Positions 1 to 64,000 of a stretch of DNA of 64,000 nt are shown piece by piece (position 1 is the stretch's first letter; each line of letters begins with the position of its first letter). Source of the stretch: a virus. The position numbers were made by a program, and so were the translations under genes. The notes beneath the pieces were generated by a model. It was not told the origin of the DNA, searched no databases, and worked only from the letters and a program-made list of their open reading frames with translations. The stretch lies in IMG/VR virus record IMGVR_UViG_3300022752_000026, positions 60,942 to 124,941 of that record; one strand, 5' to 3'.

Positions 1-1697
1 TGTTTCCATCTCGTGTTTGTGTGACCAGGAATGTATCCAACAGGACAGGTTCTTGTTATGTATAAATTAGGGCTGTTCTTTATCAGTTTTCCAGTTTTTA
101 GGTCAACCACACCATTGCGAACACCAAGTAATTCAGGGTTTTGGTCCCAATCTTCTACTTTCAAACGAATACGAGTATCTGACTGAGCCGAATCAATAGC
201 AGAATTTATTCTGGCTACTGACTTAGAGTCATTGCCCCATCGCACAGTTTTTAGAATTTGGTCATCTTCCGTGTATTGCTTACTTTCAGAGACGATTATT
301 GAACCTAACTTTTTAGTAAGTTCTTTAATATCAAGTTTTTCGTAATCTGGTTTCCAGTGAGAACCGTCCCAGTGGAACCACCCAAGACCTTCTGTGTAGC
401 GAATCATTGGATTGAAAAGGTCTACTAAACGACGACCATTTCCAACGTCAGTGAGGCTTCGTTTTCCAGGAGTTCCACCATCTTCTTCATAGAGAGCATC
501 TTGGTCAGGAGCAATATCTAAGTTTCTATTGAGAAGACTTTGTTCCATAGGAACACCAGCCTCTATAGATTCCCTAAGTCCGTTATACGCTTCTAATGGT
601 GTCAGAGAATAGATTTCTGTTTTTGGACTAACAACTCCAGTCAATGGCTTCAAGTCCCCTGAGCCACGACTTTCTGCCTGAGATTTTTCAGCCCATGATG
701 TTAGCGCTTGTTCCTCTTCAAAAGATGTTCCTGCTGGCCAAAACATATTTGATTTTGGATTATCTGCTACAAAATCTATTGCTCTTCTAGTGTGCATTAG
801 AAGACTGTTTGTTCCTTCTAGCGGCATAGGAGGATTTACTTTTTCAGCATTGAACCGAATCATCGTGGTTTCAATTGCTGTCCTCTGCGCTTCTGTTTGG
901 ACTCCAATTTTATTAGCAAGAGATAAAGCAATCTTGTAAAGACCTACTGCTCTTTCTCCCTCAACCAAACCTTTATCAAGAAGTTTGTCAATATCAAGTC
1001 TTTCTCCGTTAAACTGAAGTTCATCAAATATGCTGTCCCAGTCTCCCGCAGCGTAACTTGTTCCCTTCTTTTTTCTGTTCTTTTTGCGTAAAAATTGAAG
1101 CAGTTCTTCTGGAGCATCTGCAATCTCAATTTGGTCAGGACGCTTCCCGTCAACCCACTCGTAGGTTGTTCCTGAATAGTGTTTTGATGGAGCAATAAGA
1201 ACATAACCGTTATGCTTAATATCAACACCGCGAAGACCTACTTTTTCAAGGTTTCCAATCAAATCTTCGCTTGGGTCACATTTGTAATAAAGATGACGCC
1301 CACGGACACTCTGTGAATTCAATGTGTATGTTCCAGTAAGAGCCTCAATTGTTGGCGGTAAATTTCCATCAACAAGTTCTTCAAACTTAGAAAATGAATC
1401 AGTTCCATCAGAACGAGGGTCAATATCAATCACTAAAAACCCACTAGGACGACATACAACACCTACGTTGTAGTTTGGTTCTGTGTGCCACCAACGCCTA
1501 ATTGTTTCTATATCTGAAGTTGCTGCTTGATTCCATGAAGTAACTGGATGCTTACCAATATCTTTTGGCTCAGCATGAGAACCCCTACATGTACACTTAT
1601 TTCCTTCAGTAATTCCGTGACAGGGGACAATCTTCCAACCAAGATTTGCGTACCACTCGGCAGACGCCAGTAGCAAATTGTTGTTTTCCGATGTCAC
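1..1697 (-). CDS. primase-polymerase / D5-type helicase, partial
   Basis: The reading frame is open from a GTG at 1697 to the left edge, so the C-terminus with the helicase core is missing. An in-frame TGA lies three codons upstream of the GTG, which fixes the start. Residues about 1-180 resemble the bifunctional primase/polymerase (archaeo-eukaryotic primase) fold. The metal motif is D91-I-D93 in VIDIDPR, the phosphate-binding His is H135 in GRHLYY, and a third acidic residue is D159 in GVDIKHNGY. Near the visible end, LLGVRNGVVDLKTGKL is the typical D5_N linker of P4/D5-type phage primase-helicases. The expected role is priming and unwinding at the phage origin. It is transcribed away from the plus-strand genes at 1911. 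The domain call is from motifs by eye. Confidence 0.88.
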   Translation of the reverse strand, partial: MTSENNNLLLASAEWYANLGWKIVPCHGITEGNKCTCRGSHAEPKDIGKHPVTSWNQAATSDIETIRRWWHTEPNYNVGVVCRPSGFLVIDIDPRSDGTDSFSKFEELVDGNLPPTIEALTGTYTLNSQSVRGRHLYYKCDPSEDLIGNLEKVGLRGVDIKHNGYVLIAPSKHYSGTTYEWVDGKRPDQIEIADAPEELLQFLRKKNRKKKGTSYAAGDWDSIFDELQFNGERLDIDKLLDKGLVEGERAVGLYKIALSLANKIGVQTEAQRTAIETTMIRFNAEKVNPPMPLEGTNSLLMHTRRAIDFVADNPKSNMFWPAGTSFEEEQALTSWAEKSQAESRGSGDLKPLTGVVSPKTEIYSLTPLEAYNGLRESIEAGVPMEQSLLNRNLDIAPDQDALYEEDGGTPGKRSLTDVGNGRRLVDLFNPMIRYTEGLGWFHWDGSHWKPDYEKLDIKELTKKLGSIIVSESKQYTEDDQILKTVRWGNDSKSVARINSAIDSAQSDTRIRLKVEDWDQNPELLGVRNGVVDLKTGKLIKNSPNLYITRTCPVGYIPGHTNTRWK

Positions 1698-1803
1698 TAT
1701 GCGTCACTCGCTTCCTCTTACTGGCCCAAAAAGACGGGACAAAGTTTTGCCTCTGGGTGTGGCTTAAGTCAATAGTGACTATACCCCTAATTTTTAATTT
1801 TTG

Positions 1804-1832
1804 CTGACAGACCCGCCGTAGGGGGCTAATAC
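1804..1832 (+). promoter_or_regulatory. candidate promoter in divergent intergenic region
   Basis: The 213-base region between the primase start (1697) and the first plus-strand gene (1911) must hold divergent promoters. The best sigma-70-like pair I see on the plus strand is CTGACA (1804-1809) and TAATAC (1827-1832) with a 17-base spacer; the -10 match is poor. Other TA-rich hexamers such as TATAGA and TATAAG occur downstream at about 1855-1875. This is a weak call. Confidence 0.22.
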
Positions 1833-1910
1833 TAGCCAATACCTGTATAGAAAGTATGCCAAAATACTCTATAAGGCGACCCTGCCGAATACCATCGGGA
1901 ATTGTATACA

Positions 1911-2261
1911 ATGTTTTCACAAATGTCGCCTTTGTCTGAACTTTTGTTCTTAGTTGGAGCAGTAACTACTTTAGTTAGTTTTGCATTGGTTATTTATAAA
2001 ATTGCAAAAAGAATTGATGCTGCTATTGGGGTAGACGGAGAAGGAAGAAGCCTAAGCGAAAGAATGGAAAAAGTTGAATATCAACTTTGGCCAAACAGTG
2101 GAAAATCTTTGATGGACAGAGTTAATCGTCTAGAGGAAACAAGTAACAAAGTATCAGCAGAAATTGCTATTGTCAAAAATTTAGTAACTATTTTAGTTGA
2201 CTCTCATGTCACAAACAACACTCCTAAAAAACCACGCAGTCGCAGAAAGACGTCAGAATAG
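1911..2261 (+). CDS. small membrane protein with coiled-coil tail
   Basis: This gene encodes about 116 residues with one hydrophobic segment at roughly residues 8-31, followed by a charged, heptad-like stretch and a very basic C-terminus (KKPRSRRK). That is a single-span membrane protein with a cytoplasmic coiled coil. A TTG nine bases upstream (1902) is in frame, but the ATG at 1911 sits about ten bases after a GGGA and is the better start. Size and topology fit phage holin-like or membrane-tether proteins of actinophages. No lysin lies next to it, so a lysis role is only a possibility. It is the first gene of the plus-strand block. Confidence 0.6.
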   Translation: MFSQMSPLSELLFLVGAVTTLVSFALVIYKIAKRIDAAIGVDGEGRSLSERMEKVEYQLWPNSGKSLMDRVNRLEETSNKVSAEIAIVKNLVTILVDSHVTNNTPKKPRSRRKTSE

Positions 2262-2365
2262 GCTAAAGCGACACGCCGAGTAGGTATCTTCCTATCGGTA
2301 AGACTTACTGTTACTCTACCGTTCACAAATCCGCCGGGGTTTGTTAGAAACGGAGCATAACTCTT

Positions 2366-2728
2366 ATGAGTCTTGCAGAACGAATAAACAAACTAACACC
2401 AACAGGACCAGGCTTGCCATGTGGTGTTGGAAAGTTAGTGTCTCAACTTGGTGATGTTGATAGGGAAGCACTTATTGCTCTTTTTGATGCTAGCCCATAC
2501 CCTAACGGTGTGTCAAATAGATTGATTTTTAGAATTCTAGAAGAAGAGGGCTACAACATAGCATTTGCCTCTATTAGATTACATAGGTCTAAAAATTGCA
2601 GATGCTTTATTGGAAAAAATAGTCCTTACCGCAATAACCCAGTAACGATTCCTGAAGTTCCTACAACATCAAAAAATGTCTCCATTGGGAAGAAAACAAA
2701 GTCGCGGGCGGGGGCTAAAAATAAATGA
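2366..2728 (+). CDS. helix-turn-helix protein, possible small terminase-like
   Basis: A 120-residue protein. Residues about 25-75 have the helical pattern of an HTH domain (DREALIALFD, then a turn at GVSNRLIFRIL and a basic recognition-like stretch around RLHRSKNCRC). The C-terminus is lysine-rich. A GGAG lies 10 bases before the ATG. The stop overlaps the metallophosphoesterase start by four bases, so the two are translationally coupled. Similar short HTH proteins in actinophages are annotated either as DNA-binding proteins or as small terminase subunits. Without a large terminase in view I cannot choose between these. Confidence 0.55.
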   Translation: MSLAERINKLTPTGPGLPCGVGKLVSQLGDVDREALIALFDASPYPNGVSNRLIFRILEEEGYNIAFASIRLHRSKNCRCFIGKNSPYRNNPVTIPEVPTTSKNVSIGKKTKSRAGAKNK

Positions 2729-3957
2729 AAAAAGTTGCTGAGGAGAAAGACCCTAACTCACTCCTAAAAGCAATCCATGAAAAGTTATCTTCTCCTGGAG
2801 TCACTGGAAGCGACACAAAACAGTCTGCTCCAGCAGAAGAATGGCGACCACGAATTGAACTTGACGAAAATGGCGGGTTTTTAGTCTCTACTCCAAGAAA
2901 AGACAACAACGCTGATTCCGAGGAAATTCTAAAAGAATTTAATTTAGACCCGAAGCAGTGGGCGGTAGTTGGAGTTAGAACAAGTAGGTGGCAAAAGCAT
3001 GATGAAGACTGGCTTACTTCATACAGACTAACATTAGTCCCTAAAGCAGTAGAAACTGCTCTCCAAGAAGATGTTGAAAAAATAAAGAAAAAATTAGAAA
3101 CATGGAAGCCTCTATCTAAGCCAAAGAAAAAACAAAAAACTGGCTTGGCTTTTGTAGTTGCACCTAGCGACCAACAAATAGGAAAAAGAGCAAACAGCAC
3201 TGGGACAGATGAAATAGTTTCAAGAATTCTTGATGTTACAGAGAAAGCAGTCCATAGGTATCAAGAGTTAGAAGCGGCAGGAAGACCTCTTTCAAAAGTA
3301 GTCATTGCTCTCCTTGGAGACCATGTAGAGGGAAATACCTCTCAAAATGGAAAACTACAAAGCACCTATGCTTCAGATTTAGGACTTACCGAACAAATTA
3401 GAGTTGCTAGACGAGTTTTACTTGCACAAATCAAAGCATTTTCTGAAGTATGTCCAAACATAGTTGTGGCTGTTGTAAACGGAAACCACGATGAAGTTAC
3501 TAGACAAGTTAGTGTTGACCCAGCGGAAGGTTGGAATACAGAAATAGTAAGTTCAGTCTCAGATGTTTGCCGCGAAGTAAAAGAACTTTCTAAAGTAGAG
3601 TTTAGATTTCCTCAGAGTGGTCATCAAACTTTAGCCCTAGATGTGAACGGAACTATGCTTGGTCTATTCCACGGGCATCAAATGAAGAGTGGCGGAGCCT
3701 TGAAATATATTTCTGGGCAAGCCGCTGGAAATACCCCTATTGGCCGCTGTGATGTATGGCTTTCTGGGCACTACCATCACTTTAGGTCAGAGGACATTGG
3801 TCAAAGGTTTTGGGCACAATGTCCGACCCTAGACGGTGGCTCTGGCTGGTTTAGGGACAGAGTTGGCCTTGAGTCGGACCCAGGATTATTGACTATGGTT
3901 ATAGGAGAAGGACACTCTCCTAAACAGGATATTAGTATAATTAGCACTAAGTGCTGA
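2725..3957 (+). CDS. calcineurin-like metallophosphoesterase
   Basis: A 410-residue protein. The C-terminal two thirds carry the metallophosphoesterase motifs in order: a motif-I-like D149-Q-Q151, GDHVEG (198-203), NGNHDE (252-257), HGH (316-318) and GHYHH (348-352). The usual first motif is D-x-H; here the His is replaced by Gln, so one metal ligand may be missing or supplied elsewhere. The N-terminal 140 residues are charged, Lys/Glu-rich and without a recognised fold. Family members of this size in phages are Mre11/SbcD-like nucleases or phosphodiesterases; the substrate cannot be read from the sequence. It is coupled by a four-base overlap to the HTH gene. Confidence 0.8.
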   Translation: MKKVAEEKDPNSLLKAIHEKLSSPGVTGSDTKQSAPAEEWRPRIELDENGGFLVSTPRKDNNADSEEILKEFNLDPKQWAVVGVRTSRWQKHDEDWLTSYRLTLVPKAVETALQEDVEKIKKKLETWKPLSKPKKKQKTGLAFVVAPSDQQIGKRANSTGTDEIVSRILDVTEKAVHRYQELEAAGRPLSKVVIALLGDHVEGNTSQNGKLQSTYASDLGLTEQIRVARRVLLAQIKAFSEVCPNIVVAVVNGNHDEVTRQVSVDPAEGWNTEIVSSVSDVCREVKELSKVEFRFPQSGHQTLALDVNGTMLGLFHGHQMKSGGALKYISGQAAGNTPIGRCDVWLSGHYHHFRSEDIGQRFWAQCPTLDGGSGWFRDRVGLESDPGLLTMVIGEGHSPKQDISIISTKC

Positions 3958-4062
3958 TTGATTTTTGTCTCAGTTTCAAACTCGTGTGCTTAAAAACAAC
4001 GTAAAATTAGAACAACAATAGGCGCATTGTATCTTGTCCGCTTTAGGGGTCATGGAGTGTAA

Positions 4063-8634
<4,572 letters not shown>

Positions 8635-8637
8635 TAA

Positions 8638-9687
8638 ATGGCTATTGATTTTCCTAATTCGCCCTCGTTAAATCAAACTTACACTTATGGTGGACAGCAA
8701 TGGAAGTGGACCGGAACCACATGGGATTTAGTTGTAACTCAAGTTGTAGGCCCTACCGGACCGACTGGAGCAACTGGAGCAGCAAGTACAGTTCCTGGTC
8801 CAACTGGTTCTACTGGACCTACTGGAAGATATGGCTCGTTTGCTCTTTCATCTTCAACTCCACCTGCTACACCAGCGCTTGGTGATGCTTGGTTTGATTC
8901 AACAACTGGACAAATTTATGTTTACTACGACGGTTATTGGGTTGAGTCTGCATCAAGTATTGCTGGAGTCACTGGACCAACTGGTCCACTTGGACCAACA
9001 GGACCTACTGGTTCTCAAGGAAATATTGGTTTATTAGGACCAACAGGACCTACTGGAGCAGCAAGTACAGTTGCTGGACCAACTGGACCGACTGGACCAA
9101 CAGGGCCATCTGTAACTGGACCAACTGGTCCTCGTGGACTTACTGGACCAACTGGGCCAGGAGTTACAGGACCTACAGGTCCTACGGGAACTCAGGGTCC
9201 TCAATATTCTTCAAATGTTTTAGCACGTCGTCATAGCACAACACAAAACATTTCTTCTGGAATTGAAACAAGAGTTCAGTGGAATATTACTGACCCAGAT
9301 AACTCTAGAGGCAGCGTCTCCTTAACTTATGACGGAGCAACTCAAGTTGGAAGATTTACAAACAACTCTGGAACAACTAAAACTTATTTAGTTACATGGC
9401 AAATAAATTTTGGACCAGACCCTGTTGGAGCAAGAGCAACTTGGCTGTGGCACAACAACACTCTAAACGGAAGCGGTGCTGCTCAAAAGCGTCAAGGAGA
9501 GGTTCACACTGGAATCAACAATGACTTTACTGTGGTCACATCTTCAACTATTGCTGTTTTAGATAACGGAGAGTTTTTTGAGATTTGGGCATGGCAAAAT
9601 TCTGGAAACGAACTTCAAATGGGTGGTTCTGTTGGTCTAAGAGTTGATTCTGGATATTCCAATAAAATTCAAGTGGTGGAGATTTAA
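8638..9687 (+). CDS. collagen-like fibre with IDFPNSP N-terminus, 349 aa
   Basis: The first 32 residues carry the motif [11 protein letters not shown] followed by W.W.GT.W, shared with the genes at 9690 and 12184. This is probably a common docking segment. One module B insert (about residues 62-105, GDAWFD...YVYYDGYW) is followed by Gly-X-Y repeats to about residue 185. A C-terminal globular domain of about 155 residues follows, which looks like a beta-sandwich (W-rich, [13 protein letters not shown]), presumably the receptor-binding tip. It starts three bases after the previous stop and two bases before the next gene, so it belongs to the same operon. Confidence 0.87.
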
Positions 9688-9689
9688 TT

Positions 9690-11084
9690 ATGCCTATTGA
9701 TTTTCCTAATTCTCCTACACTCAATCAGGAATATGTTTCTGGAAACTTAACTTATCGTTGGAATGGAACAGCATGGCGTTTAGTTAGAACAATTGCTGCC
9801 GGTGCTACTGGACCAGTTGGACCAACTGGTCCACAAGGAATTCAAGGAATTCAAGGACCAACAGGACCTCAAGGGACTACTGGTCCAACAGGTTCTGGTC
9901 CTACAGGTCCAACAGGTCCAGTTTCAACAGTTCCAGGTCCTACAGGTCCGCAAGGTCCAACTGGACCACTTGGGCCGCAAGGTATTCAAGGAAACACCGG
10001 ACCAACAGGTCAAACAGGTGCAACTGGCCCTACTGGTGTTCGTGGATTCCAAGGTCCAACAGGGCCGCAAGGAAATGTGGGCGCTACTGGACCAACAGGA
10101 GCGACTGGTCCTCAAGGTATTCAAGGAATTACTGGTCCTACAGGTCAGCAAGGCATAACTGGTCCTACAGGTCAGCAAGGACAAGGACTAAACATTCTTG
10201 GTTCTTATGCAACTTTGGCAGCATTACAAGCAGCACGTCCTATTGGTAATGCTGGAGAAGGATATTTAGTTGTTGGTGTTCTGTATGTCTGGGACCCAGC
10301 AACAAGTCAATGGATTAGTGCTGGAAATATTCAAGGTCCTACAGGACCAACAGGTCCAACATCAACTGTTGCTGGGCCAACTGGACCTACTGGTGCAAGC
10401 GGCGGAATTACTTACACAATCACAAATAATGGAGCAACCTCCTACACAATAAATGGAAACACAAACCCAACGCTTTATTTAATTCGTGGAAATAGATATG
10501 TTTTCAATATAAGCGCTAGCGGTCATCCATTTAGAATTCAAACAAGTGTTAATACTGGTGGATACATTTCAGGAAATCAATACACAACAGGAGTGACAAA
10601 TCCTGGAACAGCAGTAGGAACTCTTACATGGGAAGTTCCACTTAATGCTCCGTCCACTCTTTATTATGTTTGTGAATTTCATTCAATTATGGGTGGACAA
10701 ATTGTTATTACAGATATTGGACCTACTGGTCCTACTGGAGGAACTGGACCTACTGGACCAGCGTTTTATGAACTTACATCTAATACATACACAACATCAA
10801 CAACATTATCATCTAGTGATGCTTTCAAAATAGTAAAAATTACTTCTTCAGGAAGTGCTGATATTACTATTCCTTTAGACGGAACAGGTGGATACACATT
10901 CCCTGTTGGAACTCAAATTGTTGTTGTCCAATATGGAATTGGGCAACTAACCTTTGTCCCTTCTGCATCTGTTACTTTGTATTCAGAAGGTAGTAAGAGA
11001 AAAACATCCCAACAATATGCTACTGCTTCACTTATAAAAATGGGTAACAATGAATGGCTTTTGAGCGGAAGTTTGTCAGCATAA
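9690..11084 (+). CDS. collagen-like fibre with cupredoxin-like domain
   Basis: A 464-residue protein. It has the [11 protein letters not shown] docking segment (residues 2-32), Gly-X-Y repeats, one module A insert (about 165-220) and more repeats. A domain at about 238-343 has the length and strand pattern of a cupredoxin, with H279 in SGHPFRI and C328-x2-H331-x2-M334 in [12 protein letters not shown]. These four residues match the order of type 1 copper ligands, although plastocyanin has four residues rather than two between His and Met. After a short collagen stretch there is a C-terminal beta-rich domain (about 365-464). The stop overlaps the next start as TAATG. Copper binding is inferred, not shown. 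Confidence 0.85.
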
Positions 11085-12010
11085 TGATAAGAACTTTACA
11101 TGGTGTTTTTTCGGCAAGAACTAGAGCCGCATCTCCTGGAACTTTTACTCAGCAGACATCTACTTTTCTTTCTACTGATGAAATTTTGTCTATTCAATAT
11201 CTAAATGGAAAATTTTGGACAGTTGGAACTTCTGCAAAAATGGCAGATTCTGTAGATGGTCTAAGTTGGACTTCGCGTCCAAGTTCTTTTGGAACTTCTA
11301 TTATTTATGATATTACTTATGGTGCTGCTCTTCTTGTTGCAGTTGGGGGAACTGGAAAACTAGCAACATCATCAAATGCTGGGAGTAGTTGGATTCAAAG
11401 AGCAAGTTCTTTTATCACAACATCAATATTCCATGTTACTTATGCAAATAACACTTTTGTTGCTGTAGGAGCAAGTGGAAAGATTGCTACATCAACTGAT
11501 GGGATTACTTGGACACAAGTTGCTGATTCTTCTTTTGCTGGTTCTTTTATTTATGGAATTACTTATGGTAATGGATTATTTGTTGCTGTAGGAGCAAGTG
11601 GGAAAATAGCATATTCTAGTGATAACGGAATAACATGGACAGCAGTTCCAGTGTCTAATTTTGGAACAAGTCAAATAAATTCAATTACATATGCAAATTC
11701 AACATATGTTGCCGTTGCTAATGATGGAAAAATTGCTACATCAACTGACGCCATAACATGGATACAAAGAAGCAACACTTTTTCTGGGTTGGCCATTAAA
11801 GATGTTTCATTTGGAGCAGATATTTTTACAGCAGTTGGTGTAAATGGTCAGATGGCATACTCTGTTGATGGAAGAAGTTGGTCTTCTGTCACTTCTTCTT
11901 TTGGAACAACAAATATAAATTCTATTACTTATGGTCTTGTAAATTTATCAAATGGATTTGCTATAGCAGGAGCAGAAGGAAAAATTGCAACGTCAGCGGT
12001 TGCGAATTAG
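11084..12010 (+). CDS. seven-repeat beta-propeller virion protein
   Basis: The start is the ATG at 11084, coupled to the previous stop in TAATG; an upstream in-frame ATG at 11054 would lie inside the fibre gene. The 308-residue protein consists of seven repeats of about 40 residues, each with I..I.Y....FVAVG..GKIATS.D...W. This is the pattern of a BNR/Ycf48-like propeller, and seven copies would close one seven-bladed ring. In this context it is probably a fibre tip or adhesin, with glycan binding an obvious possibility. No sialidase catalytic residues are evident, so I do not call it an enzyme. Confidence 0.8.
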   Translation: MIRTLHGVFSARTRAASPGTFTQQTSTFLSTDEILSIQYLNGKFWTVGTSAKMADSVDGLSWTSRPSSFGTSIIYDITYGAALLVAVGGTGKLATSSNAGSSWIQRASSFITTSIFHVTYANNTFVAVGASGKIATSTDGITWTQVADSSFAGSFIYGITYGNGLFVAVGASGKIAYSSDNGITWTAVPVSNFGTSQINSITYANSTYVAVANDGKIATSTDAITWIQRSNTFSGLAIKDVSFGADIFTAVGVNGQMAYSVDGRSWSSVTSSFGTTNINSITYGLVNLSNGFAIAGAEGKIATSAVAN

Positions 12011-12020
12011 GTGAATTAAT

Positions 12021-12197
12021 ATGAAGTATACTTATACAATAACCGAAGATTTGAGATGCATAGTCTCCTTGGATGGGCAAGAAATTGACAACTCGGGTCC
12101 ATGGGAATCAATGGAATCTGCTTCAGCGTGGGCTAAAAATTATGTTGATGAGTTAAACTTAATCAGTAACGAGGAGGGTACAGATGCCAGCGATTGA
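12021..12197 (+). CDS. small conserved-looking protein, 58 aa
   Basis: The ATG at 12021 opens a 58-codon frame that ends at TGA 12195-12197 and overlaps the next gene by 14 bases. The protein starts MKYTYTI and contains [22 protein letters not shown], an amphipathic helix after a short beta hairpin. Small proteins with a similar GPW...A..WA..YV pattern occur near fibre genes in other aquatic phages, but I cannot name a function. Tight spacing (10 bases after the propeller stop) and overlap support it being real. A role as a fibre assembly factor is a guess. Confidence 0.6.
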
Positions 12198-15063
12198 TTT
12201 TCCTAATTCGCCTTCCTTAAACCAAGAATTTTCTTCTGGTGGAAATACTTGGCGTTGGACTGGTTCTGTTTGGCAAGTTGTAAGAATTGTTCCTACTGGA
12301 CCTACAGGTCCTCAGGGTATTCAAGGAGCGACAGGTCCAACTGGTGCAACAGGTCCTCAAGGGCAAGGTCTCACTGTTCTTGGTTCTTACAATACATATG
12401 CAGAACTTATTGCTGCTGACCCAACGGGCTCTGCGGGTGAGGCTTACATTGTTGCTGGTGATTTGTATGTGTGGAACGTTCTCAATAATACATGGACAGA
12501 TGTAGGAAGCCTTCAAGGTCCTACAGGTCCTACAGGTGCTACAGGTCAACTTGGTCCTACTGGTCCAGCAGTAACTGGTCCTACAGGTCCTACTGGTTCT
12601 ACTGGACCACAAGGTGCATCAATCACAGTTAAGGGAAGTGTTGCTACTTCTGCAAATCTTCCTCCATCAGGAAACAACATCAATGACGCTTATATTGTCT
12701 TAGATGATGGTGATTTATATGTATGGACAGCGGCTTTATCTTGGTCAAACGTAGGACAAATTGTTGGACCAACAGGACCTACAGGTCCTGGAGTTACTGG
12801 TCCTACTGGTCCAATCGGTCCTCAAGGAAAAGACTATCAATCAACTGATGGAACTGGCATACCTACAGAAACTTATATTGGTGCTGGTGCTCCTACTGCT
12901 CCAACATCTGGAGATATTTGGTTTGATATTGATGACCTTGGGCCAAATGCATTTATTTATGCTGGGGTTACTGCTCCAAATCCAGCAGACTTTTTATTCT
13001 GGGCATCTGAAAATGACCCAGTTGAAGAATTAATTTTTTCTGACCCAGAAGCACCTACAGGTCCACGATATGAAGGCGACTTGTGGATTGATGAAGACGA
13101 TATTGATTTAGATTATTTATCTATCGGACCAACAGCACCACCAACAACTACTGCTCTTTGGGTTGATACATCTGAAGAAGAATTTTTAATTGGTGCTACT
13201 GGTCCAACTGGACCAACTGGACCACAAGGCGTTGCTGGACCTAGTGGAGGTCCTACAGGTGCAACTGGACCAATGGGTCCAACAGGTCCTACAGGGATGA
13301 CAGGACTTACTGGAATGCCTGGTCCTGCTGGTAGCACAGGACCAACAGGTGCAACTGGACCTGCTGGAACAAATGGAACTACTGGACCAACAGGTGCAAC
13401 TGGAGCACTTGGGCCAACTGGTCCTAGTGGTGGACCTACTGGTCCTCAAGGAAATACTGGTCCTGCCGGACCGACTGGGCCAACTGGACCACAAGGTCTA
13501 AATGGTGCAAAAGGTGATACAGGAAATCAAGGACCTACGGGAGTTTCTGGTCCTACTGGACCAGCCGGCGCTACAGGTCCTACAGGTGCAACGGGAGCAG
13601 CATCAACAGTAACTGGACCGACTGGTGCGACTGGTTTGACTGGTGCGACTGGTCCTACAGGTGCTCAAGGAATAACAGGACCTACAGGAGCAACGGGGCA
13701 AGCAACTCTTACTCGTTATCGTTATGTAGCAACTGCTGGACAGACAAGTATTTCTGGTATTGATGCTAATGGACTGACTTTGTCTTACACATCTGGTCTT
13801 GAGCAGGTTTACATCAATGGTGTATTACAAACTCGTGGTCAAGATTATGTAGCAACAAATGGAACATCTATTACTGGAATTCCTGCTTTAGCAGTAAATG
13901 ATGAAATTGTTATTTTGACTATTGGTGGATTCAATGTTGCTGACACAATTCCACTATCAACTATTGATGCTAAAGCAGATTTAGTAGTTGGAACTGCTGA
14001 TAACGCTGTGACAAGACTTGGAGTTGGTTCAGACTTCAGCATATTGTTTGCAGATAGCAGCACTGTAAGCGGACTCCGCTGGGGAAGCACTTATCAAGTA
14101 TCTGGAAAGAACCAACTGCTCAACGGAGACTACAGCGTGTGGCAGCGTGGTACTGGAACATTTACTTTGACTGCTCCAACTTTTGTAATGACTGCTGACC
14201 GCTGGCGTGCTGGAGGAAATGGAAACGTAACTCGTCAGTCTTTTGTAGTCGGAAACTCAATTGTTGGATATGAGCCAGCATTTTTCTTACGCTACACAAT
14301 TACATCAAATAGCCAAAACTACGAACTTATGAACCGCATGGAAGACGTAAGAACGCTTGCTGGTCAAGTAGCCACTGTCTCCTACTGGGCAAAACTATCT
14401 AGTGGCGTTGATACGCTTACAATTTTGCCTAGATTAGTTCAAGATTTTGGAACTGGTGGCTCTCCATCAGCAACTCTTCCTACAAACTTAAGCGTCCCAA
14501 CTCTTACTACTTCGTGGCAAAGATTTACTTCAACTATTACAGTTCCTTCCATATCTGGAAAGACTTTAGGAACAAACAACGACTCAAGTTTGTATCTATC
14601 TTTCCAAGTATCTAATACAGGAACTGGAGCAGTAGATTTCTGGGGAGTGCAGGTAGAACCAGGAAATACTGCAACTCCTTTTGTGACAAAGGGAGGCTCG
14701 TATGATGAAGAACTTTCTTTCTGTCAAAGATTCTACTATCGCCAGACTGCTCCAAGTGCTAACACTCGTTTTGCAATTGGAAATGCTACTTCAGCAACTA
14801 ACGTATCAGGAACAGTAGTTCTTCCTACAACTATGAGAGTAGCGCCTACAGCGATTGATTTCTCAACTCTTGGAGCATTTTCAAGTGGAGCAAATATTGC
14901 TATTACCGCAGCAACTCTTGATACAACAGCAGTAGGTCTTAATTCTGCTGCAATCAACTTTACTGTTGCTGCTGGCCTTACTCAGGATAGAACTTACTGG
15001 ATTGTGGCCAACAACTCCACTAGCGGATTCCTTGGTATTAGCGCAGAGATTAGGAACGAATAA
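12184..15063 (+). CDS. collagen-like fibre with carbohydrate-binding-like tip, 959 aa
   Basis: It begins with the [11 protein letters not shown] docking segment and has two module A inserts (near 12362-12520 and 12614-12765). An acidic insert with repeated GDIWFDIDD / GDLWIDEDD motifs lies at about residues 238-335. A long Gly-X-Y stalk runs to about residue 510. The C-terminal 450 residues include a linker and a jelly-roll-like domain with [16 protein letters not shown] and WGVQVE motifs, typical of carbohydrate-binding tips in phage fibres. An upstream GAGGAGGGTAC lies just before the start. The stop overlaps the next ATG (TAATG). It is probably a receptor-binding protein. Confidence 0.87.
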
Positions 15064-15695
15064 TGACTAGAGCAAGAGATATTGCTAGCCAAATAACAAA
15101 CTTAAGTTATGTAAGCAATGGAGCCAACTGGGTTGACCCAGTGCATATTGAGCCATTTTCTAAAGGTTTATTAATGCTGGCTGGTGCTGGTGGAGTTGCT
15201 ACTTTTTCAACAGCAAATCGTTCTATGCTGTTATTTCAAGCAGATAAAACCTTAACAATCAGCAATCTCAGCATCTGGGTTACTACTGCTGGTGCTTTAG
15301 TTTCTCCTACTTACGCAAAACTTGCTTTGTATACCTACAACCCAACTCCAAATACTGCTACTTTGGTGGCTAGAACAGCAAATGACACAACTATGATGAC
15401 TGCTGCTGGCTTAAAAACCATTCCACTAAGCATCACTGGAGGCTATCCAGCAACATATACGATAAATGCTGGAACAACCTACGGCTTTGTGATTCTTACA
15501 GATGGAACAAGTGCTGGAAGCGTTTTAGGACTAAGCACCACAACCCTTCCAACTTTACTTTTGAACTCATATTTGACTGGTGGCTCTCCTGCTTCTGGAA
15601 TTCCTTTTGGAGGACAGACAACAGCAGCAGATACCCCAACTCCTGTCAACCTGTCTGCGTTAGCAACTGGATACCCATGGTTCAGGCTTTCATAA
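15063..15695 (+). CDS. virion-associated beta-rich protein, 210 aa
   Basis: This 210-residue protein is coupled to the previous fibre gene through TAATG. It starts [11 protein letters not shown], a phrase common at the start of phage fibre accessory proteins. The body is rich in Thr, Ala and Gly with alternating hydrophobics, as in a jelly-roll. I recognise no catalytic motif. It is the last gene before a 65-base gap, so it may be a capping or tip protein of the preceding fibre. Confidence 0.65.
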   Translation: MTRARDIASQITNLSYVSNGANWVDPVHIEPFSKGLLMLAGAGGVATFSTANRSMLLFQADKTLTISNLSIWVTTAGALVSPTYAKLALYTYNPTPNTATLVARTANDTTMMTAAGLKTIPLSITGGYPATYTINAGTTYGFVILTDGTSAGSVLGLSTTTLPTLLLNSYLTGGSPASGIPFGGQTTAADTPTPVNLSALATGYPWFRLS

Positions 15696-15760
15696 GACTC
15701 ATTGAAACAAAAATACGATAATATATGGAGGCTACTTGTGTTAAGGTCTAGGAGCAATCA

Positions 15761-16297
15761 ATGTCATTAAAACGCTGGACAGGCTCTCAATGGGTCGTTG
15801 TTGCAGGTTCACGTCCAGGTGCTCAAGGTCCCGCTGGAGCAACTGGACCAACTGGTCCTACTGGTGCTGCTGGTACTAATGGTGCCAATGGTGCTACGGG
15901 TCCTACAGGCGCCGCTGGTGTTGCTGGAACTCGTGGTAGCAAGATTTATACAGGAAACTCAACCCCTGAGGCTGCTGGACTAACAAACGTCCTTGAGGGA
16001 GATAACTACTTTAGAGTTTCAAATGGAGATTATTTTGCCTATAGCGTTCTTTCTGGATGGGTAATTCAGGGGAATATCAAAGGCGCAAATGGTGCTACTG
16101 GACCAACAGGTTCAGCAGGTCCAGTCGGTCCTACAGGTCCTGCTGGAACAACTGGCGACACAAACCGTATCAACATCATTGAAATGAATCAATTGTTGAA
16201 TCTCGGCCTGTTTGGTGCCACAACTGGAAGCACAACCACTAATATTACTAACGTAGGTCTAACGGCGGGCAGCGTTCTTGCGCTGGCTCTTCTATAA
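15761..16297 (+). CDS. short collagen-like fibre protein, 178 aa
   Basis: The N-terminus MSLKRWTGSQWVVVAGSRPG is a W-rich docking variant. A Gly-X-Y segment (about 24-55), a small insert (about 60-108, YFRVSNGDYFAYSVLSGW) and a second collagen segment follow, then a C-terminal hydrophobic stretch. AGGAG lies 6 bases before the ATG. The 65-base gap upstream is AT-rich and might contain a promoter, but I see no convincing pair of hexamers. It is probably a small fibre or trimeric connector. Confidence 0.78.
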   Translation: MSLKRWTGSQWVVVAGSRPGAQGPAGATGPTGPTGAAGTNGANGATGPTGAAGVAGTRGSKIYTGNSTPEAAGLTNVLEGDNYFRVSNGDYFAYSVLSGWVIQGNIKGANGATGPTGSAGPVGPTGPAGTTGDTNRINIIEMNQLLNLGLFGATTGSTTTNITNVGLTAGSVLALALL

Positions 16298-16314
16298 GAG
16301 GCGAGGATAACTAA

Positions 16315-19300
16315 ATGGCAAGACGAGTAATTAAAGGTACGGATTACACATTTAATCCGGCAACGAGGACGATAGTCATTCCTGCCTTCCTTCTTGAAGA
16401 GCGTTTGATGCTTATTACAAACGTCACTACTGGAACAGTGATTTATAACTTTGCTGACCCTACTCTTGGATTTACTAGTTGGTCTTATATTGGAGACCCA
16501 ACAAACCCAAAGACTCAAGTAGTTCTTGAATACAACACAGCGTCAATGAGTTCAACAGACTTATTACAGATTATGGTTGATGAGTTCAACGAACAAATTA
16601 CTTATTCAGATACTCTTCTTGATGCTGTTGAAAAAGTTCGTACCGCATCTCCTCAATCTTTGATGGATACAGACTTTGAATATTCAGTTCAGCCATCTAA
16701 GTGGGAAGCGCTATTTATGGCGTGTAACTATCCTTCGTTCTTCTCTAAAACTTCTGGTGGTAACTCTTTTGACGTTTCTTTGGTTCAAGGAAATGGTGCT
16801 GGACCTCGTTCATTAGTAACTGTTACAACAACAACCCTTCATAACCTTCAAATTGGAAACGTAATCAGCATCCAAGATACACTAAACTTTCGTGCTGAAG
16901 GAACATTTATTGTTAACTCAACACCAACTCCGTTTACTTTTACATATTTTGCTCGTGGATTAGTTGATGGTGTGATTAATATTTCAAATAACACTACTGT
17001 ATACGGTGGAGACGTTTACGATAACGCTCATATTCCTGGTGGAACAGCATCTCTTGGAACTCTTGTCGGGTTCTCCGCTGCTGCTGATGGAGGAAATCCA
17101 ACAACAGTAACAATTACTACTCCAAATCCTCATGGCTTATATCCTGGTATTCCGATTATGATTAATAACACCAGTGGTATCAACGGTAACTGGATTATTA
17201 AAGATGTTTTGACCCCTACATCATTTACATTCCAAATTTTAGATACAGTAGTTACATCTGCTGGAACATCTTCTTCTTCTATTTTGTATACCAAACCAGA
17301 AGGATATATTCAGCATCGTCCACTAGATGGTGGCGTGTCTTTAACTACTCTTGGAAATGCTATTGGTCTTCAAACAATTCGTCAGACTCGTCGTTATTTC
17401 CGTTATCAATCTGGTAAAGCAATTCAATTTTCAACCGGTGCCAAATTCACTCCAACCTATGACGTTGTTACTATGTCTGGCTCTGGAGTTACAACTACTG
17501 GAGTAAAAACAGTAACTGTTACAACTCTACAAGACCACGGCATGCAGCCAGGAGCAAGTATTCTTGTTGAAGGGACTACGCTTTCAACTGGAGCAACAAG
17601 TCCTTACAACGGAACATTTATTGTAACTAGCGTTTCTGGTTCAAATACTTTTACTTATTCAATGACTTTGGCGTCTGCTCTACAGGCTCAAGATGCAACT
17701 CCTGGTGGAGTAAACATTTTTATCACTGTTACAAAGTGGAAAGGCGCTGCCACCAGAACTGGTATGTATGACGAGCAAAATGGTTTTTATTTTGAATACG
17801 ATGGCGAATGGATGTATGCAGTTCGTCGTTTTTCAAACAAAGAAATTGGTGGAACTGTAAACGTAACAGCAAATAGTGGACTTATCACAGGAAACAACAC
17901 TCAATTTAGACGTCAACTTCTTATTGGCGACAAAATTGTAATTCGTGGTCAGTCATATCAAATTTCTGCAATTGATAGCGACACAACAATGTATGTCTCT
18001 CCAGCATATCGTGGAACAACTGGTTCTTTTGTCCGAGTCTGTAAAACTCAAGAAATCAGAATTCGCTCTGATGAATGGAACCAAGACAAGATGGATGGTC
18101 GCGGTCCTGGCGGATACCTTCTAGATGTAAATAAAATGCAAATGGTCTATATTGACTATACATGGTACGGAGCAGGATATATTCGTTGGGGGTTCCGTGC
18201 TATTCGCGGAGACATTGTCTATGTCCATCGTATGGCAAACAACAATATTAACACTGCTGCTTATCAGCGCTCAGGAAACCTTCCTGCTCGCTACGAAGTA
18301 ATCAACGAGCCAAAGCGTGCTCGTTTGGTTGGTGGAGCAACTGTTACTTATGCGTCAACTTTGAATCCAAACGATACGACCATGTATCTTGACGAAGTAA
18401 AAGAATGGCCTACAAGTGGATATGCTCTTATTCGTAACAGCAACGCAAATGAACTTGTTCAATATACCGCTATTGGAGCATACAACTCCACTATGCGTGG
18501 TTATCCAGTAACTATTGTTCGTCGTCAGACTTTCCCTATTTACTTCCCAGGGCAAGTAGTTGTTCTTGGTGGTGGAATAACTAGTTCAACGGCATTTAGT
18601 CCAGATGTAACTCTTGGCGGTTCTGGAACGTCTCAGGTTGCCGTGATTGCACTAAGTCAGACCTGCGCCCCCCAAATCAGCCACTGGGGTTCATCTGTAA
18701 TTATGGATGGTCGTTTTGACTCAGATGCTGAATATGTCTTTACCGCTGGTATGACTAAGCGTCTTTCTATTCCAAACGGTGTAACTAGACCTCTTATGGC
18801 AGTTCGTCTTGCTCCATCTGTAGATAACGCTGTAGCAAGAAACTTTGGTATCCGAGAACTTATCAACCGCATGCAGATGCGTTTGGTTTCTGTTGGTGTG
18901 TCAACTAACGGACAGTTCTTAATTTCAGGATTTTTGAATCCAGGAACACTTTCATATGCTCAGCACGGAAGCGCTGCATTCAATACTTCTAAAACAAACA
19001 ATGGTGGTATTTCTTTAGGAGCAACCCAAATTCTTCTAAATGATATTCAAAATATTTCTGTAGGTATGACCATTATTTCTGGACCAACAGGTATACCAGT
19101 TGGAGCAGTTGTTGTTGCTATTAGCGGTCTCACCGTAACTCTTTCTTCTCCAGTTACTACTGGTTTTGCTAATGGACAGACCATCGTATTCGGTGGAGTT
19201 CGTGCTTACTTAGGACTTCCAACAGATTGGGACCGCGAGCGTGTTGGCGCTGGTTCTCTATCTCAGGTGCTTTACTTTGATAATACTGGACCTATTGGTG

Positions 19301-19584
19301 GAATTGTTCCTGCTTCTAATGCTCCATCTGGTGCTTTAACAGGTGGTGACGCGGTGTTCTCCTTCTACTCAGAAAACGGTGGTGGTGGAACAAACTTCAA
19401 CGTTACCTCGTATGACTTGAAGGCAATCCGTGAACTTGGAAACTCAATCCTGAGTGGAAACGGAAACCCATCAAGCCCTTCATATCCAAATGGCCCGGAC
19501 GTTCTAGTTATTACAGCAACTAACATTGGAACAACATCAGCCGACGTTGCTGCTCGTATCTCTTGGACCGAGGCACAGGCATAA
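16315..19584 (+). CDS. large baseplate- or fibre-type structural protein, 1089 aa
   Basis: The 1089-residue protein starts ARRVIKGTDYTFNP. It contains at least three copies (about residues 165-215, 262-315 and 395-455) of a small beta module with the pattern TVTT...HGL..G..I.I......NG.F.V..V....TFTY. I recognise this as resembling the E1_FCCH domain often found in phage virion proteins. One copy of another module (about 897-960, GMTIISG....GAVVVAISGLTVTL) follows later. The central part (about 550-750) has no repeats and is rich in aromatic and charged residues. Start and spacing (GAGGATAACTAAATG) are good. The stop overlaps the next ATG. The exact virion position is unknown. Confidence 0.75.
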   Translation: MARRVIKGTDYTFNPATRTIVIPAFLLEERLMLITNVTTGTVIYNFADPTLGFTSWSYIGDPTNPKTQVVLEYNTASMSSTDLLQIMVDEFNEQITYSDTLLDAVEKVRTASPQSLMDTDFEYSVQPSKWEALFMACNYPSFFSKTSGGNSFDVSLVQGNGAGPRSLVTVTTTTLHNLQIGNVISIQDTLNFRAEGTFIVNSTPTPFTFTYFARGLVDGVINISNNTTVYGGDVYDNAHIPGGTASLGTLVGFSAAADGGNPTTVTITTPNPHGLYPGIPIMINNTSGINGNWIIKDVLTPTSFTFQILDTVVTSAGTSSSSILYTKPEGYIQHRPLDGGVSLTTLGNAIGLQTIRQTRRYFRYQSGKAIQFSTGAKFTPTYDVVTMSGSGVTTTGVKTVTVTTLQDHGMQPGASILVEGTTLSTGATSPYNGTFIVTSVSGSNTFTYSMTLASALQAQDATPGGVNIFITVTKWKGAATRTGMYDEQNGFYFEYDGEWMYAVRRFSNKEIGGTVNVTANSGLITGNNTQFRRQLLIGDKIVIRGQSYQISAIDSDTTMYVSPAYRGTTGSFVRVCKTQEIRIRSDEWNQDKMDGRGPGGYLLDVNKMQMVYIDYTWYGAGYIRWGFRAIRGDIVYVHRMANNNINTAAYQRSGNLPARYEVINEPKRARLVGGATVTYASTLNPNDTTMYLDEVKEWPTSGYALIRNSNANELVQYTAIGAYNSTMRGYPVTIVRRQTFPIYFPGQVVVLGGGITSSTAFSPDVTLGGSGTSQVAVIALSQTCAPQISHWGSSVIMDGRFDSDAEYVFTAGMTKRLSIPNGVTRPLMAVRLAPSVDNAVARNFGIRELINRMQMRLVSVGVSTNGQFLISGFLNPGTLSYAQHGSAAFNTSKTNNGGISLGATQILLNDIQNISVGMTIISGPTGIPVGAVVVAISGLTVTLSSPVTTGFANGQTIVFGGVRAYLGLPTDWDRERVGAGSLSQVLYFDNTGPIGGIVPASNAPSGALTGGDAVFSFYSENGGGGTNFNVTSYDLKAIRELGNSILSGNGNPSSPSYPNGPDVLVITATNIGTTSADVAARISWTEAQA

Positions 19585-19652
19585 TGTTTGATATGAAAAG
19601 AACGCTTATTACAAAAAATGATAGAATTTACAGTCAAGGAATGGAGCAATAA
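19584..19652 (+). CDS. 22-codon ORF coupled on both sides
   Basis: A 22-residue frame (MFDMKRTLITKNDRIYSQGMEQ is its full extent) starts in TAATG at the stop of the preceding gene and ends in TAATG at the start of the next. It either encodes a microprotein or serves only to relay ribosomes between the flanking genes. Its last bases contain GGAATGGAGCAA, which supplies the ribosome-binding site of the gene at 19652. Confidence 0.3.
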   Translation: MFDMKRTLITKNDRIYSQGMEQ

Positions 19653-19990
19653 TGCCTAGTTATGATAGCCTCAATACGCAAATTGATGCGGTAAAATCTG
19701 AAATCACTGCTAGCCTCAATGCTAGCACTTATACTGCCCAAGATTTGGTTTTTGTTTCTAAGGCATTAGAAACCCTTGGAAGCCTACTTGGAGTAAATGA
19801 CATTGTTGCAGCAACTGCTGCTCAGGTGTCTTCAATAACTTCTGCTGGCACCACACAGGTGACGGCAGTAAACAGCGCTGGAACGACTCAGGTTGCGGCA
19901 GTCAACTCAGCGGGTAATACAAAAATCGCAACTATTAGCGCACTCGCGGCTAATATTGAAATCAACTCATACATGGGAGTGTTAGCATAA
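19652..19990 (+). CDS. small structural protein with Ala/Thr repeats, 112 aa
   Basis: This 112-residue protein has a helical N-terminal half (about 1-55) and a second half with three near repeats of INSAGTTQV (SITSAGTTQVTAVNSAGTTQ and so on), which suggests a short trimeric coiled coil or beta-helix connector. GGAG precedes the ATG by about 6 bases. The stop overlaps the next start by one base in TAATG. It is probably an accessory protein of the adjacent baseplate or fibre protein. No known family is recognised. Confidence 0.6.
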   Translation: MPSYDSLNTQIDAVKSEITASLNASTYTAQDLVFVSKALETLGSLLGVNDIVAATAAQVSSITSAGTTQVTAVNSAGTTQVAAVNSAGNTKIATISALAANIEINSYMGVLA

Positions 19991-20325
19991 TGCCAACTAC
20001 AGCAGCAAAACTCTTCAGAGGCGCGGCAACCACAAGCGGAGTCACTGCTTACTCCACCGTACCTGCTGGGGGACAGACAATCGTAACTAACATTGTCGCA
20101 GCAAATAAGACCGCTACAGTGGTCACTTTGACTGTTCAGTTTGGAACTGGTGGCTATAATTCAGCCACTGCTTTCAATTTCTGCAATGGTCTACAAATTC
20201 CAGCAAATGGAACAGTAAATTTTGACATCCGTCAAGTTATGACAGGGTCAGACGCAATTTACGTTGCAGCATCTTCAAACAGTGCCATTGACGTAATGGT
20301 ATCTGGCGTAGAAGTCACAGCGTAG
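19990..20325 (+). CDS. beta-sandwich structural protein, 111 aa
   Basis: A 111-residue, almost all-beta protein with the pattern TIVTNIVAANKT...TVTLTVQFG followed by IPANGTVNFDIRQVM. This recurs in small phage proteins thought to be capsid- or fibre-decorating jelly rolls. It is coupled to the gene before it. No catalytic residues are seen. A function as a fibre or tail decoration protein is inferred from fold pattern and neighbourhood only. Confidence 0.6.
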   Translation: MPTTAAKLFRGAATTSGVTAYSTVPAGGQTIVTNIVAANKTATVVTLTVQFGTGGYNSATAFNFCNGLQIPANGTVNFDIRQVMTGSDAIYVAASSNSAIDVMVSGVEVTA

Positions 20326-20355
20326 TAAGACAAGAGAGCGAGAGGCTAAAGAACA

Positions 20356-23300
20356 ATGGCTATTTCAGGTAGCAAAGACCTTATTGTATTTCCTAACGAC
20401 AACTCTGGACGCTTCTCAATCAAAGAAGTCCAGTACACAGCGAATGGAACATTTACTGTGCCAACTGGTGTTACTGCTGTAGAAGTTGTTGCAGTCGGTG
20501 GCGGTGGCGGTGGCGGTGGCGGAAATGATGCTGCTGCTGGTGGCGGTGGCGGTGGCGGACAAGTAGTTCGTCGTAACGTCAACGTAACCCCAGGAACCAC
20601 TTATAACGTAGCAATTGGCGCAGGTGGACATGGCGGTCAGGGTGCAATTATTTCAGCAACTGACAACGTAAACACTCAACCTGGCGGAATTGGTGGAACC
20701 ACAACATTTGGTGGCTCTGCTCCAGTAAACCTATTGATGAACCCAAGTTACGCTAAAGGTGTAACTCTTTGGGAAGCAAATAATATTCAGCAACTTCAAA
20801 AATCAGCAACAGGAACTTCTGGACTAACAACAATTATTGTTAACCCAGACAACACTGGTATTCAGGTTGGTATGTTTGTGTCTGGTTCTGGTATTGGTGC
20901 AAACGCAGTTGTTTCATCAATCTCTGGAACAACTATTACTTTGACCGTTGCTAACTCAGGAACTGTTTCTGTAGGTACTACAGTCACATTCAACTTACAG
21001 TCAAGCCGTGTTACAACCACCTCGTTGGTGTATAACGACAACATTGCTCTGTCTGCATCATTAGGTGCTACACAGTCAAATAACGTAATTCAAGCACAAT
21101 ATGCTCAGATGGAAGACCTTGGCCTTAGCGGTGGCTCTTCTTTCGTTCTTGATACTCTTGGAAATATTTCAGCAGCGGTTCTTTCAAACCCATATACCAA
21201 ACTTGCTGAAATGGTCTCTCCAACAGAAATTTCTGGAACTACTGTAGGTGCTAACGCACTCCAGTGCGTAAACTCATCTGCTGGTGCTCGTCTTGTAGGT
21301 CTATCAACCTCTGCTGCTGGTGCTCTAAGCAACAATGGAACAACTGGTTTTGCTTATGACCCAAACGTAAACTACACAGTTTCTGCTTATGTGTATCACA
21401 CAAATCCATCCCCACAGAACTTGATTGTTCAACTTCGTATTGGAGATGGAACTAACTTCCCAGGAAACAACCAAGGAACATCAAACGGAACAGGAACTGT
21501 TTATTCAGCAGTTAGCCCTTCTGCTGGTGGCTACCATGTTGCTCAGCAGACAGTAACCGTACCACTTGCTGGATACGGCGGGTCTGTGACTAAGACAATT
21601 TCTGGAACTAGCGGACAAACATTTATTACCGTTGATAATGCTGACGGTCTGTTCTTCGGTCAGACAGTTTCTGGAACTGGTGTTGCTGTAGGTGCAACAA
21701 TTACAAGCATCTCTGGAACAACAATCAACCTCAGCCTTGCTAACAGCGGTTCTGTATCAGGAACCGGAACATTCGTTCACTCTGGAATTTTCTCTGGAGC
21801 ATGGCGTCGTGTTTCAGCAACATTCTCTGGTCTACCAACATATGCTACTGGTCTAACCGCTAAGTGGGCATATGTAGGATTCCTAATTCCAGCAAACACA
21901 ACTATGCACATTGATAACGTTCAGGTTGAAACAGGTTCTTCTCCTTCAGCATGGCGTCCACCAACATATGAAACTGGTCTAGGACTTCGTCTATTATCAA
22001 CAGATACAACCAGCGAAAATATGGAAGTTTCACATGACTGGGTTAAAGCAACTCCTGGTGTTCAATACACAGGTTCTGTTTATGCCTGGGCATGGAAGGA
22101 ATATCGCACATCTTCTGCTTATCTTGAGTTCTATGACATTGACCAAAACTTAATTGGCTCAAGAACTAACGGAACAACAATTTTTGTTCCTGTAACTGCA
22201 ACTAAGATGGGTTCATCTACACAGGCTCAATCAACTGCTGGAAAGCGTATGAGCGCTACAGCAACAGCGCCTGGAACTGCTGCTTATGTTCGTTTTGGTG
22301 TTCAGTTCAATAACGCCGCAAATAACAATACAGGTGGTCAGGAACCAGAGTTCTATCTTGCTTACGCACAGTTAGAAGTTGGCTCTACCCCAACCTTCTA
22401 CAAGGATGGAAACACCACCGGCTTCACATGGGCTGGCGAGTCTCACTATTCAACAACAATTACTTCTCCTCTAGTTGCTGCTAAAGGTGGCGGAGGTGGA
22501 GGAACTTATAACTCTAACTTCCGTTTCTGGCAGTTTGGTCTTCCTGGTGCAAACTATGGTGGACATGCAACAACCAACTCACCTACCTCTCCAACATATG
22601 CTGGAGGTGGAGGTGGAGCAGGTTCTGCTGGAGCAAATGCTATTGCTTACTATGCTGCTGTATCAGGTGGTAATACTACTACTGGATATGGTTCATCTGG
22701 TTCTACACAACTTCAGTTCATTCCACAAAATGGAAACCTTGGAGGATATGCGGTTACAGGTAGTAACGTAAACATTCCTCACTACGGTGGAGATGGTGGT
22801 CTAGGTGTTGATGTGAATGGAGCAGGAACACTTGACCAGCACTACCTCGGTGGAGGTGGCGGTGGAGGCGGATGGAATACATTCGCACAGGCTGGCTTCA
22901 ACAACCCTGGCCGTGGAAACGGTGGCGGTGGTAAGGGTGGACATACATACCTTGCTTATCTAACAGGTATTGAATCTGGCTCACTTATCACTGACATCTA
23001 CTCTCGTGGATTTGATGGAACACCTAATACTGGCGGTGGCGGTGGTGGAGCAGGTTCAAACGGAAACAACTCTCCGTTGACCCTTGCTACACATAACGCA
23101 TCTCAGTTCTTAACATTTGAAAACAACTCGTTGACTGACCTCAACCGTTGGAACCCAGATTACAACTGCTCTATCGCAATTTCTGCAACAACTCCAGCAT
23201 ATGGAAGTTTTATGCTAAGGGCTACTGTTCAAGATGCTGGAAACATCCGTGTAAAGACCTCTTGGTCAGATTTCCCAATCTTGCCTAGAACACAACTTTA

Positions 23301-23685
23301 TTTCTCTGGATTTGCTTTCCGTCTTGGTTCAACAAACACCAACCCTGGAACTCCAAATATTGGAACTAAGGTTGCTCGTCCAGTAGTTATCTGGCTTGAC
23401 ATCAACAAGCGTGTTATCCGCGAAGACCGTCCTTCTACAAACGCAACTTTGGTTGCTGGTTCTTGGACAAAAGATGTTGCTAACACAATGCAGGTATGGC
23501 AGCCATCATTGGCTCCAGCATCTGCCGCATACTTCCAGGTTGCTGTTGAAGCGCTATTCATGTCAGGTGGAGACACCCTTGATATTGACTTCAACACACT
23601 TCAGTACTATCCATACGTTTCTAACGGTGGAAATGGTGCAGATGGAACTGTTATTATCCGTTACGCAGAGAAGTTCACAGCGTAG
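20356..23685 (+). CDS. polyglycine adhesin-type fibre protein, 1109 aa
   Basis: After a short N-terminal domain (TANGTFTVPTGVTAVEVVAVG), the protein has six glycine-rich blocks, encoded near 20497, 20541, 22486, 22603, 22850 and 23032. They resemble the polyglycine-II packing of T4/S16 gp38-type adhesins. Between the first and later blocks lie two copies of an SISGTTI module (near 20800-20995 and 21594-21780) and jelly-roll domains with ENMEVSHDWVKATPGVQYTG and IDNVQVETGSSPSAW, typical of carbohydrate-binding domains. It is likely the receptor-recognising tip of a fibre. It ends 21 bases before the next gene, with GGAGAGG in the gap. Confidence 0.82.
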   Translation: MAISGSKDLIVFPNDNSGRFSIKEVQYTANGTFTVPTGVTAVEVVAVGGGGGGGGGNDAAAGGGGGGGQVVRRNVNVTPGTTYNVAIGAGGHGGQGAIISATDNVNTQPGGIGGTTTFGGSAPVNLLMNPSYAKGVTLWEANNIQQLQKSATGTSGLTTIIVNPDNTGIQVGMFVSGSGIGANAVVSSISGTTITLTVANSGTVSVGTTVTFNLQSSRVTTTSLVYNDNIALSASLGATQSNNVIQAQYAQMEDLGLSGGSSFVLDTLGNISAAVLSNPYTKLAEMVSPTEISGTTVGANALQCVNSSAGARLVGLSTSAAGALSNNGTTGFAYDPNVNYTVSAYVYHTNPSPQNLIVQLRIGDGTNFPGNNQGTSNGTGTVYSAVSPSAGGYHVAQQTVTVPLAGYGGSVTKTISGTSGQTFITVDNADGLFFGQTVSGTGVAVGATITSISGTTINLSLANSGSVSGTGTFVHSGIFSGAWRRVSATFSGLPTYATGLTAKWAYVGFLIPANTTMHIDNVQVETGSSPSAWRPPTYETGLGLRLLSTDTTSENMEVSHDWVKATPGVQYTGSVYAWAWKEYRTSSAYLEFYDIDQNLIGSRTNGTTIFVPVTATKMGSSTQAQSTAGKRMSATATAPGTAAYVRFGVQFNNAANNNTGGQEPEFYLAYAQLEVGSTPTFYKDGNTTGFTWAGESHYSTTITSPLVAAKGGGGGGTYNSNFRFWQFGLPGANYGGHATTNSPTSPTYAGGGGGAGSAGANAIAYYAAVSGGNTTTGYGSSGSTQLQFIPQNGNLGGYAVTGSNVNIPHYGGDGGLGVDVNGAGTLDQHYLGGGGGGGGWNTFAQAGFNNPGRGNGGGGKGGHTYLAYLTGIESGSLITDIYSRGFDGTPNTGGGGGGAGSNGNNSPLTLATHNASQFLTFENNSLTDLNRWNPDYNCSIAISATTPAYGSFMLRATVQDAGNIRVKTSWSDFPILPRTQLYFSGFAFRLGSTNTNPGTPNIGTKVARPVVIWLDINKRVIREDRPSTNATLVAGSWTKDVANTMQVWQPSLAPASAAYFQVAVEALFMSGGDTLDIDFNTLQYYPYVSNGGNGADGTVIIRYAEKFTA

Positions 23686-23706
23686 TAGGAATAGGAGAGG
23701 ATACAA

Positions 23707-24015
23707 ATGAGAAAATTCGCTCTTATCGGAGGCGGCAAAGTTGCTAACGTTGTCGTTGCCGAAAATGCATCAACAATTGGCCCAATGGCAGATGCCTTTG
23801 TTGTCGTTGATATTACTGATATGGAGCCAGCACCTTCTACAGGTTCTTCTTATGATTTGAAGACCAAGAAGTTTGCTCCAGCAGTACCAGATAACATGCA
23901 ATCACTACTAACTGGAGATGTTCTTGTCTTTGAAACACCAACAACTCCAGCACCATCAGCGCCTAAGGCTTCTACAAAGAAGAAGTCTGCTGACGAGACA
24001 CCTGCGGAGGAATAA
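23707..24015 (+). CDS. small protein after adhesin, possible fibre assembly factor
   Basis: A 102-residue protein with a compact N-terminal half (ALIGGGKVANVVVAE, then VVVDITDM) and a disordered Pro/Ser/Lys/Glu tail. The N-terminal pattern resembles short phage proteins that follow fibre genes and act as assembly chaperones or attachment pieces. AGGAGAGG is 6 bases before the ATG, and the next gene starts three bases after its stop. Function is not established. Confidence 0.6.
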   Translation: MRKFALIGGGKVANVVVAENASTIGPMADAFVVVDITDMEPAPSTGSSYDLKTKKFAPAVPDNMQSLLTGDVLVFETPTTPAPSAPKASTKKKSADETPAEE

Positions 24016-24018
24016 ACA

Positions 24019-24408
24019 ATGCCAATTACAATGTCACCTCAGGTGCTAACCGCATCTCAGGATGCCTACATCACTCAGGGAGTCACGGCCCGTCTTCAGA
24101 CCTTGTCTGGAGCAGCGGCATCTGGCTCTGTATCAATCAGCGTCATTGACTACCCCGTAACGGTTTTGTCAGCACAAACTAGTTCTTCTACAGTATCGTT
24201 TACAAACGTTCCATCAAACTATGCAAATACTTGGTGGGTAGAAATTGCTGGTCGTGGAGCAAACACTGTTACATTTACTGGAGTCACATGGGATGGCGGC
24301 TCTGCCCCATCTTTTGCTGCTGGAACTGCTAAAAGCGTAGTAGAGTTTTATAGCCGTGACGGTGGAAGCACTATTTATGGTGTTCTTCGTTTTGCTAACG
24401 TTGCCTAG
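24019..24408 (+). CDS. small beta-rich structural protein, 129 aa
   Basis: The last gene of the host-recognition operon encodes 129 residues, mostly short beta strands with Ser/Thr/Ala. It has the phrases SVISVIDYPV-like and WWVEIAGRGANTVTFTG, and a C-terminal strand GVLRFANVA. It looks like a small jelly-roll decoration protein. GGAGGAATAAACAATG gives a strong ribosome-binding site. The terminator at 24426 follows after 17 bases. Confidence 0.6.
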   Translation: MPITMSPQVLTASQDAYITQGVTARLQTLSGAAASGSVSISVIDYPVTVLSAQTSSSTVSFTNVPSNYANTWWVEIAGRGANTVTFTGVTWDGGSAPSFAAGTAKSVVEFYSRDGGSTIYGVLRFANVA

Positions 24409-24425
24409 TTCGTTCTAATAAAAAT

Positions 24426-24451
24426 CCCCCGTGTCAAAGCGGGGGTTTTTT
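24426..24451 (+). terminator. Rho-independent terminator of fibre operon
   Basis: CCCCCG (24426-24431) pairs with CGGGGG (24440-24445) around an 8-base loop and is followed directly by TTTTTT. It lies 17 bases after the stop of the last fibre-operon gene and marks the end of the roughly 20-kb plus-strand transcription unit. Confidence 0.92.
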
Positions 24452-24474
24452 ATTTAATTAGGTAGGATGTAGAC

Positions 24475-25548
24475 ATGAAAATATGCGTATACACAATAGC
24501 CCTAAATGAAGAGCAGTTTGTTGAGCGTTGGTATAACTCGGTAAAAGATGAAGCAGATTATCTACTTATTGTTGATACTGGCTCCACGGATAAAACCGTT
24601 GAGTTGGCAAAATCTTTAGGAATCAATACAGCACAGATATGTGTAAAGCCTTGGAGGTTTGACACTGGAAGAAATGCTTCGCTTGCGTTAGTTCCTGCTG
24701 ATATGGACTACTGCATACCTTTAGATATGGATGAAATTATGCTTCCTGGTTGGCGTGCGGAATTACAAAAAGCATTTGATGCCGGAGCAACTAGACCTAG
24801 ATACAAATATGTTTGGAATTGGAACCCAGACGGAACTCCAGGTCTTACCTTTGGTGGAGATAAAATTCATAAGAGACATGGATATAGATGGAAGCACCCA
24901 GTCCATGAAGTTCTTACTCCAGACCGCATGACAGAAATTCCTTTTTGGACAGAAGCAGTGATGGAGCATCATGCCGATAATTCAAAGTCTAGGGCTCAAT
25001 ACTTACCTCTACTAAAACAATCTACAGAAGAAGACCCGAACGACGATAGGAACGCTTTTTACTACGCAAGGGAACTTTTCTTCTATAACAAATTTGGAGA
25101 GGCGTCAGCAGAGTTTAGACGCCATCTATCTCTACCTACCGCAACGTGGAGAGCAGAGAGAGCAGCGTCATATCGCTATTTATCAAAACTTCATCCAAGC
25201 GAATCAGAAATTTGGCTCACTCTTGCTCACGAAGAAGACCCAAGAAGAAGAGAAGCCTCTGTTGATTTAGCAAAACTCTATTATCGTCAGAGTCGCTGGC
25301 AAGACTGCTATGAGGCTGCTAATAGAGCGCTAAGCATCAAAGAAAGACCAATGGAGTATCTAAACGAGGCTGAAGCGTGGGGATACACCCCTCACGATAT
25401 GGCTTCTATTGCTTCATATCATTTACAAAAATATGAAGAAGCAGTGATGCACGCTAAAAATGCCCTTGAGTTAGGTCCAGATAGTGAAAAAGAAAGACTG
25501 ATGGCCAACCTACAGTTCTGCGAGGATAAATTAAATGACAAAGAATAG
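24475..25548 (+). CDS. family 2 glycosyltransferase with TPR-like C-terminus
   Basis: A 357-residue protein. The N-terminal GT-A fold starts KICVYTIALNEEQFVERW, has the nucleotide-binding D34TGSTDKT41 and a DxD-type metal site D84MDE87, as in GT2 enzymes. The C-terminal half (about 190-345) is helical with tetratricopeptide-like repeats (ASVDLAKLYYRQ..W.DCYEAANRALSI; YHLQKYEEAVMHAKNALELGP). TPR-fused GT2 enzymes often act on proteins or cell-surface glycans. It follows the terminator with no obvious promoter and overlaps the methyltransferase by 14 bases. The substrate is unknown; the Thr-rich collagen fibres next door are a candidate. Confidence 0.85.
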   Translation: MKICVYTIALNEEQFVERWYNSVKDEADYLLIVDTGSTDKTVELAKSLGINTAQICVKPWRFDTGRNASLALVPADMDYCIPLDMDEIMLPGWRAELQKAFDAGATRPRYKYVWNWNPDGTPGLTFGGDKIHKRHGYRWKHPVHEVLTPDRMTEIPFWTEAVMEHHADNSKSRAQYLPLLKQSTEEDPNDDRNAFYYARELFFYNKFGEASAEFRRHLSLPTATWRAERAASYRYLSKLHPSESEIWLTLAHEEDPRRREASVDLAKLYYRQSRWQDCYEAANRALSIKERPMEYLNEAEAWGYTPHDMASIASYHLQKYEEAVMHAKNALELGPDSEKERLMANLQFCEDKLNDKE

Positions 25549-26119
25549 TTACCCTAATTGGTTTACTGTCACTGCTCAGACTCCTTTTTCAAAATATCTT
25601 GGAGAGTTCAAAGATAAGCAAGTAGACTTTTTACAAATAGGAGCATACACAGGAGATGCTACCCTCTGGCTTTTTGAGAATATATTGACTAATCAAGAAT
25701 CAACCTTAACAGATGTAGATACATGGGAAGGCTCTGATGAAGTTGTTCATAAAAAGATGGACTGGGACGACGTTGAGACAGTGTATAACTCAAGAACAAA
25801 ACAATTTATTGAAGATGGGCGTCTTATAAAGATAAAAAACACTAGCAACAACTTTTTCTCAACAAACAACAATATGTTTGATTTTATATATGTTGATGGG
25901 GACCATACTGCTATGGCTGTTCTAAAAGACGGACTTAGTGCCTTTAATTATCTAAAACCTGGCGGAGTTCTAGCCTTTGATGATTACACATGGAGTGAGG
26001 GAAGCGGCGACATAATGAGAGACCCTAAGCCAGCAGTAGATGCTTTTCTTTTATTCCACAAGAAAAATATATCTGTTATTGAGATAGGGAGTCAGGTTTG
26101 GCTAAGGAAGAACGCTTAA
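25535..26119 (+). CDS. class I SAM methyltransferase (Methyltransf_24-like)
   Basis: A 194-residue protein. Motif I is FLQIGAYTGD (about 32-41), with acidic residues in TDVDTWEG, the central motif DFIYVDGDHT and LKPGGVLAFDDYTW. This arrangement is typical of FkbM/Methyltransf_24-type O-methyltransferases. It overlaps the glycosyltransferase by 14 bases, so the two are co-translated and probably act in one modification pathway. Its last 44 bases overlap, convergently, the 3' end of the WhiB gene on the other strand. Confidence 0.83.
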   Translation: MTKNSYPNWFTVTAQTPFSKYLGEFKDKQVDFLQIGAYTGDATLWLFENILTNQESTLTDVDTWEGSDEVVHKKMDWDDVETVYNSRTKQFIEDGRLIKIKNTSNNFFSTNNNMFDFIYVDGDHTAMAVLKDGLSAFNYLKPGGVLAFDDYTWSEGSGDIMRDPKPAVDAFLLFHKKNISVIEIGSQVWLRKNA

Positions 26120-26651
26120 CGTTTTTTCTTAGTTTTGCTTTTTCCTTTTCTTTAGCCTTCTTCTGCTTCTCTCTATCTCTGCGCTGACGTTCCATTCGCT
26201 CACCGCGGTCAACTTTATATGCTTCAACAGCATTTGCGCTTGTTCTACTCTTCCAAGCAAATCCGCACTCTAAACAAGTAACAACTTTTGCTGTATTCCA
26301 ACGTCCAGAACTATCAAGTTGAACTATTGATGTTTCAAGTTTATTAGGTCTTGCTGTGCAGTAAGGGCAATTTGGATAACGACGTCTGCGTGTTTCTTCG
26401 CCTAAATAAGAAACAGATAATGCTCTACGAATATCAACTTCATCTCTACCGCCCCAGACACCCCAGATTTGACGATGCTCTAGAGCCCACTGTAAGCATT
26501 GCTTGCGAACAGGACAGGTAAAGCACATATTTTTTGCTGCATATTTTTTCTCAAACTCTGGAGAGAAGAACCAATCTATCTTGTTGCGATTTATTGGTTT
26601 AGCACATAGTGCTTCTGATTGCCAATCAAGGCTGTCCGCTGGTTTCCACAC
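26076..26651 (-). CDS. WhiB-family protein with C-terminal zinc ribbon, 191 aa
   Basis: Residues 1-75 are a WhiB domain with four cysteines C16, C43, C46 and C52 (iron-sulfur ligands) and the GVWGG turn (64-68). After a basic segment (ETRRRRYP) comes C95-x2-C98 ... C126-x2-C129, a zinc-ribbon-like second domain. The Lys/Arg-rich tail continues to residue 191, so the protein is about twice the usual WhiB length. WhiB proteins act with sigma-A region 4 on host RNA polymerase. The start is GTG at 26651; there is no Shine-Dalgarno, and a TAGATT box ends seven bases upstream, which suggests a leaderless mRNA. Confidence 0.88.
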   Translation of the reverse strand: MWKPADSLDWQSEALCAKPINRNKIDWFFSPEFEKKYAAKNMCFTCPVRKQCLQWALEHRQIWGVWGGRDEVDIRRALSVSYLGEETRRRRYPNCPYCTARPNKLETSIVQLDSSGRWNTAKVVTCLECGFAWKSRTSANAVEAYKVDRGERMERQRRDREKQKKAKEKEKAKLRKNVKRSSLAKPDSLSQ

Positions 26652-26664
26652 ATGTGTTAATCTA
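26652..26664 (-). promoter_or_regulatory. candidate leaderless promoter of WhiB gene
   Basis: On the minus strand TAGATT (26664-26659) fits the actinobacterial TANNNT -10 consensus. A 7-base spacer then leads directly to the GTG start at 26651. That spacing puts the transcription start at or next to the start codon, the arrangement of leaderless genes. TTGAAG or TTGATA further upstream could serve as -35 boxes, neither convincingly. Confidence 0.4.
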
Positions 26665-26706
26665 CACTATTCATGTATAAAAGTATGCTTCAACACGCCT
26701 ATCAAT

Positions 26707-27042
26707 CTATATTTCTATCAAAGTAATTTCTAGTGGTTCTTCTACAAAATCCCCATAACGAGTTTCTCCGTCTGGACTACAAACAATATATAGATGTTCA
26801 CCTTCAAGAAGACCACAGTGCGTATACTCAACTACGGAATCCTCTAACAACTTAAATCCATGACCTAAGGAAAAAGCAACTCCGTCACGTTGGAGTGCAG
26901 AAGCAAGAGCCCTGCGAACTATTTCATTGGTAGTATCTACTGAATCAAAAGTATAATAGATTACGGGGTCTTGTTTGATGGGATTGTATTCATAGCCATC
27001 CCACTCCATCCAGAGGCTTTCTCCAGGTCTTTTGTCTTTCAC
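26707..27042 (-). CDS. hypothetical protein, 111 aa
   Basis: I do not recognise this 111-residue protein. It is acidic (many Asp/Glu), with a start at MKDKRPGESLW and an aromatic-rich first third (MEWDGYEYNP, VIYYTFDS). It probably has a mixed alpha/beta fold (EIVRRALASALQRDG, then strands). There are no cysteine or nucleotide-binding motifs apart from one Cys in THCG. It lies in the small-gene region at the end of the minus-strand replication block. Confidence 0.6.
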   Translation of the reverse strand: MKDKRPGESLWMEWDGYEYNPIKQDPVIYYTFDSVDTTNEIVRRALASALQRDGVAFSLGHGFKLLEDSVVEYTHCGLLEGEHLYIVCSPDGETRYGDFVEEPLEITLIEI

Positions 27043-27059
27043 TTTTTCTACCTAACTAC

Positions 27060-27359
27060 TTATTCTTCGTCAAGCATACTAAAGTCAAACTCAAATCTGT
27101 TGTAGGAATTGCTATCTTCCCCAATAAAATATACCTTGGTAGGGTCAAGCATTTCATAGATGCCAGCAATAGTTATTTGTCCACACATACAGCAAACATC
27201 AACATTACCTAGAGTAATGTGTTCTGGAGTATCTACGCCGACTAACTTCATTGTTATGTTGCCGCCCTCGTCCATACTCTGAGGTTCCCAGTTTGTATGG
27301 TTTTCAAGCCAGCACTGCTCACAAAGTGCTAGTGGTCGCAATGCATGTTCTGCTGCCAT
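27060..27359 (-). CDS. hypothetical protein with two Cys pairs, 99 aa
   Basis: A 99-residue acidic protein with C13-x2-C16 (LCEQCW) near the N-terminus and CCMCG in the middle, which together could bind one zinc. Between them are WEPQSMDEGGNITMKLVGVDTPE and a hydrophobic strand pair. Similar Cys-paired proteins are widespread in actinophage accessory regions without a known function. It lies between two other small genes and is separated from the WhiB gene upstream by 22 bases. Confidence 0.65.
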   Translation of the reverse strand: MAAEHALRPLALCEQCWLENHTNWEPQSMDEGGNITMKLVGVDTPEHITLGNVDVCCMCGQITIAGIYEMLDPTKVYFIGEDSNSYNRFEFDFSMLDEE

Positions 27360-27381
27360 AGGACAATTTTAGTCCCAATAC

Positions 27382-27666
27382 TTATCGTAGAGTCTTCAAT
27401 TCGCCATCAATAACTATGTTTCTTTGGCGTCTTATGTTTCTTCTTTGCTGAGGCGTTGTGCCTCCCCAGATGCCGAATAATTCGTGGCTTATTGCCCATT
27501 CAGCACACTCAGCAATATGCTCGCAAAGTGAGCAAACTTTTATTGCTGACCTATAGTCTTCTCGTGATGTCTCTTTGTTATTTACTTTCTCAGAATCTTC
27601 AAAAAATGTCTCTACACCAATCTGAGAACATAGTGGATTTTCAAAACTCCATGGCTCATTAGCCAT
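27382..27666 (-). CDS. WhiB-family transcriptional regulator, 94 aa
   Basis: This is a canonical-length WhiB protein with C13, C45-x2-C48 and C54 as 4Fe-4S ligands, the GIWGG turn (65-69) and a basic DNA-binding tail (RRNIRRQRNI). Unlike the longer WhiB at 26076 it has a Shine-Dalgarno (GAGGAAGGT directly before ATG). Phage WhiB proteins, such as TM4 WhiB, are known to interfere with host WhiB2-dependent gene expression and septation. Here two different WhiB proteins are encoded within 1.6 kb. Confidence 0.9.
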   Translation of the reverse strand: MANEPWSFENPLCSQIGVETFFEDSEKVNNKETSREDYRSAIKVCSLCEHIAECAEWAISHELFGIWGGTTPQQRRNIRRQRNIVIDGELKTLR

Positions 27667-27690
27667 ACCTTCCTCTTTCTATGCAGTTAG

Positions 27691-28020
27691 TTATTGCTGT
27701 TGTTGGGTTTTATGACTTTCTATTAAACCAACTTCATAACCGCAGCCGGCATAGCCAGCAATATCTACCCATGTATCTGGTTGGTAGCCAGACTTTGAAG
27801 CATAACGAGCAACCTTCAAGCCCACCATCATCATTGCGACGTCTTCATTACTGATAGGGACTCCAAGGATTACAGACCAAATCTGTGCTGTTCTTTCAAA
27901 GTTATCTTCGGGAGCACCATACTGTTTATTTCTATCGCCAGAAATAATTTTTGCTGCTTCCCGAAGGGCTTCAACACGAATAGGGGTTTCTTGTGTTTGC
28001 GGTGTTTGGTTAGTATCCAT
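27691..28020 (-). CDS. DUF6378-type phage protein, 109 aa
   Basis: The core GDRNKQYGAPEDNFERTA, the helix IWSVILGVPIS and the block DVAMMMVGLKVAR...DTWVDIAGYAGCG are the signature of a small all-helical family (DUF6378) that is very common in actinophage genomes. The function is unknown; conserved acidic residues in two helices suggest a metal-binding nucleotide-pyrophosphohydrolase-like fold, which is an inference. The N-terminus (about 20 residues) is disordered and Gln/Thr-rich. It overlaps the end of the upstream gene by 11 bases. Confidence 0.82.
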   Translation of the reverse strand: MDTNQTPQTQETPIRVEALREAAKIISGDRNKQYGAPEDNFERTAQIWSVILGVPISNEDVAMMMVGLKVARYASKSGYQPDTWVDIAGYAGCGYEVGLIESHKTQQQQ

Positions 28021-28222
28021 TTTTTACCTTTGCTATCACCTGAGCAGTGTAGGTAGAAGAACTCTGCTCGTCAATACCTTTTTCAATAAAAATTTCATAA
28101 TTTACTTTTTTACCAATGTCTTCAGTTGTGTCAAGATATTTTGAAAGTTCTTCTTCAGTTTTTGAAACCACATCTGAATGATTTGAACCACTTACAAAGA
28201 ACTTTATAGTTGTTGTGTTCAT
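28010..28222 (-). CDS. hypothetical protein, 70 aa
   Basis: A 70-residue protein with a strand-helix-strand pattern (TIKFFVSG, SKTEEELSKYLDTTEDIG, NYEIFIEKG, TAQVIAKVKN), which looks like a small ferredoxin-like or dodecin-like fold. I recognise no family. It overlaps both neighbours (11 bases downstream, four upstream), so it belongs to a tight operon. Confidence 0.6.
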   Translation of the reverse strand: MNTTTIKFFVSGSNHSDVVSKTEEELSKYLDTTEDIGKKVNYEIFIEKGIDEQSSSTYTAQVIAKVKNGY

Positions 28223-28644
28223 ACTAACTTTTCCAAGTTTTCTGGTCTGAAGTGGACTCCATCTAAAAGAGGAGTTCTTCCATCATCACTTTTTACAACA
28301 ATATCTCCATACCGAACACCAACAATTTTTCCACGACGCCCGTTGAGATGATACTTCCCACTTGCCTCGTCAAAAGCATCAAATTTAACTCTGACTATGT
28401 CGGCTACTTTGACATCACCAGCCTGTGCTGGAACCCAAGTTTCATTCTTATCTTCTTTTACTAAAGCATGACCTAGAGCCAACTTAGAAAACAGTTCTAC
28501 TACTTCTTTTGATATATCGGTCTTAGGTGGCTTTTTTACATTTTTCCATGCATCTAATAACTCAAGGACAGCGTCCCCGGTCATTTTTCTTGTTTTATTT
28601 TGAGTAAGTTGTTCTTTTACCCAATCCATATTTAACTCTGACAT
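28219..28644 (-). CDS. hypothetical protein with SH3/KOW-like C-terminus, 141 aa
   Basis: The N-terminal 60 residues are helical and charged. The C-terminal part (about 75-141) has the pattern VKVADIVRVKFDAF...HLNGRRGKIVGVRYGDIVVK, resembling an SH3-like or KOW barrel that could bind nucleic acid. AAGGAGATATATG gives a strong ribosome-binding site. A stable GNRA-capped hairpin lies just upstream at 28665-28690. The function is not recognised. Confidence 0.6.
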   Translation of the reverse strand: MSELNMDWVKEQLTQNKTRKMTGDAVLELLDAWKNVKKPPKTDISKEVVELFSKLALGHALVKEDKNETWVPAQAGDVKVADIVRVKFDAFDEASGKYHLNGRRGKIVGVRYGDIVVKSDDGRTPLLDGVHFRPENLEKLV

Positions 28645-28664
28645 ATATCTCCTTATTAGTTTTT

Positions 28665-28690
28665 GGTTGCCGCCCTTGCGGACGGCAACC
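28665..28690 (-). other. GNRA-tetraloop hairpin between genes
   Basis: Read on the minus strand, GGTTGCCG/CGGCAACC is extended by TCC/GGG around a GCAA tetraloop, giving an 11-bp stem, with flanking TTTGG/CCAAA extending it past a one-base bulge. It is followed by A-rich rather than U-rich sequence, so it is not a standard terminator in the direction of the genes. It may be an RNA processing or stability element separating the ssDNA-binding gene from the gene at 28644. Confidence 0.6.
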
Positions 28691-28710
28691 CAAACTTTTT
28701 CTAACTTAGA

Positions 28711-29247
28711 TTAGAACGGTGCTGCTGGAGCAGAAGCAACTGCTTGTGGTGCTGGAGCAGGTGCTGGAGCAGGAGCAGGAGCAGGTGCTGGAGCAGCGGC
28801 AGCAGGTGCTGCTGGAGTTGTAGCCGCCGCTGCTGCTAGAGCAGCATAGCGACGAATCTCGTTGCGCTTGTTGCCGTTATAGACACGGCTTCCCACAGTT
28901 CCACGGAACTTGCGACCAACTAAAACCTGCTCAATCTGAGCATTGGTTGGTGCAGGAACCTGTGTAAAGAACTGCTGTGTGATTCCCATAGCGTGCATCT
29001 TTCCAAAGAAAATTGAAAGTGCATTTTTATTTTCTGGAGAGACAGTTAGGTTGTCCCATACAAAACGCTTGTTGTAGGCGCCGCCTTCAACTTGTGTCTT
29101 GATAGAGAACATTGTCTTTCCAGTTGCTGTGACTTTTGCTGTTGCTTCAATAACAGTTAGGTCATATTCGCCATCTGGTAGTGGCTCGTAACTGCTGCTG
29201 ATTTCACCAGCATCTTTGATTAGGTCGCCCCAATTGAGTGTAGACAC
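28711..29247 (-). CDS. ssDNA-binding protein (DUF669-like)
   Basis: A 178-residue protein. Residues 1-130 have the OB-like strand pattern of phage DUF669 single-strand binding proteins (PLPDGEYDLTVIEA, GKTMFSIKTQVEGG, GRKFRGTVGS). A flexible Ala/Pro linker (PAPAPAPAPA) follows and the protein ends in APAAPF, much like the conserved SSB C-terminal tip that recruits partners. It starts with GTG at 29247, overlapping the stop of the Sak4-like gene by one base, so the two recombination proteins are made together. Confidence 0.78.
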   Translation of the reverse strand: MSTLNWGDLIKDAGEISSSYEPLPDGEYDLTVIEATAKVTATGKTMFSIKTQVEGGAYNKRFVWDNLTVSPENKNALSIFFGKMHAMGITQQFFTQVPAPTNAQIEQVLVGRKFRGTVGSRVYNGNKRNEIRRYAALAAAAATTPAAPAAAAPAPAPAPAPAPAPAPQAVASAPAAPF

Positions 29248-30011
29248 TATTCGCTCGCTTTCGTTTCAGTAGTTTGTCGTGGTCCAAACACTTGGTCAAG
29301 CATCTTTTCCAAGTGAAGGGTTTCTTGCTCAATGACTTTGCCTAGTCGTCCTTGAACTCGTTCTCCAGCCTCATAGTTATTAGTTCTCTCCACATACATG
29401 CGGCGAGTCTTAAGATTTGGCTGGGTTGGGTCTGGATTCATTCTTTCCTCAACGGTAAGAGCGCCCAGAATGTCGTAGAAGTATGGTGCTTGAATTGCCA
29501 ACTGACCCTGCAAGTAAGGACGGTATCTTCCATCACGGTCCTGCTTAGCCATAGCAGTAAGAACCACTGCCTCTAACGGATTTGTAGCGTGCATTGTTAG
29601 GTCACGAAGGTCACGCAATAGCGCACCCATGTGACGCAACAACTCGCCCCACTGCTGTTGTGTCATCTGATTGACACCAGCAATGTTTTCCAAGCATTTA
29701 ACTTGGAGTTCTGATACAGAGTCAATAATTAGACTCTTGAAGTGGTGCTTACCTAACTGCAACCACTGATATGTTTTGAGAACAGTGTCGTAATCACGAA
29801 CTGTGACTACGCATGTGTCCCATGTCCCGTCAGCCAAAGGCGGCTCCTCACGCAACGGGTCCCAATACTTAACAATGATAGGCAAGAAACGATGTCCGCC
29901 TTCAACGTCAAGCATTAGGCGAGGATATGGCGCTGTGACAGCAAAACTGGATTTACCAACTTTACTCTCTCCATACACCATGACTGTAAGTGAGCGTTGT
30001 ATTTGGCTCAT
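29247..30011 (-). CDS. Sak4-like RecA-fold ATPase
   Basis: A 254-residue protein with Walker A GESKVGKS (residues 14-21), a Walker-B-like SLIIDSVSEL and a RecA-fold core of the AAA_24/Sak4 type, known from phages as single-strand annealing or recombination ATPases. I chose ATG 30011 because AAGGAAG lies nine bases before it; a GTG two codons upstream (30017) is in frame but only three bases from that site and overlaps the previous stop. It is adjacent to an ssDNA-binding protein, the usual partner. Confidence 0.82.
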   Translation of the reverse strand: MSQIQRSLTVMVYGESKVGKSSFAVTAPYPRLMLDVEGGHRFLPIIVKYWDPLREEPPLADGTWDTCVVTVRDYDTVLKTYQWLQLGKHHFKSLIIDSVSELQVKCLENIAGVNQMTQQQWGELLRHMGALLRDLRDLTMHATNPLEAVVLTAMAKQDRDGRYRPYLQGQLAIQAPYFYDILGALTVEERMNPDPTQPNLKTRRMYVERTNNYEAGERVQGRLGKVIEQETLHLEKMLDQVFGPRQTTETKASE

Positions 30012-30013
30012 TG

Positions 30014-30955
30014 TCACTCGCTTCCTTTTTTCTCTGTTTCATAGTATGCATAAGGGTCTGCTTCCTTATACAAATCGCTAATTACCTCTTCAACGGCTTC
30101 ACCGTTGTCAAACATCGGGCAAATAGCGAAAAATTGGCATTTCCATTTGCAGTCACGAGTTGTTGGTCGTGGATACGCAACAAAATGATGAGGCTCTCCA
30201 GCATCAAGAGCAGTTCTTGTTCGCATCATGTCTGACAGAACTCCATGAATTCTTAGCCAGAAATTTCTAAGCGCAAACGTATTATGACGAACTTCAATCT
30301 GTTTGTAGTATGGAGGCTTAGAAGCAGCAGTGCGCTTTACCTTCTTTAGCATTGTAAAAATGCCACCTTCGGTGCGTTGTTCTTCTTCACCATGCTTGAG
30401 TTTTTCTAAAATCATATATGTAAGAATTTGTTCATTCATATTTGCTGTTCCAGCAAACTCATCTAGAGAGCCACCTACGGTTTTGAAGTCACGGAATAGT
30501 TTGACGCCATCCGCCTTGCGACGAACACGCATATCAATCTTTCCTTGTAGTTCAACCTCTCCGTTGAACATTGGCACGACAATCTTTTCTTCCGTTGAGA
30601 CCATTTCAAGTTCTGCGTCTAAACCTTCTTCAGCAACCCATTGCTCGTATCCCTCAAGCATGATGCGACCCATCTCTGCCTCTGATTCCAAGTTTGAGGT
30701 ATCTTCAAAGTTTTCTAATAGAATTTTTTTGTCAGCATCTACTAACTCGGCGTGTGCTTGAAGCAGCGGAACGTTTTGAGAATAGTGAGTATCTAAGGCT
30801 GCGTGAATGCGACTACCAAATGCGAGCGCACCAGTAAATTCTTGAAACTTAGGCTGTAGACCGCGGTAGTAAGTAAGCCACCAACGTCTACGGCAATCTT
30901 TGAAAGTTTGTATCTCTGAGTTGGAGATACGAACTACTTTGTCATTTTCTGTCAT
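30014..30955 (-). CDS. Cas4/RecB-like PD-(D/E)XK nuclease
   Basis: A 313-residue protein with an N-terminal SEIQTFKDCRRRWWLTYYR motif (first cysteine C20). The nuclease core is ELQGKIDMRV followed by RDFKTV (D...D-x-K). A C-terminal cluster CKWKCQFFAIC supplies the other three cysteines of an Fe-S cluster, as in Cas4/AddB-type exonucleases. It probably resects DNA ends for recombination with the neighbouring Sak4-like and SSB proteins. Its start overlaps the SNF2 gene stop by four bases. Confidence 0.83.
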   Translation of the reverse strand: MTENDKVVRISNSEIQTFKDCRRRWWLTYYRGLQPKFQEFTGALAFGSRIHAALDTHYSQNVPLLQAHAELVDADKKILLENFEDTSNLESEAEMGRIMLEGYEQWVAEEGLDAELEMVSTEEKIVVPMFNGEVELQGKIDMRVRRKADGVKLFRDFKTVGGSLDEFAGTANMNEQILTYMILEKLKHGEEEQRTEGGIFTMLKKVKRTAASKPPYYKQIEVRHNTFALRNFWLRIHGVLSDMMRTRTALDAGEPHHFVAYPRPTTRDCKWKCQFFAICPMFDNGEAVEEVISDLYKEADPYAYYETEKKGSE

Positions 30956-32754
30956 AGTTTTCCACTCTTATCATCTTGTAGTAGTCGCAATAGTTGGTCC
31001 TTATCACGAACAATCTGTTCAAAGTTATCAGCCTTTGTCTCAAGAACGTGGATGACACGCTCTTCAATAGTGCCTTCCGTGACATAATCAGTGATAACAA
31101 TTGAGTCGTGAATCTCGCTTCCAATGCGGTGAACTCGGTCTAATACTTGCTTGTAATCAACTAATGACCAAGGTCGCTGAAGCATAACTAGACGGCGAGC
31201 CGTCGTCAAGGTAATACCGACTCCACCTGCCTGTGCCGTAAAAAGAACCCACTTAGTGACACCAGATTGAAAATCATCAATTGCTTGCTGACGCTCATCT
31301 TCGTCTTGGTCGCCAGTAATTAGTCCATGTGGTATTTTCTTCTTAGTCATCTCAGCGCTTAGAAGATTGATAAGTTGTTTGGAGACAGCGCTTACAGCAA
31401 CTGAATCATCTCCAAAGTCTCCGTTTTCAATGTCTTCCATCAATGCTTCTACCTTACAAGAAGGCATGTCTAAAATAGCCTTTGTTTCTCCAGTAAGTTC
31501 ATCTACTTCTAAAGTAGCACTAGCACTAGCAAACTGTAAAAGACGTATGGTCTGAGTCAAAATACTTGGAGCAGAGAGAATGTCTCCAGAAGAGAGTTCT
31601 GCAATCATGTTGTCACGCATTTGCGCATAAGCCTTGGCTTGTTTTGTAGACATCTCAACATCTCGGCGCTCATTCATTACTGGCGGTAGATGAGGCAAAA
31701 CAACTTTTTTTAACATACGACGCATATATGGATTTACGCTCTTATAGAACTCATCAGTCATTGTTGGTTTGACGCCAAGAACCATCATTCCACCAAAGGC
31801 ATTGAGCATGACATCAATCATTCGGTCAATCCACTTGGTCTTTGAAGGCCAGTCTTTTGGAGACAACCAGTGAAGTATTGCCCATAGGTCAACTACATTG
31901 TTTGCAATTGGAGTTCCAGTAAGTGCAAAACGGATTTCAGCATTGCCACTAGCAGACCACAAAGCGCGACTTTGTTTGCTCTTTGGGTCTTTTGAGCGAT
32001 GAATTTCATCAGCAATTACAGCCTTAAAATCTATATTGTTGAGTTCTCTAAGATGAACCTCGCAACGGCTTTCACTAATTTTTTCATCTTGTCCGCCGCA
32101 AGCCTTGCATCTAGTTAGTGCAATAGAGCCATAGGAAACGAGTCTTGAGTGAGAGCGAAGGGATTCCCAGTTGATAATAAAAACTTGGGCTGGTTCTTCA
32201 AATTGCTTTTTACGCTGAGCAGCAGAGCCTTTGATTATTTGAGTGACTACAGAATCAGGCCACCATTTTTGGAACTCTCTGGCCCAGTTCTTTTTCAAGG
32301 TGTTAGGACAAACTACAAGAATAGGAAAAACATCTTCACCTTTATCGTGAAGAGCCTTTAGAGCCCTAATAGCCTGAGCGGTCTTTCCTAGTCCTGGTTC
32401 ATCGGCTAGAAGCGCTCGTTTGGCTGTGCTTAGGAAGGCTACTCCAGCCCTTTGATGAGGGAATAGGGCTTCATCACCTTCATAGGTATCTAACTCTCTT
32501 AGAGCCAGCGCAGGATTGATTCTTGTGTTGATATGGTCTGCTGCCCACTCAGCAAGTTTGGGTTGAATCTCTAGTTGGTCTTTGAATGTAGACCGTAGGG
32601 CTAAACATGTTGTCCAACTTAGTGGAACCCTCCAGACACCCTCAGAAACGTTCCAGGAGGCCCCTGGAAGGCTTTTACAGAGTTCTTTTAGCCTCCAGTC
32701 AGCACTTATTACTATATGTTCGCCTGAGGCATCTATGTCCACTGAAACTGGCAC
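30952..32754 (-). CDS. SNF2-family DNA helicase/translocase
   Basis: A 600-residue protein. The N-terminal 75 residues resemble a HARP-like domain (PGASWNVSEGVWRVPLSW). The helicase motifs are I D118EPGLGKT125, II DEIH, III LTGTPIAN and VI QVLDRVHRIG. A small insertion between Ia and II has CKACGG...C..H, a possible zinc site. HARP-SNF2 (SMARCAL1-like) enzymes reanneal or remodel forks; phage homologues are usually found with replication genes, as here. It starts at GTG 32754 with AGGA upstream. Confidence 0.87.
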   Translation of the reverse strand: MPVSVDIDASGEHIVISADWRLKELCKSLPGASWNVSEGVWRVPLSWTTCLALRSTFKDQLEIQPKLAEWAADHINTRINPALALRELDTYEGDEALFPHQRAGVAFLSTAKRALLADEPGLGKTAQAIRALKALHDKGEDVFPILVVCPNTLKKNWAREFQKWWPDSVVTQIIKGSAAQRKKQFEEPAQVFIINWESLRSHSRLVSYGSIALTRCKACGGQDEKISESRCEVHLRELNNIDFKAVIADEIHRSKDPKSKQSRALWSASGNAEIRFALTGTPIANNVVDLWAILHWLSPKDWPSKTKWIDRMIDVMLNAFGGMMVLGVKPTMTDEFYKSVNPYMRRMLKKVVLPHLPPVMNERRDVEMSTKQAKAYAQMRDNMIAELSSGDILSAPSILTQTIRLLQFASASATLEVDELTGETKAILDMPSCKVEALMEDIENGDFGDDSVAVSAVSKQLINLLSAEMTKKKIPHGLITGDQDEDERQQAIDDFQSGVTKWVLFTAQAGGVGITLTTARRLVMLQRPWSLVDYKQVLDRVHRIGSEIHDSIVITDYVTEGTIEERVIHVLETKADNFEQIVRDKDQLLRLLQDDKSGKL

Positions 32755-32822
32755 TAGTGGTTCCTTTCGTCACTAAGAAAAAAATTTTTTATTGCGGCTT
32801 GAAATATTTTTTCTTCTATTTG

Positions 32823-33290
32823 TTAGTCTAGCAGGATTTTTGGTTTCCAACCAACTCTAGTCATTTTGAGTAGGGCGTGTCGGGCAGCATCTAGGGCGTG
32901 ACCCCCACCCCCCACATGCCACACCCCTATCTTCTTTAGGGCTGGGTTTGGAAACATTGATTTAGCGTCTACAGGGGCTTGAAAGGATATTTCTGCTGGG
33001 TTATACCCATTTACCCTACATAGATGCTTGAGGACACCAATCTGTTCAAGACTATAAGGAGCCTGAGAGTTTCTAACAGTTTGAGCGTTTATTATAAATC
33101 TTTCGCAAACTACATAAAAACTACCATACGACTGTTTGTTTGCCAATATTGGTTCTATAGATGAAGCAAATGACTCTTGGTCTGCTTCAGCAGAAATTAC
33201 TTTTGTTGGTAGTTGTTCTTGATTTTGGTCCCACTCAATAAAAACAATTCCAGTAGTTTGTCCTGGGTCAACCGCTAATACACCAATCAT
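32823..33290 (-). CDS. RuvC-like Holliday junction resolvase
   Basis: A 155-residue protein with the RNase H-like catalytic set D8 in AVDPGQTTG, E63 in VCERF and H131/D134/H138 in GGGGHALDAARHAL. This is the arrangement of RuvC-type phage resolvases. Expected substrates are branched DNA from recombination or packaging. It shares one base with the DNA polymerase gene upstream, so it is translated with it. Confidence 0.83.
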   Translation of the reverse strand: MIGVLAVDPGQTTGIVFIEWDQNQEQLPTKVISAEADQESFASSIEPILANKQSYGSFYVVCERFIINAQTVRNSQAPYSLEQIGVLKHLCRVNGYNPAEISFQAPVDAKSMFPNPALKKIGVWHVGGGGHALDAARHALLKMTRVGWKPKILLD

Positions 33291-35110
33291 CAGTATTTAT
33301 CTCCCCAAGTCTCTAGTGGACCATCAACATCCGCTGTAAGTGGGACAGCCCAGCCTTCTTCGGTTGTCATACATTGCTGAACAATTCTTTTTATTTCTTC
33401 AGCATCTTCTCGTGGTGCTTGTAAAACAATTTCATCGTGGACAGGAACAATCAATAGTTCAGTCAAGTCTGCTTGGTCCAGTTTTACAAGGTTACTTTTG
33501 AAGACCTCTGCCGCCCCACCTTGAATCAAATAATTTACAAGAGTGTAGACACGACCTTGGTCGCAAGGGATTCTTCTTCCAGTCCAAGTATGAACAAATC
33601 CTTGACCAGTATCGCGCTCTCGCATCATTCCAACATGTTCAATTTCTTTTTGGAAACGAATCATTCCTGGATAGCGAATATCAAATGCGTCTGATACCGA
33701 GCGCATTTGCTCCTCAGCAACTCCAGCAGTAATTGCTTGTTTAGCAACACCTGCTCCGTAAAGACGACCATAAACCATTCCTTTGATAAGAGTTCTGCGC
33801 TTATCAGACTTTTGCATATCTGGTTCTTGATAAACCTCACGTCCAATTTCAGTGAACGGGTCAGAACCAATTTGGTCAGCACGATTGAATAGTCGTATCA
33901 AGTTCGGGTCTTGCGACAAAGACGCAAACATACGGAACTCAACTTGGTCAAGGTCAGATGTAATGATGACATGCTTGTCATCTCTAGGAATAAATGCTCG
34001 GCGCACAGTTTCGTCTCCCTTAGGAAGAGTCTGTAGCGCTGGGTCAGTAATTGACATACGCGATGTCCGTGCGCCGAGCGTTTTGACGGATGGATGAAGA
34101 ACCCCATCAATATTTTTATCAATGAAGTTCAAAAAATAAGTATTAGCAAGTTTTTCCGCTTTGCGTAACTGAACAACTGTTTCAGCAAGATTTTTTACTT
34201 CAGCATTACCATCTCTAATAAGAAGTTTTAGTTGGTCTTTTGTGCACGCCTTTTGCCCACTTGGGGTGAGTTCAGTAATCTCTCCACCCAACTTTTCAAA
34301 GAGACGGACAAGTTGAATATTGCTTGTAAGGCTTGTTCCAGAGTAGGTATTAGCACCCCACTCTTTAACACTTGTTGTGTAATCAATTAGTTCTTGATAT
34401 TTCTTGCGTGAGTAATCAACATCAATGCGAGCGCCATTGATTTCCATACGAGTGACAATTTTGCGGGTTGCCATTTCAAGTTCATATGCCTTGTGATATG
34501 GCTTTCCAGGGCCGCACTTTTCATAAAATTTTTCCCAAAGACGCATAGTTAGGATTGGGTCAAGCGCACCGTAAGCCCAATAAGGCTCAAAGTTGATGGG
34601 AACAGTTCCCCAAGTCCAACCATTTTCAACTAAACCTTCATCTAGTTTTTGTTGAAGATATGCGCCTCTTGGGTCAATAATATTTTCTGCTAATACTTTC
34701 AAAGCACCTGGACCAAGTGGGTCAATCAGATGAGCCATAATCATTGTGTCGTGAGCACGGTGCCAAGGAATTTCCCAACGAGATTTGATTGCAAACCATC
34801 GTGCTTCAAACGCTATGTTGTGACAAACAAGTGGGCCATCAAACTTATCCATTGCTTCATAAAAAACTCCAGACCATTCGTTCCAAGGAATTGCCCAACC
34901 CTTTTGAGAATCACCAACTTGAACAAGTCTTAAATCTCCATGCCAAGGAGATAAAGCATCACTTCGTGGTCTTCCTGGTCGTTCACCAGTTTCAGTATCA
35001 ATAGCAATCGCGTTGTAAGGACGACGCTCACCGAGCCAATGAATAAAATCCGAGGCTTTTTCTGCGCTATTAACTAGCGTTACTTCTATTCCTTCTAATC
35101 CTTGCGTCAT
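33290..35110 (-). CDS. family A DNA polymerase with 3'-5' exonuclease
   Basis: A 606-residue protein without a 5' nuclease domain. The exonuclease domain has D38-x-E40 in AIDTETG and HNIAFEARW. The polymerase has motif A DLDQVEFR (386-393), motif B KRRTLIKGMVYGRLYG with Y447 at the place of E. coli Phe762, and motif C VPVHDEIV (H558-D559-E560). Motif A has D-L-D in place of the usual D-Y-S. The protein is phage-sized and presumably replicative. It heads a co-directional block of replication genes. Confidence 0.94.
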   Translation of the reverse strand: MTQGLEGIEVTLVNSAEKASDFIHWLGERRPYNAIAIDTETGERPGRPRSDALSPWHGDLRLVQVGDSQKGWAIPWNEWSGVFYEAMDKFDGPLVCHNIAFEARWFAIKSRWEIPWHRAHDTMIMAHLIDPLGPGALKVLAENIIDPRGAYLQQKLDEGLVENGWTWGTVPINFEPYWAYGALDPILTMRLWEKFYEKCGPGKPYHKAYELEMATRKIVTRMEINGARIDVDYSRKKYQELIDYTTSVKEWGANTYSGTSLTSNIQLVRLFEKLGGEITELTPSGQKACTKDQLKLLIRDGNAEVKNLAETVVQLRKAEKLANTYFLNFIDKNIDGVLHPSVKTLGARTSRMSITDPALQTLPKGDETVRRAFIPRDDKHVIITSDLDQVEFRMFASLSQDPNLIRLFNRADQIGSDPFTEIGREVYQEPDMQKSDKRRTLIKGMVYGRLYGAGVAKQAITAGVAEEQMRSVSDAFDIRYPGMIRFQKEIEHVGMMRERDTGQGFVHTWTGRRIPCDQGRVYTLVNYLIQGGAAEVFKSNLVKLDQADLTELLIVPVHDEIVLQAPREDAEEIKRIVQQCMTTEEGWAVPLTADVDGPLETWGDKY

Positions 35111-35140
35111 TTGTCCTTCTTACTAGCAGTTGTAGGAATC

Positions 35141-35611
35141 TTACGGAATCATCTCTATTCTGTAAATACTATCCACTCTTTCATCATTTTCTGCTGCCTC
35201 TTCAAGCAACCTTTGTGCTACATTAGTTAGGTAGCGAGCACCATTTTGGTCATACTTATATAGAGCATCTAAGACTGGTTTAGGGTCTTCACTTACTTGC
35301 GCCCAGTAACGATATTTTTCTGGAAAAACAAATGGAAGGTTTTTAGTAGGTCTACATTCTTCACACGGTAGAGCATCACGGTCTAATTCTTTAGGATTTG
35401 CTTCTACTAATCCGTAACGAGTTATAAGAGGACAAGCAGCACCATGAAAAACTAAAGATACTCCAATTCGTGACAAAACATAAGAGCCGTTTTCTGTCCT
35501 ATAAAGGGCAAATTCAATCCACCGAGTTGAACCCCTACGCCAAGAAGAAGAGTCGGCAAGTAAACGTCCTTTGAACTGTAGGGTTCTAGAGCCGTCTTTT
35601 ACCTCAAACAT
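35141..35611 (-). CDS. hypothetical protein, 156 aa
   Basis: This 156-residue protein begins with a beta-rich segment (RTLQFKGRLLADSSS, WIEFALYRTENGSYVL). It then has HGAACPLI and PCEECRP, giving C-x-n-C-x2-C that may bind zinc, and ends in a helical region (ARYLTNVAQRLLEEAAEND). Similar proteins are common in actinophage replication regions and their function is unknown. It lies 30 bases upstream of the polymerase gene on the same strand. Confidence 0.62.
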   Translation of the reverse strand: MFEVKDGSRTLQFKGRLLADSSSWRRGSTRWIEFALYRTENGSYVLSRIGVSLVFHGAACPLITRYGLVEANPKELDRDALPCEECRPTKNLPFVFPEKYRYWAQVSEDPKPVLDALYKYDQNGARYLTNVAQRLLEEAAENDERVDSIYRIEMIP

Positions 35612-35612
35612 T

Positions 35613-35864
35613 TTAGTCTTTCTTCTTCCTTGCGTCGGCAGGATTAAATTTTGTCATACGTTGGAGAGGCTTATTTGCTGCTTCATCGTCTGACGTATCT
35701 GGTATCTGGTCAGCAAGAACCTTTGATATGTGGTCAAACTCTTCTTTTAATTTAGTGTAATTAGCCCTAATGATAGCAATTTCTGTCTCATAGGCAGAGA
35801 CCAGTTCCCCGATTCTCTGCCTTAGAGCAGTAATAACTAAATCTTTTTCGTTAGATTCAGTCAT
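35613..35864 (-). CDS. hypothetical coiled-coil protein, 83 aa
   Basis: An 83-residue, mostly helical and highly charged protein with a heptad-like central part (ITALRQRIGELVSAYETEIA...LKEEFDHISKVL) and a basic C-terminus. It has no cysteines or nucleotide-binding motifs. It ends one base before the next gene, so it is part of the same operon. The function is not recognised. Confidence 0.58.
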   Translation of the reverse strand: MTESNEKDLVITALRQRIGELVSAYETEIAIIRANYTKLKEEFDHISKVLADQIPDTSDDEAANKPLQRMTKFNPADARKKKD

Positions 35865-35868
35865 AAAA

Positions 35869-36093
35869 TTACTCAGAAACGAGTAGCGACTTCAGTTCAG
35901 CAATTTTTGACTGACCATCAGAGATTTCTTGCTCTAATTGAGTAAGAAGTTGTTGGTCTTTGTTTGTTGCTGTATTAGCAATAACCTTTTGAATCTCAAG
36001 GTTATAGAGGTTATATTCAACGCTGCGAATATGGTTAATAACAATGTTGTTTTTGTCAGCATCGTTGAGGTATTCGTATTCTATGTTAGCCAT
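35869..36093 (-). CDS. hypothetical coiled-coil protein, 74 aa
   Basis: A 74-residue helical protein with a heptad-like pattern (VIANTATNKDQQLLTQLEQEISDGQSKIAELKSLL). It is short, acidic and without recognised domains. Three consecutive small helical proteins (35613, 35869 and 36139) form the boundary between the tail and replication modules. Confidence 0.58.
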   Translation of the reverse strand: MANIEYEYLNDADKNNIVINHIRSVEYNLYNLEIQKVIANTATNKDQQLLTQLEQEISDGQSKIAELKSLLVSE

Positions 36094-36122
36094 CGTTTTC
36101 TCCTTATGTCTGGGTTATCTAT

Positions 36123-36139
36123 GATAGCAGTTTGCTATC
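36123..36139 (-). other. intergenic hairpin GATAGCA/TGCTATC
   Basis: A perfect 7-bp inverted repeat with a 3-base loop abuts the stop codon of the gene at 36139-36348. On the minus strand it is followed by ATAGATAACC and not a U-run, so it is not a standard terminator. It lies at the boundary between tail and replication modules and may be an operator or RNA stability element. Confidence 0.45.
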
Positions 36140-36348
36140 TATAGAGTTTCTTCTTCAGTAAGTGTCGCAATCATATTTTCAATGATTACTTTTTTCTCTC
36201 TAAATTCGGCGAGAACCTCGGCTCTCGTGGGCTTCCCTTCTACATCAGCATCGGGGTCTAAAGCAATGTCTGTCTCTAGTGCGGAAGTATGAAGAATTAT
36301 AGAAGTTAAATTTGCATTTAGAATTTCTAGTTTTTGATTAGTATTCAT
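36139..36348 (-). CDS. hypothetical small helical protein, 69 aa
   Basis: I chose the ATG at 36348 because it starts one base after the stop of the large tail gene; a longer frame from 36381 would run inside that gene. The protein is 69 residues, mostly helical and acidic (MNTNQKLEILNANL...EVLAEFREKKVIIENMIATLTEEE). No family is recognised. Close spacing suggests it is made with the tail proteins. Confidence 0.58.
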   Translation of the reverse strand: MNTNQKLEILNANLTSIILHTSALETDIALDPDADVEGKPTRAEVLAEFREKKVIIENMIATLTEEETL

Positions 36349-36349
36349 G

Positions 36350-39300
36350 CTATGCCCAATTTGTAAATCCGCTAAAAGCACTACTTAGACCAGTAGTGGT
36401 ATTATTTGCTCTTACTTGTGTTCTAGCCCAAGAGTTAGCCTGCGCTCCTGTTTGTCCGCCACCAGTAGATGCTCCAAAGAAAAATGTTTGAGTTCTTAGT
36501 GCAGGACCACCACTATTATTGGCAAATTCAACAAAAAATTCAAGGTTAGTTGCGTTTGATGCAGTTGCTGATAGTGTGAAGTTGTTTCCAGAAGCCCAAG
36601 AAATACTAGGACCACTTGTAATTACTGGCGCAGTTGGCGGCGGCGCACTTGCTCTAGTTCCAGTTGCTCCAGCGCTCCAGTTTGATTTTGTTCCAGTAGG
36701 GTTTCCGCTTTGATATGCCTGAACATAGTATGTGCGACTTCCTCCAGCAGAAATAGTCGTATCTAAGAATGAAGTTCCACTACCATTCCACCCACCAGCG
36801 CTACTTGGTCCACCAAAGTCAGGAGCGTTGTCGTATCCAGGAGGACCTCCCCACCAAATACCGTAGTAAGCAGCACCAGACACAGCAGACCAAGAAATAT
36901 TAACTCCATCAGTTCTGGTTGTTGTAGCAGAAACTCCACTAGGAGTTGCAAGTTGATTTCCTTGCGTTGAGTATGTGCTTCCACCAGCATTTATAGATAT
37001 ATAACCTTCATTATTTGCTCCGTATAGTAATAAACTATAAGAAGTATTTGCTGTAAGTCCGCTATAGATTACGGTGCCTCCAGCACCTGAAGCGGCAGGG
37101 CTTGTAATGATTTGGTCTAGATTTCCGTCTTTGTAAGCATAGATTCTCTGAGAGCCGCTTCCTGTATAACTCAGTGTTATAGAGTTTTGTGTTCTTGCAC
37201 TTAGCGCTACGCTCGTTGGAGGACCATACACTGCTCGGTAGATTTGAGGAGAATAAAAATCAACTGTAGAGCCATCTGTTCCAACAACTCTATCTCTAAA
37301 TCTAAACATATTTGCAGATGAACTTGCATAAGTGTTATTCATGGCTACTGATGAAGTTAGACCACCAGCACTTGTCCAATCACTATCTGCACCAGTATAA
37401 TTAATGCTAGTAATAGTCAACATTGAAGAAGTTATGCTTGTTGAGTTGGTATAGCCTCCAGCAGTTCCAGTTAAAAGTGTAGGAACTTCTGCTCTTCTTG
37501 GTGTTCCGAAAGCATCTACGGAGCCACCACTAGTAGTAATTACTGGAGCAAATGATTGGCTTGGCGGCGAGCCAGCAAGTGCTTGACCTTGAACAACGAC
37601 GTTAGTAGCAGTCTCATATCCAGTTCTTGCTTTACTTACTGTAACTGTAGCAAATTGATTAGAGGTAAGCCCTGTCTGAGTCACCAATCCAGTACTGGTA
37701 TTAATAGTTGCAGTTCCAGCAGTTGTTGCTACTCCATATGTAGCAGCAGACTCAAAGGTGCTGTCATCTACGTTTGTAATTTGGAAAGTAAATCCACCAG
37801 CAGTTCTAGTTACAGCACCTGCTTGATGCTGTCTTGCTGGTCTAATTACTGTAAAGGATACGACTCCATCGTCATTTGAGCCAGAAGTTACGCTTCTTGA
37901 TGTCCAACCAGTAGTTCCTTGATTTACTGTAAAGTCGCTGCTGTCTGTTGAAGAAGATAGCCAAGTATTTTGAATTGAACCGTTGACTGTATAAGCAGTG
38001 TTTGCAACGTAATCAGTTAGGCTGTTTTCTATGAACAATACATAAACAGTGCCGCTAAAAGTTAAGTATGCTTGATACTCTAAAATTTTAGATGCATCTA
38101 AATATCTATTTCCTCTGTAACGAATCCAAGTTCCACCGTTATCTACTTTACTGTAGCAATACTGCATAACCAAATCTTGAGCAGCAATATTTAGGAAACC
38201 ACCAGGGGTTGGAATTGGACTAAAGTAGTTATTAGTTGCCATAGTAGCATTGCCAAAGTAGCCATTAGTAGAAACGTAAAAAGTGCTACCAGCACCAATA
38301 CTTGGAGCATTGCTTAAGTATCTTCTAGAACTCGTATCTTGAGGAGACGGAGCAACAGTAACTGTGTTGGTAGTTGCTGTATTAGAATTAAATTGAACTG
38401 TTTGGGTAGTTGGGTAGACAAGATTTACATATCTTCTTGCGTATAGTGATGCTGTAAGAGTTCCAGCAGTTACCTGCGCAGATGTTGATGTTGTGGCAGT
38501 GGCTGTTTCTGGGATACTAAGACCAGTTCCTACTCCACCATAGGTTCCGTAGTAAAAGGTTGCTCCGATAGAGTTTACAGAACTTATAGATACTGTTCTA
38601 TTTCCATTATCTGATAGAACAAATGTTGGTGGGCTTGGCTTTACTGTGCTGTTTGCATCACTCGTTGAGTCAAATCTTTCAGTAAAAGATTGGCCTTTAT
38701 ATGAAGACACAACACTTGCATCAAGAACATCTCCAATATAAGTGCTAGCAAGAGGTATAGAAAAACTCTTTGAAGTAGCACCTGATATTTGTTGAAAAGT
38801 TACAGTTCCACTTCTATACCATTTATAAGTATGAGTCCATCCAGGGTCATCAAAACTTGGACTCCAACCAGTATTTCCAGTAGTAGGACTTGTTCCAGTC
38901 ATAGTTACTGCATATCCTGGCTCAAAGGTTCCAGTGATGTATATAAATCCAGTCGTAGGGCTTTCTAAAGTTAGATTATCTGTTCTTGATGCTTGTCGCG
39001 TTCCAATAACATTACAAGCGCTCCATGATGTTGTTCCATCAGCACCAAATTCATTGAATGGAGGGATTGTTCCAGAGGTAGATACTCCAGTTTGACCAGA
39101 GCCATTGTATGCAGTAACTGAAGAAACAAGAACTGTTTGTCCAGTTGTCCAAGAGCCATTTGCAGCATAGTCGTGTTCAATATCAACAAAATTTACATCT
39201 TCAACATTTATTGTTCTTGTCCAATCAATACTTCCATTAGTTGCAGCAGAGTATGCATTTATAAACACTCTATAACTTACAGCACTTGTTGCTGCTGGTT

Positions 39301-40852
39301 TTGTCCAAGAAATTCTTATGTAATTTTTTCTATTGTTATTTGCTGTAACAGTCTCCGTGTGGTTTCCAGAACTATTAACTGTCCAATAATCTGTTGGGCT
39401 TGTTACGGTAGACGATGCTGTAGTTCCATTTGGTCTTGTGATTTGACTTGTCCAGTTGTTCATAGTTGTTACGTTGAACGAGCCAGTTTTTGCATACGCA
39501 GGGCCAGTAATAGTAGAGGTTCCCCAGGTCCAGTCCCAGCGGTTGAGAGCCGTAGAACTAAGAGTTGGAGCGTTTACACTGAATATAGATGGTCTATATG
39601 TCTCACTGGTAGTTACATTTTGAATCGTTACATTGAAAGCAGCAGGAGCAGCAAGAGTATAAACATTTGAATATCCAGAAGTAACATTCGGGCTTCCAGT
39701 CTGAGCAGCAACTACATAGAACCTATAGTTACCAGCAACATTCTGAGAACTAGAAAATGTTAGAGTTGTTGTATTTCCAGATGCAACTTGAGTATATGCG
39801 CCGCCTCCAGTGCTTCTTTCTAGATACCAAGTGTATGTAATGGTTGTGTCGTTTCCTCCACTAGCAGCGTCCCAAGTTCCAGTAAGGCTTAGCGCCGAGT
39901 ATTGAAGAACTAGGTTTATAGGTGCAGTTAGTGTTCCATCAGAAACATCTCTAGTAGCAACAGTTATATCGCCAGTTCCAGCACCATTTGTATTGATTGC
40001 TCTTAGATTACATACAACAGGTCCATTTAAGTCTGAACTTACAACTGTATATGAACGACCATTTATAGGGTTTCTTGGGTTAGTTGGGTCAGAAAGAATA
40101 GAGTTTCGGGTGTATGAACCAGAGTTTGAGTCAAAGTTGAACCAGTAATAGTCAGGTCTAGTGTCGTTAGTTAAAGTAGTGGTTGCTTGAAAACTTGGTT
40201 CCCAATAAATTGTGTCGCCAACGAACGGTTGTTTGTCTGTAGCCGGATTTCCAGTAATTGTGTATACAGTTCCAGTAGACGCTCTTCTTAGCCTTAGCAA
40301 TGTTCCAGAGTTTACGGCTTGACGTTTTTGAATTCTTACGTTATTTGTAAATTGAGTTTCACCAGATTTGATTACTCTTGCTCTGATATACGCTTGTTTT
40401 GCTGTTTGAAGGCGATATGTGTCTACATCATCTAAAATTCCAGTGTTATTTCCGCTATAAGCAAGACTCTCCAAAGCCGTAACATAAGAAGAATCAGTAG
40501 TAAAAGATGCTGTCTGAGTAGCACCTGTTATGGTTCCAGAACTTCCAGCAATGCTTTCATTTGTCCAACTTGATGTTCCTCCCAACGCATACTGAAATTG
40601 ATATGTATATGTTCCAGTTGCTATTGACCCTTTATATAATTCAATAGCAAGACCAGCGCTTCTTGAATTTGCCTGAGTTGTATTTCCAGGAAGCCTTAGA
40701 ATTGGAGTAAAAGTTCCAGTTGTAAATATTTGAACCCAGGATGTTCCTGTATAAGCCCAACCGGAGTTGATTGTTCTCCAAGAACCACCATCATAATAGT
40801 ACGCGGTATTGAGGGTTCTCCAAGAACCTCCGTCGTAATAGTATGCTGGCAT
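36350..40852 (-). CDS. giant minor tail protein with Ig/Fn3-like domains, 1500 aa
   Basis: The N-terminus contains two copies of YYYDGGSWRT and a third W.Q variant (residues 4-45), a docking-type repeat. The rest is a long chain of beta domains, many Fn3- or Ig-like (for example TSVALSARTQNSITLSYTG with SGLTANTSYSLLLYGANN, and GVSATTTRTDGVNISWSAV). Such proteins form fibres or tip extensions that touch the host surface. It is the last large gene of the tail module and is separated by 36 bases from the gene at 40889. No catalytic motif is seen. Confidence 0.8.
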   Translation of the reverse strand: MPAYYYDGGSWRTLNTAYYYDGGSWRTINSGWAYTGTSWVQIFTTGTFTPILRLPGNTTQANSRSAGLAIELYKGSIATGTYTYQFQYALGGTSSWTNESIAGSSGTITGATQTASFTTDSSYVTALESLAYSGNNTGILDDVDTYRLQTAKQAYIRARVIKSGETQFTNNVRIQKRQAVNSGTLLRLRRASTGTVYTITGNPATDKQPFVGDTIYWEPSFQATTTLTNDTRPDYYWFNFDSNSGSYTRNSILSDPTNPRNPINGRSYTVVSSDLNGPVVCNLRAINTNGAGTGDITVATRDVSDGTLTAPINLVLQYSALSLTGTWDAASGGNDTTITYTWYLERSTGGGAYTQVASGNTTTLTFSSSQNVAGNYRFYVVAAQTGSPNVTSGYSNVYTLAAPAAFNVTIQNVTTSETYRPSIFSVNAPTLSSTALNRWDWTWGTSTITGPAYAKTGSFNVTTMNNWTSQITRPNGTTASSTVTSPTDYWTVNSSGNHTETVTANNNRKNYIRISWTKPAATSAVSYRVFINAYSAATNGSIDWTRTINVEDVNFVDIEHDYAANGSWTTGQTVLVSSVTAYNGSGQTGVSTSGTIPPFNEFGADGTTSWSACNVIGTRQASRTDNLTLESPTTGFIYITGTFEPGYAVTMTGTSPTTGNTGWSPSFDDPGWTHTYKWYRSGTVTFQQISGATSKSFSIPLASTYIGDVLDASVVSSYKGQSFTERFDSTSDANSTVKPSPPTFVLSDNGNRTVSISSVNSIGATFYYGTYGGVGTGLSIPETATATTSTSAQVTAGTLTASLYARRYVNLVYPTTQTVQFNSNTATTNTVTVAPSPQDTSSRRYLSNAPSIGAGSTFYVSTNGYFGNATMATNNYFSPIPTPGGFLNIAAQDLVMQYCYSKVDNGGTWIRYRGNRYLDASKILEYQAYLTFSGTVYVLFIENSLTDYVANTAYTVNGSIQNTWLSSSTDSSDFTVNQGTTGWTSRSVTSGSNDDGVVSFTVIRPARQHQAGAVTRTAGGFTFQITNVDDSTFESAATYGVATTAGTATINTSTGLVTQTGLTSNQFATVTVSKARTGYETATNVVVQGQALAGSPPSQSFAPVITTSGGSVDAFGTPRRAEVPTLLTGTAGGYTNSTSITSSMLTITSINYTGADSDWTSAGGLTSSVAMNNTYASSSANMFRFRDRVVGTDGSTVDFYSPQIYRAVYGPPTSVALSARTQNSITLSYTGSGSQRIYAYKDGNLDQIITSPAASGAGGTVIYSGLTANTSYSLLLYGANNEGYISINAGGSTYSTQGNQLATPSGVSATTTRTDGVNISWSAVSGAAYYGIWWGGPPGYDNAPDFGGPSSAGGWNGSGTSFLDTTISAGGSRTYYVQAYQSGNPTGTKSNWSAGATGTRASAPPPTAPVITSGPSISWASGNNFTLSATASNATNLEFFVEFANNSGGPALRTQTFFFGASTGGGQTGAQANSWARTQVRANNTTTGLSSAFSGFTNWA

Positions 40853-40888
40853 AGTAATCTGTCTCTTTTTCTTTTTATATAACTATTC

Positions 40889-42241
40889 TTATGTATACTT
40901 AAAAATTATATGTCCAGTGGCTACTGCTTCTGCGTTTGTCGGTGCTCCAGTTCCTTGCTGAACACTATCACTAATTACAACAAGAGAGCCATATAAATTT
41001 AGTTTATCAGCAAGAAAATCAAGATTACCTGTTTCTCTAAATTCAATATAATCTGGAGCACCGCCTCCATTAGTCCACGACTCTAATTTTATTCCAGAGT
41101 TTCCAGCAACAACTCTAAACTCTCCGGTTGCAGATGTAGAGCCTCCAGTAGAAATTAACATTCCACCAGTATCATCGGCATTAGCAGTGCTGGCGCTGTA
41201 CATGTTAATAGAAGGATAAGAACCTGCTATTCCCATATAGATTGATGCTGCTCCATTTGCATTTTGTAAATTTATGTAAGGACTATTGTAATAGTTATCT
41301 CCTCCAGTCAAAACAACTCCAGTTTGAAAAGTACCAAAATCAAAAGGACCTAGTCTTCCAACAGTAGCACCACTTTCATCATAAAACTTGACCTCATCTA
41401 CATCTGAAAGTTCTACACGGTTCCCATTAGGTGATGTTCTGATAGTTCCACCAGTAATTGTTGGACCAATAATTTCAATAGTGGCGTTAATGGTTCCAGC
41501 ACCGATTCTACTTGCAGACAAACTTCCAGAAGTAATATTTGTTGCATTGAGTTGTGTGGTTGTTAGTCTTTCAGAGGCAATATTTCCAGCAGTAATATTT
41601 CCAGCATTGATATTAGATACAGTAATGACATTTGCGTCAATAGTTCCAGCAGTAAGTTTACTTGCTGATAAAGAAGCAATGGCGTTATTTCCTAGTTGAA
41701 CCGCTGTTGACCAAGAGCCTCCTGTATAGCGATAAATTTTATTATCGTCATCTGTGTCAAACCACAAATCACCTTCGGCAAAAGGGCCAGTCGTAGGTTG
41801 ACTTGTTTGACGATAAACTTTATTTTTTCCATTGGCAGTTGTTTGTGCTGCCGCAGCGTTTGCTGCTGCTAAGGCTGCCGCATCCGCTGCCGCATCCGCT
41901 GAGGCATTGGCTACTGGGTCAGCAACATCATAGTAACTTTCTGATGTTTGTGAGTAAATCTGAGACCCACCAGTGTCAGCATCTACAACTAAAAATCCTT
42001 CTTTAGGATTTTCAATTGAAGATATAACAAATGCAGGGTCTTGTCCTGGCGGAACAACTACTGATGTGCCAAATTCTGCCTCGTCTGCTGATACAGAGTT
42101 AGGAGCAATAGCAGCACGAGTAACAACTCTACTTGATAGTTTTGTGCGGATAGGGCGACGCTCTAGGAAACGCAAACGACGCTGAACGTCAGCAAGGTTG
42201 TTACCAAGATTTTTATTGCGAGAACGGCGTCTGCTAGGCAT
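40889..42241 (-). CDS. minor tail protein with coiled coil and N.AGNI repeats, 450 aa
   Basis: The N-terminus is very basic (PSRRRSRNKNLG...RRLRFLERRP). An alanine-rich helical stretch (SADAAADAAALAAANAAA, about 113-130) is a likely trimeric coiled coil. A GDLWFDTDDDNKIYRYTGGSW element follows, related to the fibre module B on the plus strand. A region with repeated LTAGTID, ISNINAGNITAGNI and ITSGSLSASRIG phrases comes next, typical of siphophage tail-tip fibres with a beta-helix. The C-terminus is a globular beta domain. It overlaps the hub gene by eight bases. Confidence 0.78.
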   Translation of the reverse strand: MPSRRRSRNKNLGNNLADVQRRLRFLERRPIRTKLSSRVVTRAAIAPNSVSADEAEFGTSVVVPPGQDPAFVISSIENPKEGFLVVDADTGGSQIYSQTSESYYDVADPVANASADAAADAAALAAANAAAAQTTANGKNKVYRQTSQPTTGPFAEGDLWFDTDDDNKIYRYTGGSWSTAVQLGNNAIASLSASKLTAGTIDANVITVSNINAGNITAGNIASERLTTTQLNATNITSGSLSASRIGAGTINATIEIIGPTITGGTIRTSPNGNRVELSDVDEVKFYDESGATVGRLGPFDFGTFQTGVVLTGGDNYYNSPYINLQNANGAASIYMGIAGSYPSINMYSASTANADDTGGMLISTGGSTSATGEFRVVAGNSGIKLESWTNGGGAPDYIEFRETGNLDFLADKLNLYGSLVVISDSVQQGTGAPTNAEAVATGHIIFKYT

Positions 42242-44873
42242 TTCTTCTATCCTCTCTCCACTCAGATATTAATTCTAAATCAACTTTTTCAGGGAATGCT
42301 GGGCTATCTGGGACAGAAACTTTATAGCCAACAATCTTTCTAACAATAACATTTGTTCGTGGCTCTAAGTCTGATGCTAGACGAGAGCGAACAAAGTCAT
42401 CATCTATAATGATTGTGCACCAATCTCCTGGAAGATAGTCACCCACTTGAGGGTCAATAGAGCCATTTACAGAAAGATTGAATGTTCCCTCTGGTGGTCT
42501 TGCTTCTCCTAAGAAATCTTCGGCATATTTGTATAAAGCAGACTCACCAATAGCAGCAGTGCTTTGGTCATTCTTCTCTTCAACTTGGTCAAGAAGAGGC
42601 CATCCTTGATTGAGTAAGTCTGTAGCAGAAGCAGCAGCATATGGCTGAGAAGCATTACCATCTAATCCATCACCATTGCCTGAGACCCACATACGGGTGG
42701 CAGCATTCTCAGCGCTCTCGCTAAGAGAGAAGTCGGTGATGTTCCCAGGATACTCAAATACGACAGCATCAGCACCAAGAACACTTACTGGATGAACAAG
42801 ACCAATATATCCAGCGCAAGCAGTAGATGGAACATTATTGAAACCATAACTGTAATATGTAAATGTTGTAGGGGTAGGAGTGCTTACTACTTCAACTTCA
42901 CCATCAAAAGAAACACCAACATTGTCAACTACAACAATTCTTCCAGTTGTAAGACCATGAGCAGTGGCTGTAGTCAGAGTGGCTAAGTTGTTTGTAAGTT
43001 GCTTGTTATTTACTACTACAGGAGTAGGCGGAGCGATATACGGAACAAAGGTAAATGTTTTATAGAAGTTTCCACCAATAAAATCGCAGTCAATTCTGTA
43101 TTCAAATCCATTGAGGTCCTTTGAGAACTCTTCTAGAATTTCTCCGAACATTCTAAGGTCAGAGCCTCTAAATACTTGTTGGTCATCTCCAATGACATTT
43201 GTTGTTGTGCTATTGTCTATTTGAAGACCAAAATCTGAGTTGGCTGTATAGGCTCCATATGTTGAGGCTACTGCCCTTGCTCCACTTTTTACAGTTCCTC
43301 CATAGACTGCTTCTGTCGCCTGATTGAGAGTTGCAAACACGTTATATTTGAAAGTGACACTGTTAATAACACTTGCTACAGTCTGAGAGCCGTCATAGTC
43401 AGTTCCGACATTTTCAACAACAATACTTTTTCCAGCAGTTAGCCCATGAGCAGTTGATGTAGCCAATACACAACTCTTATATGAGGCTTTTCCTCCAGGT
43501 GTCGCTGTGCTTACAACGTCCTGGGTATCTACTACATAACTAAATTGAGTTGATGATGGAACAGCACTAACCTGATATGTTCCGTTAAGAGTTGAGTCCT
43601 GAGTAAATGAGATAGTTCCGCTAACAGGACCTGATGTTGCTTTGTCTAAAGTTATTGTTGTTCCACTAATAGAACGAATAGATGTTCCAGCAGAAATTCC
43701 AGTCCCAACAACTAACTGACCTGGCTTCAAATTACTTGCGCTGTTAACTGTAATAGTTGAAGAGGCAGCGGCCCCAGTTCCAGATGTCGTATATGTCACG
43801 CTATTGCTAATACTTGCAATGCTTACATAATCCCCAACAGCAAGACCATGACTAGAAGAGGTTGTTAGAGTAGCAACGTTATTAGATACTTGTTTTGTAG
43901 TTACAGTGAGTTCTGTAGTGTCAATGCCTCTAGAAATTACATTTACTGTTGAAAGACCAGACAGTGCTGAGGATACAGAATATGTTCCACCAACTACAAC
44001 AGAAATGCTAGTTGATGTAGGTATAGTATCAATTACTTGAAACCCATTTACTCCCGCATCAACATCAACAATCTCTATCTCTTGTCCTTCTATAAAATCG
44101 TGAACATTGGCTGTAGTAAGAGTAAATCTGCTTTCTCCGCCACCAATTGATGCTGCTTGCTTATTTGTAATTGAATACTCAATTTCATTGGCTGGCCTAA
44201 TATCATCATTTACAAATCCTTGACCGCCAAAGTCTTGTAGAACCCAGCCGAGAATTTGACGAGTTGTTTCATAAGCATCAAGAACAACTCTTGCTACCCC
44301 CGTGCTTGATGGGCTAAGAGCAAGGGTTACACCAGAAACGGCAAAACTAAAACTTGCTGTAGTAACTGCTGTAATAACTTTATCGCCATTAAGGGCAGCA
44401 TTGAGGTTTCTTATTCTTACTACTTCACCCTGCTCAAAACCATGAGGAACATCTGTATAAACAGTGGCTACTGAGCCATTTGCAGAATATTTAGAACAAA
44501 ATACATTTTCTGTTCCATAATACAGAGTCTGCCATACGGCACGGTGATATAGATAACTTACAAACTCTGAAGCATCAACAGTTAGAGATTTGTTTCCAGG
44601 AGAATACTGTCTTGACCAGATTATTCCCCCCCATACGCAAGTTTCGTTTCTGAGAACAAACACTGCTGTTTTTCCTGGCATAGTGCTCTCATACAGGTCT
44701 AATGCTTCAGTTGCCGCAATAACTGGAATCTTTCCAGAGAAAGAGCCAGCCTTGCTTAGAGCACGCTCATAGGAAACATCCGTAAACGGAACTTCGGAGA
44801 TAGTTTGATTGGTCAACAAATCAACCAAGAAGTATCTATACTCCGCTGGAGTTATTTCGCTACTTAATACCAT
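42234..44873 (-). CDS. tail-tip hub-like protein with inserted beta modules, 879 aa
   Basis: The first 125 residues (YRYFLVDLLTNQTISEVPF, RALSKAGSFSGKIPV, WGGIIWSRQYSPGNKSLTVDASEF) and the last 140 resemble siphophage tail-hub/minor tail proteins (gp27-like fold). Between them are five E1_FCCH-like modules (for example SSSHGLAVGDYVSIASI, STAHGLTAGKSIVVENVG and TAHGLTTGRIVVVDNVG). One of these is interrupted by a second module (SIRSISGTTITLDKATSGPVSG). Functionally it should sit below the Dit ring and contact the tape measure. It overlaps the gene at 40889. Confidence 0.78.
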   Translation of the reverse strand: MVLSSEITPAEYRYFLVDLLTNQTISEVPFTDVSYERALSKAGSFSGKIPVIAATEALDLYESTMPGKTAVFVLRNETCVWGGIIWSRQYSPGNKSLTVDASEFVSYLYHRAVWQTLYYGTENVFCSKYSANGSVATVYTDVPHGFEQGEVVRIRNLNAALNGDKVITAVTTASFSFAVSGVTLALSPSSTGVARVVLDAYETTRQILGWVLQDFGGQGFVNDDIRPANEIEYSITNKQAASIGGGESRFTLTTANVHDFIEGQEIEIVDVDAGVNGFQVIDTIPTSTSISVVVGGTYSVSSALSGLSTVNVISRGIDTTELTVTTKQVSNNVATLTTSSSHGLAVGDYVSIASISNSVTYTTSGTGAAASSTITVNSASNLKPGQLVVGTGISAGTSIRSISGTTITLDKATSGPVSGTISFTQDSTLNGTYQVSAVPSSTQFSYVVDTQDVVSTATPGGKASYKSCVLATSTAHGLTAGKSIVVENVGTDYDGSQTVASVINSVTFKYNVFATLNQATEAVYGGTVKSGARAVASTYGAYTANSDFGLQIDNSTTTNVIGDDQQVFRGSDLRMFGEILEEFSKDLNGFEYRIDCDFIGGNFYKTFTFVPYIAPPTPVVVNNKQLTNNLATLTTATAHGLTTGRIVVVDNVGVSFDGEVEVVSTPTPTTFTYYSYGFNNVPSTACAGYIGLVHPVSVLGADAVVFEYPGNITDFSLSESAENAATRMWVSGNGDGLDGNASQPYAAASATDLLNQGWPLLDQVEEKNDQSTAAIGESALYKYAEDFLGEARPPEGTFNLSVNGSIDPQVGDYLPGDWCTIIIDDDFVRSRLASDLEPRTNVIVRKIVGYKVSVPDSPAFPEKVDLELISEWREDRRNA

Positions 44874-44895
44874 TTCGTCTCTCTTTGTCCTTTTA

Positions 44896-46056
44896 TTATG
44901 CTAGCCAAGCAGACCGATAATCTACCGTCAATTTCGCAGCGGAAGCAGATGGTGCTCCGTCATCTCTAAAGTTAATAACATTGTTTCCTGGAGACAGGGA
45001 TACCCATTCGTTATATACATCTAACTTTGTTCTTGCACCAGAGTATTGACCGTTGAGATATACCTGTCTGTTGTAGGTGTCAATCTCAAGGACATCTGGT
45101 CCGTAAGATAGAGTTCCAGAGACTCCACTGTTTGCTTGGTTACTTCCAAATGCTTCAATCCTAAAAGATGTTGAAGTTGATTGGGTTCCCACAACCTCAA
45201 GAATAAGTTTTTCTGTTCCATCATAGGGAGCGCCAAGACCAGATATTGTTACCAAGTCTCCAACAAAGAGCCCATGAGCAGTTGAAGTTGTTATTGTGGC
45301 AATATTGTCAGTAAGGCTTCTTTGTGTAATATTTTTAGATGTTTGCGCTCTAAGAGTTCCACTGATTGTTATGGTCTCAGAGTTAGTTACATTGTCAATA
45401 TAAGCAGGGCCAACAATGGGACCTTGAATTGTAAGAGTCGGCTGAGTTTTATAGTTTCCAGAGTTGTTGATACTTCCGCTACCAGTTCTTGCTGGAGTTA
45501 CGCTCTTACAAAGAATTTCTGTGCTTCTAAATCCTTCAGCGTTTAAGTCATACCACTCATACTTGAGAGGGTCAGCAGCACGAAGACCAATAGAAAACTC
45601 TGTTCTTCCACGAGCATTGACTGTTTGAATTTCTGGGTCTCCGCTAAGGCGAACATAGGCTGCTTTAACGGGACTTTCCGATGTCTTGAGCCACCCACCA
45701 GAATAGACAAGGTTTATTGCCTCTATAAGACGATTTCTAGCAGCAGCAACTAAAGATGGGTCTGGAGTAAGAAATACCCCTTCTAAAGTTATATTTCTAG
45801 CCGCAAAACGGCCTTTCACGTCATATGAACCGTCTCCCCAACCTCGTGACAGTTCAGGTATTTCTGGAGTTGGAATTGTCCACCAACCCTGAATATCTGT
45901 GCACACCCAAACAACTCCATATTCGTCAATGCGATTGAGAACAAAGTCGTTGATTGATACATCTTCCTGAAGTTTCATTCCAGTCAGATGCGGCTGTGGA
46001 AGTGGAGTTAATCCTCTATCTACATAATAATTTTCTTGGCCTTGGTTTAGTGGCAT
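44896..46056 (-). CDS. distal tail (Dit-like) protein
   Basis: A 386-residue protein with the usual Dit-type N-terminal half (SINDFVLNRIDEYGVVW, GSYDVKGRFAARNITLEGVF, FSIGLRAADPLKYEW). The C-terminal part carries one E1_FCCH-like insertion (about 230-315, STAHGLFVGDLVTISGLG) before the final strands (DTYNRQVYLNGQYSGARTKLD, PGNNVINFRDDG) typical of the Dit C-lobe. It is positioned directly after the tape measure gene and shares one base with it, as expected for Dit. Confidence 0.83.
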   Translation of the reverse strand: MPLNQGQENYYVDRGLTPLPQPHLTGMKLQEDVSINDFVLNRIDEYGVVWVCTDIQGWWTIPTPEIPELSRGWGDGSYDVKGRFAARNITLEGVFLTPDPSLVAAARNRLIEAINLVYSGGWLKTSESPVKAAYVRLSGDPEIQTVNARGRTEFSIGLRAADPLKYEWYDLNAEGFRSTEILCKSVTPARTGSGSINNSGNYKTQPTLTIQGPIVGPAYIDNVTNSETITISGTLRAQTSKNITQRSLTDNIATITTSTAHGLFVGDLVTISGLGAPYDGTEKLILEVVGTQSTSTSFRIEAFGSNQANSGVSGTLSYGPDVLEIDTYNRQVYLNGQYSGARTKLDVYNEWVSLSPGNNVINFRDDGAPSASAAKLTVDYRSAWLA

Positions 46057-49000
46057 TATGCGGCTCCCTTACGAAGGCTATAAGAAACCTGACGAGAAAC
46101 AATTGCTGCAAGTTCACGCTCGTCCATTCCAGCAGATGGGTTTACAGTTATATTTACCTGTGCACCTAGTCCACCAGATTTTGCGGCAAGTTCATCAATA
46201 ATTGCTCTATCGCGTTTTGATAGTCCAGAAGGGTCAAGTGGTTCAATACGCTCTGGTCGTCCTGCTTCAGCAACGCGAGCAATGGCGCCACCAGCCTGAG
46301 GGAATACAGTTCCACCTTCAGCAAAATTTGCTAAATTGATTCTAGGAAGAGTTGGAACCTTAAATGTATTTCCACCAATACCTGGAACCCACTTAGGAAC
46401 AGTAAAACTAAACTTTGCTACTGAATTATTCCAAGCATCAGAGATAGCATTGATTACTCCAGTAAATGGAGCAACAATTGCCTTAATAGCATTTTTTATA
46501 GCACTAAACGCAGACTCAAATGATTTCTTCATTGAAGCGGCAGCACCTTCGGTGTCACCAGTTAGAAATTGGAATATTCCTTTTATAAAATTATATACTG
46601 CCATAAATGCGTCTTTTACAGCGCCAATGGTGTAGATAATTTTTTGGATAGCACCAGATAAAATACCAATGCTTCTAACAAGAATTCCACCAATAAGTGG
46701 AACAATTGTTACTGCTAAGAAGTCTCCAATTGACTTGAATACATCTCCAAAACTTTTAACATTAGGCATTACTGTTTTTATTGCTGCAAGAATGTCGTTG
46801 AATGCTCCTTTGAGTGCCCCACTAATTGCACTGATAAGAAGATTTATAGACTCTCTAAACTGTTCGCTATTTTTGTAAGCAAGAACCAATATGGCTCCTA
46901 CTGCGACTACAGCAGCGACAATAGCAAGAGCAGGTCCAGTTGCTACACCTATGGTGGTTAGTAAAGTAAACAATCCTCTAAGAGGAGAAAGCAATAGATT
47001 TATTGCACTAAGTGCTGCTTTGCCAAAGAAAGTTGCTGCATTTGCAGCAAGACCAAGAGCAGAACCTATAGGAAGAATCATTGCGCTCCACTCAAGCAAC
47101 TTCTGCCCAAGTGGTGTTTGCAGTAATTCATTTATCTTCACTACTATCAGAGATAGAGTATTAAAGAAGACAACGACTCCACCACTTTGAGTGAGAGTTT
47201 CAATAAGCAAAGCGGCATTTTCTAAGAAAGCGCCAAATGCTGGAGCAGCGTTATTTAGATTACCGCCTATACGACCAAAGGTGTCTACAACCCTGTTGAG
47301 TGAGTCGTAGAACTTACCGAGTCCTGGGTCATCAGCAAGTTTGATGAACTCTCCACCAATATTTCCAAGAAGACTTAAAAGTTTTGTTCCGTTCTCAGCC
47401 GCTCCAGCAAAGAAATCTTTAATAGGCTTTCCATCAATGGTCTCTAGATTCTTAAATCTTCCAGTAGCCTCTTTGAGATAGTCAAGAAGAATCTGTCCAC
47501 CGCTGCCAGGACCTACGTTGGCAGAGATTATTTTGCCAAAACCACCAAAGACATTGCCGATAATCTTTCCTAAGTCTTTGAGGATTCCGCGAGCAATATC
47601 AAACTTCTTTGCTAACTCTCCTGATGCCTCCTGAGCCTTGAGAGTCTCTCTCCAACTAGCAGTTATGTTTGCTGTCCATTTAGCGAACTCTTCTGTAAGA
47701 GGTCTGGCAGCATCAAGAAGTATTAGAACAACTTCATAGAGATTAGAGAAAGCATCTCCTAAGTCAACAATTACTTTATTGCTTGACTTCCAAATTCTTT
47801 CAAGTCTTTCTAAGTTTTCTGCTTTAGTAATAGTGCTAGAAAGTTCTTTTGCTACATCACCTAGAGCACTACCAGTTTCCTTTAGTAGCGGTTTTAGTTT
47901 AGGAAATAGATTTTTTACAAGATTATCAATTGCCTCAGTAAGTTTAGGAAATAGTTCTTCTCCAGCAGCCGCTTTTAGAGCCTTAAACTCGTCCTTGAGG
48001 CTAACAATGTATTTGACAAAGTCCTGCGCTTCTTTAGACAGTTCAGAGAGAGCATCTGCATAAGCGTTTGCTGCTCCACTTTGCTCATCAAAATTTACAT
48101 AATCATTTTTTGCCTCATCACGGGCTTCAGTTGCCTTGCGAGTTGCTTTTTCGGTATCAAGAATTGTTCTCTCAAGTTCATCTTGAGCATCTATCTCGTC
48201 TCGCTTAGCACGAAGAACGTCTTTCTGTCCTGCTGCCTGTTCAGCAACAGTTGCGCCTAACTTAGCGTTATCTGTCTCTTGCTTCTTGAGTTTATTGTTG
48301 TTATCAATAGCGCGACGATAGTTGAGGTCAGCCTCAGCAAAAGCAAGTTCTGCTTCTTTACGAGCACGAGAGTTTGGTGGAAGGTCAGACACACGAGCAA
48401 GATTTTCTCTAGCCTTTTCTAACTCAAGAGCAGCCTTTTGTTCATTAATAGCAGCATCTTCAGATTCAAAAGCAAGTTCTTTAATTTCTTCTTTTGCTCG
48501 CTCAAGGGCGTCCGTATAATTTTCTGTCGCATCGGCTGCTGCTCGTTTTGCTCTAGAAACAGCAAGAGCGCCATTTTCAATGGTGTCGGCAAGATTTTCT
48601 TCAGCATCTTTCCATCGTTTTAATGCTGCTGCTTTTGCTTTATCGTTTGCTGTAGACGCTTTCTGTGCTTTAAGTCCTGCTTGGATTGCTTTACCTACAC
48701 CAGCAAAAGCAAGTTTGGCTGTAATTGCAGCAATACCGACAGCAGTAAAGGCTCCAGCAAGTGCTGCTAGAGCAGGAAGCGTTGCTCCACCAATAACAGC
48801 AACAAGGCTTGTAAGAGTGGTTATAAGGTTTCCAATAATTCCAGCAAGTGCAGTAATTGCTGGACCAAGTGCATAACCAATACGAATCATGCTGCTCAAG
48901 CGCTGACGTGCTTGGTCAGCAGACTTCATAAATGCAGCACTAAATAACTCTCTACGGCCATTTCCAGTGCGATTAAATCCTTTATTGAAAGAGTTTCCTA

Positions 49001-49124
49001 CTCTTTCTCCAGCAGTTGCACCTTGTCTATCTACGCCATCAAATGCTTTTTTGATGTCGCGTTCTACACCCGCTGTGATGGCACGGACAACTACATATGC
49101 GTCACCTACAATATTTGCTGCCAT
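46056..49124 (-). CDS. tape measure protein, 1022 aa
   Basis: The longest helical protein of the tail module, with extensive charged coiled coil (about 180-400), hydrophobic stretches near 80-160 (GYALGPAITALAGIIGNLIT and beyond) and near 685-760 (IGVATGPALAIVAAVVAVGA), and Ala/Gly-rich segments. It lies immediately downstream of the frameshifted chaperones and before Dit, the canonical position. At roughly 1.5 Å per residue it implies a tail in the range of 150 nm. The C-terminus has MDERELAAIVSRQVSYSL. No lytic domain motif is apparent. Confidence 0.93.
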   Translation of the reverse strand: MAANIVGDAYVVVRAITAGVERDIKKAFDGVDRQGATAGERVGNSFNKGFNRTGNGRRELFSAAFMKSADQARQRLSSMIRIGYALGPAITALAGIIGNLITTLTSLVAVIGGATLPALAALAGAFTAVGIAAITAKLAFAGVGKAIQAGLKAQKASTANDKAKAAALKRWKDAEENLADTIENGALAVSRAKRAAADATENYTDALERAKEEIKELAFESEDAAINEQKAALELEKARENLARVSDLPPNSRARKEAELAFAEADLNYRRAIDNNNKLKKQETDNAKLGATVAEQAAGQKDVLRAKRDEIDAQDELERTILDTEKATRKATEARDEAKNDYVNFDEQSGAANAYADALSELSKEAQDFVKYIVSLKDEFKALKAAAGEELFPKLTEAIDNLVKNLFPKLKPLLKETGSALGDVAKELSSTITKAENLERLERIWKSSNKVIVDLGDAFSNLYEVVLILLDAARPLTEEFAKWTANITASWRETLKAQEASGELAKKFDIARGILKDLGKIIGNVFGGFGKIISANVGPGSGGQILLDYLKEATGRFKNLETIDGKPIKDFFAGAAENGTKLLSLLGNIGGEFIKLADDPGLGKFYDSLNRVVDTFGRIGGNLNNAAPAFGAFLENAALLIETLTQSGGVVVFFNTLSLIVVKINELLQTPLGQKLLEWSAMILPIGSALGLAANAATFFGKAALSAINLLLSPLRGLFTLLTTIGVATGPALAIVAAVVAVGAILVLAYKNSEQFRESINLLISAISGALKGAFNDILAAIKTVMPNVKSFGDVFKSIGDFLAVTIVPLIGGILVRSIGILSGAIQKIIYTIGAVKDAFMAVYNFIKGIFQFLTGDTEGAAASMKKSFESAFSAIKNAIKAIVAPFTGVINAISDAWNNSVAKFSFTVPKWVPGIGGNTFKVPTLPRINLANFAEGGTVFPQAGGAIARVAEAGRPERIEPLDPSGLSKRDRAIIDELAAKSGGLGAQVNITVNPSAGMDERELAAIVSRQVSYSLRKGAA

Positions 49125-49141
49125 GTGCCATCACCTCCTAA

Positions 49142-49549
49142 TTATCCGAGCGGCGCATCAATGTTCTTGCCAAAAGGCTGTGCTGATTCAGGATTGAACT
49201 CAGTTGGCGGAACATATGGTTTGGTTGGTTGTTTCTTTGGGTCAAATGGAGTTATTCCACTTGTATCAACATCATTGAGTGGTTCATCAACAATGTATGA
49301 ACGGGTAGAGTTTTTAATAAAGACATAGTCTTGGTTATAAAACTCTTTATAAATGACAGTTCTCACTTTTTCTTTGGCTTCTAAATGTTCGCCACTCTGA
49401 GCGGAAAGCATGTCTTCTTCCATGATGAAATGAATGACATCAAGCATGTCACTCATTTCCATCGTAGAAAGTTGTAGGCCACTCATAAGCGCTTTTCCAT
49501 TCACATACGGCCAGAGTTCTACTGCCCACTCTGCGAGTGCTCTGGCCCC
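49142..49549 (-). CDS. tail assembly chaperone, -1 frameshift extension
   Basis: This is the T part of a G/GT-type pair. Its frame is open upstream of the apparent GTG at 49504: from the GGGG run at 49549-49546 it reads GARALAEWAVELWPYVNG in the -1 frame relative to the upstream chaperone, far better protein sequence than the zero-frame tail. The fusion therefore starts at 49866 and ends at 49142. The extension has a helix-rich first half and a Pro-rich C-terminus (PFDPKKQPTKPYVPPTEF). It has no own strong start, which supports synthesis by frameshifting. Confidence 0.75.
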   Translation of the reverse strand, partial: GARALAEWAVELWPYVNGKALMSGLQLSTMEMSDMLDVIHFIMEEDMLSAQSGEHLEAKEKVRTVIYKEFYNQDYVFIKNSTRSYIVDEPLNDVDTSGITPFDPKKQPTKPYVPPTEFNPESAQPFGKNIDAPLG

Positions 49550-49866
49550 GATTGAGGACGGTCTGTGTATTGTTCAACTACCCAAGAGGTAATTTCTCCA
49601 AGAGTTTCTACAGTCACAATCTTGTCTGACTCAAGCAAAGCATCAAAACGAACTTTGCTTTCTGCAACAAGAATAGAATTGAAGAAATCAGTAATAACAG
49701 CAGTTGCTGCTGCTTGGTCTCCAGAGCCGGCTTTTTGAACCATGTCAAGAAGAACTTTTCCTTGAACTGCTGGCTTGCAGTGGAATTCCTCGCCATGGAG
49801 TTTGAAAGATAGCGGTTCGGTAACTACAACTCCTCCGTCACCGAAGTCTTTGAATCGTGTTGTCAT
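49519..49866 (-). CDS. tail assembly chaperone, short form
   Basis: A 115-residue protein starting MTTRFKDFGDGGVVVTEPLSFKL, with a small beta domain and a helical C-terminal part (GDQAAATAVITDFFNSILVAE). Position directly before the tape measure gene and the out-of-frame open extension fit the gpG-like short chaperone. Its zero-frame tail (RPQSGPEHSQSGQ) is polar and low in structure, as expected for the part bypassed by frameshifting. Confidence 0.82.
   Translation of the reverse strand: MTTRFKDFGDGGVVVTEPLSFKLHGEEFHCKPAVQGKVLLDMVQKAGSGDQAAATAVITDFFNSILVAESKVRFDALLESDKIVTVETLGEITSWVVEQYTDRPQSGPEHSQSGQ
49546..49549 (-). promoter_or_regulatory. probable -1 frameshift site (GGGG run)
   Basis: On the minus strand the zero frame reads TCG GGG CCA. 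A -1 slip at GGGG gives GGG again in the P site and continues as GCC AGA GCA, joining the two chaperone frames. An in-frame TGA in the -1 frame about 30 bases upstream limits the possible window. It is not a classic X-XXY-YYZ heptamer, so the exact slip position is uncertain. Confidence 0.5.
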
Positions 49867-49913
49867 CTTTGTTCCTTATCTTGTGTCGTTTTACTACTTT
49901 TGTAGTAAATATT

Positions 49914-50297
49914 TTACTTGACTAACCGAAGGTTATCTGTGAGATAACGATTAGGTTTGGTTCCAGGATGCATAACAGAATGTGCGTACACAACCGTAGA
50001 ACCTCTCACAAAACGCAAAACCTGAGCCCTATCTGGTGTAATACGGTGCGGTTTTGTGCCTTCGTGATGAGCCAAAGCATAGTTTAGTGGTGAGCCAATT
50101 CTTACAAATTGCCCGCGAGAATCTCGTAAGTGTCGCATGTGTAATGAGTTACGGAGTGCTCCGGTTCTCACACCTACCTGCGCTCTTGCAGCAACAAGGA
50201 CTGCTCTACCCTTTTTTGCTAAATGTCTTCCAACAGGTCCAGAAGGATTATTTAACAAATAATCTAACTCTGCCTTACGAATAACAACTGTTGCCAT
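49914..50297 (-). CDS. HK97 gp10-like neck/tail completion protein
   Basis: A 127-residue basic protein with the pattern of the HK97 gp10/minor-neck family: an N-terminal helix, VGVRTGALRNSL (the conserved TG.L..S motif) and IGSPLNYALAHHEGTKPH. A C-terminal HPGTKPNRYL follows. It is expected to join the head-tail interface. It lies between the tail terminator and the tail chaperone, which is the usual location. Confidence 0.8.
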   Translation of the reverse strand: MATVVIRKAELDYLLNNPSGPVGRHLAKKGRAVLVAARAQVGVRTGALRNSLHMRHLRDSRGQFVRIGSPLNYALAHHEGTKPHRITPDRAQVLRFVRGSTVVYAHSVMHPGTKPNRYLTDNLRLVK

Positions 50298-50298
50298 T

Positions 50299-50811
50299 TT
50301 ATGGAACCGCCGTAGTTAGTGTAAGAACAGTTGACTGCAACCCACCTTCAGCAGTTCTGGTTTCTACAGTAGCAATAACTCCCATACCAAACCCTGTAGG
50401 TTCCCATGTATCTAATTGCGCAGCACTGTCAAGCAAAATATAGGCATCATAAGCAATAATCTCTGATGCTGATTGAATTGCTTCTGCTGCTGGTGGACGA
50501 CCATTCTGTCCCACCACAGGGATTGCTCTTGTGACAATAACATTTATAGTTGCGCTGCGTGGGTCATTACAGCGACGTGGTTCGTTGGCTTCGTCCCCTG
50601 GAGCACCAACATACATTTGAACAAAGGACACAACAACTTGTTCGCAGTCAAGCGCTGGTTCACCCATTGTGTAATACTGACGCGAAGGAAGCGGCATATT
50701 GTAAGAAGCATAAGAAGAAACAACTTGTCTAAGAATATTATTGAGAAGGGCAGCAAGGTTTTTAGCCCCAGCGTTGACTGATGCTTTATTGATGCTTTGT
50801 GTTGTGCTCAT
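50299..50811 (-). CDS. tail terminator-like protein
   Basis: A 170-residue protein whose N-terminal helix (NLAALLNNILRQVVSSY) is followed by a beta region (CEQVVVSFVQMYVG, SATINVIVTRAIPVVG) and a C-terminal strand set (VETRTAEGGLQSTVLTLTT). This fits the tail terminator family in size and position between adaptor and HK97-gp10-like genes. The assignment rests mainly on position. Confidence 0.65.
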   Translation of the reverse strand: MSTTQSINKASVNAGAKNLAALLNNILRQVVSSYASYNMPLPSRQYYTMGEPALDCEQVVVSFVQMYVGAPGDEANEPRRCNDPRSATINVIVTRAIPVVGQNGRPPAAEAIQSASEIIAYDAYILLDSAAQLDTWEPTGFGMGVIATVETRTAEGGLQSTVLTLTTAVP

Positions 50812-50833
50812 TCGTCTCTCCTTTTATCCAACT

Positions 50834-51973
50834 CTACAGTGTGTAGATAGGCTCAACCCTAGTTCCTAGTTGAAGCGACACGTTTGCTGTAAGGAGATTG
50901 ATTACTTCATCTACTGCTGGATTTCCAAGGCTTGGGCGTGTGCAGTAGATGTCATACTGACCAGGCTCTCTTGGACCAAGAATAGAAAGAATTTGGTCAT
51001 AGGTAACTGTAAGTGTTATCTTCTGAGTTGCTCTGTTGAGAACAGCAGCACCAGTCAAAGTCTGTGTTTTTGTGCTTGTGTAGTCAGATACAGTCATAGA
51101 AACTGTCCAAGCATTATCGTTGAGCAAGAAATCTCCGCTAACTTCATCTAAGTAAAGAACAACGCTTCCCCCAGTAGGAAGAACCTTTAGGTCAAAAGCG
51201 GTTTCTGTAAATAGATATGGCTTAGGAGTAATACGACGAGCCTTAGGAACATCTGGGCTAAATACTTTAGAGCGAAGACGAGCATTGTCTGGGTTTGCTG
51301 TTTTCAAAAATAAATCTACTGCGTATAGTCCAGTTCGTCCTTCAGCAATAAAATCTTGATTATCAAGAATTGTGTAAGAGACTCCCTGACGAGAAACAGA
51401 AGTTACACGTTGAGGAAGAGCACATGAGTCATCTCCCTCATAAAGTTTGATGAGTTCAATGGCAAGAATACGAGCCGCATTTTGTCCTGCAACAGGTGGC
51501 TCTGTTCCATATGAATAAGTTATTTCAATGTTTGATGGTGTCCAGTTTGCACCAGGTGTAGCAAGCAAAGTTGAGTGCTCAACTAAGTAATACTTGGTTG
51601 GGTCAATAATTGTTCCGTCAATACTTCTTACAGTATGGATTTTTATTACCTTGCGGCCACGAAGTCTGACGCGGGTACTTGCTGATGTTCCATCGCCAAG
51701 ATAGTCGTCTGGTCCATATGGTCCAGCGCCACCAACACGAATATTTTTTACTTCTCCATCAATCAAAGTTGGAGAGTAGGTGAGAGCAGATGCGCCAGTT
51801 CTTAGGTATGGGTCAAAAGAAGATACATAACGCTCTGTAACAGTTGTTACGCCGTTATATTTACGACCAGACATAGCCCATAGCAAATAAGAAGCGGTTT
51901 TTACGGCATCATAAGCATGATTTGAGTTGGCATATGTGCCTAAATCTTCTACGTTAGTCCATAGATTGCTCAT
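50834..51973 (-). CDS. head-tail adaptor-like protein with C-terminal Ig-like domain
   Basis: A 379-residue protein. The N-terminal 235 residues look like an adaptor/connector (helical start, NIEITYSYGTEPP, RILAIELIKLYEGDDSCALPQRVTSVSRQGVSYTI, TGLYAVDLFLKTANP). The last 130 residues form a beta domain of Ig type (KVLPTGGSVVLYLDE, WTVSMTVSDYT, ATQKITLTVTYDQIL), an extension absent from minimal adaptors. It is preceded by a terminator-like hairpin (51991-52041), so its expression is probably lower than that of capsid and major tail genes. Confidence 0.72.
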   Translation of the reverse strand: MSNLWTNVEDLGTYANSNHAYDAVKTASYLLWAMSGRKYNGVTTVTERYVSSFDPYLRTGASALTYSPTLIDGEVKNIRVGGAGPYGPDDYLGDGTSASTRVRLRGRKVIKIHTVRSIDGTIIDPTKYYLVEHSTLLATPGANWTPSNIEITYSYGTEPPVAGQNAARILAIELIKLYEGDDSCALPQRVTSVSRQGVSYTILDNQDFIAEGRTGLYAVDLFLKTANPDNARLRSKVFSPDVPKARRITPKPYLFTETAFDLKVLPTGGSVVLYLDEVSGDFLLNDNAWTVSMTVSDYTSTKTQTLTGAAVLNRATQKITLTVTYDQILSILGPREPGQYDIYCTRPSLGNPAVDEVINLLTANVSLQLGTRVEPIYTL

Positions 51974-51990
51974 TTAACCCTCCTGAAATG

Positions 51991-52041
51991 AAAAAGCGGA
52001 CGACGACCATGTATCTGAGACACGGCTGGCACGTCGTCCGC
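51991..52041 (-). terminator. terminator/attenuator after major tail protein gene
   Basis: On the minus strand GCGGACGACG (52041-52032) pairs perfectly with CGTCGTCCGC (52005-51996), with a further CCA/TGG pairing inside a 26-base loop, followed by TTTTTC. It sits 15 bases after the major tail protein stop and upstream of the adaptor gene. It should reduce read-through from the abundant-protein genes (capsid, major tail) into the low-copy connector and tail-tip genes. Confidence 0.85.
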
Positions 52042-52056
52042 CCTCCTATTTAATTA

Positions 52057-53103
52057 TTACGCTACTGGGTCCTGATTTGAAGCAATGATGAAGTCAATTG
52101 CTTGGTCAGCGTTGTAGTTATCGTTTCCAGGGACGTTATAAGCAGTTGTAGAGCCTTGTGAAGCAAAGTCTGTGACTGCTGAGTAACCACGCTGGCGAAC
52201 TGCTGTTCCAGTTGGCGATACTGCTGCTGAAGTAACGTTTGTTGCTCCAGGCTTTGCGTATGTGAATGTGTTAGAAGTTACGTTTGTGATTGTGTAAGTT
52301 CCATTGAATGTTGAATCCACACCAGCAACAACAACTGTCTGGCCTTGTGAGAAGCCGTGTGTTGTTGTAGTTGTAAGTGTTGCAACTTCAGATGTAAGAG
52401 ACTTGTTGCTGACTACCTTAGATGAGTTATCAAACCAATTGTAGAAGCCCTTTAGACCTGAAGGAGCCCATGATGTGCGAGCGTATGAATATGGACGCTG
52501 TGTTGCTACTGGATACTCCCAGCGGCCATCAAGTCCAACATTGAACAAGGAGTTTCCAAGTCCATAACCTTCAAATGTGTTAGCAAGAAGACCATTTTCA
52601 ATTACGCGGTCTCCAGATTGACGCAACTTGACATATGGGAATACCCAGTAGAAGTATGGAAGAGTAGCGGCACGCTTTCCATCCTTTACTGCGAATGACC
52701 AAACTTCAAGAGCAACACCGTTACCTGCTGGGTCGTCTCCAACTGCTGGTGCAGCCCAACCAATGCTCTGACGGTCAGGTGTTCCAAGTGTTCCAAAGTT
52801 CTTGCGAAGTAGTAAGCCTCCAGACAGAAGTGCGGTCAATTCTGTATCTGGCTCACAAATTGCAAGTTCCATAGTAATTCTTTTTAGTGTGTCGGGTGCC
52901 TTGTATGAGACACAGACTGTTCCGTCTGCCGACTTTTCTACGATTTCATCGCCCTCTTCATATTCTGGGGTGAATGAAGTGCGGAGGAACGCCGAAGTTG
53001 TATAACTGTCTCCCGCTCCATTGAGCAAGTTACCAGCAGCATCCAGTCTGGTGACACGGATTGCTACACCTTGGACGCTAGCCGCATAGTCCTGAGTGGC
53101 CAT
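52057..53103 (-). CDS. major tail protein with inserted beta module
   Basis: A 348-residue protein starting VQGVAIRVTRLDAAGN, with the actinophage major-tail pattern EYEEGDEIVEKSADGTVCVSYKAPDTLKRITMEL spread over about residues 48-85, then a central domain. An E1_FCCH-like insertion (about 225-300, TTTHGFSQGQTVVVAGVDSTFNG) lies near the C-terminus and probably decorates the tail tube surface. It comes before the adaptor gene, an unusual order: adaptor and neck genes normally precede it. Confidence 0.77.
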   Translation of the reverse strand: MATQDYAASVQGVAIRVTRLDAAGNLLNGAGDSYTTSAFLRTSFTPEYEEGDEIVEKSADGTVCVSYKAPDTLKRITMELAICEPDTELTALLSGGLLLRKNFGTLGTPDRQSIGWAAPAVGDDPAGNGVALEVWSFAVKDGKRAATLPYFYWVFPYVKLRQSGDRVIENGLLANTFEGYGLGNSLFNVGLDGRWEYPVATQRPYSYARTSWAPSGLKGFYNWFDNSSKVVSNKSLTSEVATLTTTTTHGFSQGQTVVVAGVDSTFNGTYTITNVTSNTFTYAKPGATNVTSAAVSPTGTAVRQRGYSAVTDFASQGSTTAYNVPGNDNYNADQAIDFIIASNQDPVA

Positions 53104-53130
53104 TCCATTTTCTCCTTATAAGTTATTGCC

Positions 53131-54012
53131 TTACGCAAGTGCTGGTACAGCGACCCGCATTGCATAATGGCAAGATGGGTCAAAGTATACCGCAGCAGCG
53201 CGTACCGCTTTGATTTTGCTATCGTTTTGTGAGTGACCAACGCCTTGTGCGATTGAGTCATTCACAACTTCTGGTTTGCTTAGGTGAACATCTACAGGTC
53301 CTGTAGCAAACATCCAGCGATTTGTTGCTGATGCTGTGGCATTAGCGTTTCCTACTGGTCCATTTCCTGTATATCCAGAACCAACAATTACGTCAGTTCC
53401 AAGACGAGTCATAACTTTTCCTGGCTTTCCTTCTGGTCCTGGTAGATATACCAATTTTGAGCCAAGAATTGATGCAACATCACGGGTCATATGGATAACT
53501 CCATTTTGACCAGTTGGTGAGTTAGAAAGTGCTTGCTCCAAATGGAACAAAGCATCAGATGCTGAATAAGCACCTGCTGCTGGAATAGTCGCTCTTCCGC
53601 TCTTAGTTAGATAATTGTTTGTGTTTGAATCAGCCTGAGCAGCCTTACCTTCCCAAAGTTCGCGCTCAACTGCCTTCTGTGTTGCTGCCTCAAGTTGCTT
53701 GAGGGCAATCTTAAATCTGTCTTCCCCTAAAATTCCAAATAATGACTGAGCAATCTCTGACTCAATAAAAAATGGAGTGTAATCCAAATAGTTTGGGTCA
53801 GTTGATGCGTTATAAAGTTCGCCATTTGTTACAGTGGCATCGTCAACTGTTAGTAGACGAACTGTTGCGTATGAGTCAAACTCATAAGCAAAGCCACGAA
53901 CCCAGCGCTCGTCATACTGAGCGGCTGTGTGGCTCATTACACGAGCAACGCTCAGGATTCCGCAAGGAGTAAGGGTTAATTCAGGGGCTTCATATATCCC
54001 ACGAAATGCCAT
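53131..54012 (-). CDS. second capsid-like protein, possible penton
   Basis: A 293-residue protein placed directly after the scaffold-capsid gene. It begins MAFRGIYEAPELTLTPCGILSVA, has a long helix (GEDRFKIALKQLEAATQKAVERELWEG, split at the start) and a C-terminal strand region with IVGSGYTGNGPVG and AAAVYFDPSCHYAMRVAVP. This organisation resembles the capsid pentamer proteins annotated beside hexamer proteins in some actinophages (HK97/encapsulin-like fold). The alternative is a different head protein. There are no enzymatic motifs. Confidence 0.6.
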   Translation of the reverse strand: MAFRGIYEAPELTLTPCGILSVARVMSHTAAQYDERWVRGFAYEFDSYATVRLLTVDDATVTNGELYNASTDPNYLDYTPFFIESEIAQSLFGILGEDRFKIALKQLEAATQKAVERELWEGKAAQADSNTNNYLTKSGRATIPAAGAYSASDALFHLEQALSNSPTGQNGVIHMTRDVASILGSKLVYLPGPEGKPGKVMTRLGTDVIVGSGYTGNGPVGNANATASATNRWMFATGPVDVHLSKPEVVNDSIAQGVGHSQNDSKIKAVRAAAVYFDPSCHYAMRVAVPALA

Positions 54013-54074
54013 CTTATTACTCCTCCGAAATCCTGAGCGTTATCGTCTTAATACTTTACTACTTACTATGAATT

Positions 54075-56141
54075 TTAGTATTCAATAGCAGCAGCAGTTG
54101 CTCCACCTGTAGTGTCACGGAGGGCAGCAGCCACACCGTTTACAGAGATGGTTGATACGACCTTGAGTGACTCAACGCCAACCTTAGCAACACCTTCAAA
54201 TGTTTCTACGAACATCTTGTAGTCGTTAGTTCCGACTAGAGATGAATCGCGGATAATTCCAAGGTCAAGAGTTCCACCATCAAGGAACAAGAATGTTCCT
54301 TCTGCGAAGATGTACCAGGTGAATGTGTCTGTGAACTCATTCATTGCTCCTGCACTCTGTGAACCTGTGAAGTCATCAATGTGCCAAGTGATGTTGATAC
54401 CGCGTGATGCGATATAACCTTCAATTTCAGCATATGCATTGAGTGTGCTGTCTCCAGGCATTGATAGAGTGAGGTCTGCTGCCATTGCATCCTTGACCCA
54501 TGCTGGGGCAATAACGCGAAGTGGAGCATCTGCCTCTAGGCGATGACGACCACGGTAGTTAGCAGCAGCACGACCTAGTTGTACTAGGTAGTCACGAGCA
54601 AGACCAATAAGTGATGTTGAAGTGACTGCTGTTGAGAGGGTTGTCAAGCGAGAAAGAATTTGTCCTTCTGCTTCACGAGAGTGCTGAATCAGACCCAACT
54701 CGTTGTGACGAGCGATGAGTTCTGGGTAAGCACGAGTCATCAAGTTACCAAACTGCAACTGAAGTGTGACAGCATCTGTAGCAACTGTCTCTTCGTTTGC
54801 TGCTGACACAGTAAGAGAAGTCTTGGTGTCAGTTCCTGGGTTGGTATCTGTTGCGTTTGTCCAGATTCCAACAGCGTTGCCATAAGATGACAAGACTGGA
54901 GGTGTTACGAAGCGAATACCGCCACGGTCAGCCTGGAACTTTGGAAGTGCATCCTTGAGAGGACGAGCAGTTGTTCCAAGACCAAAGATGTCGTACTTGA
55001 CTTCATATGGTGCTGAGTGTCCACCAGAAGCAACAAGTGCTTCAGGTCCTGTTACATCCTGGATTTTCTTCCAGTTTGTCTCAGCATCGCTTGTAAGAGT
55101 GCGCTCTTCTGGATATTGAGTTGTGATAGACGCAACAATGTGTTGCTCTCCGTCTCCGCCATTTACACGGCGAAGTGCATGAATACGCTTGCTCATTGCT
55201 TCAGCAACAGCGCTCATGTCGTTAAGTGTGCTACCAGCCGTATATCCTGGAATATCTGCGCCCGCTGTGATTGCCACAGGTGCGGCAGAAGTCCGAGATG
55301 TTGGACGGCGGTCAGCCGGTACCTCAATGTTGAGGTTATCTGCGTTGTCAGCAGCGGCGGTCACGGGTGCCTCCATAGTTTCTTGAACCTTTGTTGGTTC
55401 ACTTGCTTCGGTTACTGTTTCTTGAATAGATGCTTCTGCACCTTCAGCAACTTCAGTTGTGGTTTCTGCTGATGCAGCAACTACTTCTGGAGTTTCAACT
55501 GCTGGTGTTTCAACAATTGTTTCGGCAACTGGTGCCTCTGTTGCTACTTCTGTAGAAGCAACAACAGTTTCTTCTGCTACAGCCTCGGCAACTGGTGCCT
55601 CTACTGTCTCAGTTGTTACTGGTGTTTCTGGGGTTGAGAACTCTGCGCTCTTCTCCGCATCGGTTGACGCTTCAGTCATGGACTTCTCCTCTTCTTCTTT
55701 CTTTTTCTCCTCATCTTCTGCTGCTGGAATTTCTTCAGCAACAGGAGCAGGTGCTTCTGCTGGTGCTTCAGCATCTGCTGGAGCAGGAGTTTCTGCTGGA
55801 GCCGCTTCTTCAACAGTTTCAGGCATCATTTCTTCTGCCTTCTTCTCTTCTTCTTCGGCTGGCATTGCTTCCAATGTTGAGTCGCCATCATTACCGTAAA
55901 CGCGGTTTGTTGCTTCTTGAGCACGCTGAGCGAGTTCAATTACTGCGGCCTCGCGGCGCTTGATTTCGTTACGAACTCCATCAAGCATATCGGCAAGCGA
56001 CGTCATAGCGTCAACTGTTTGCGGAGTAGGGTCTTCTTTCTCAACCGCTTCAAACTCACTGATGATTGCTGATTGAAGTTCAGTGACTTGTTCGTCACCA
56101 AGTTCACTCAGTTGGTCCATCATGCTTTTAATACGGTCCAC
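54075..56141 (-). CDS. scaffold-major capsid fusion protein
   Basis: The start is GTG 56141: GGAGGAGG lies seven bases before it, and the first residues are DRIKSMMDQLSEL; an upstream ATG (56246) is in frame but lacks such a site. The 688-residue product has a helical scaffold-type region (about 1-75), a long acidic Ala/Pro/Glu/Thr-rich region (about 80-260), a short junction (VTAAADNADN) and a HK97-type capsid domain (about 285-688, RGGIRFVTPPVLSS, LTSDAETNWKKIQDVTGPEAL). Maturation should remove the N-terminal scaffold. Confidence 0.85.
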   Translation of the reverse strand: MDRIKSMMDQLSELGDEQVTELQSAIISEFEAVEKEDPTPQTVDAMTSLADMLDGVRNEIKRREAAVIELAQRAQEATNRVYGNDGDSTLEAMPAEEEEKKAEEMMPETVEEAAPAETPAPADAEAPAEAPAPVAEEIPAAEDEEKKKEEEEKSMTEASTDAEKSAEFSTPETPVTTETVEAPVAEAVAEETVVASTEVATEAPVAETIVETPAVETPEVVAASAETTTEVAEGAEASIQETVTEASEPTKVQETMEAPVTAAADNADNLNIEVPADRRPTSRTSAAPVAITAGADIPGYTAGSTLNDMSAVAEAMSKRIHALRRVNGGDGEQHIVASITTQYPEERTLTSDAETNWKKIQDVTGPEALVASGGHSAPYEVKYDIFGLGTTARPLKDALPKFQADRGGIRFVTPPVLSSYGNAVGIWTNATDTNPGTDTKTSLTVSAANEETVATDAVTLQLQFGNLMTRAYPELIARHNELGLIQHSREAEGQILSRLTTLSTAVTSTSLIGLARDYLVQLGRAAANYRGRHRLEADAPLRVIAPAWVKDAMAADLTLSMPGDSTLNAYAEIEGYIASRGINITWHIDDFTGSQSAGAMNEFTDTFTWYIFAEGTFLFLDGGTLDLGIIRDSSLVGTNDYKMFVETFEGVAKVGVESLKVVSTISVNGVAAALRDTTGGATAAAIEY

Positions 56142-56167
56142 TACTGTCCCTCCTCCGGGCCAGTTAT

Positions 56168-56237
56168 GACAGGCATTTCCTGTCTCGCTTATCTCACTAG
56201 AGGCCGAGGGACTCCAGAAAGCATTAAATGCTTGGAG
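56168..56237 (-). promoter_or_regulatory. structured 5' leader of capsid gene
   Basis: The leader between the protease stop (56311) and the capsid GTG (56141) contains two hairpins: GACAGG/CCTGTC (56168-56184, five-base loop) and AAGCATT/AATGCTT with a one-base centre (56219-56233), extended by CTCC/GGAG at its base. It is otherwise AT-rich near 56240-56300, with possible -10-like boxes (TATAGA, TAATAT). No U-tract follows either hairpin. It may contain the capsid promoter and translational control elements. Confidence 0.5.
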
Positions 56238-56310
56238 GCACTCCACCTAGTATTGAATATTACATTAGTTTCTATAGTGTGATTTGGCTGTTGTACGATT
56301 TTTTTACTAC

Positions 56311-59300
56311 TTAGGTAAGTAAGCGAAGTAACTTAGCCATCTGGCCAGAGATTTCAGATTGGCTATAAAAGTCGCCTCCAGACATAAAAGACTTTAGGTC
56401 TTTAGTGGCTACGTCAGCGTCTTCTTTTCCAATCTTGGCTTCAACTCTATCTATCATATTTTCCATCAAATCACGAAGAGCAGGTGGGACATCGCTAAAG
56501 CGAATCTTTTCTGCATCTTCTCCAAAAGCAAATGGAAGGTTGGCGATAACCTTTCCTAACTCTCCAGCGCTTGTTCTGACGTTTTCTAAACTTTCAGGGT
56601 TCAACGCTTTATTGTCCAATCTGTCAATAATGCTAATCAAATCGCCAGCAGCCTTCGCTGCTCCAGCGTAATTACCAGCATCATCTAGATTCTCTGCTTC
56701 TTCAATCTTTTCAACTACTCCTTGTGCGCCAGATACTCCTAGGTCCACTTTCAGCCGAGCGAGCACTTGCCGAAATTTTCCAGAGGCATCTCTGGGTTGT
56801 GTTTTACCTGGGACGTATTTAGCGATTGAATCTACTGGCTTCTGCTCGCTCTTATCTGCTTTTTTTAGTGCATCCAATTCTTCTTCAGTCAGACCTTCTG
56901 TGTCTGCTTCAGCAAATTCAAATGCAGAGAATTCGGTAAACGATGCCTCGTCTAATCCGTTTCCATCTACCAAAAGCATGATGATTTCTTCTTCGGGTGT
57001 CCACTCTCCATCAAACAAATCATCTGGTTCACTCAAGATTTCATTGATGTCTTTGACCATATCATCAGTAGAAACCTGAGTGATAAAAGTGCCCAAAAGT
57101 TCATCAATTTCAGCAAAAGATTTACGTTGTTTGTGCATCTTTGCGTGTGTTGCTGTGTAGAAACCAAGTGCTTCTTTGTGACGTAATTGGCAATAGCCTT
57201 TAGCACGAGGTCCAAGATACTTAGCCAAATGCTTTACGCAGCGCTTCCAGTCTCCTGGTGTTCCCCAGCGAATCTTTGCGGCTCCTTCACCTCTTGTCCA
57301 GTAACGACGAAGTCTTTCAGCGTTTCCTCGGTTACGGTCAAGACCACCAGCAGCAGTTTGTGATTCAACAATTTCTGCGGCAGATGCTGTGCGACCTGCT
57401 TCAGTCCAGTTTGCTGGAATGAGGTCGGCCTTATCTAGTTTGCGAGCCATCTTCATAATGTGACGACGAACCATTCCACGCTTTCCTGGCTTTGAACGAC
57501 CATAAGCGTGAATTGCGTTCTTCAAATCTCCGACATTGCGGATTGGGAAAGAACCATCTTTAAGTGCTTTTCCTTCTTCAGCAAGTTTCATACGAGCCTT
57601 GCGGTCAATAACAGCAAGTTCTGTATCAGCATCTTGAAGAGTCTGGTGCATATAGGCACTATCAGCATCTCTCATTGAGCGAACTTTTGCTGATAGTTCT
57701 TCTGCTTTGATTGCTGCTGTCATAGCAGCCATACGAGATTTAGCATCATCAGCAGCAGCAACAATTGGTGCTTCTAGATTATCTAAACGAGACTTTACTT
57801 CTTCTAGTGGGTCATGCTTGAGTTGCGCAAGAACACTTGCACCTGCTGCAACAAGAGCCATAACTTGACCAGAAGCAACACGAGCGCGAGCAATAGGGAA
57901 TCCTGGAACGTTTACTTGGCAGACAGCAACAAGTTCCAATGAACCCTTGATTGGGCGCCAGTCACCTGAAGGTGCTGATGCACGAAGTGCACGAATTTGT
58001 TCTGGTGTTGTTCCTGGACGAAGTGCTCCAGCAACCCAGATACCGTGAGCATCTTCACCAGCATGAACATCTGCAATTGCTGATGCTGTATCGTCATAGT
58101 GACGAACTGCTTCAGATGCTGATGCTTCTAGTGGAGCATGTCCTCCGGCTAAAGTTAGTTGTCCAACTGGGACATCCGCACCTTCTTCAGTGCGAACTAC
58201 GCCAGTATGGAAGTAGGCATATTTGCTTTTACTGCGTGGTGGCTTTGTTCCAAAAGCCATTCCAATGTGGTCAACATGCCATGCGGCAATGTGGCCAAAA
58301 ACCCGACCATCATCTGCTACGGTAAGAGCAGTCGGCTTGTTCAACTTAGGGTTGTCAAACCACTCTTTCGGCGGAGTAACTGGAATTGCTCCAGCAATAA
58401 TTCCGCACGCTACCAGAGCAGATGCGTCTAGCGGGTTAACGCCATCCACATAAACTCCATCTTGTATCACTTGATTATCCTCCTGCTCCGCCTTCTCGCC
58501 AACAAGAACAATTCTGCATTCTTGGAAAGCGGGTTTAGGCACAAGAGTCACTGCCATGACTCTCGCTTGTGTTATGTTCATTTTACCGCCTCCGACCTTT
58601 CCGTCAGAGTCGCCATCTGAAGCATTTTCTTCTTTTGCTTCAAACATATCCATATCAGCAGATACGCCACGGATAAATCCTCCGCGGACCAATCGTTCTG
58701 CTTCTTTTCCATAGACACCATCGTCAAACTGTCCTCTGGCATTTCCTATGCCTTCTTCAGTTCGTTCCATGTGTGTAATCTTTCCTACAACTACTGAACC
58801 GTTGTGGCCTTCACCAGTCTGTATCTGCCACAAAAGAGGTAGAGGTAGTTCACGAATTGAGATTGCGCCCTTAGCAAACTTGCGACCATCACCAGACTCA
58901 ACTGCTTCTGGAATTACCAAAGGAATCGTAAATTCGGCACCTGTTGACTGCTCTTTATTTTCAACAGTAGTTCCGTAGACTTTTTGGCGGGCATCTTCAA
59001 CTCTTGCCCTGATTTCTCCAGCCGCAATTACTGCGATAGAAGGAATGATGTATTCAGTAGAGAAAGTTTTCTTTCCATACATCTGACGATGCTCTTTGTC
59101 TCCAGTCCAAAGACCAGTTGCTTCTTTGTGACGAAGTGCGCAATATCCCTTTGCACGAGGACCCATGTATTTAGAGAGTTGACGGACGCAGCGAGTCCAA
59201 TCCCCTGGAGTATTCCAACGAATCTTCGCAGCGCCTTTTCCGTATAACCAATAACGACGAAGTTTTTCAGCATTGCCGCGATTCTTGTCTACACCACCTG

Positions 59301-61521
59301 CCGCCATGATTGCAACAATAAGTGCTTTATCAATATCAAAAGCAGATGCTGTCTGTGCTTCTACTGCATCATCAATTTGTGACATAACAGCAACAAGAGA
59401 TTTATCGTCAAGAACAACTACTGGTGGAGGAGTTGGGCTTCTCAAGTCATTGAGAACACGAGCATCCTCTTCCCACTTTCCAGGCTTACGAACAAAAGTA
59501 GTTGCGTCAGTCCCTTCTGTTGATGAAGGTATAAGAGCAACTAAATCCATAACTGCCTGAGCATCATCTGGAGAGACGATTGCCATATACATAGGAGGAA
59601 CATCAGAAGTTGCTGGAGTAAGTTTTTGTCCAGCACTTGAACGAATTCCAGAAAGATTTCCACCAGGCTTTTGCATAAACTGTGGAGAAAGATTTTTTCC
59701 AGGAGAAGGAGTTAAGTCTTTTGCTGGCTTGTATCCTTCAATTTTTGTTTCTCTGCTTCCTTTTCCAATGTCTGGGCGATACCAGTGTGCGTTTGGATAA
59801 GAGATGCTTCCATCTTTATTGACAACTTTTTGCTCTAACCATTGACGAAGAGAAGGGTCATTGTATGCGTTAGGAGATGTGTAATTCATCAACTCTTCAC
59901 GAGTCATTTTTGCTCTAGGAGTTTCTCCTGGAACTGGAGTTGATAGTCCAGACTTTAGATTCGCTGCTCCGTTAGAAGCACGCATATCAGATGCCCAGTT
60001 ACCCCAGTCAGCATTTATTGTGCTAACTTCGTTTGAGTTTAGTTGAGGAAGTCTTTCTGGAAGAGTTGCGTTTGCTCTATCAATAGGAACTCTTGGTTCT
60101 CCTAGAATTCCGCTTGTAAGATTTCTCTGACGAACATCATTTCTAACAATTGGTTTGAAAGTATCTAGTGGCTCTGTCGTATTTCCTGGAACATCAACAA
60201 AGTTTCCATTAGAAAGTTTTACTTTTACAGTTTGATTATCTGGATTTACTGATTCAATTGTTCCAGTGTATTTAGCATCTCCACCAATAACTACTTGTCC
60301 ACCAGCCTTGGCAAACTTTCCACCCTTGTCACGAACTTGTCCTCGTGCTTTTTGTGAGCGCTCTTCAGGAGTGTAATTTCCATCTTGATTTGTTGGTCCT
60401 CCAACTGGTGCAGGAGCAGGAGTTGTCTTTAGAAGACCACCTTCTCCAGCAGCAGTAAGAGAGTCATCAGTTACATCGTAATATTCGTAATAGTCTGGGT
60501 ATTCGTCAGCGTAGTCAATAGAGACTCCGTCAATCATGTCCCAATCAACGCCGTCCATTTCCTCAAGCATAAGATTTGATTCTTCAGGGTTTATCTTTGC
60601 TATTGAAATTGTTTCAAAAGGATTAGCGTCTACAAATCCAGCAACAACAATCGCTGTGTCAACATCTACAGGAACGTGAATTTTAGAAACAGAGTCATAT
60701 GCTTCATCAAGAGAACGGTCATATGTTTCAAAGTCGTGGTTGACGTTTCCTAAATCTTCCCACATTCCGTCATCCCACACATAGCATGTGCCATCAGGAT
60801 TTACTTTGTATAAACGGTCAATTCCACTTCCATCCATACGAATACGGACATAGAACTGAGGAGCAAATTCTTCTGGAAGAGAGTTTGCATCAACAAATGA
60901 ATCAAATTGAATCTTCTCTGGATTTTCATAATCAGACATCACAAAATCGTAGGAAGCAGTGATTGAGTTTTGTTTTGCTTTTCTGTTTTCACGATTTACA
61001 ATTGCTGTAGCCCATGAACGTGCAGCATCTCCACCCCAAAGTGCCCACGCAATTCTTCCGTTACTTGGGTAGCCATCTTGTTCTGGCTTATACCCCTTAC
61101 CCTTTTTATCTACTTCGTGACGTGGAAAGTATTTAGCGATGTGGCGAATCTTGCGAATACCAATTTGTCCACCACGAGCCAGAGTGCGAGCAGTATTAAG
61201 ACCTACAGATGTTCCACCACGGTTCTTATCTGCTCTCCAAGCAAGACCACGCTTTGCCTCTGCTTGAACTGATTTTGGAATAGTGTATAGACGGTCATTG
61301 TTTGAAAATACTTTAATATCTAAATCAGATATGGCAGCAACTGCCAGTTCAAACATAGAGGATGCTTCAGGTTGGGTCTGGTCTCCTGTTGGAGTAAAAG
61401 AAGACAGCAATCTATCTGCTTCGTCAACAGACAGAACTAAGTTCTTTTTCTCATCAAGAACTACGGCTTTGTCGTCTATTTGAAATACGACTTCACTGCC
61501 ATTTCGCCCAACAAATTGCAC
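56311..61521 (-). CDS. capsid maturation protease polyprotein, 1736 aa
   Basis: The start is GTG 61521 with GGAG six bases upstream. Modules in order: an N-terminal domain; a basic conserved domain (about 87-180, RGGTSVGLNTARTLARGG, FPRHEVDKKGKGYKPEQ, GRIAWALWGGDAARSWA); a low-complexity region; a basic RYW/GDW/GPRAKGYC module (about 743-805); a prohead serine protease domain with H906 in GEGHNGSVVVG and S954 in GVSADMD; further head-protein regions; a second RYW/GDW/GPRAKGYC module (about 1393-1455); and an acidic, helical C-terminus. Ala-Ala-Gly junctions recur between modules. Position just before the scaffold-capsid gene fits a maturation protease, and the excess modules suggest packaged internal proteins. 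Confidence 0.78.
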   Translation of the reverse strand: MQFVGRNGSEVVFQIDDKAVVLDEKKNLVLSVDEADRLLSSFTPTGDQTQPEASSMFELAVAAISDLDIKVFSNNDRLYTIPKSVQAEAKRGLAWRADKNRGGTSVGLNTARTLARGGQIGIRKIRHIAKYFPRHEVDKKGKGYKPEQDGYPSNGRIAWALWGGDAARSWATAIVNRENRKAKQNSITASYDFVMSDYENPEKIQFDSFVDANSLPEEFAPQFYVRIRMDGSGIDRLYKVNPDGTCYVWDDGMWEDLGNVNHDFETYDRSLDEAYDSVSKIHVPVDVDTAIVVAGFVDANPFETISIAKINPEESNLMLEEMDGVDWDMIDGVSIDYADEYPDYYEYYDVTDDSLTAAGEGGLLKTTPAPAPVGGPTNQDGNYTPEERSQKARGQVRDKGGKFAKAGGQVVIGGDAKYTGTIESVNPDNQTVKVKLSNGNFVDVPGNTTEPLDTFKPIVRNDVRQRNLTSGILGEPRVPIDRANATLPERLPQLNSNEVSTINADWGNWASDMRASNGAANLKSGLSTPVPGETPRAKMTREELMNYTSPNAYNDPSLRQWLEQKVVNKDGSISYPNAHWYRPDIGKGSRETKIEGYKPAKDLTPSPGKNLSPQFMQKPGGNLSGIRSSAGQKLTPATSDVPPMYMAIVSPDDAQAVMDLVALIPSSTEGTDATTFVRKPGKWEEDARVLNDLRSPTPPPVVVLDDKSLVAVMSQIDDAVEAQTASAFDIDKALIVAIMAAGGVDKNRGNAEKLRRYWLYGKGAAKIRWNTPGDWTRCVRQLSKYMGPRAKGYCALRHKEATGLWTGDKEHRQMYGKKTFSTEYIIPSIAVIAAGEIRARVEDARQKVYGTTVENKEQSTGAEFTIPLVIPEAVESGDGRKFAKGAISIRELPLPLLWQIQTGEGHNGSVVVGKITHMERTEEGIGNARGQFDDGVYGKEAERLVRGGFIRGVSADMDMFEAKEENASDGDSDGKVGGGKMNITQARVMAVTLVPKPAFQECRIVLVGEKAEQEDNQVIQDGVYVDGVNPLDASALVACGIIAGAIPVTPPKEWFDNPKLNKPTALTVADDGRVFGHIAAWHVDHIGMAFGTKPPRSKSKYAYFHTGVVRTEEGADVPVGQLTLAGGHAPLEASASEAVRHYDDTASAIADVHAGEDAHGIWVAGALRPGTTPEQIRALRASAPSGDWRPIKGSLELVAVCQVNVPGFPIARARVASGQVMALVAAGASVLAQLKHDPLEEVKSRLDNLEAPIVAAADDAKSRMAAMTAAIKAEELSAKVRSMRDADSAYMHQTLQDADTELAVIDRKARMKLAEEGKALKDGSFPIRNVGDLKNAIHAYGRSKPGKRGMVRRHIMKMARKLDKADLIPANWTEAGRTASAAEIVESQTAAGGLDRNRGNAERLRRYWTRGEGAAKIRWGTPGDWKRCVKHLAKYLGPRAKGYCQLRHKEALGFYTATHAKMHKQRKSFAEIDELLGTFITQVSTDDMVKDINEILSEPDDLFDGEWTPEEEIIMLLVDGNGLDEASFTEFSAFEFAEADTEGLTEEELDALKKADKSEQKPVDSIAKYVPGKTQPRDASGKFRQVLARLKVDLGVSGAQGVVEKIEEAENLDDAGNYAGAAKAAGDLISIIDRLDNKALNPESLENVRTSAGELGKVIANLPFAFGEDAEKIRFSDVPPALRDLMENMIDRVEAKIGKEDADVATKDLKSFMSGGDFYSQSEISGQMAKLLRLLT
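57156..57357 (-). repeat. basic module copy 2 of protease polyprotein
   Basis: This stretch encodes about 67 residues (TAAGGLDRNRGNAERLRRY, GTPGDWKRCVKHLAKYLG, RAKGYCQLRHKEALG). It is a clear paralogue of the stretch at 59103-59307, with similar nucleotide sequence, so it arose by internal duplication or was recruited twice. Confidence 0.85.
59103..59307 (-). repeat. basic module copy 1 of protease polyprotein
   Basis: This stretch encodes MAAGGVDKNRGNAEKLRRY, TPGDWTRCVRQLSKYMG and RAKGYCALRHKEATG. Most residues are identical to the copy at 57156-57357, including the invariant RYW, GDW, CV and GPRAKGYC positions. Confidence 0.85.
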
Positions 61522-61524
61522 GGC

Positions 61525-61827
61525 TTACTCCGTCTCTTCTGGTTCTACAGACTCGTACTTCACAACGTCTTCAACGGGAATAGCCAAGTCTTCGGCATCT
61601 GCCTCGTCATAGACCGCAGTGAAGGCGGGGTCTACATAGACAACAATTAAACCATCTAAATCAAACTCCCAATCGTCTTCAGGAGATATTTCTTTCCAAT
61701 CACCTTTATCACGATAGAAAAGTCCGTCATCAGATTCATACATAAGAACAACTGCTTCATCTAATTCAGCATCGCAGAAGCAGAACAGGTCTTCTGGAAA
61801 CTCTGGTTTATCAGGGGTAAATGCCAT
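61525..61827 (-). CDS. small acidic protein, 100 aa
   Basis: A 100-residue, very acidic protein (DDWEFDLDGLIVVYVDPAF, DEADAEDLAIPVEDVVKYE). It has a short beta core and CFCDAELDEAV near the N-terminus. No family is recognised. It starts two bases after the cysteine-cluster gene and ends three bases before the protease gene, so it is expressed with the head proteins; an acidic decoration or inhibitor role is only a guess. Confidence 0.6.
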   Translation of the reverse strand: MAFTPDKPEFPEDLFCFCDAELDEAVVLMYESDDGLFYRDKGDWKEISPEDDWEFDLDGLIVVYVDPAFTAVYDEADAEDLAIPVEDVVKYESVEPEETE

Positions 61828-61829
61828 TG

Positions 61830-62645
61830 CTACTGCTCCTTTTTACTGTCGTCTAGTGGACCACCTGTCACCCAAGCGCGACAAGTCCTAGATGCTGCAC
61901 ATTTGAAATCAAACGCTTCGCAGTATCCAAGTTCAGCAGTTCCGATGGCATCCCAAGCATCGGTATCGGATGAACCGCCTTGCTCAATTCCTTGAGCGAT
62001 GCAGTTTTTCATTTCTGTAGTAACAACAAATACGGCGCAGTTTCCACAGCGTTGCTTCTTTGCTGTTTCGGAATCAACGCCCCACTCGCCAGCCATTTTT
62101 TGCCAATATTCTTCATTTGGCTCTTCTGGATTGAGTGGTCCATACATAGCAGTATCAATAGCGTTCTTGCGATTTTTTAGATTGATAGCAATGTCCTGAG
62201 TTGCTGGAGGGCATGTCTGCTCCCCCGCGGCGGTCATTGTTTTGTTTTCTTTTGGAGATATAGGCTTGTAAGATTTTGGTTCAAAGCCTTCAGAAGAATA
62301 ATCATCTACGAGTTCTTCTTTCGCGGCTCCCAGCGCATCATCAAAGGAAGGATAAGACTCCAAACCTTCTTCGTCTTGATAGAAGAAAACTGGCATGTTG
62401 TATGTGACAACCTCAAGAATCTCTGTAGCAGCAGTATCTGTATTAGTTACTGTATCTACTCCTTCTATAGCGTCAATGCGAGCGCCAATGGCCTGTGAGA
62501 CAGTTTCAATGGTGTTCTCTGTGGCAGTTTCTGGGAATAGAATCTCTGTTCTACTTCCATCTGTAACTATGGCAAAAGCAACATTTGGATTGCTGTCTTC
62601 TTCTTCATGGTTAGAGAAGTAGTAGGTTCTGTAGTAGTTACTCAT
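61830..62645 (-). CDS. cysteine-cluster protein of head operon, 271 aa
   Basis: The N-terminal 120 residues form an acidic alpha/beta domain (NPNVAFAIVTDGSRTEILF, TEILEVVTYNMPVFFYQD). A linker with TMTAAGE leads to a C-terminal domain with C200-x2-C203, C215, C242, C249 and C255 (RCGNCAVF, GYCEAFDFKC, RTCRAW). The pattern C-x2-C...C...GYC resembles high-potential iron-sulfur proteins or a zinc-binding fold. It shares one base (TAATG) with the kinase-like gene. Its function in the virion is unknown. Confidence 0.65.
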   Translation of the reverse strand: MSNYYRTYYFSNHEEEDSNPNVAFAIVTDGSRTEILFPETATENTIETVSQAIGARIDAIEGVDTVTNTDTAATEILEVVTYNMPVFFYQDEEGLESYPSFDDALGAAKEELVDDYSSEGFEPKSYKPISPKENKTMTAAGEQTCPPATQDIAINLKNRKNAIDTAMYGPLNPEEPNEEYWQKMAGEWGVDSETAKKQRCGNCAVFVVTTEMKNCIAQGIEQGGSSDTDAWDAIGTAELGYCEAFDFKCAASRTCRAWVTGGPLDDSKKEQ

Positions 62646-64000
62646 TACTTTATCCTCCTTACAAACTCTGACGCATTCTTAATGATGTAGTCTGCTCTAG
62701 CATCAATATATGCTGCCGCTCTTGGGTCAACAAACTGCATAGCAGCAGCACGTTCACGCATACGGGTAGCAAACTCTACTACTTGACTTACGGCAGCAGC
62801 CTCGCCAATATCACCAATATGTTGGGCAGCAAAAGGAATTACTGCATTCTTGTTTCCATATCTTCCTAGAACTACCTTGATTGGGTTTAAGAAGAGAGGG
62901 TCATTGTCGTGCTTATCAGCATCTCCAAAAGCACCATTGAACATAGCAAGTCCATTATCTACAGGAACTAGTCTAAGTTTTCCATTAGCATCTCGTCCCC
63001 ACATAAAGTTGTGGCCGTGTCTATCAGTGTTTCCAATAATTGCATTAGCAACAATGAAGTCTAATAACTCTGCTTTATGCTCAGGAGCAATATCATTGCT
63101 AGAAACATAGATTTCGCCATTGTTCTTGATGTTTTGTAGGCCAAAGAATCCAGGACCTGCAAACTCCATAACTCCAATTCCACCAACTTCCATAATCGGT
63201 GAGTCTGGGTTTACTGCTTTTGCCGCAGGGGATGCAAAACCAAGGTCTTTATAGAGTTGAGCAACAATTTCTTCTGCCTTAATTCCATTACCTTTGAATG
63301 GCTTATTGTTGTATTTGTCCTTGTCATATTTGATAAGAACTTGTTCTTTGGTAACAGAGTTTTCAAGAAGAATAAGTCCATTTATTCCAGCACTAATGTT
63401 TGACTTAAACTTCCAGTCTCCCCAAACAACAGCACCTCTTTGAAGTTTGAAGTTTCCGTTTTTATCCCAGAAAACATCAGCGCTCATTCCTTCAAATTCT
63501 CTTGCTACCTTAGCAACAAATTGGTTCGCTGTATCTGAGCCAACCTGAGGTAGAGGAAGTTTAGGCAGTTCACCAAATCCTTCTAAACCAGCCTTGACTT
63601 TTTCAAGTCTGTCAAGAAGTGCATCACGCTCGTCGTCATTGAGGCCATTTTTTCCTTTTACAAGTTGAATCAAAGCATCAACGTTGTTCTTACCGCCAAC
63701 AAGTGCATTTCTAAATACAGGATTGTATGCGTCTGGGAAAACAATTACATCATCAAAGTTTTTGCGTAGCCCGCGTCTCATATCGTTAGCGGCCCACCCC
63801 ATCTTGTCCTCTATCTCTTTATTGAGAACAAACAAATCAGGGAATAGTTTTTCAAACTCTGCTACTTTTCCATTGAACTCATCATCCATCTTGCGCAAAG
63901 GTATGTTCTTTTGAAGATTTGCCAAGGCTTCTAACTCTCGTGCTTCTTCAAACCAACCAAGACCTTTAGCGTAGGTTGCTGCTCTTCTCATATCAGCACC
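62645..64000 (-). CDS. HipA/PI3-kinase-like protein, partial
   Basis: The frame is open to the right edge (codons for GAD precede the first Met at 63991), so the true N-terminus may lie outside. The visible 450 residues have a helical N-terminal part. A kinase-like domain follows with GLILLENSV..EQVLIKYDKD (candidate ATP-lysine), a catalytic loop GNTDRHGHNFM (NTDRHGHN at 63008-63031) and PVDNGLAM (metal Asp, about 62943-62966). This is the D-x3-N ... D-N-G arrangement of HipA- and PI3/4-kinase-like enzymes. It is the first visible gene of the head operon. Confidence 0.72.
   Translation of the reverse strand, partial: GADMRRAATYAKGLGWFEEARELEALANLQKNIPLRKMDDEFNGKVAEFEKLFPDLFVLNKEIEDKMGWAANDMRRGLRKNFDDVIVFPDAYNPVFRNALVGGKNNVDALIQLVKGKNGLNDDERDALLDRLEKVKAGLEGFGELPKLPLPQVGSDTANQFVAKVAREFEGMSADVFWDKNGNFKLQRGAVVWGDWKFKSNISAGINGLILLENSVTKEQVLIKYDKDKYNNKPFKGNGIKAEEIVAQLYKDLGFASPAAKAVNPDSPIMEVGGIGVMEFAGPGFFGLQNIKNNGEIYVSSNDIAPEHKAELLDFIVANAIIGNTDRHGHNFMWGRDANGKLRLVPVDNGLAMFNGAFGDADKHDNDPLFLNPIKVVLGRYGNKNAVIPFAAQHIGDIGEAAAVSQVVEFATRMRERAAAMQFVDPRAAAYIDARADYIIKNASEFVRRIK

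Follow-up and report, generated by a model that had tools for sequence, protein, structure and literature searches.

A capsid-maturation protease gene of modular build, with probable tandem protease domains and a mobile small module, in a relative of actinobacterial phages

Prohead proteases of the HK97 type (Pfam S78, phrog_80) are proteins of a few hundred residues with one protease domain. Herpesviruses possess maturational proteases that cut at sites of the form hydrophobic-x-A/S (the slash marking the cut), and in their UL26/UL80 fusion the protease and the scaffold lie on one chain. This chain cuts itself at two sites (PMC12474303, PMC8537868). The prohead protease of the SPN3US gp245 type uses the motif A-X-E (PMC10052503), one protease processing itself, the capsid protein and other head proteins at this short motif, with the substrates encoded by separate genes. 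Head proteases of very large size are no rarity among actinophages, as seen in gp70 of Cece (1548 residues), annotated as a capsid maturation protease, and gp8 of GodPhather (1682 residues). Of the relatives of the chain described here that come from Microbacterium phages and from DSL-LC01, only some are annotated as protease, and domain detail is given for none of them.

The window, the whole stretch of 64,000 nucleotides analysed here, is the last part of a virus record of 124,941 bases. On its minus strand, a frame runs from 61521 to 56311 with a GTG start, a length of 1736 residues and no internal stop; its coordinates and length agree with the first-pass annotation of this DNA. In it we recognise the capsid-maturation protease gene of a phage lineage already known, and the phage of the window is related to actinobacterial phages. 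The middle of the protein matches head-maturation protease families strongly in PHROG; the Pfam Peptidase_S78 match at residues 906-1012 is weak (E 0.0044, under the curated cut-off). Full-length relatives occur in the Microbacterium phages Cece, Pumpernickel, Zooman, Big4 and A3Wally, with 42-44% identity over 96-97% of the chain, and in DSL-LC01, with 52% identity over 94%, while the environmental contig L010 encodes a protein 100% identical in its best segment. As in HK97-type systems, and as in Cece, Mimi and DSL-LC01, the gene lies directly upstream of the major capsid gene; by PHROG assignment it is followed by the major head protein, a gene without assigned function, the major tail and the adaptor genes. 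A PDB sequence search with the protease and the capsid protein gave no useful relatives. The features of the two genes are as follows.

56311..61521, minus strand: capsid-maturation protease fusion protein, 1736 residues
60979..61308, minus strand: N-terminal basic domain, residues 72-181, phrog_2859
60142..60369, minus strand: RDxGGKF region, residues 385-460
59347..59604, minus strand: conserved TPPPVV segment, residues about 640-725, ahead of B1 in the relatives read
59077..59295, minus strand: basic module B1, residues 743-815, phrog_6439
58477..58938, minus strand: S78-type protease domain 1 (S78a), residues 862-1015, with H906 and S954
57847..58380, minus strand: probable protease domain 2 (Dom2), residues 1048-1225, with H1141 and S1185 and a predicted S78-like order of elements
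57397..57624, minus strand: GSFPI helical module, residues 1300-1375
57127..57345, minus strand: basic module B2, residues 1393-1465, in some relatives only
56314..56829, minus strand: C-terminal domain, residues 1565-1736
54075..56246, minus strand: major capsid protein gene, 723 residues, phrog_777, the presumed HK97-type core being preceded by LVASGG (residues 404-409)

The neighbourhood has several features of its own. The major capsid protein has an N-terminal part of 400 residues, the middle of which is acidic and rich in proline and alanine, ahead of a core of about 320 residues, and this N-terminal part is presumed to be a propeptide, an unusually long one. A 271-residue protein with a Cys-rich C-terminal part is encoded beside the protease (61830-62645, minus strand) and carries TMTAAGE at residues 137-141, between its N-terminal and Cys-rich parts; this is the motif of the protease linkers and is kept in two homologous loci, and the gene at the same position in DSL-LC01 is annotated as a high potential iron-sulfur protein. 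The adjoining frame of 448 residues (62645-63991, minus strand) reaches the end of the window still open and represents the C-terminal part of a giant protein, at least 2291 residues long in L010; its matches to PI3/PI4-kinase, CotH and HipA_C kinase domains are weak, and one homologue matches sigma-70 region 4 as well. On the plus strand, at 4063-15063, collagen-like and tail-fibre proteins (1523, 349, 464 and 959 residues) form a run transcribed in the direction opposite to the head and tail genes.

The likeness to an HK97-type protease concerns domain 1, in which H906 lies within EGHNGS and S954 within RGVSAD. The two residues are kept in 55/58 and 58/58 aligned relatives, respectively, which bears out the prohead-protease assignment made from them in the first-pass annotation, and judged by its sequence S78a is a divergent S78 domain. 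A second and larger conserved domain, Dom2, was overlooked in that annotation. Its H1141 and S1185 are kept in 57/58 and 58/58 relatives, and in an AlphaFold model of residues 840-1475 both regions form confident beta domains with the same E-E-H-E-E order, each serine starting the strand after the helix and each histidine standing before the matching strand, so that H1141 and S1185 are in register with the pair of domain 1. The pTM of this model (0.37) and its inter-domain confidence are low, in line with flexible linkers. Searched with Foldseek, the model matches T4 gp21 (probability 0.99) and the EBV and KSHV proteases (0.98) at weak E values of 0.014 and up, the query containing both domains, so that these matches may come from either one. 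With hhalign, the S78a and Dom2 profiles show no significant link (E 0.11), although the same residues are paired when the alignment is made permissive. The model thus makes Dom2 probably a second S78-type protease domain, a number of domains and a total length that set the chain apart from the HK97-type enzyme. Dom2 is also the most widespread part of the chain: separate searches found it in 831 phage records, nearly all of them actinophages, in which it is the protease domain, compared with 59 records for S78a, 34 for the N-terminal module, 20 for GSFPI and 8 for the C-terminal domain.

The remaining parts of the chain were ordered across all fetched loci by scanning with home-made HMMs. The usual order in relatives is N-terminal module, GKF region, B1, S78a, Dom2, GSFPI, an optional B2 and the C-terminal domain, and the window chain resembles Cece and DSL-LC01 in this order but has the B2 that both of them lack. 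Whereas the chain is encoded by one gene in the window, as in the Microbacterium phages Cece, Zooman and Pumpernickel, pieces of it are distributed over two or three genes in DSL-LC01, in Arthrobacter phage Mimi and in Gordonia phage GodonK, and all three DSL-LC01 genes are annotated as capsid maturation protease. The cuts between genes fall in inter-domain linkers: before B1 in DSL-LC01 and four other loci, before the C-terminal domain in DSL-LC01 and five others, and on both sides of Dom2 in one locus, where S78a, Dom2 and a GSFPI-C-terminal unit are separate. In Mimi, a GSFPI-B gene is separate from an S78a-Dom2 gene, and in GodonK the B module and Dom2 stand on separate genes, without S78a. 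These splits support the view that the extra parts, which make up most of the chain, are separable units, much as the first-pass annotation had supposed. Actinophage MuF-protease fusions (phrog_859 and phrog_21406, with GodPhather gp8 as an example) likewise put a B module on the same very long head protein as S78a and Dom2, but they have a MuF-like N-terminal part that the window chain lacks, and their B module follows Dom2 in GodPhather or lies between the two protease domains in environmental relatives.

Several of these parts have distributions of their own. The phrog_2859 domain at residues 72-181 recurs in phages of Roseobacter and Synechococcus, in proteins of the head region, and also in Vibrio and PaBG phages; it was considered as a third copy of the basic module and rejected, belonging to a different family and scoring 42.5 against B1. 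The HMM of the RDxGGKF region also matches the giant upstream gene of some relatives. An equation of the GSFPI module with Pfam DUF6582 finds no support in Pfam. Several relatives encode the C-terminal domain on its own, immediately ahead of the major capsid gene, and in DSL-LC01 it is a 183-residue gene directly upstream of the capsid gene; because this is the place of a scaffold gene, the C-terminal domain may be read as a scaffold.

The basic modules were proposed in the first-pass annotation at 59103-59307 (residues 739-806) and 57156-57357 (residues 1389-1455), and both are found there, 70% identical and with an alignment score of 294.5, far beyond chance. Both belong to phrog_6439, which matches the chain in two stretches at E 2.6e-47 with the whole domain covered. 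The family recurs in fused and standalone proteins, counts 249 phage records and extends to actinobacterial prophages. In an AlphaFold model, B1 is compact and all-helical, with a pLDDT of about 90 in its core; B2 is poorly modelled in the 840-1475 run, because few relatives carry it. The PDB holds no fold match to the module model (best E 4.9), and in BFVD every match below E 0.001 is apparently a homologue (35-55% identity), these matches being mainly actinophage capsid proteases and small proteins. Across 64 diverse copies, W769 and G803 are invariant. The tryptophan of the invariant Trp, Cys and Arg positions once claimed for the module thus stands, while Arg777, Cys778 and Cys794 are nearly invariant. 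D774, C778, C794 and H798, which form two i,i+4 pairs, are kept in 60/64 copies and lost together in two, a pattern that suggests a metal site. The module core has a mean net charge of +8 over all copies, but standalone modules range from -2 to +28, only part of the family, the window clade included, being basic. Basicity is therefore not the conserved property of the module, and the idea that such modules are nucleic-acid binders by nature finds no support.

The module is mobile. Standalone module genes of 64-122 residues occur in actinobacterial genomes and phages; in prophage loci they lie upstream of HNH and terminase genes, two loci showing the order module, HNH, TerS-like gene and terminase large subunit and three others a terminase downstream, and in Gordonia and Rhodococcus phages they lie near such genes. 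In Jubie, Asapag and NBR1, the module is near DnaQ, HNH or Holliday junction resolvase genes. A fused copy may precede S78a, lie between S78a and Dom2, follow Dom2 or precede a canonical S78 protease; in four loci (L130, L149, L151 and L155) the module is fused to an S78 domain of the canonical type. A tree of 87 module copies requires no fewer than five switches between the standalone state and other arrangements, and in it the B2-type copies form a group separate from B1, though weakly supported (91/74). A copy after Dom2 is present in 11/68 full-length relatives. Copies similar to B2 lie upstream of B1 in two loci; together with the separate grouping in the tree, this leaves a recent in-gene duplication of B1 into B2 unsupported. 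Some module-bearing proteins are composites of another kind. In a Streptomyces genome (L130, 3798-6023), one protein combines an S78 protease with a 2H phosphoesterase/RNA-ligase domain and a B module; several Gordonia phage head proteases are annotated as RNA ligase. Another head protease (L151, 781-2883) has DUF6582, a peptidoglycan-binding domain, a B module and S78 on one chain.

The linkers between the domains are marked by a short motif, phi-[TV]-A-[AS]-G, scored as [LIV][TV]A[AS]G. The copies in the window chain are as follows.

60445..60459, minus strand: LTAAG, residues 355-359, candidate processing site
59017..59031, minus strand: variant VIAAG, residues 831-835, between B1 and domain 1, candidate processing site
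57841..57855, minus strand: LVAAG, residues 1223-1227, end of Dom2
57343..57357, minus strand: TAAGG, residues 1389-1393, directly before B2

In the linkers of 62 relatives, [TV]A[AS]G occurs 98 times against 4 for the reversed motif, and in 30 non-redundant relatives, with sites adjacent to B excluded, 40 times, the reversed motif once; shuffled linkers give 3.6 copies, and none of 200 shuffles more than 9. With the leading hydrophobic residue, forward and reversed counts are 200 and 7 in protease genes, 78 and 2 in capsid genes, 17 and 5 in other upstream genes, where several of the 17 lie in split-off protease halves or in the 271-residue neighbour, and 2 and 13 in downstream genes. As the motif was noticed on reading the linkers and then tested on the same family, only the count from other lineages, 18 against 3 reversed in other protease fusions, is partly independent. 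Not every linker of every relative has the motif. The copies at the Dom2 tail and next to B are homologous rather than independent; the LVAAG at the Dom2 end has homologous counterparts in nearly all relatives and may be structural. The same may apply to the copy in the capsid gene, which keeps a fixed distance ahead of the core and was rejected as proof of cleavage, since it coincides with what we take to be the conserved HK97-type N-arm GG..P and since the mycobacteriophage LittleE is cut about 8-10 residues earlier. The start of the mature LittleE capsid protein, established by experiment, is N-DLDRNNGTGGYAVP (PMC3706429), 8-10 residues before the motif position. The open papers searched contained no experimental capsid-processing data or virion mass spectrum for the lineage. 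We read the motif copies as candidate processing sites, compatible with self-cleavage, and polyprotein processing of the chain is plausible.

Taken together, we put at roughly 55% the probability that a head-maturation protease, its scaffold and accessory internal domains are joined in the product of this gene, a chain that cuts itself at the linkers. The chain would be built into the inner core during procapsid assembly, probably through the C-terminal helical domain; one or both of the serine protease domains (H906/S954 and H1141/S1185) would then become active, cut the chain at linkers with the motif and also free the major capsid protein of its N-terminal propeptide. The B modules, small, helical and probably metal-binding, would ride along with a packaging or head role, equally functional as separate proteins. 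Such a scheme resembles the SPN3US system, in which the substrates are separate genes rather than one chain, and the herpesvirus fusion, the scaffold of the window chain being suggested by the gene order of relatives. The likeness to the herpesvirus and T4 gp21 proteases is one of fold, by Foldseek, and the accessory modules have no counterpart there. The herpesvirus site also resembles the linker motif, which in the window chain is a putative cleavage site. A stricter version, in which a tandem-protease polyprotein cuts itself at hydrophobic-[TV]-A/[AS]-G under a herpesvirus-like site rule and frees scaffold, protease and metal-binding modules, the latter a mobile head or packaging domain, is tentative.

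The same long chain could instead be a permanent multidomain fusion that is never cut into functional products, its motif a compositional or binding feature and its modules tethers of the protease to capsid, portal or DNA. Related actinophages, MuF-protease fusions included, do keep long fusions, and some motif copies are homologous structural ends, but close relatives make the same pieces as separate proteins, and in non-homologous linkers the motif reaches about ten times the shuffled rate while being rare in other genes, so that we regard a permanent fusion as rather unlikely. Release of the modules as DNA-binding internal proteins, which would stay in the mature head and be ejected with the genome, had been the interpretation of the first-pass annotation, whose reading as a whole is partly supported. 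The strongly basic charge of the protease-borne modules (the core mean noted above), the linker motif and the precedent of SPN3US, whose prohead protease processes internal, presumably ejected proteins (PMC10052503), speak for release. The charge of the standalone modules is not conserved, however, the PDB yields no fold match to a DNA-binding protein, and B2, missing from most close relatives, is dispensable, so that it cannot be a virion protein on which the lineage depends; that the modules bind DNA and are ejected is speculation, and we consider this account quite improbable. A further proposal, which concerns the module alone and is compatible with the self-cutting head-protease fusion favoured above, makes it a packaging-complex domain, for example a partner of HNH endonuclease, terminase or portal, that was repeatedly recruited into head proteases. 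The fused copies in head proteases and the HNH and terminase neighbours of standalone copies in prophages and in Gordonia and Rhodococcus phages point in this direction; against it, other standalone copies lie by DnaQ or Holliday junction resolvase genes or at a genome end, and we regard the proposal as less likely than not.

The gene is ordinary as a capsid-maturation protease; what is unusual about it is the modular build, the probable tandem arrangement of protease domains, the mobile D-C-C-H module and the linker motif. The uncharacterised phrog_6439 domain gains a context in the neighbourhood of head proteases and terminases, a conserved four-residue site and a predicted fold. If the motif is a cleavage signal, the chain would be a self-processing head polyprotein in phages that have cultured Microbacterium-phage relatives, and the specificity of the protease, the part played by the tandem domains and the fate of the released pieces would be directly testable.
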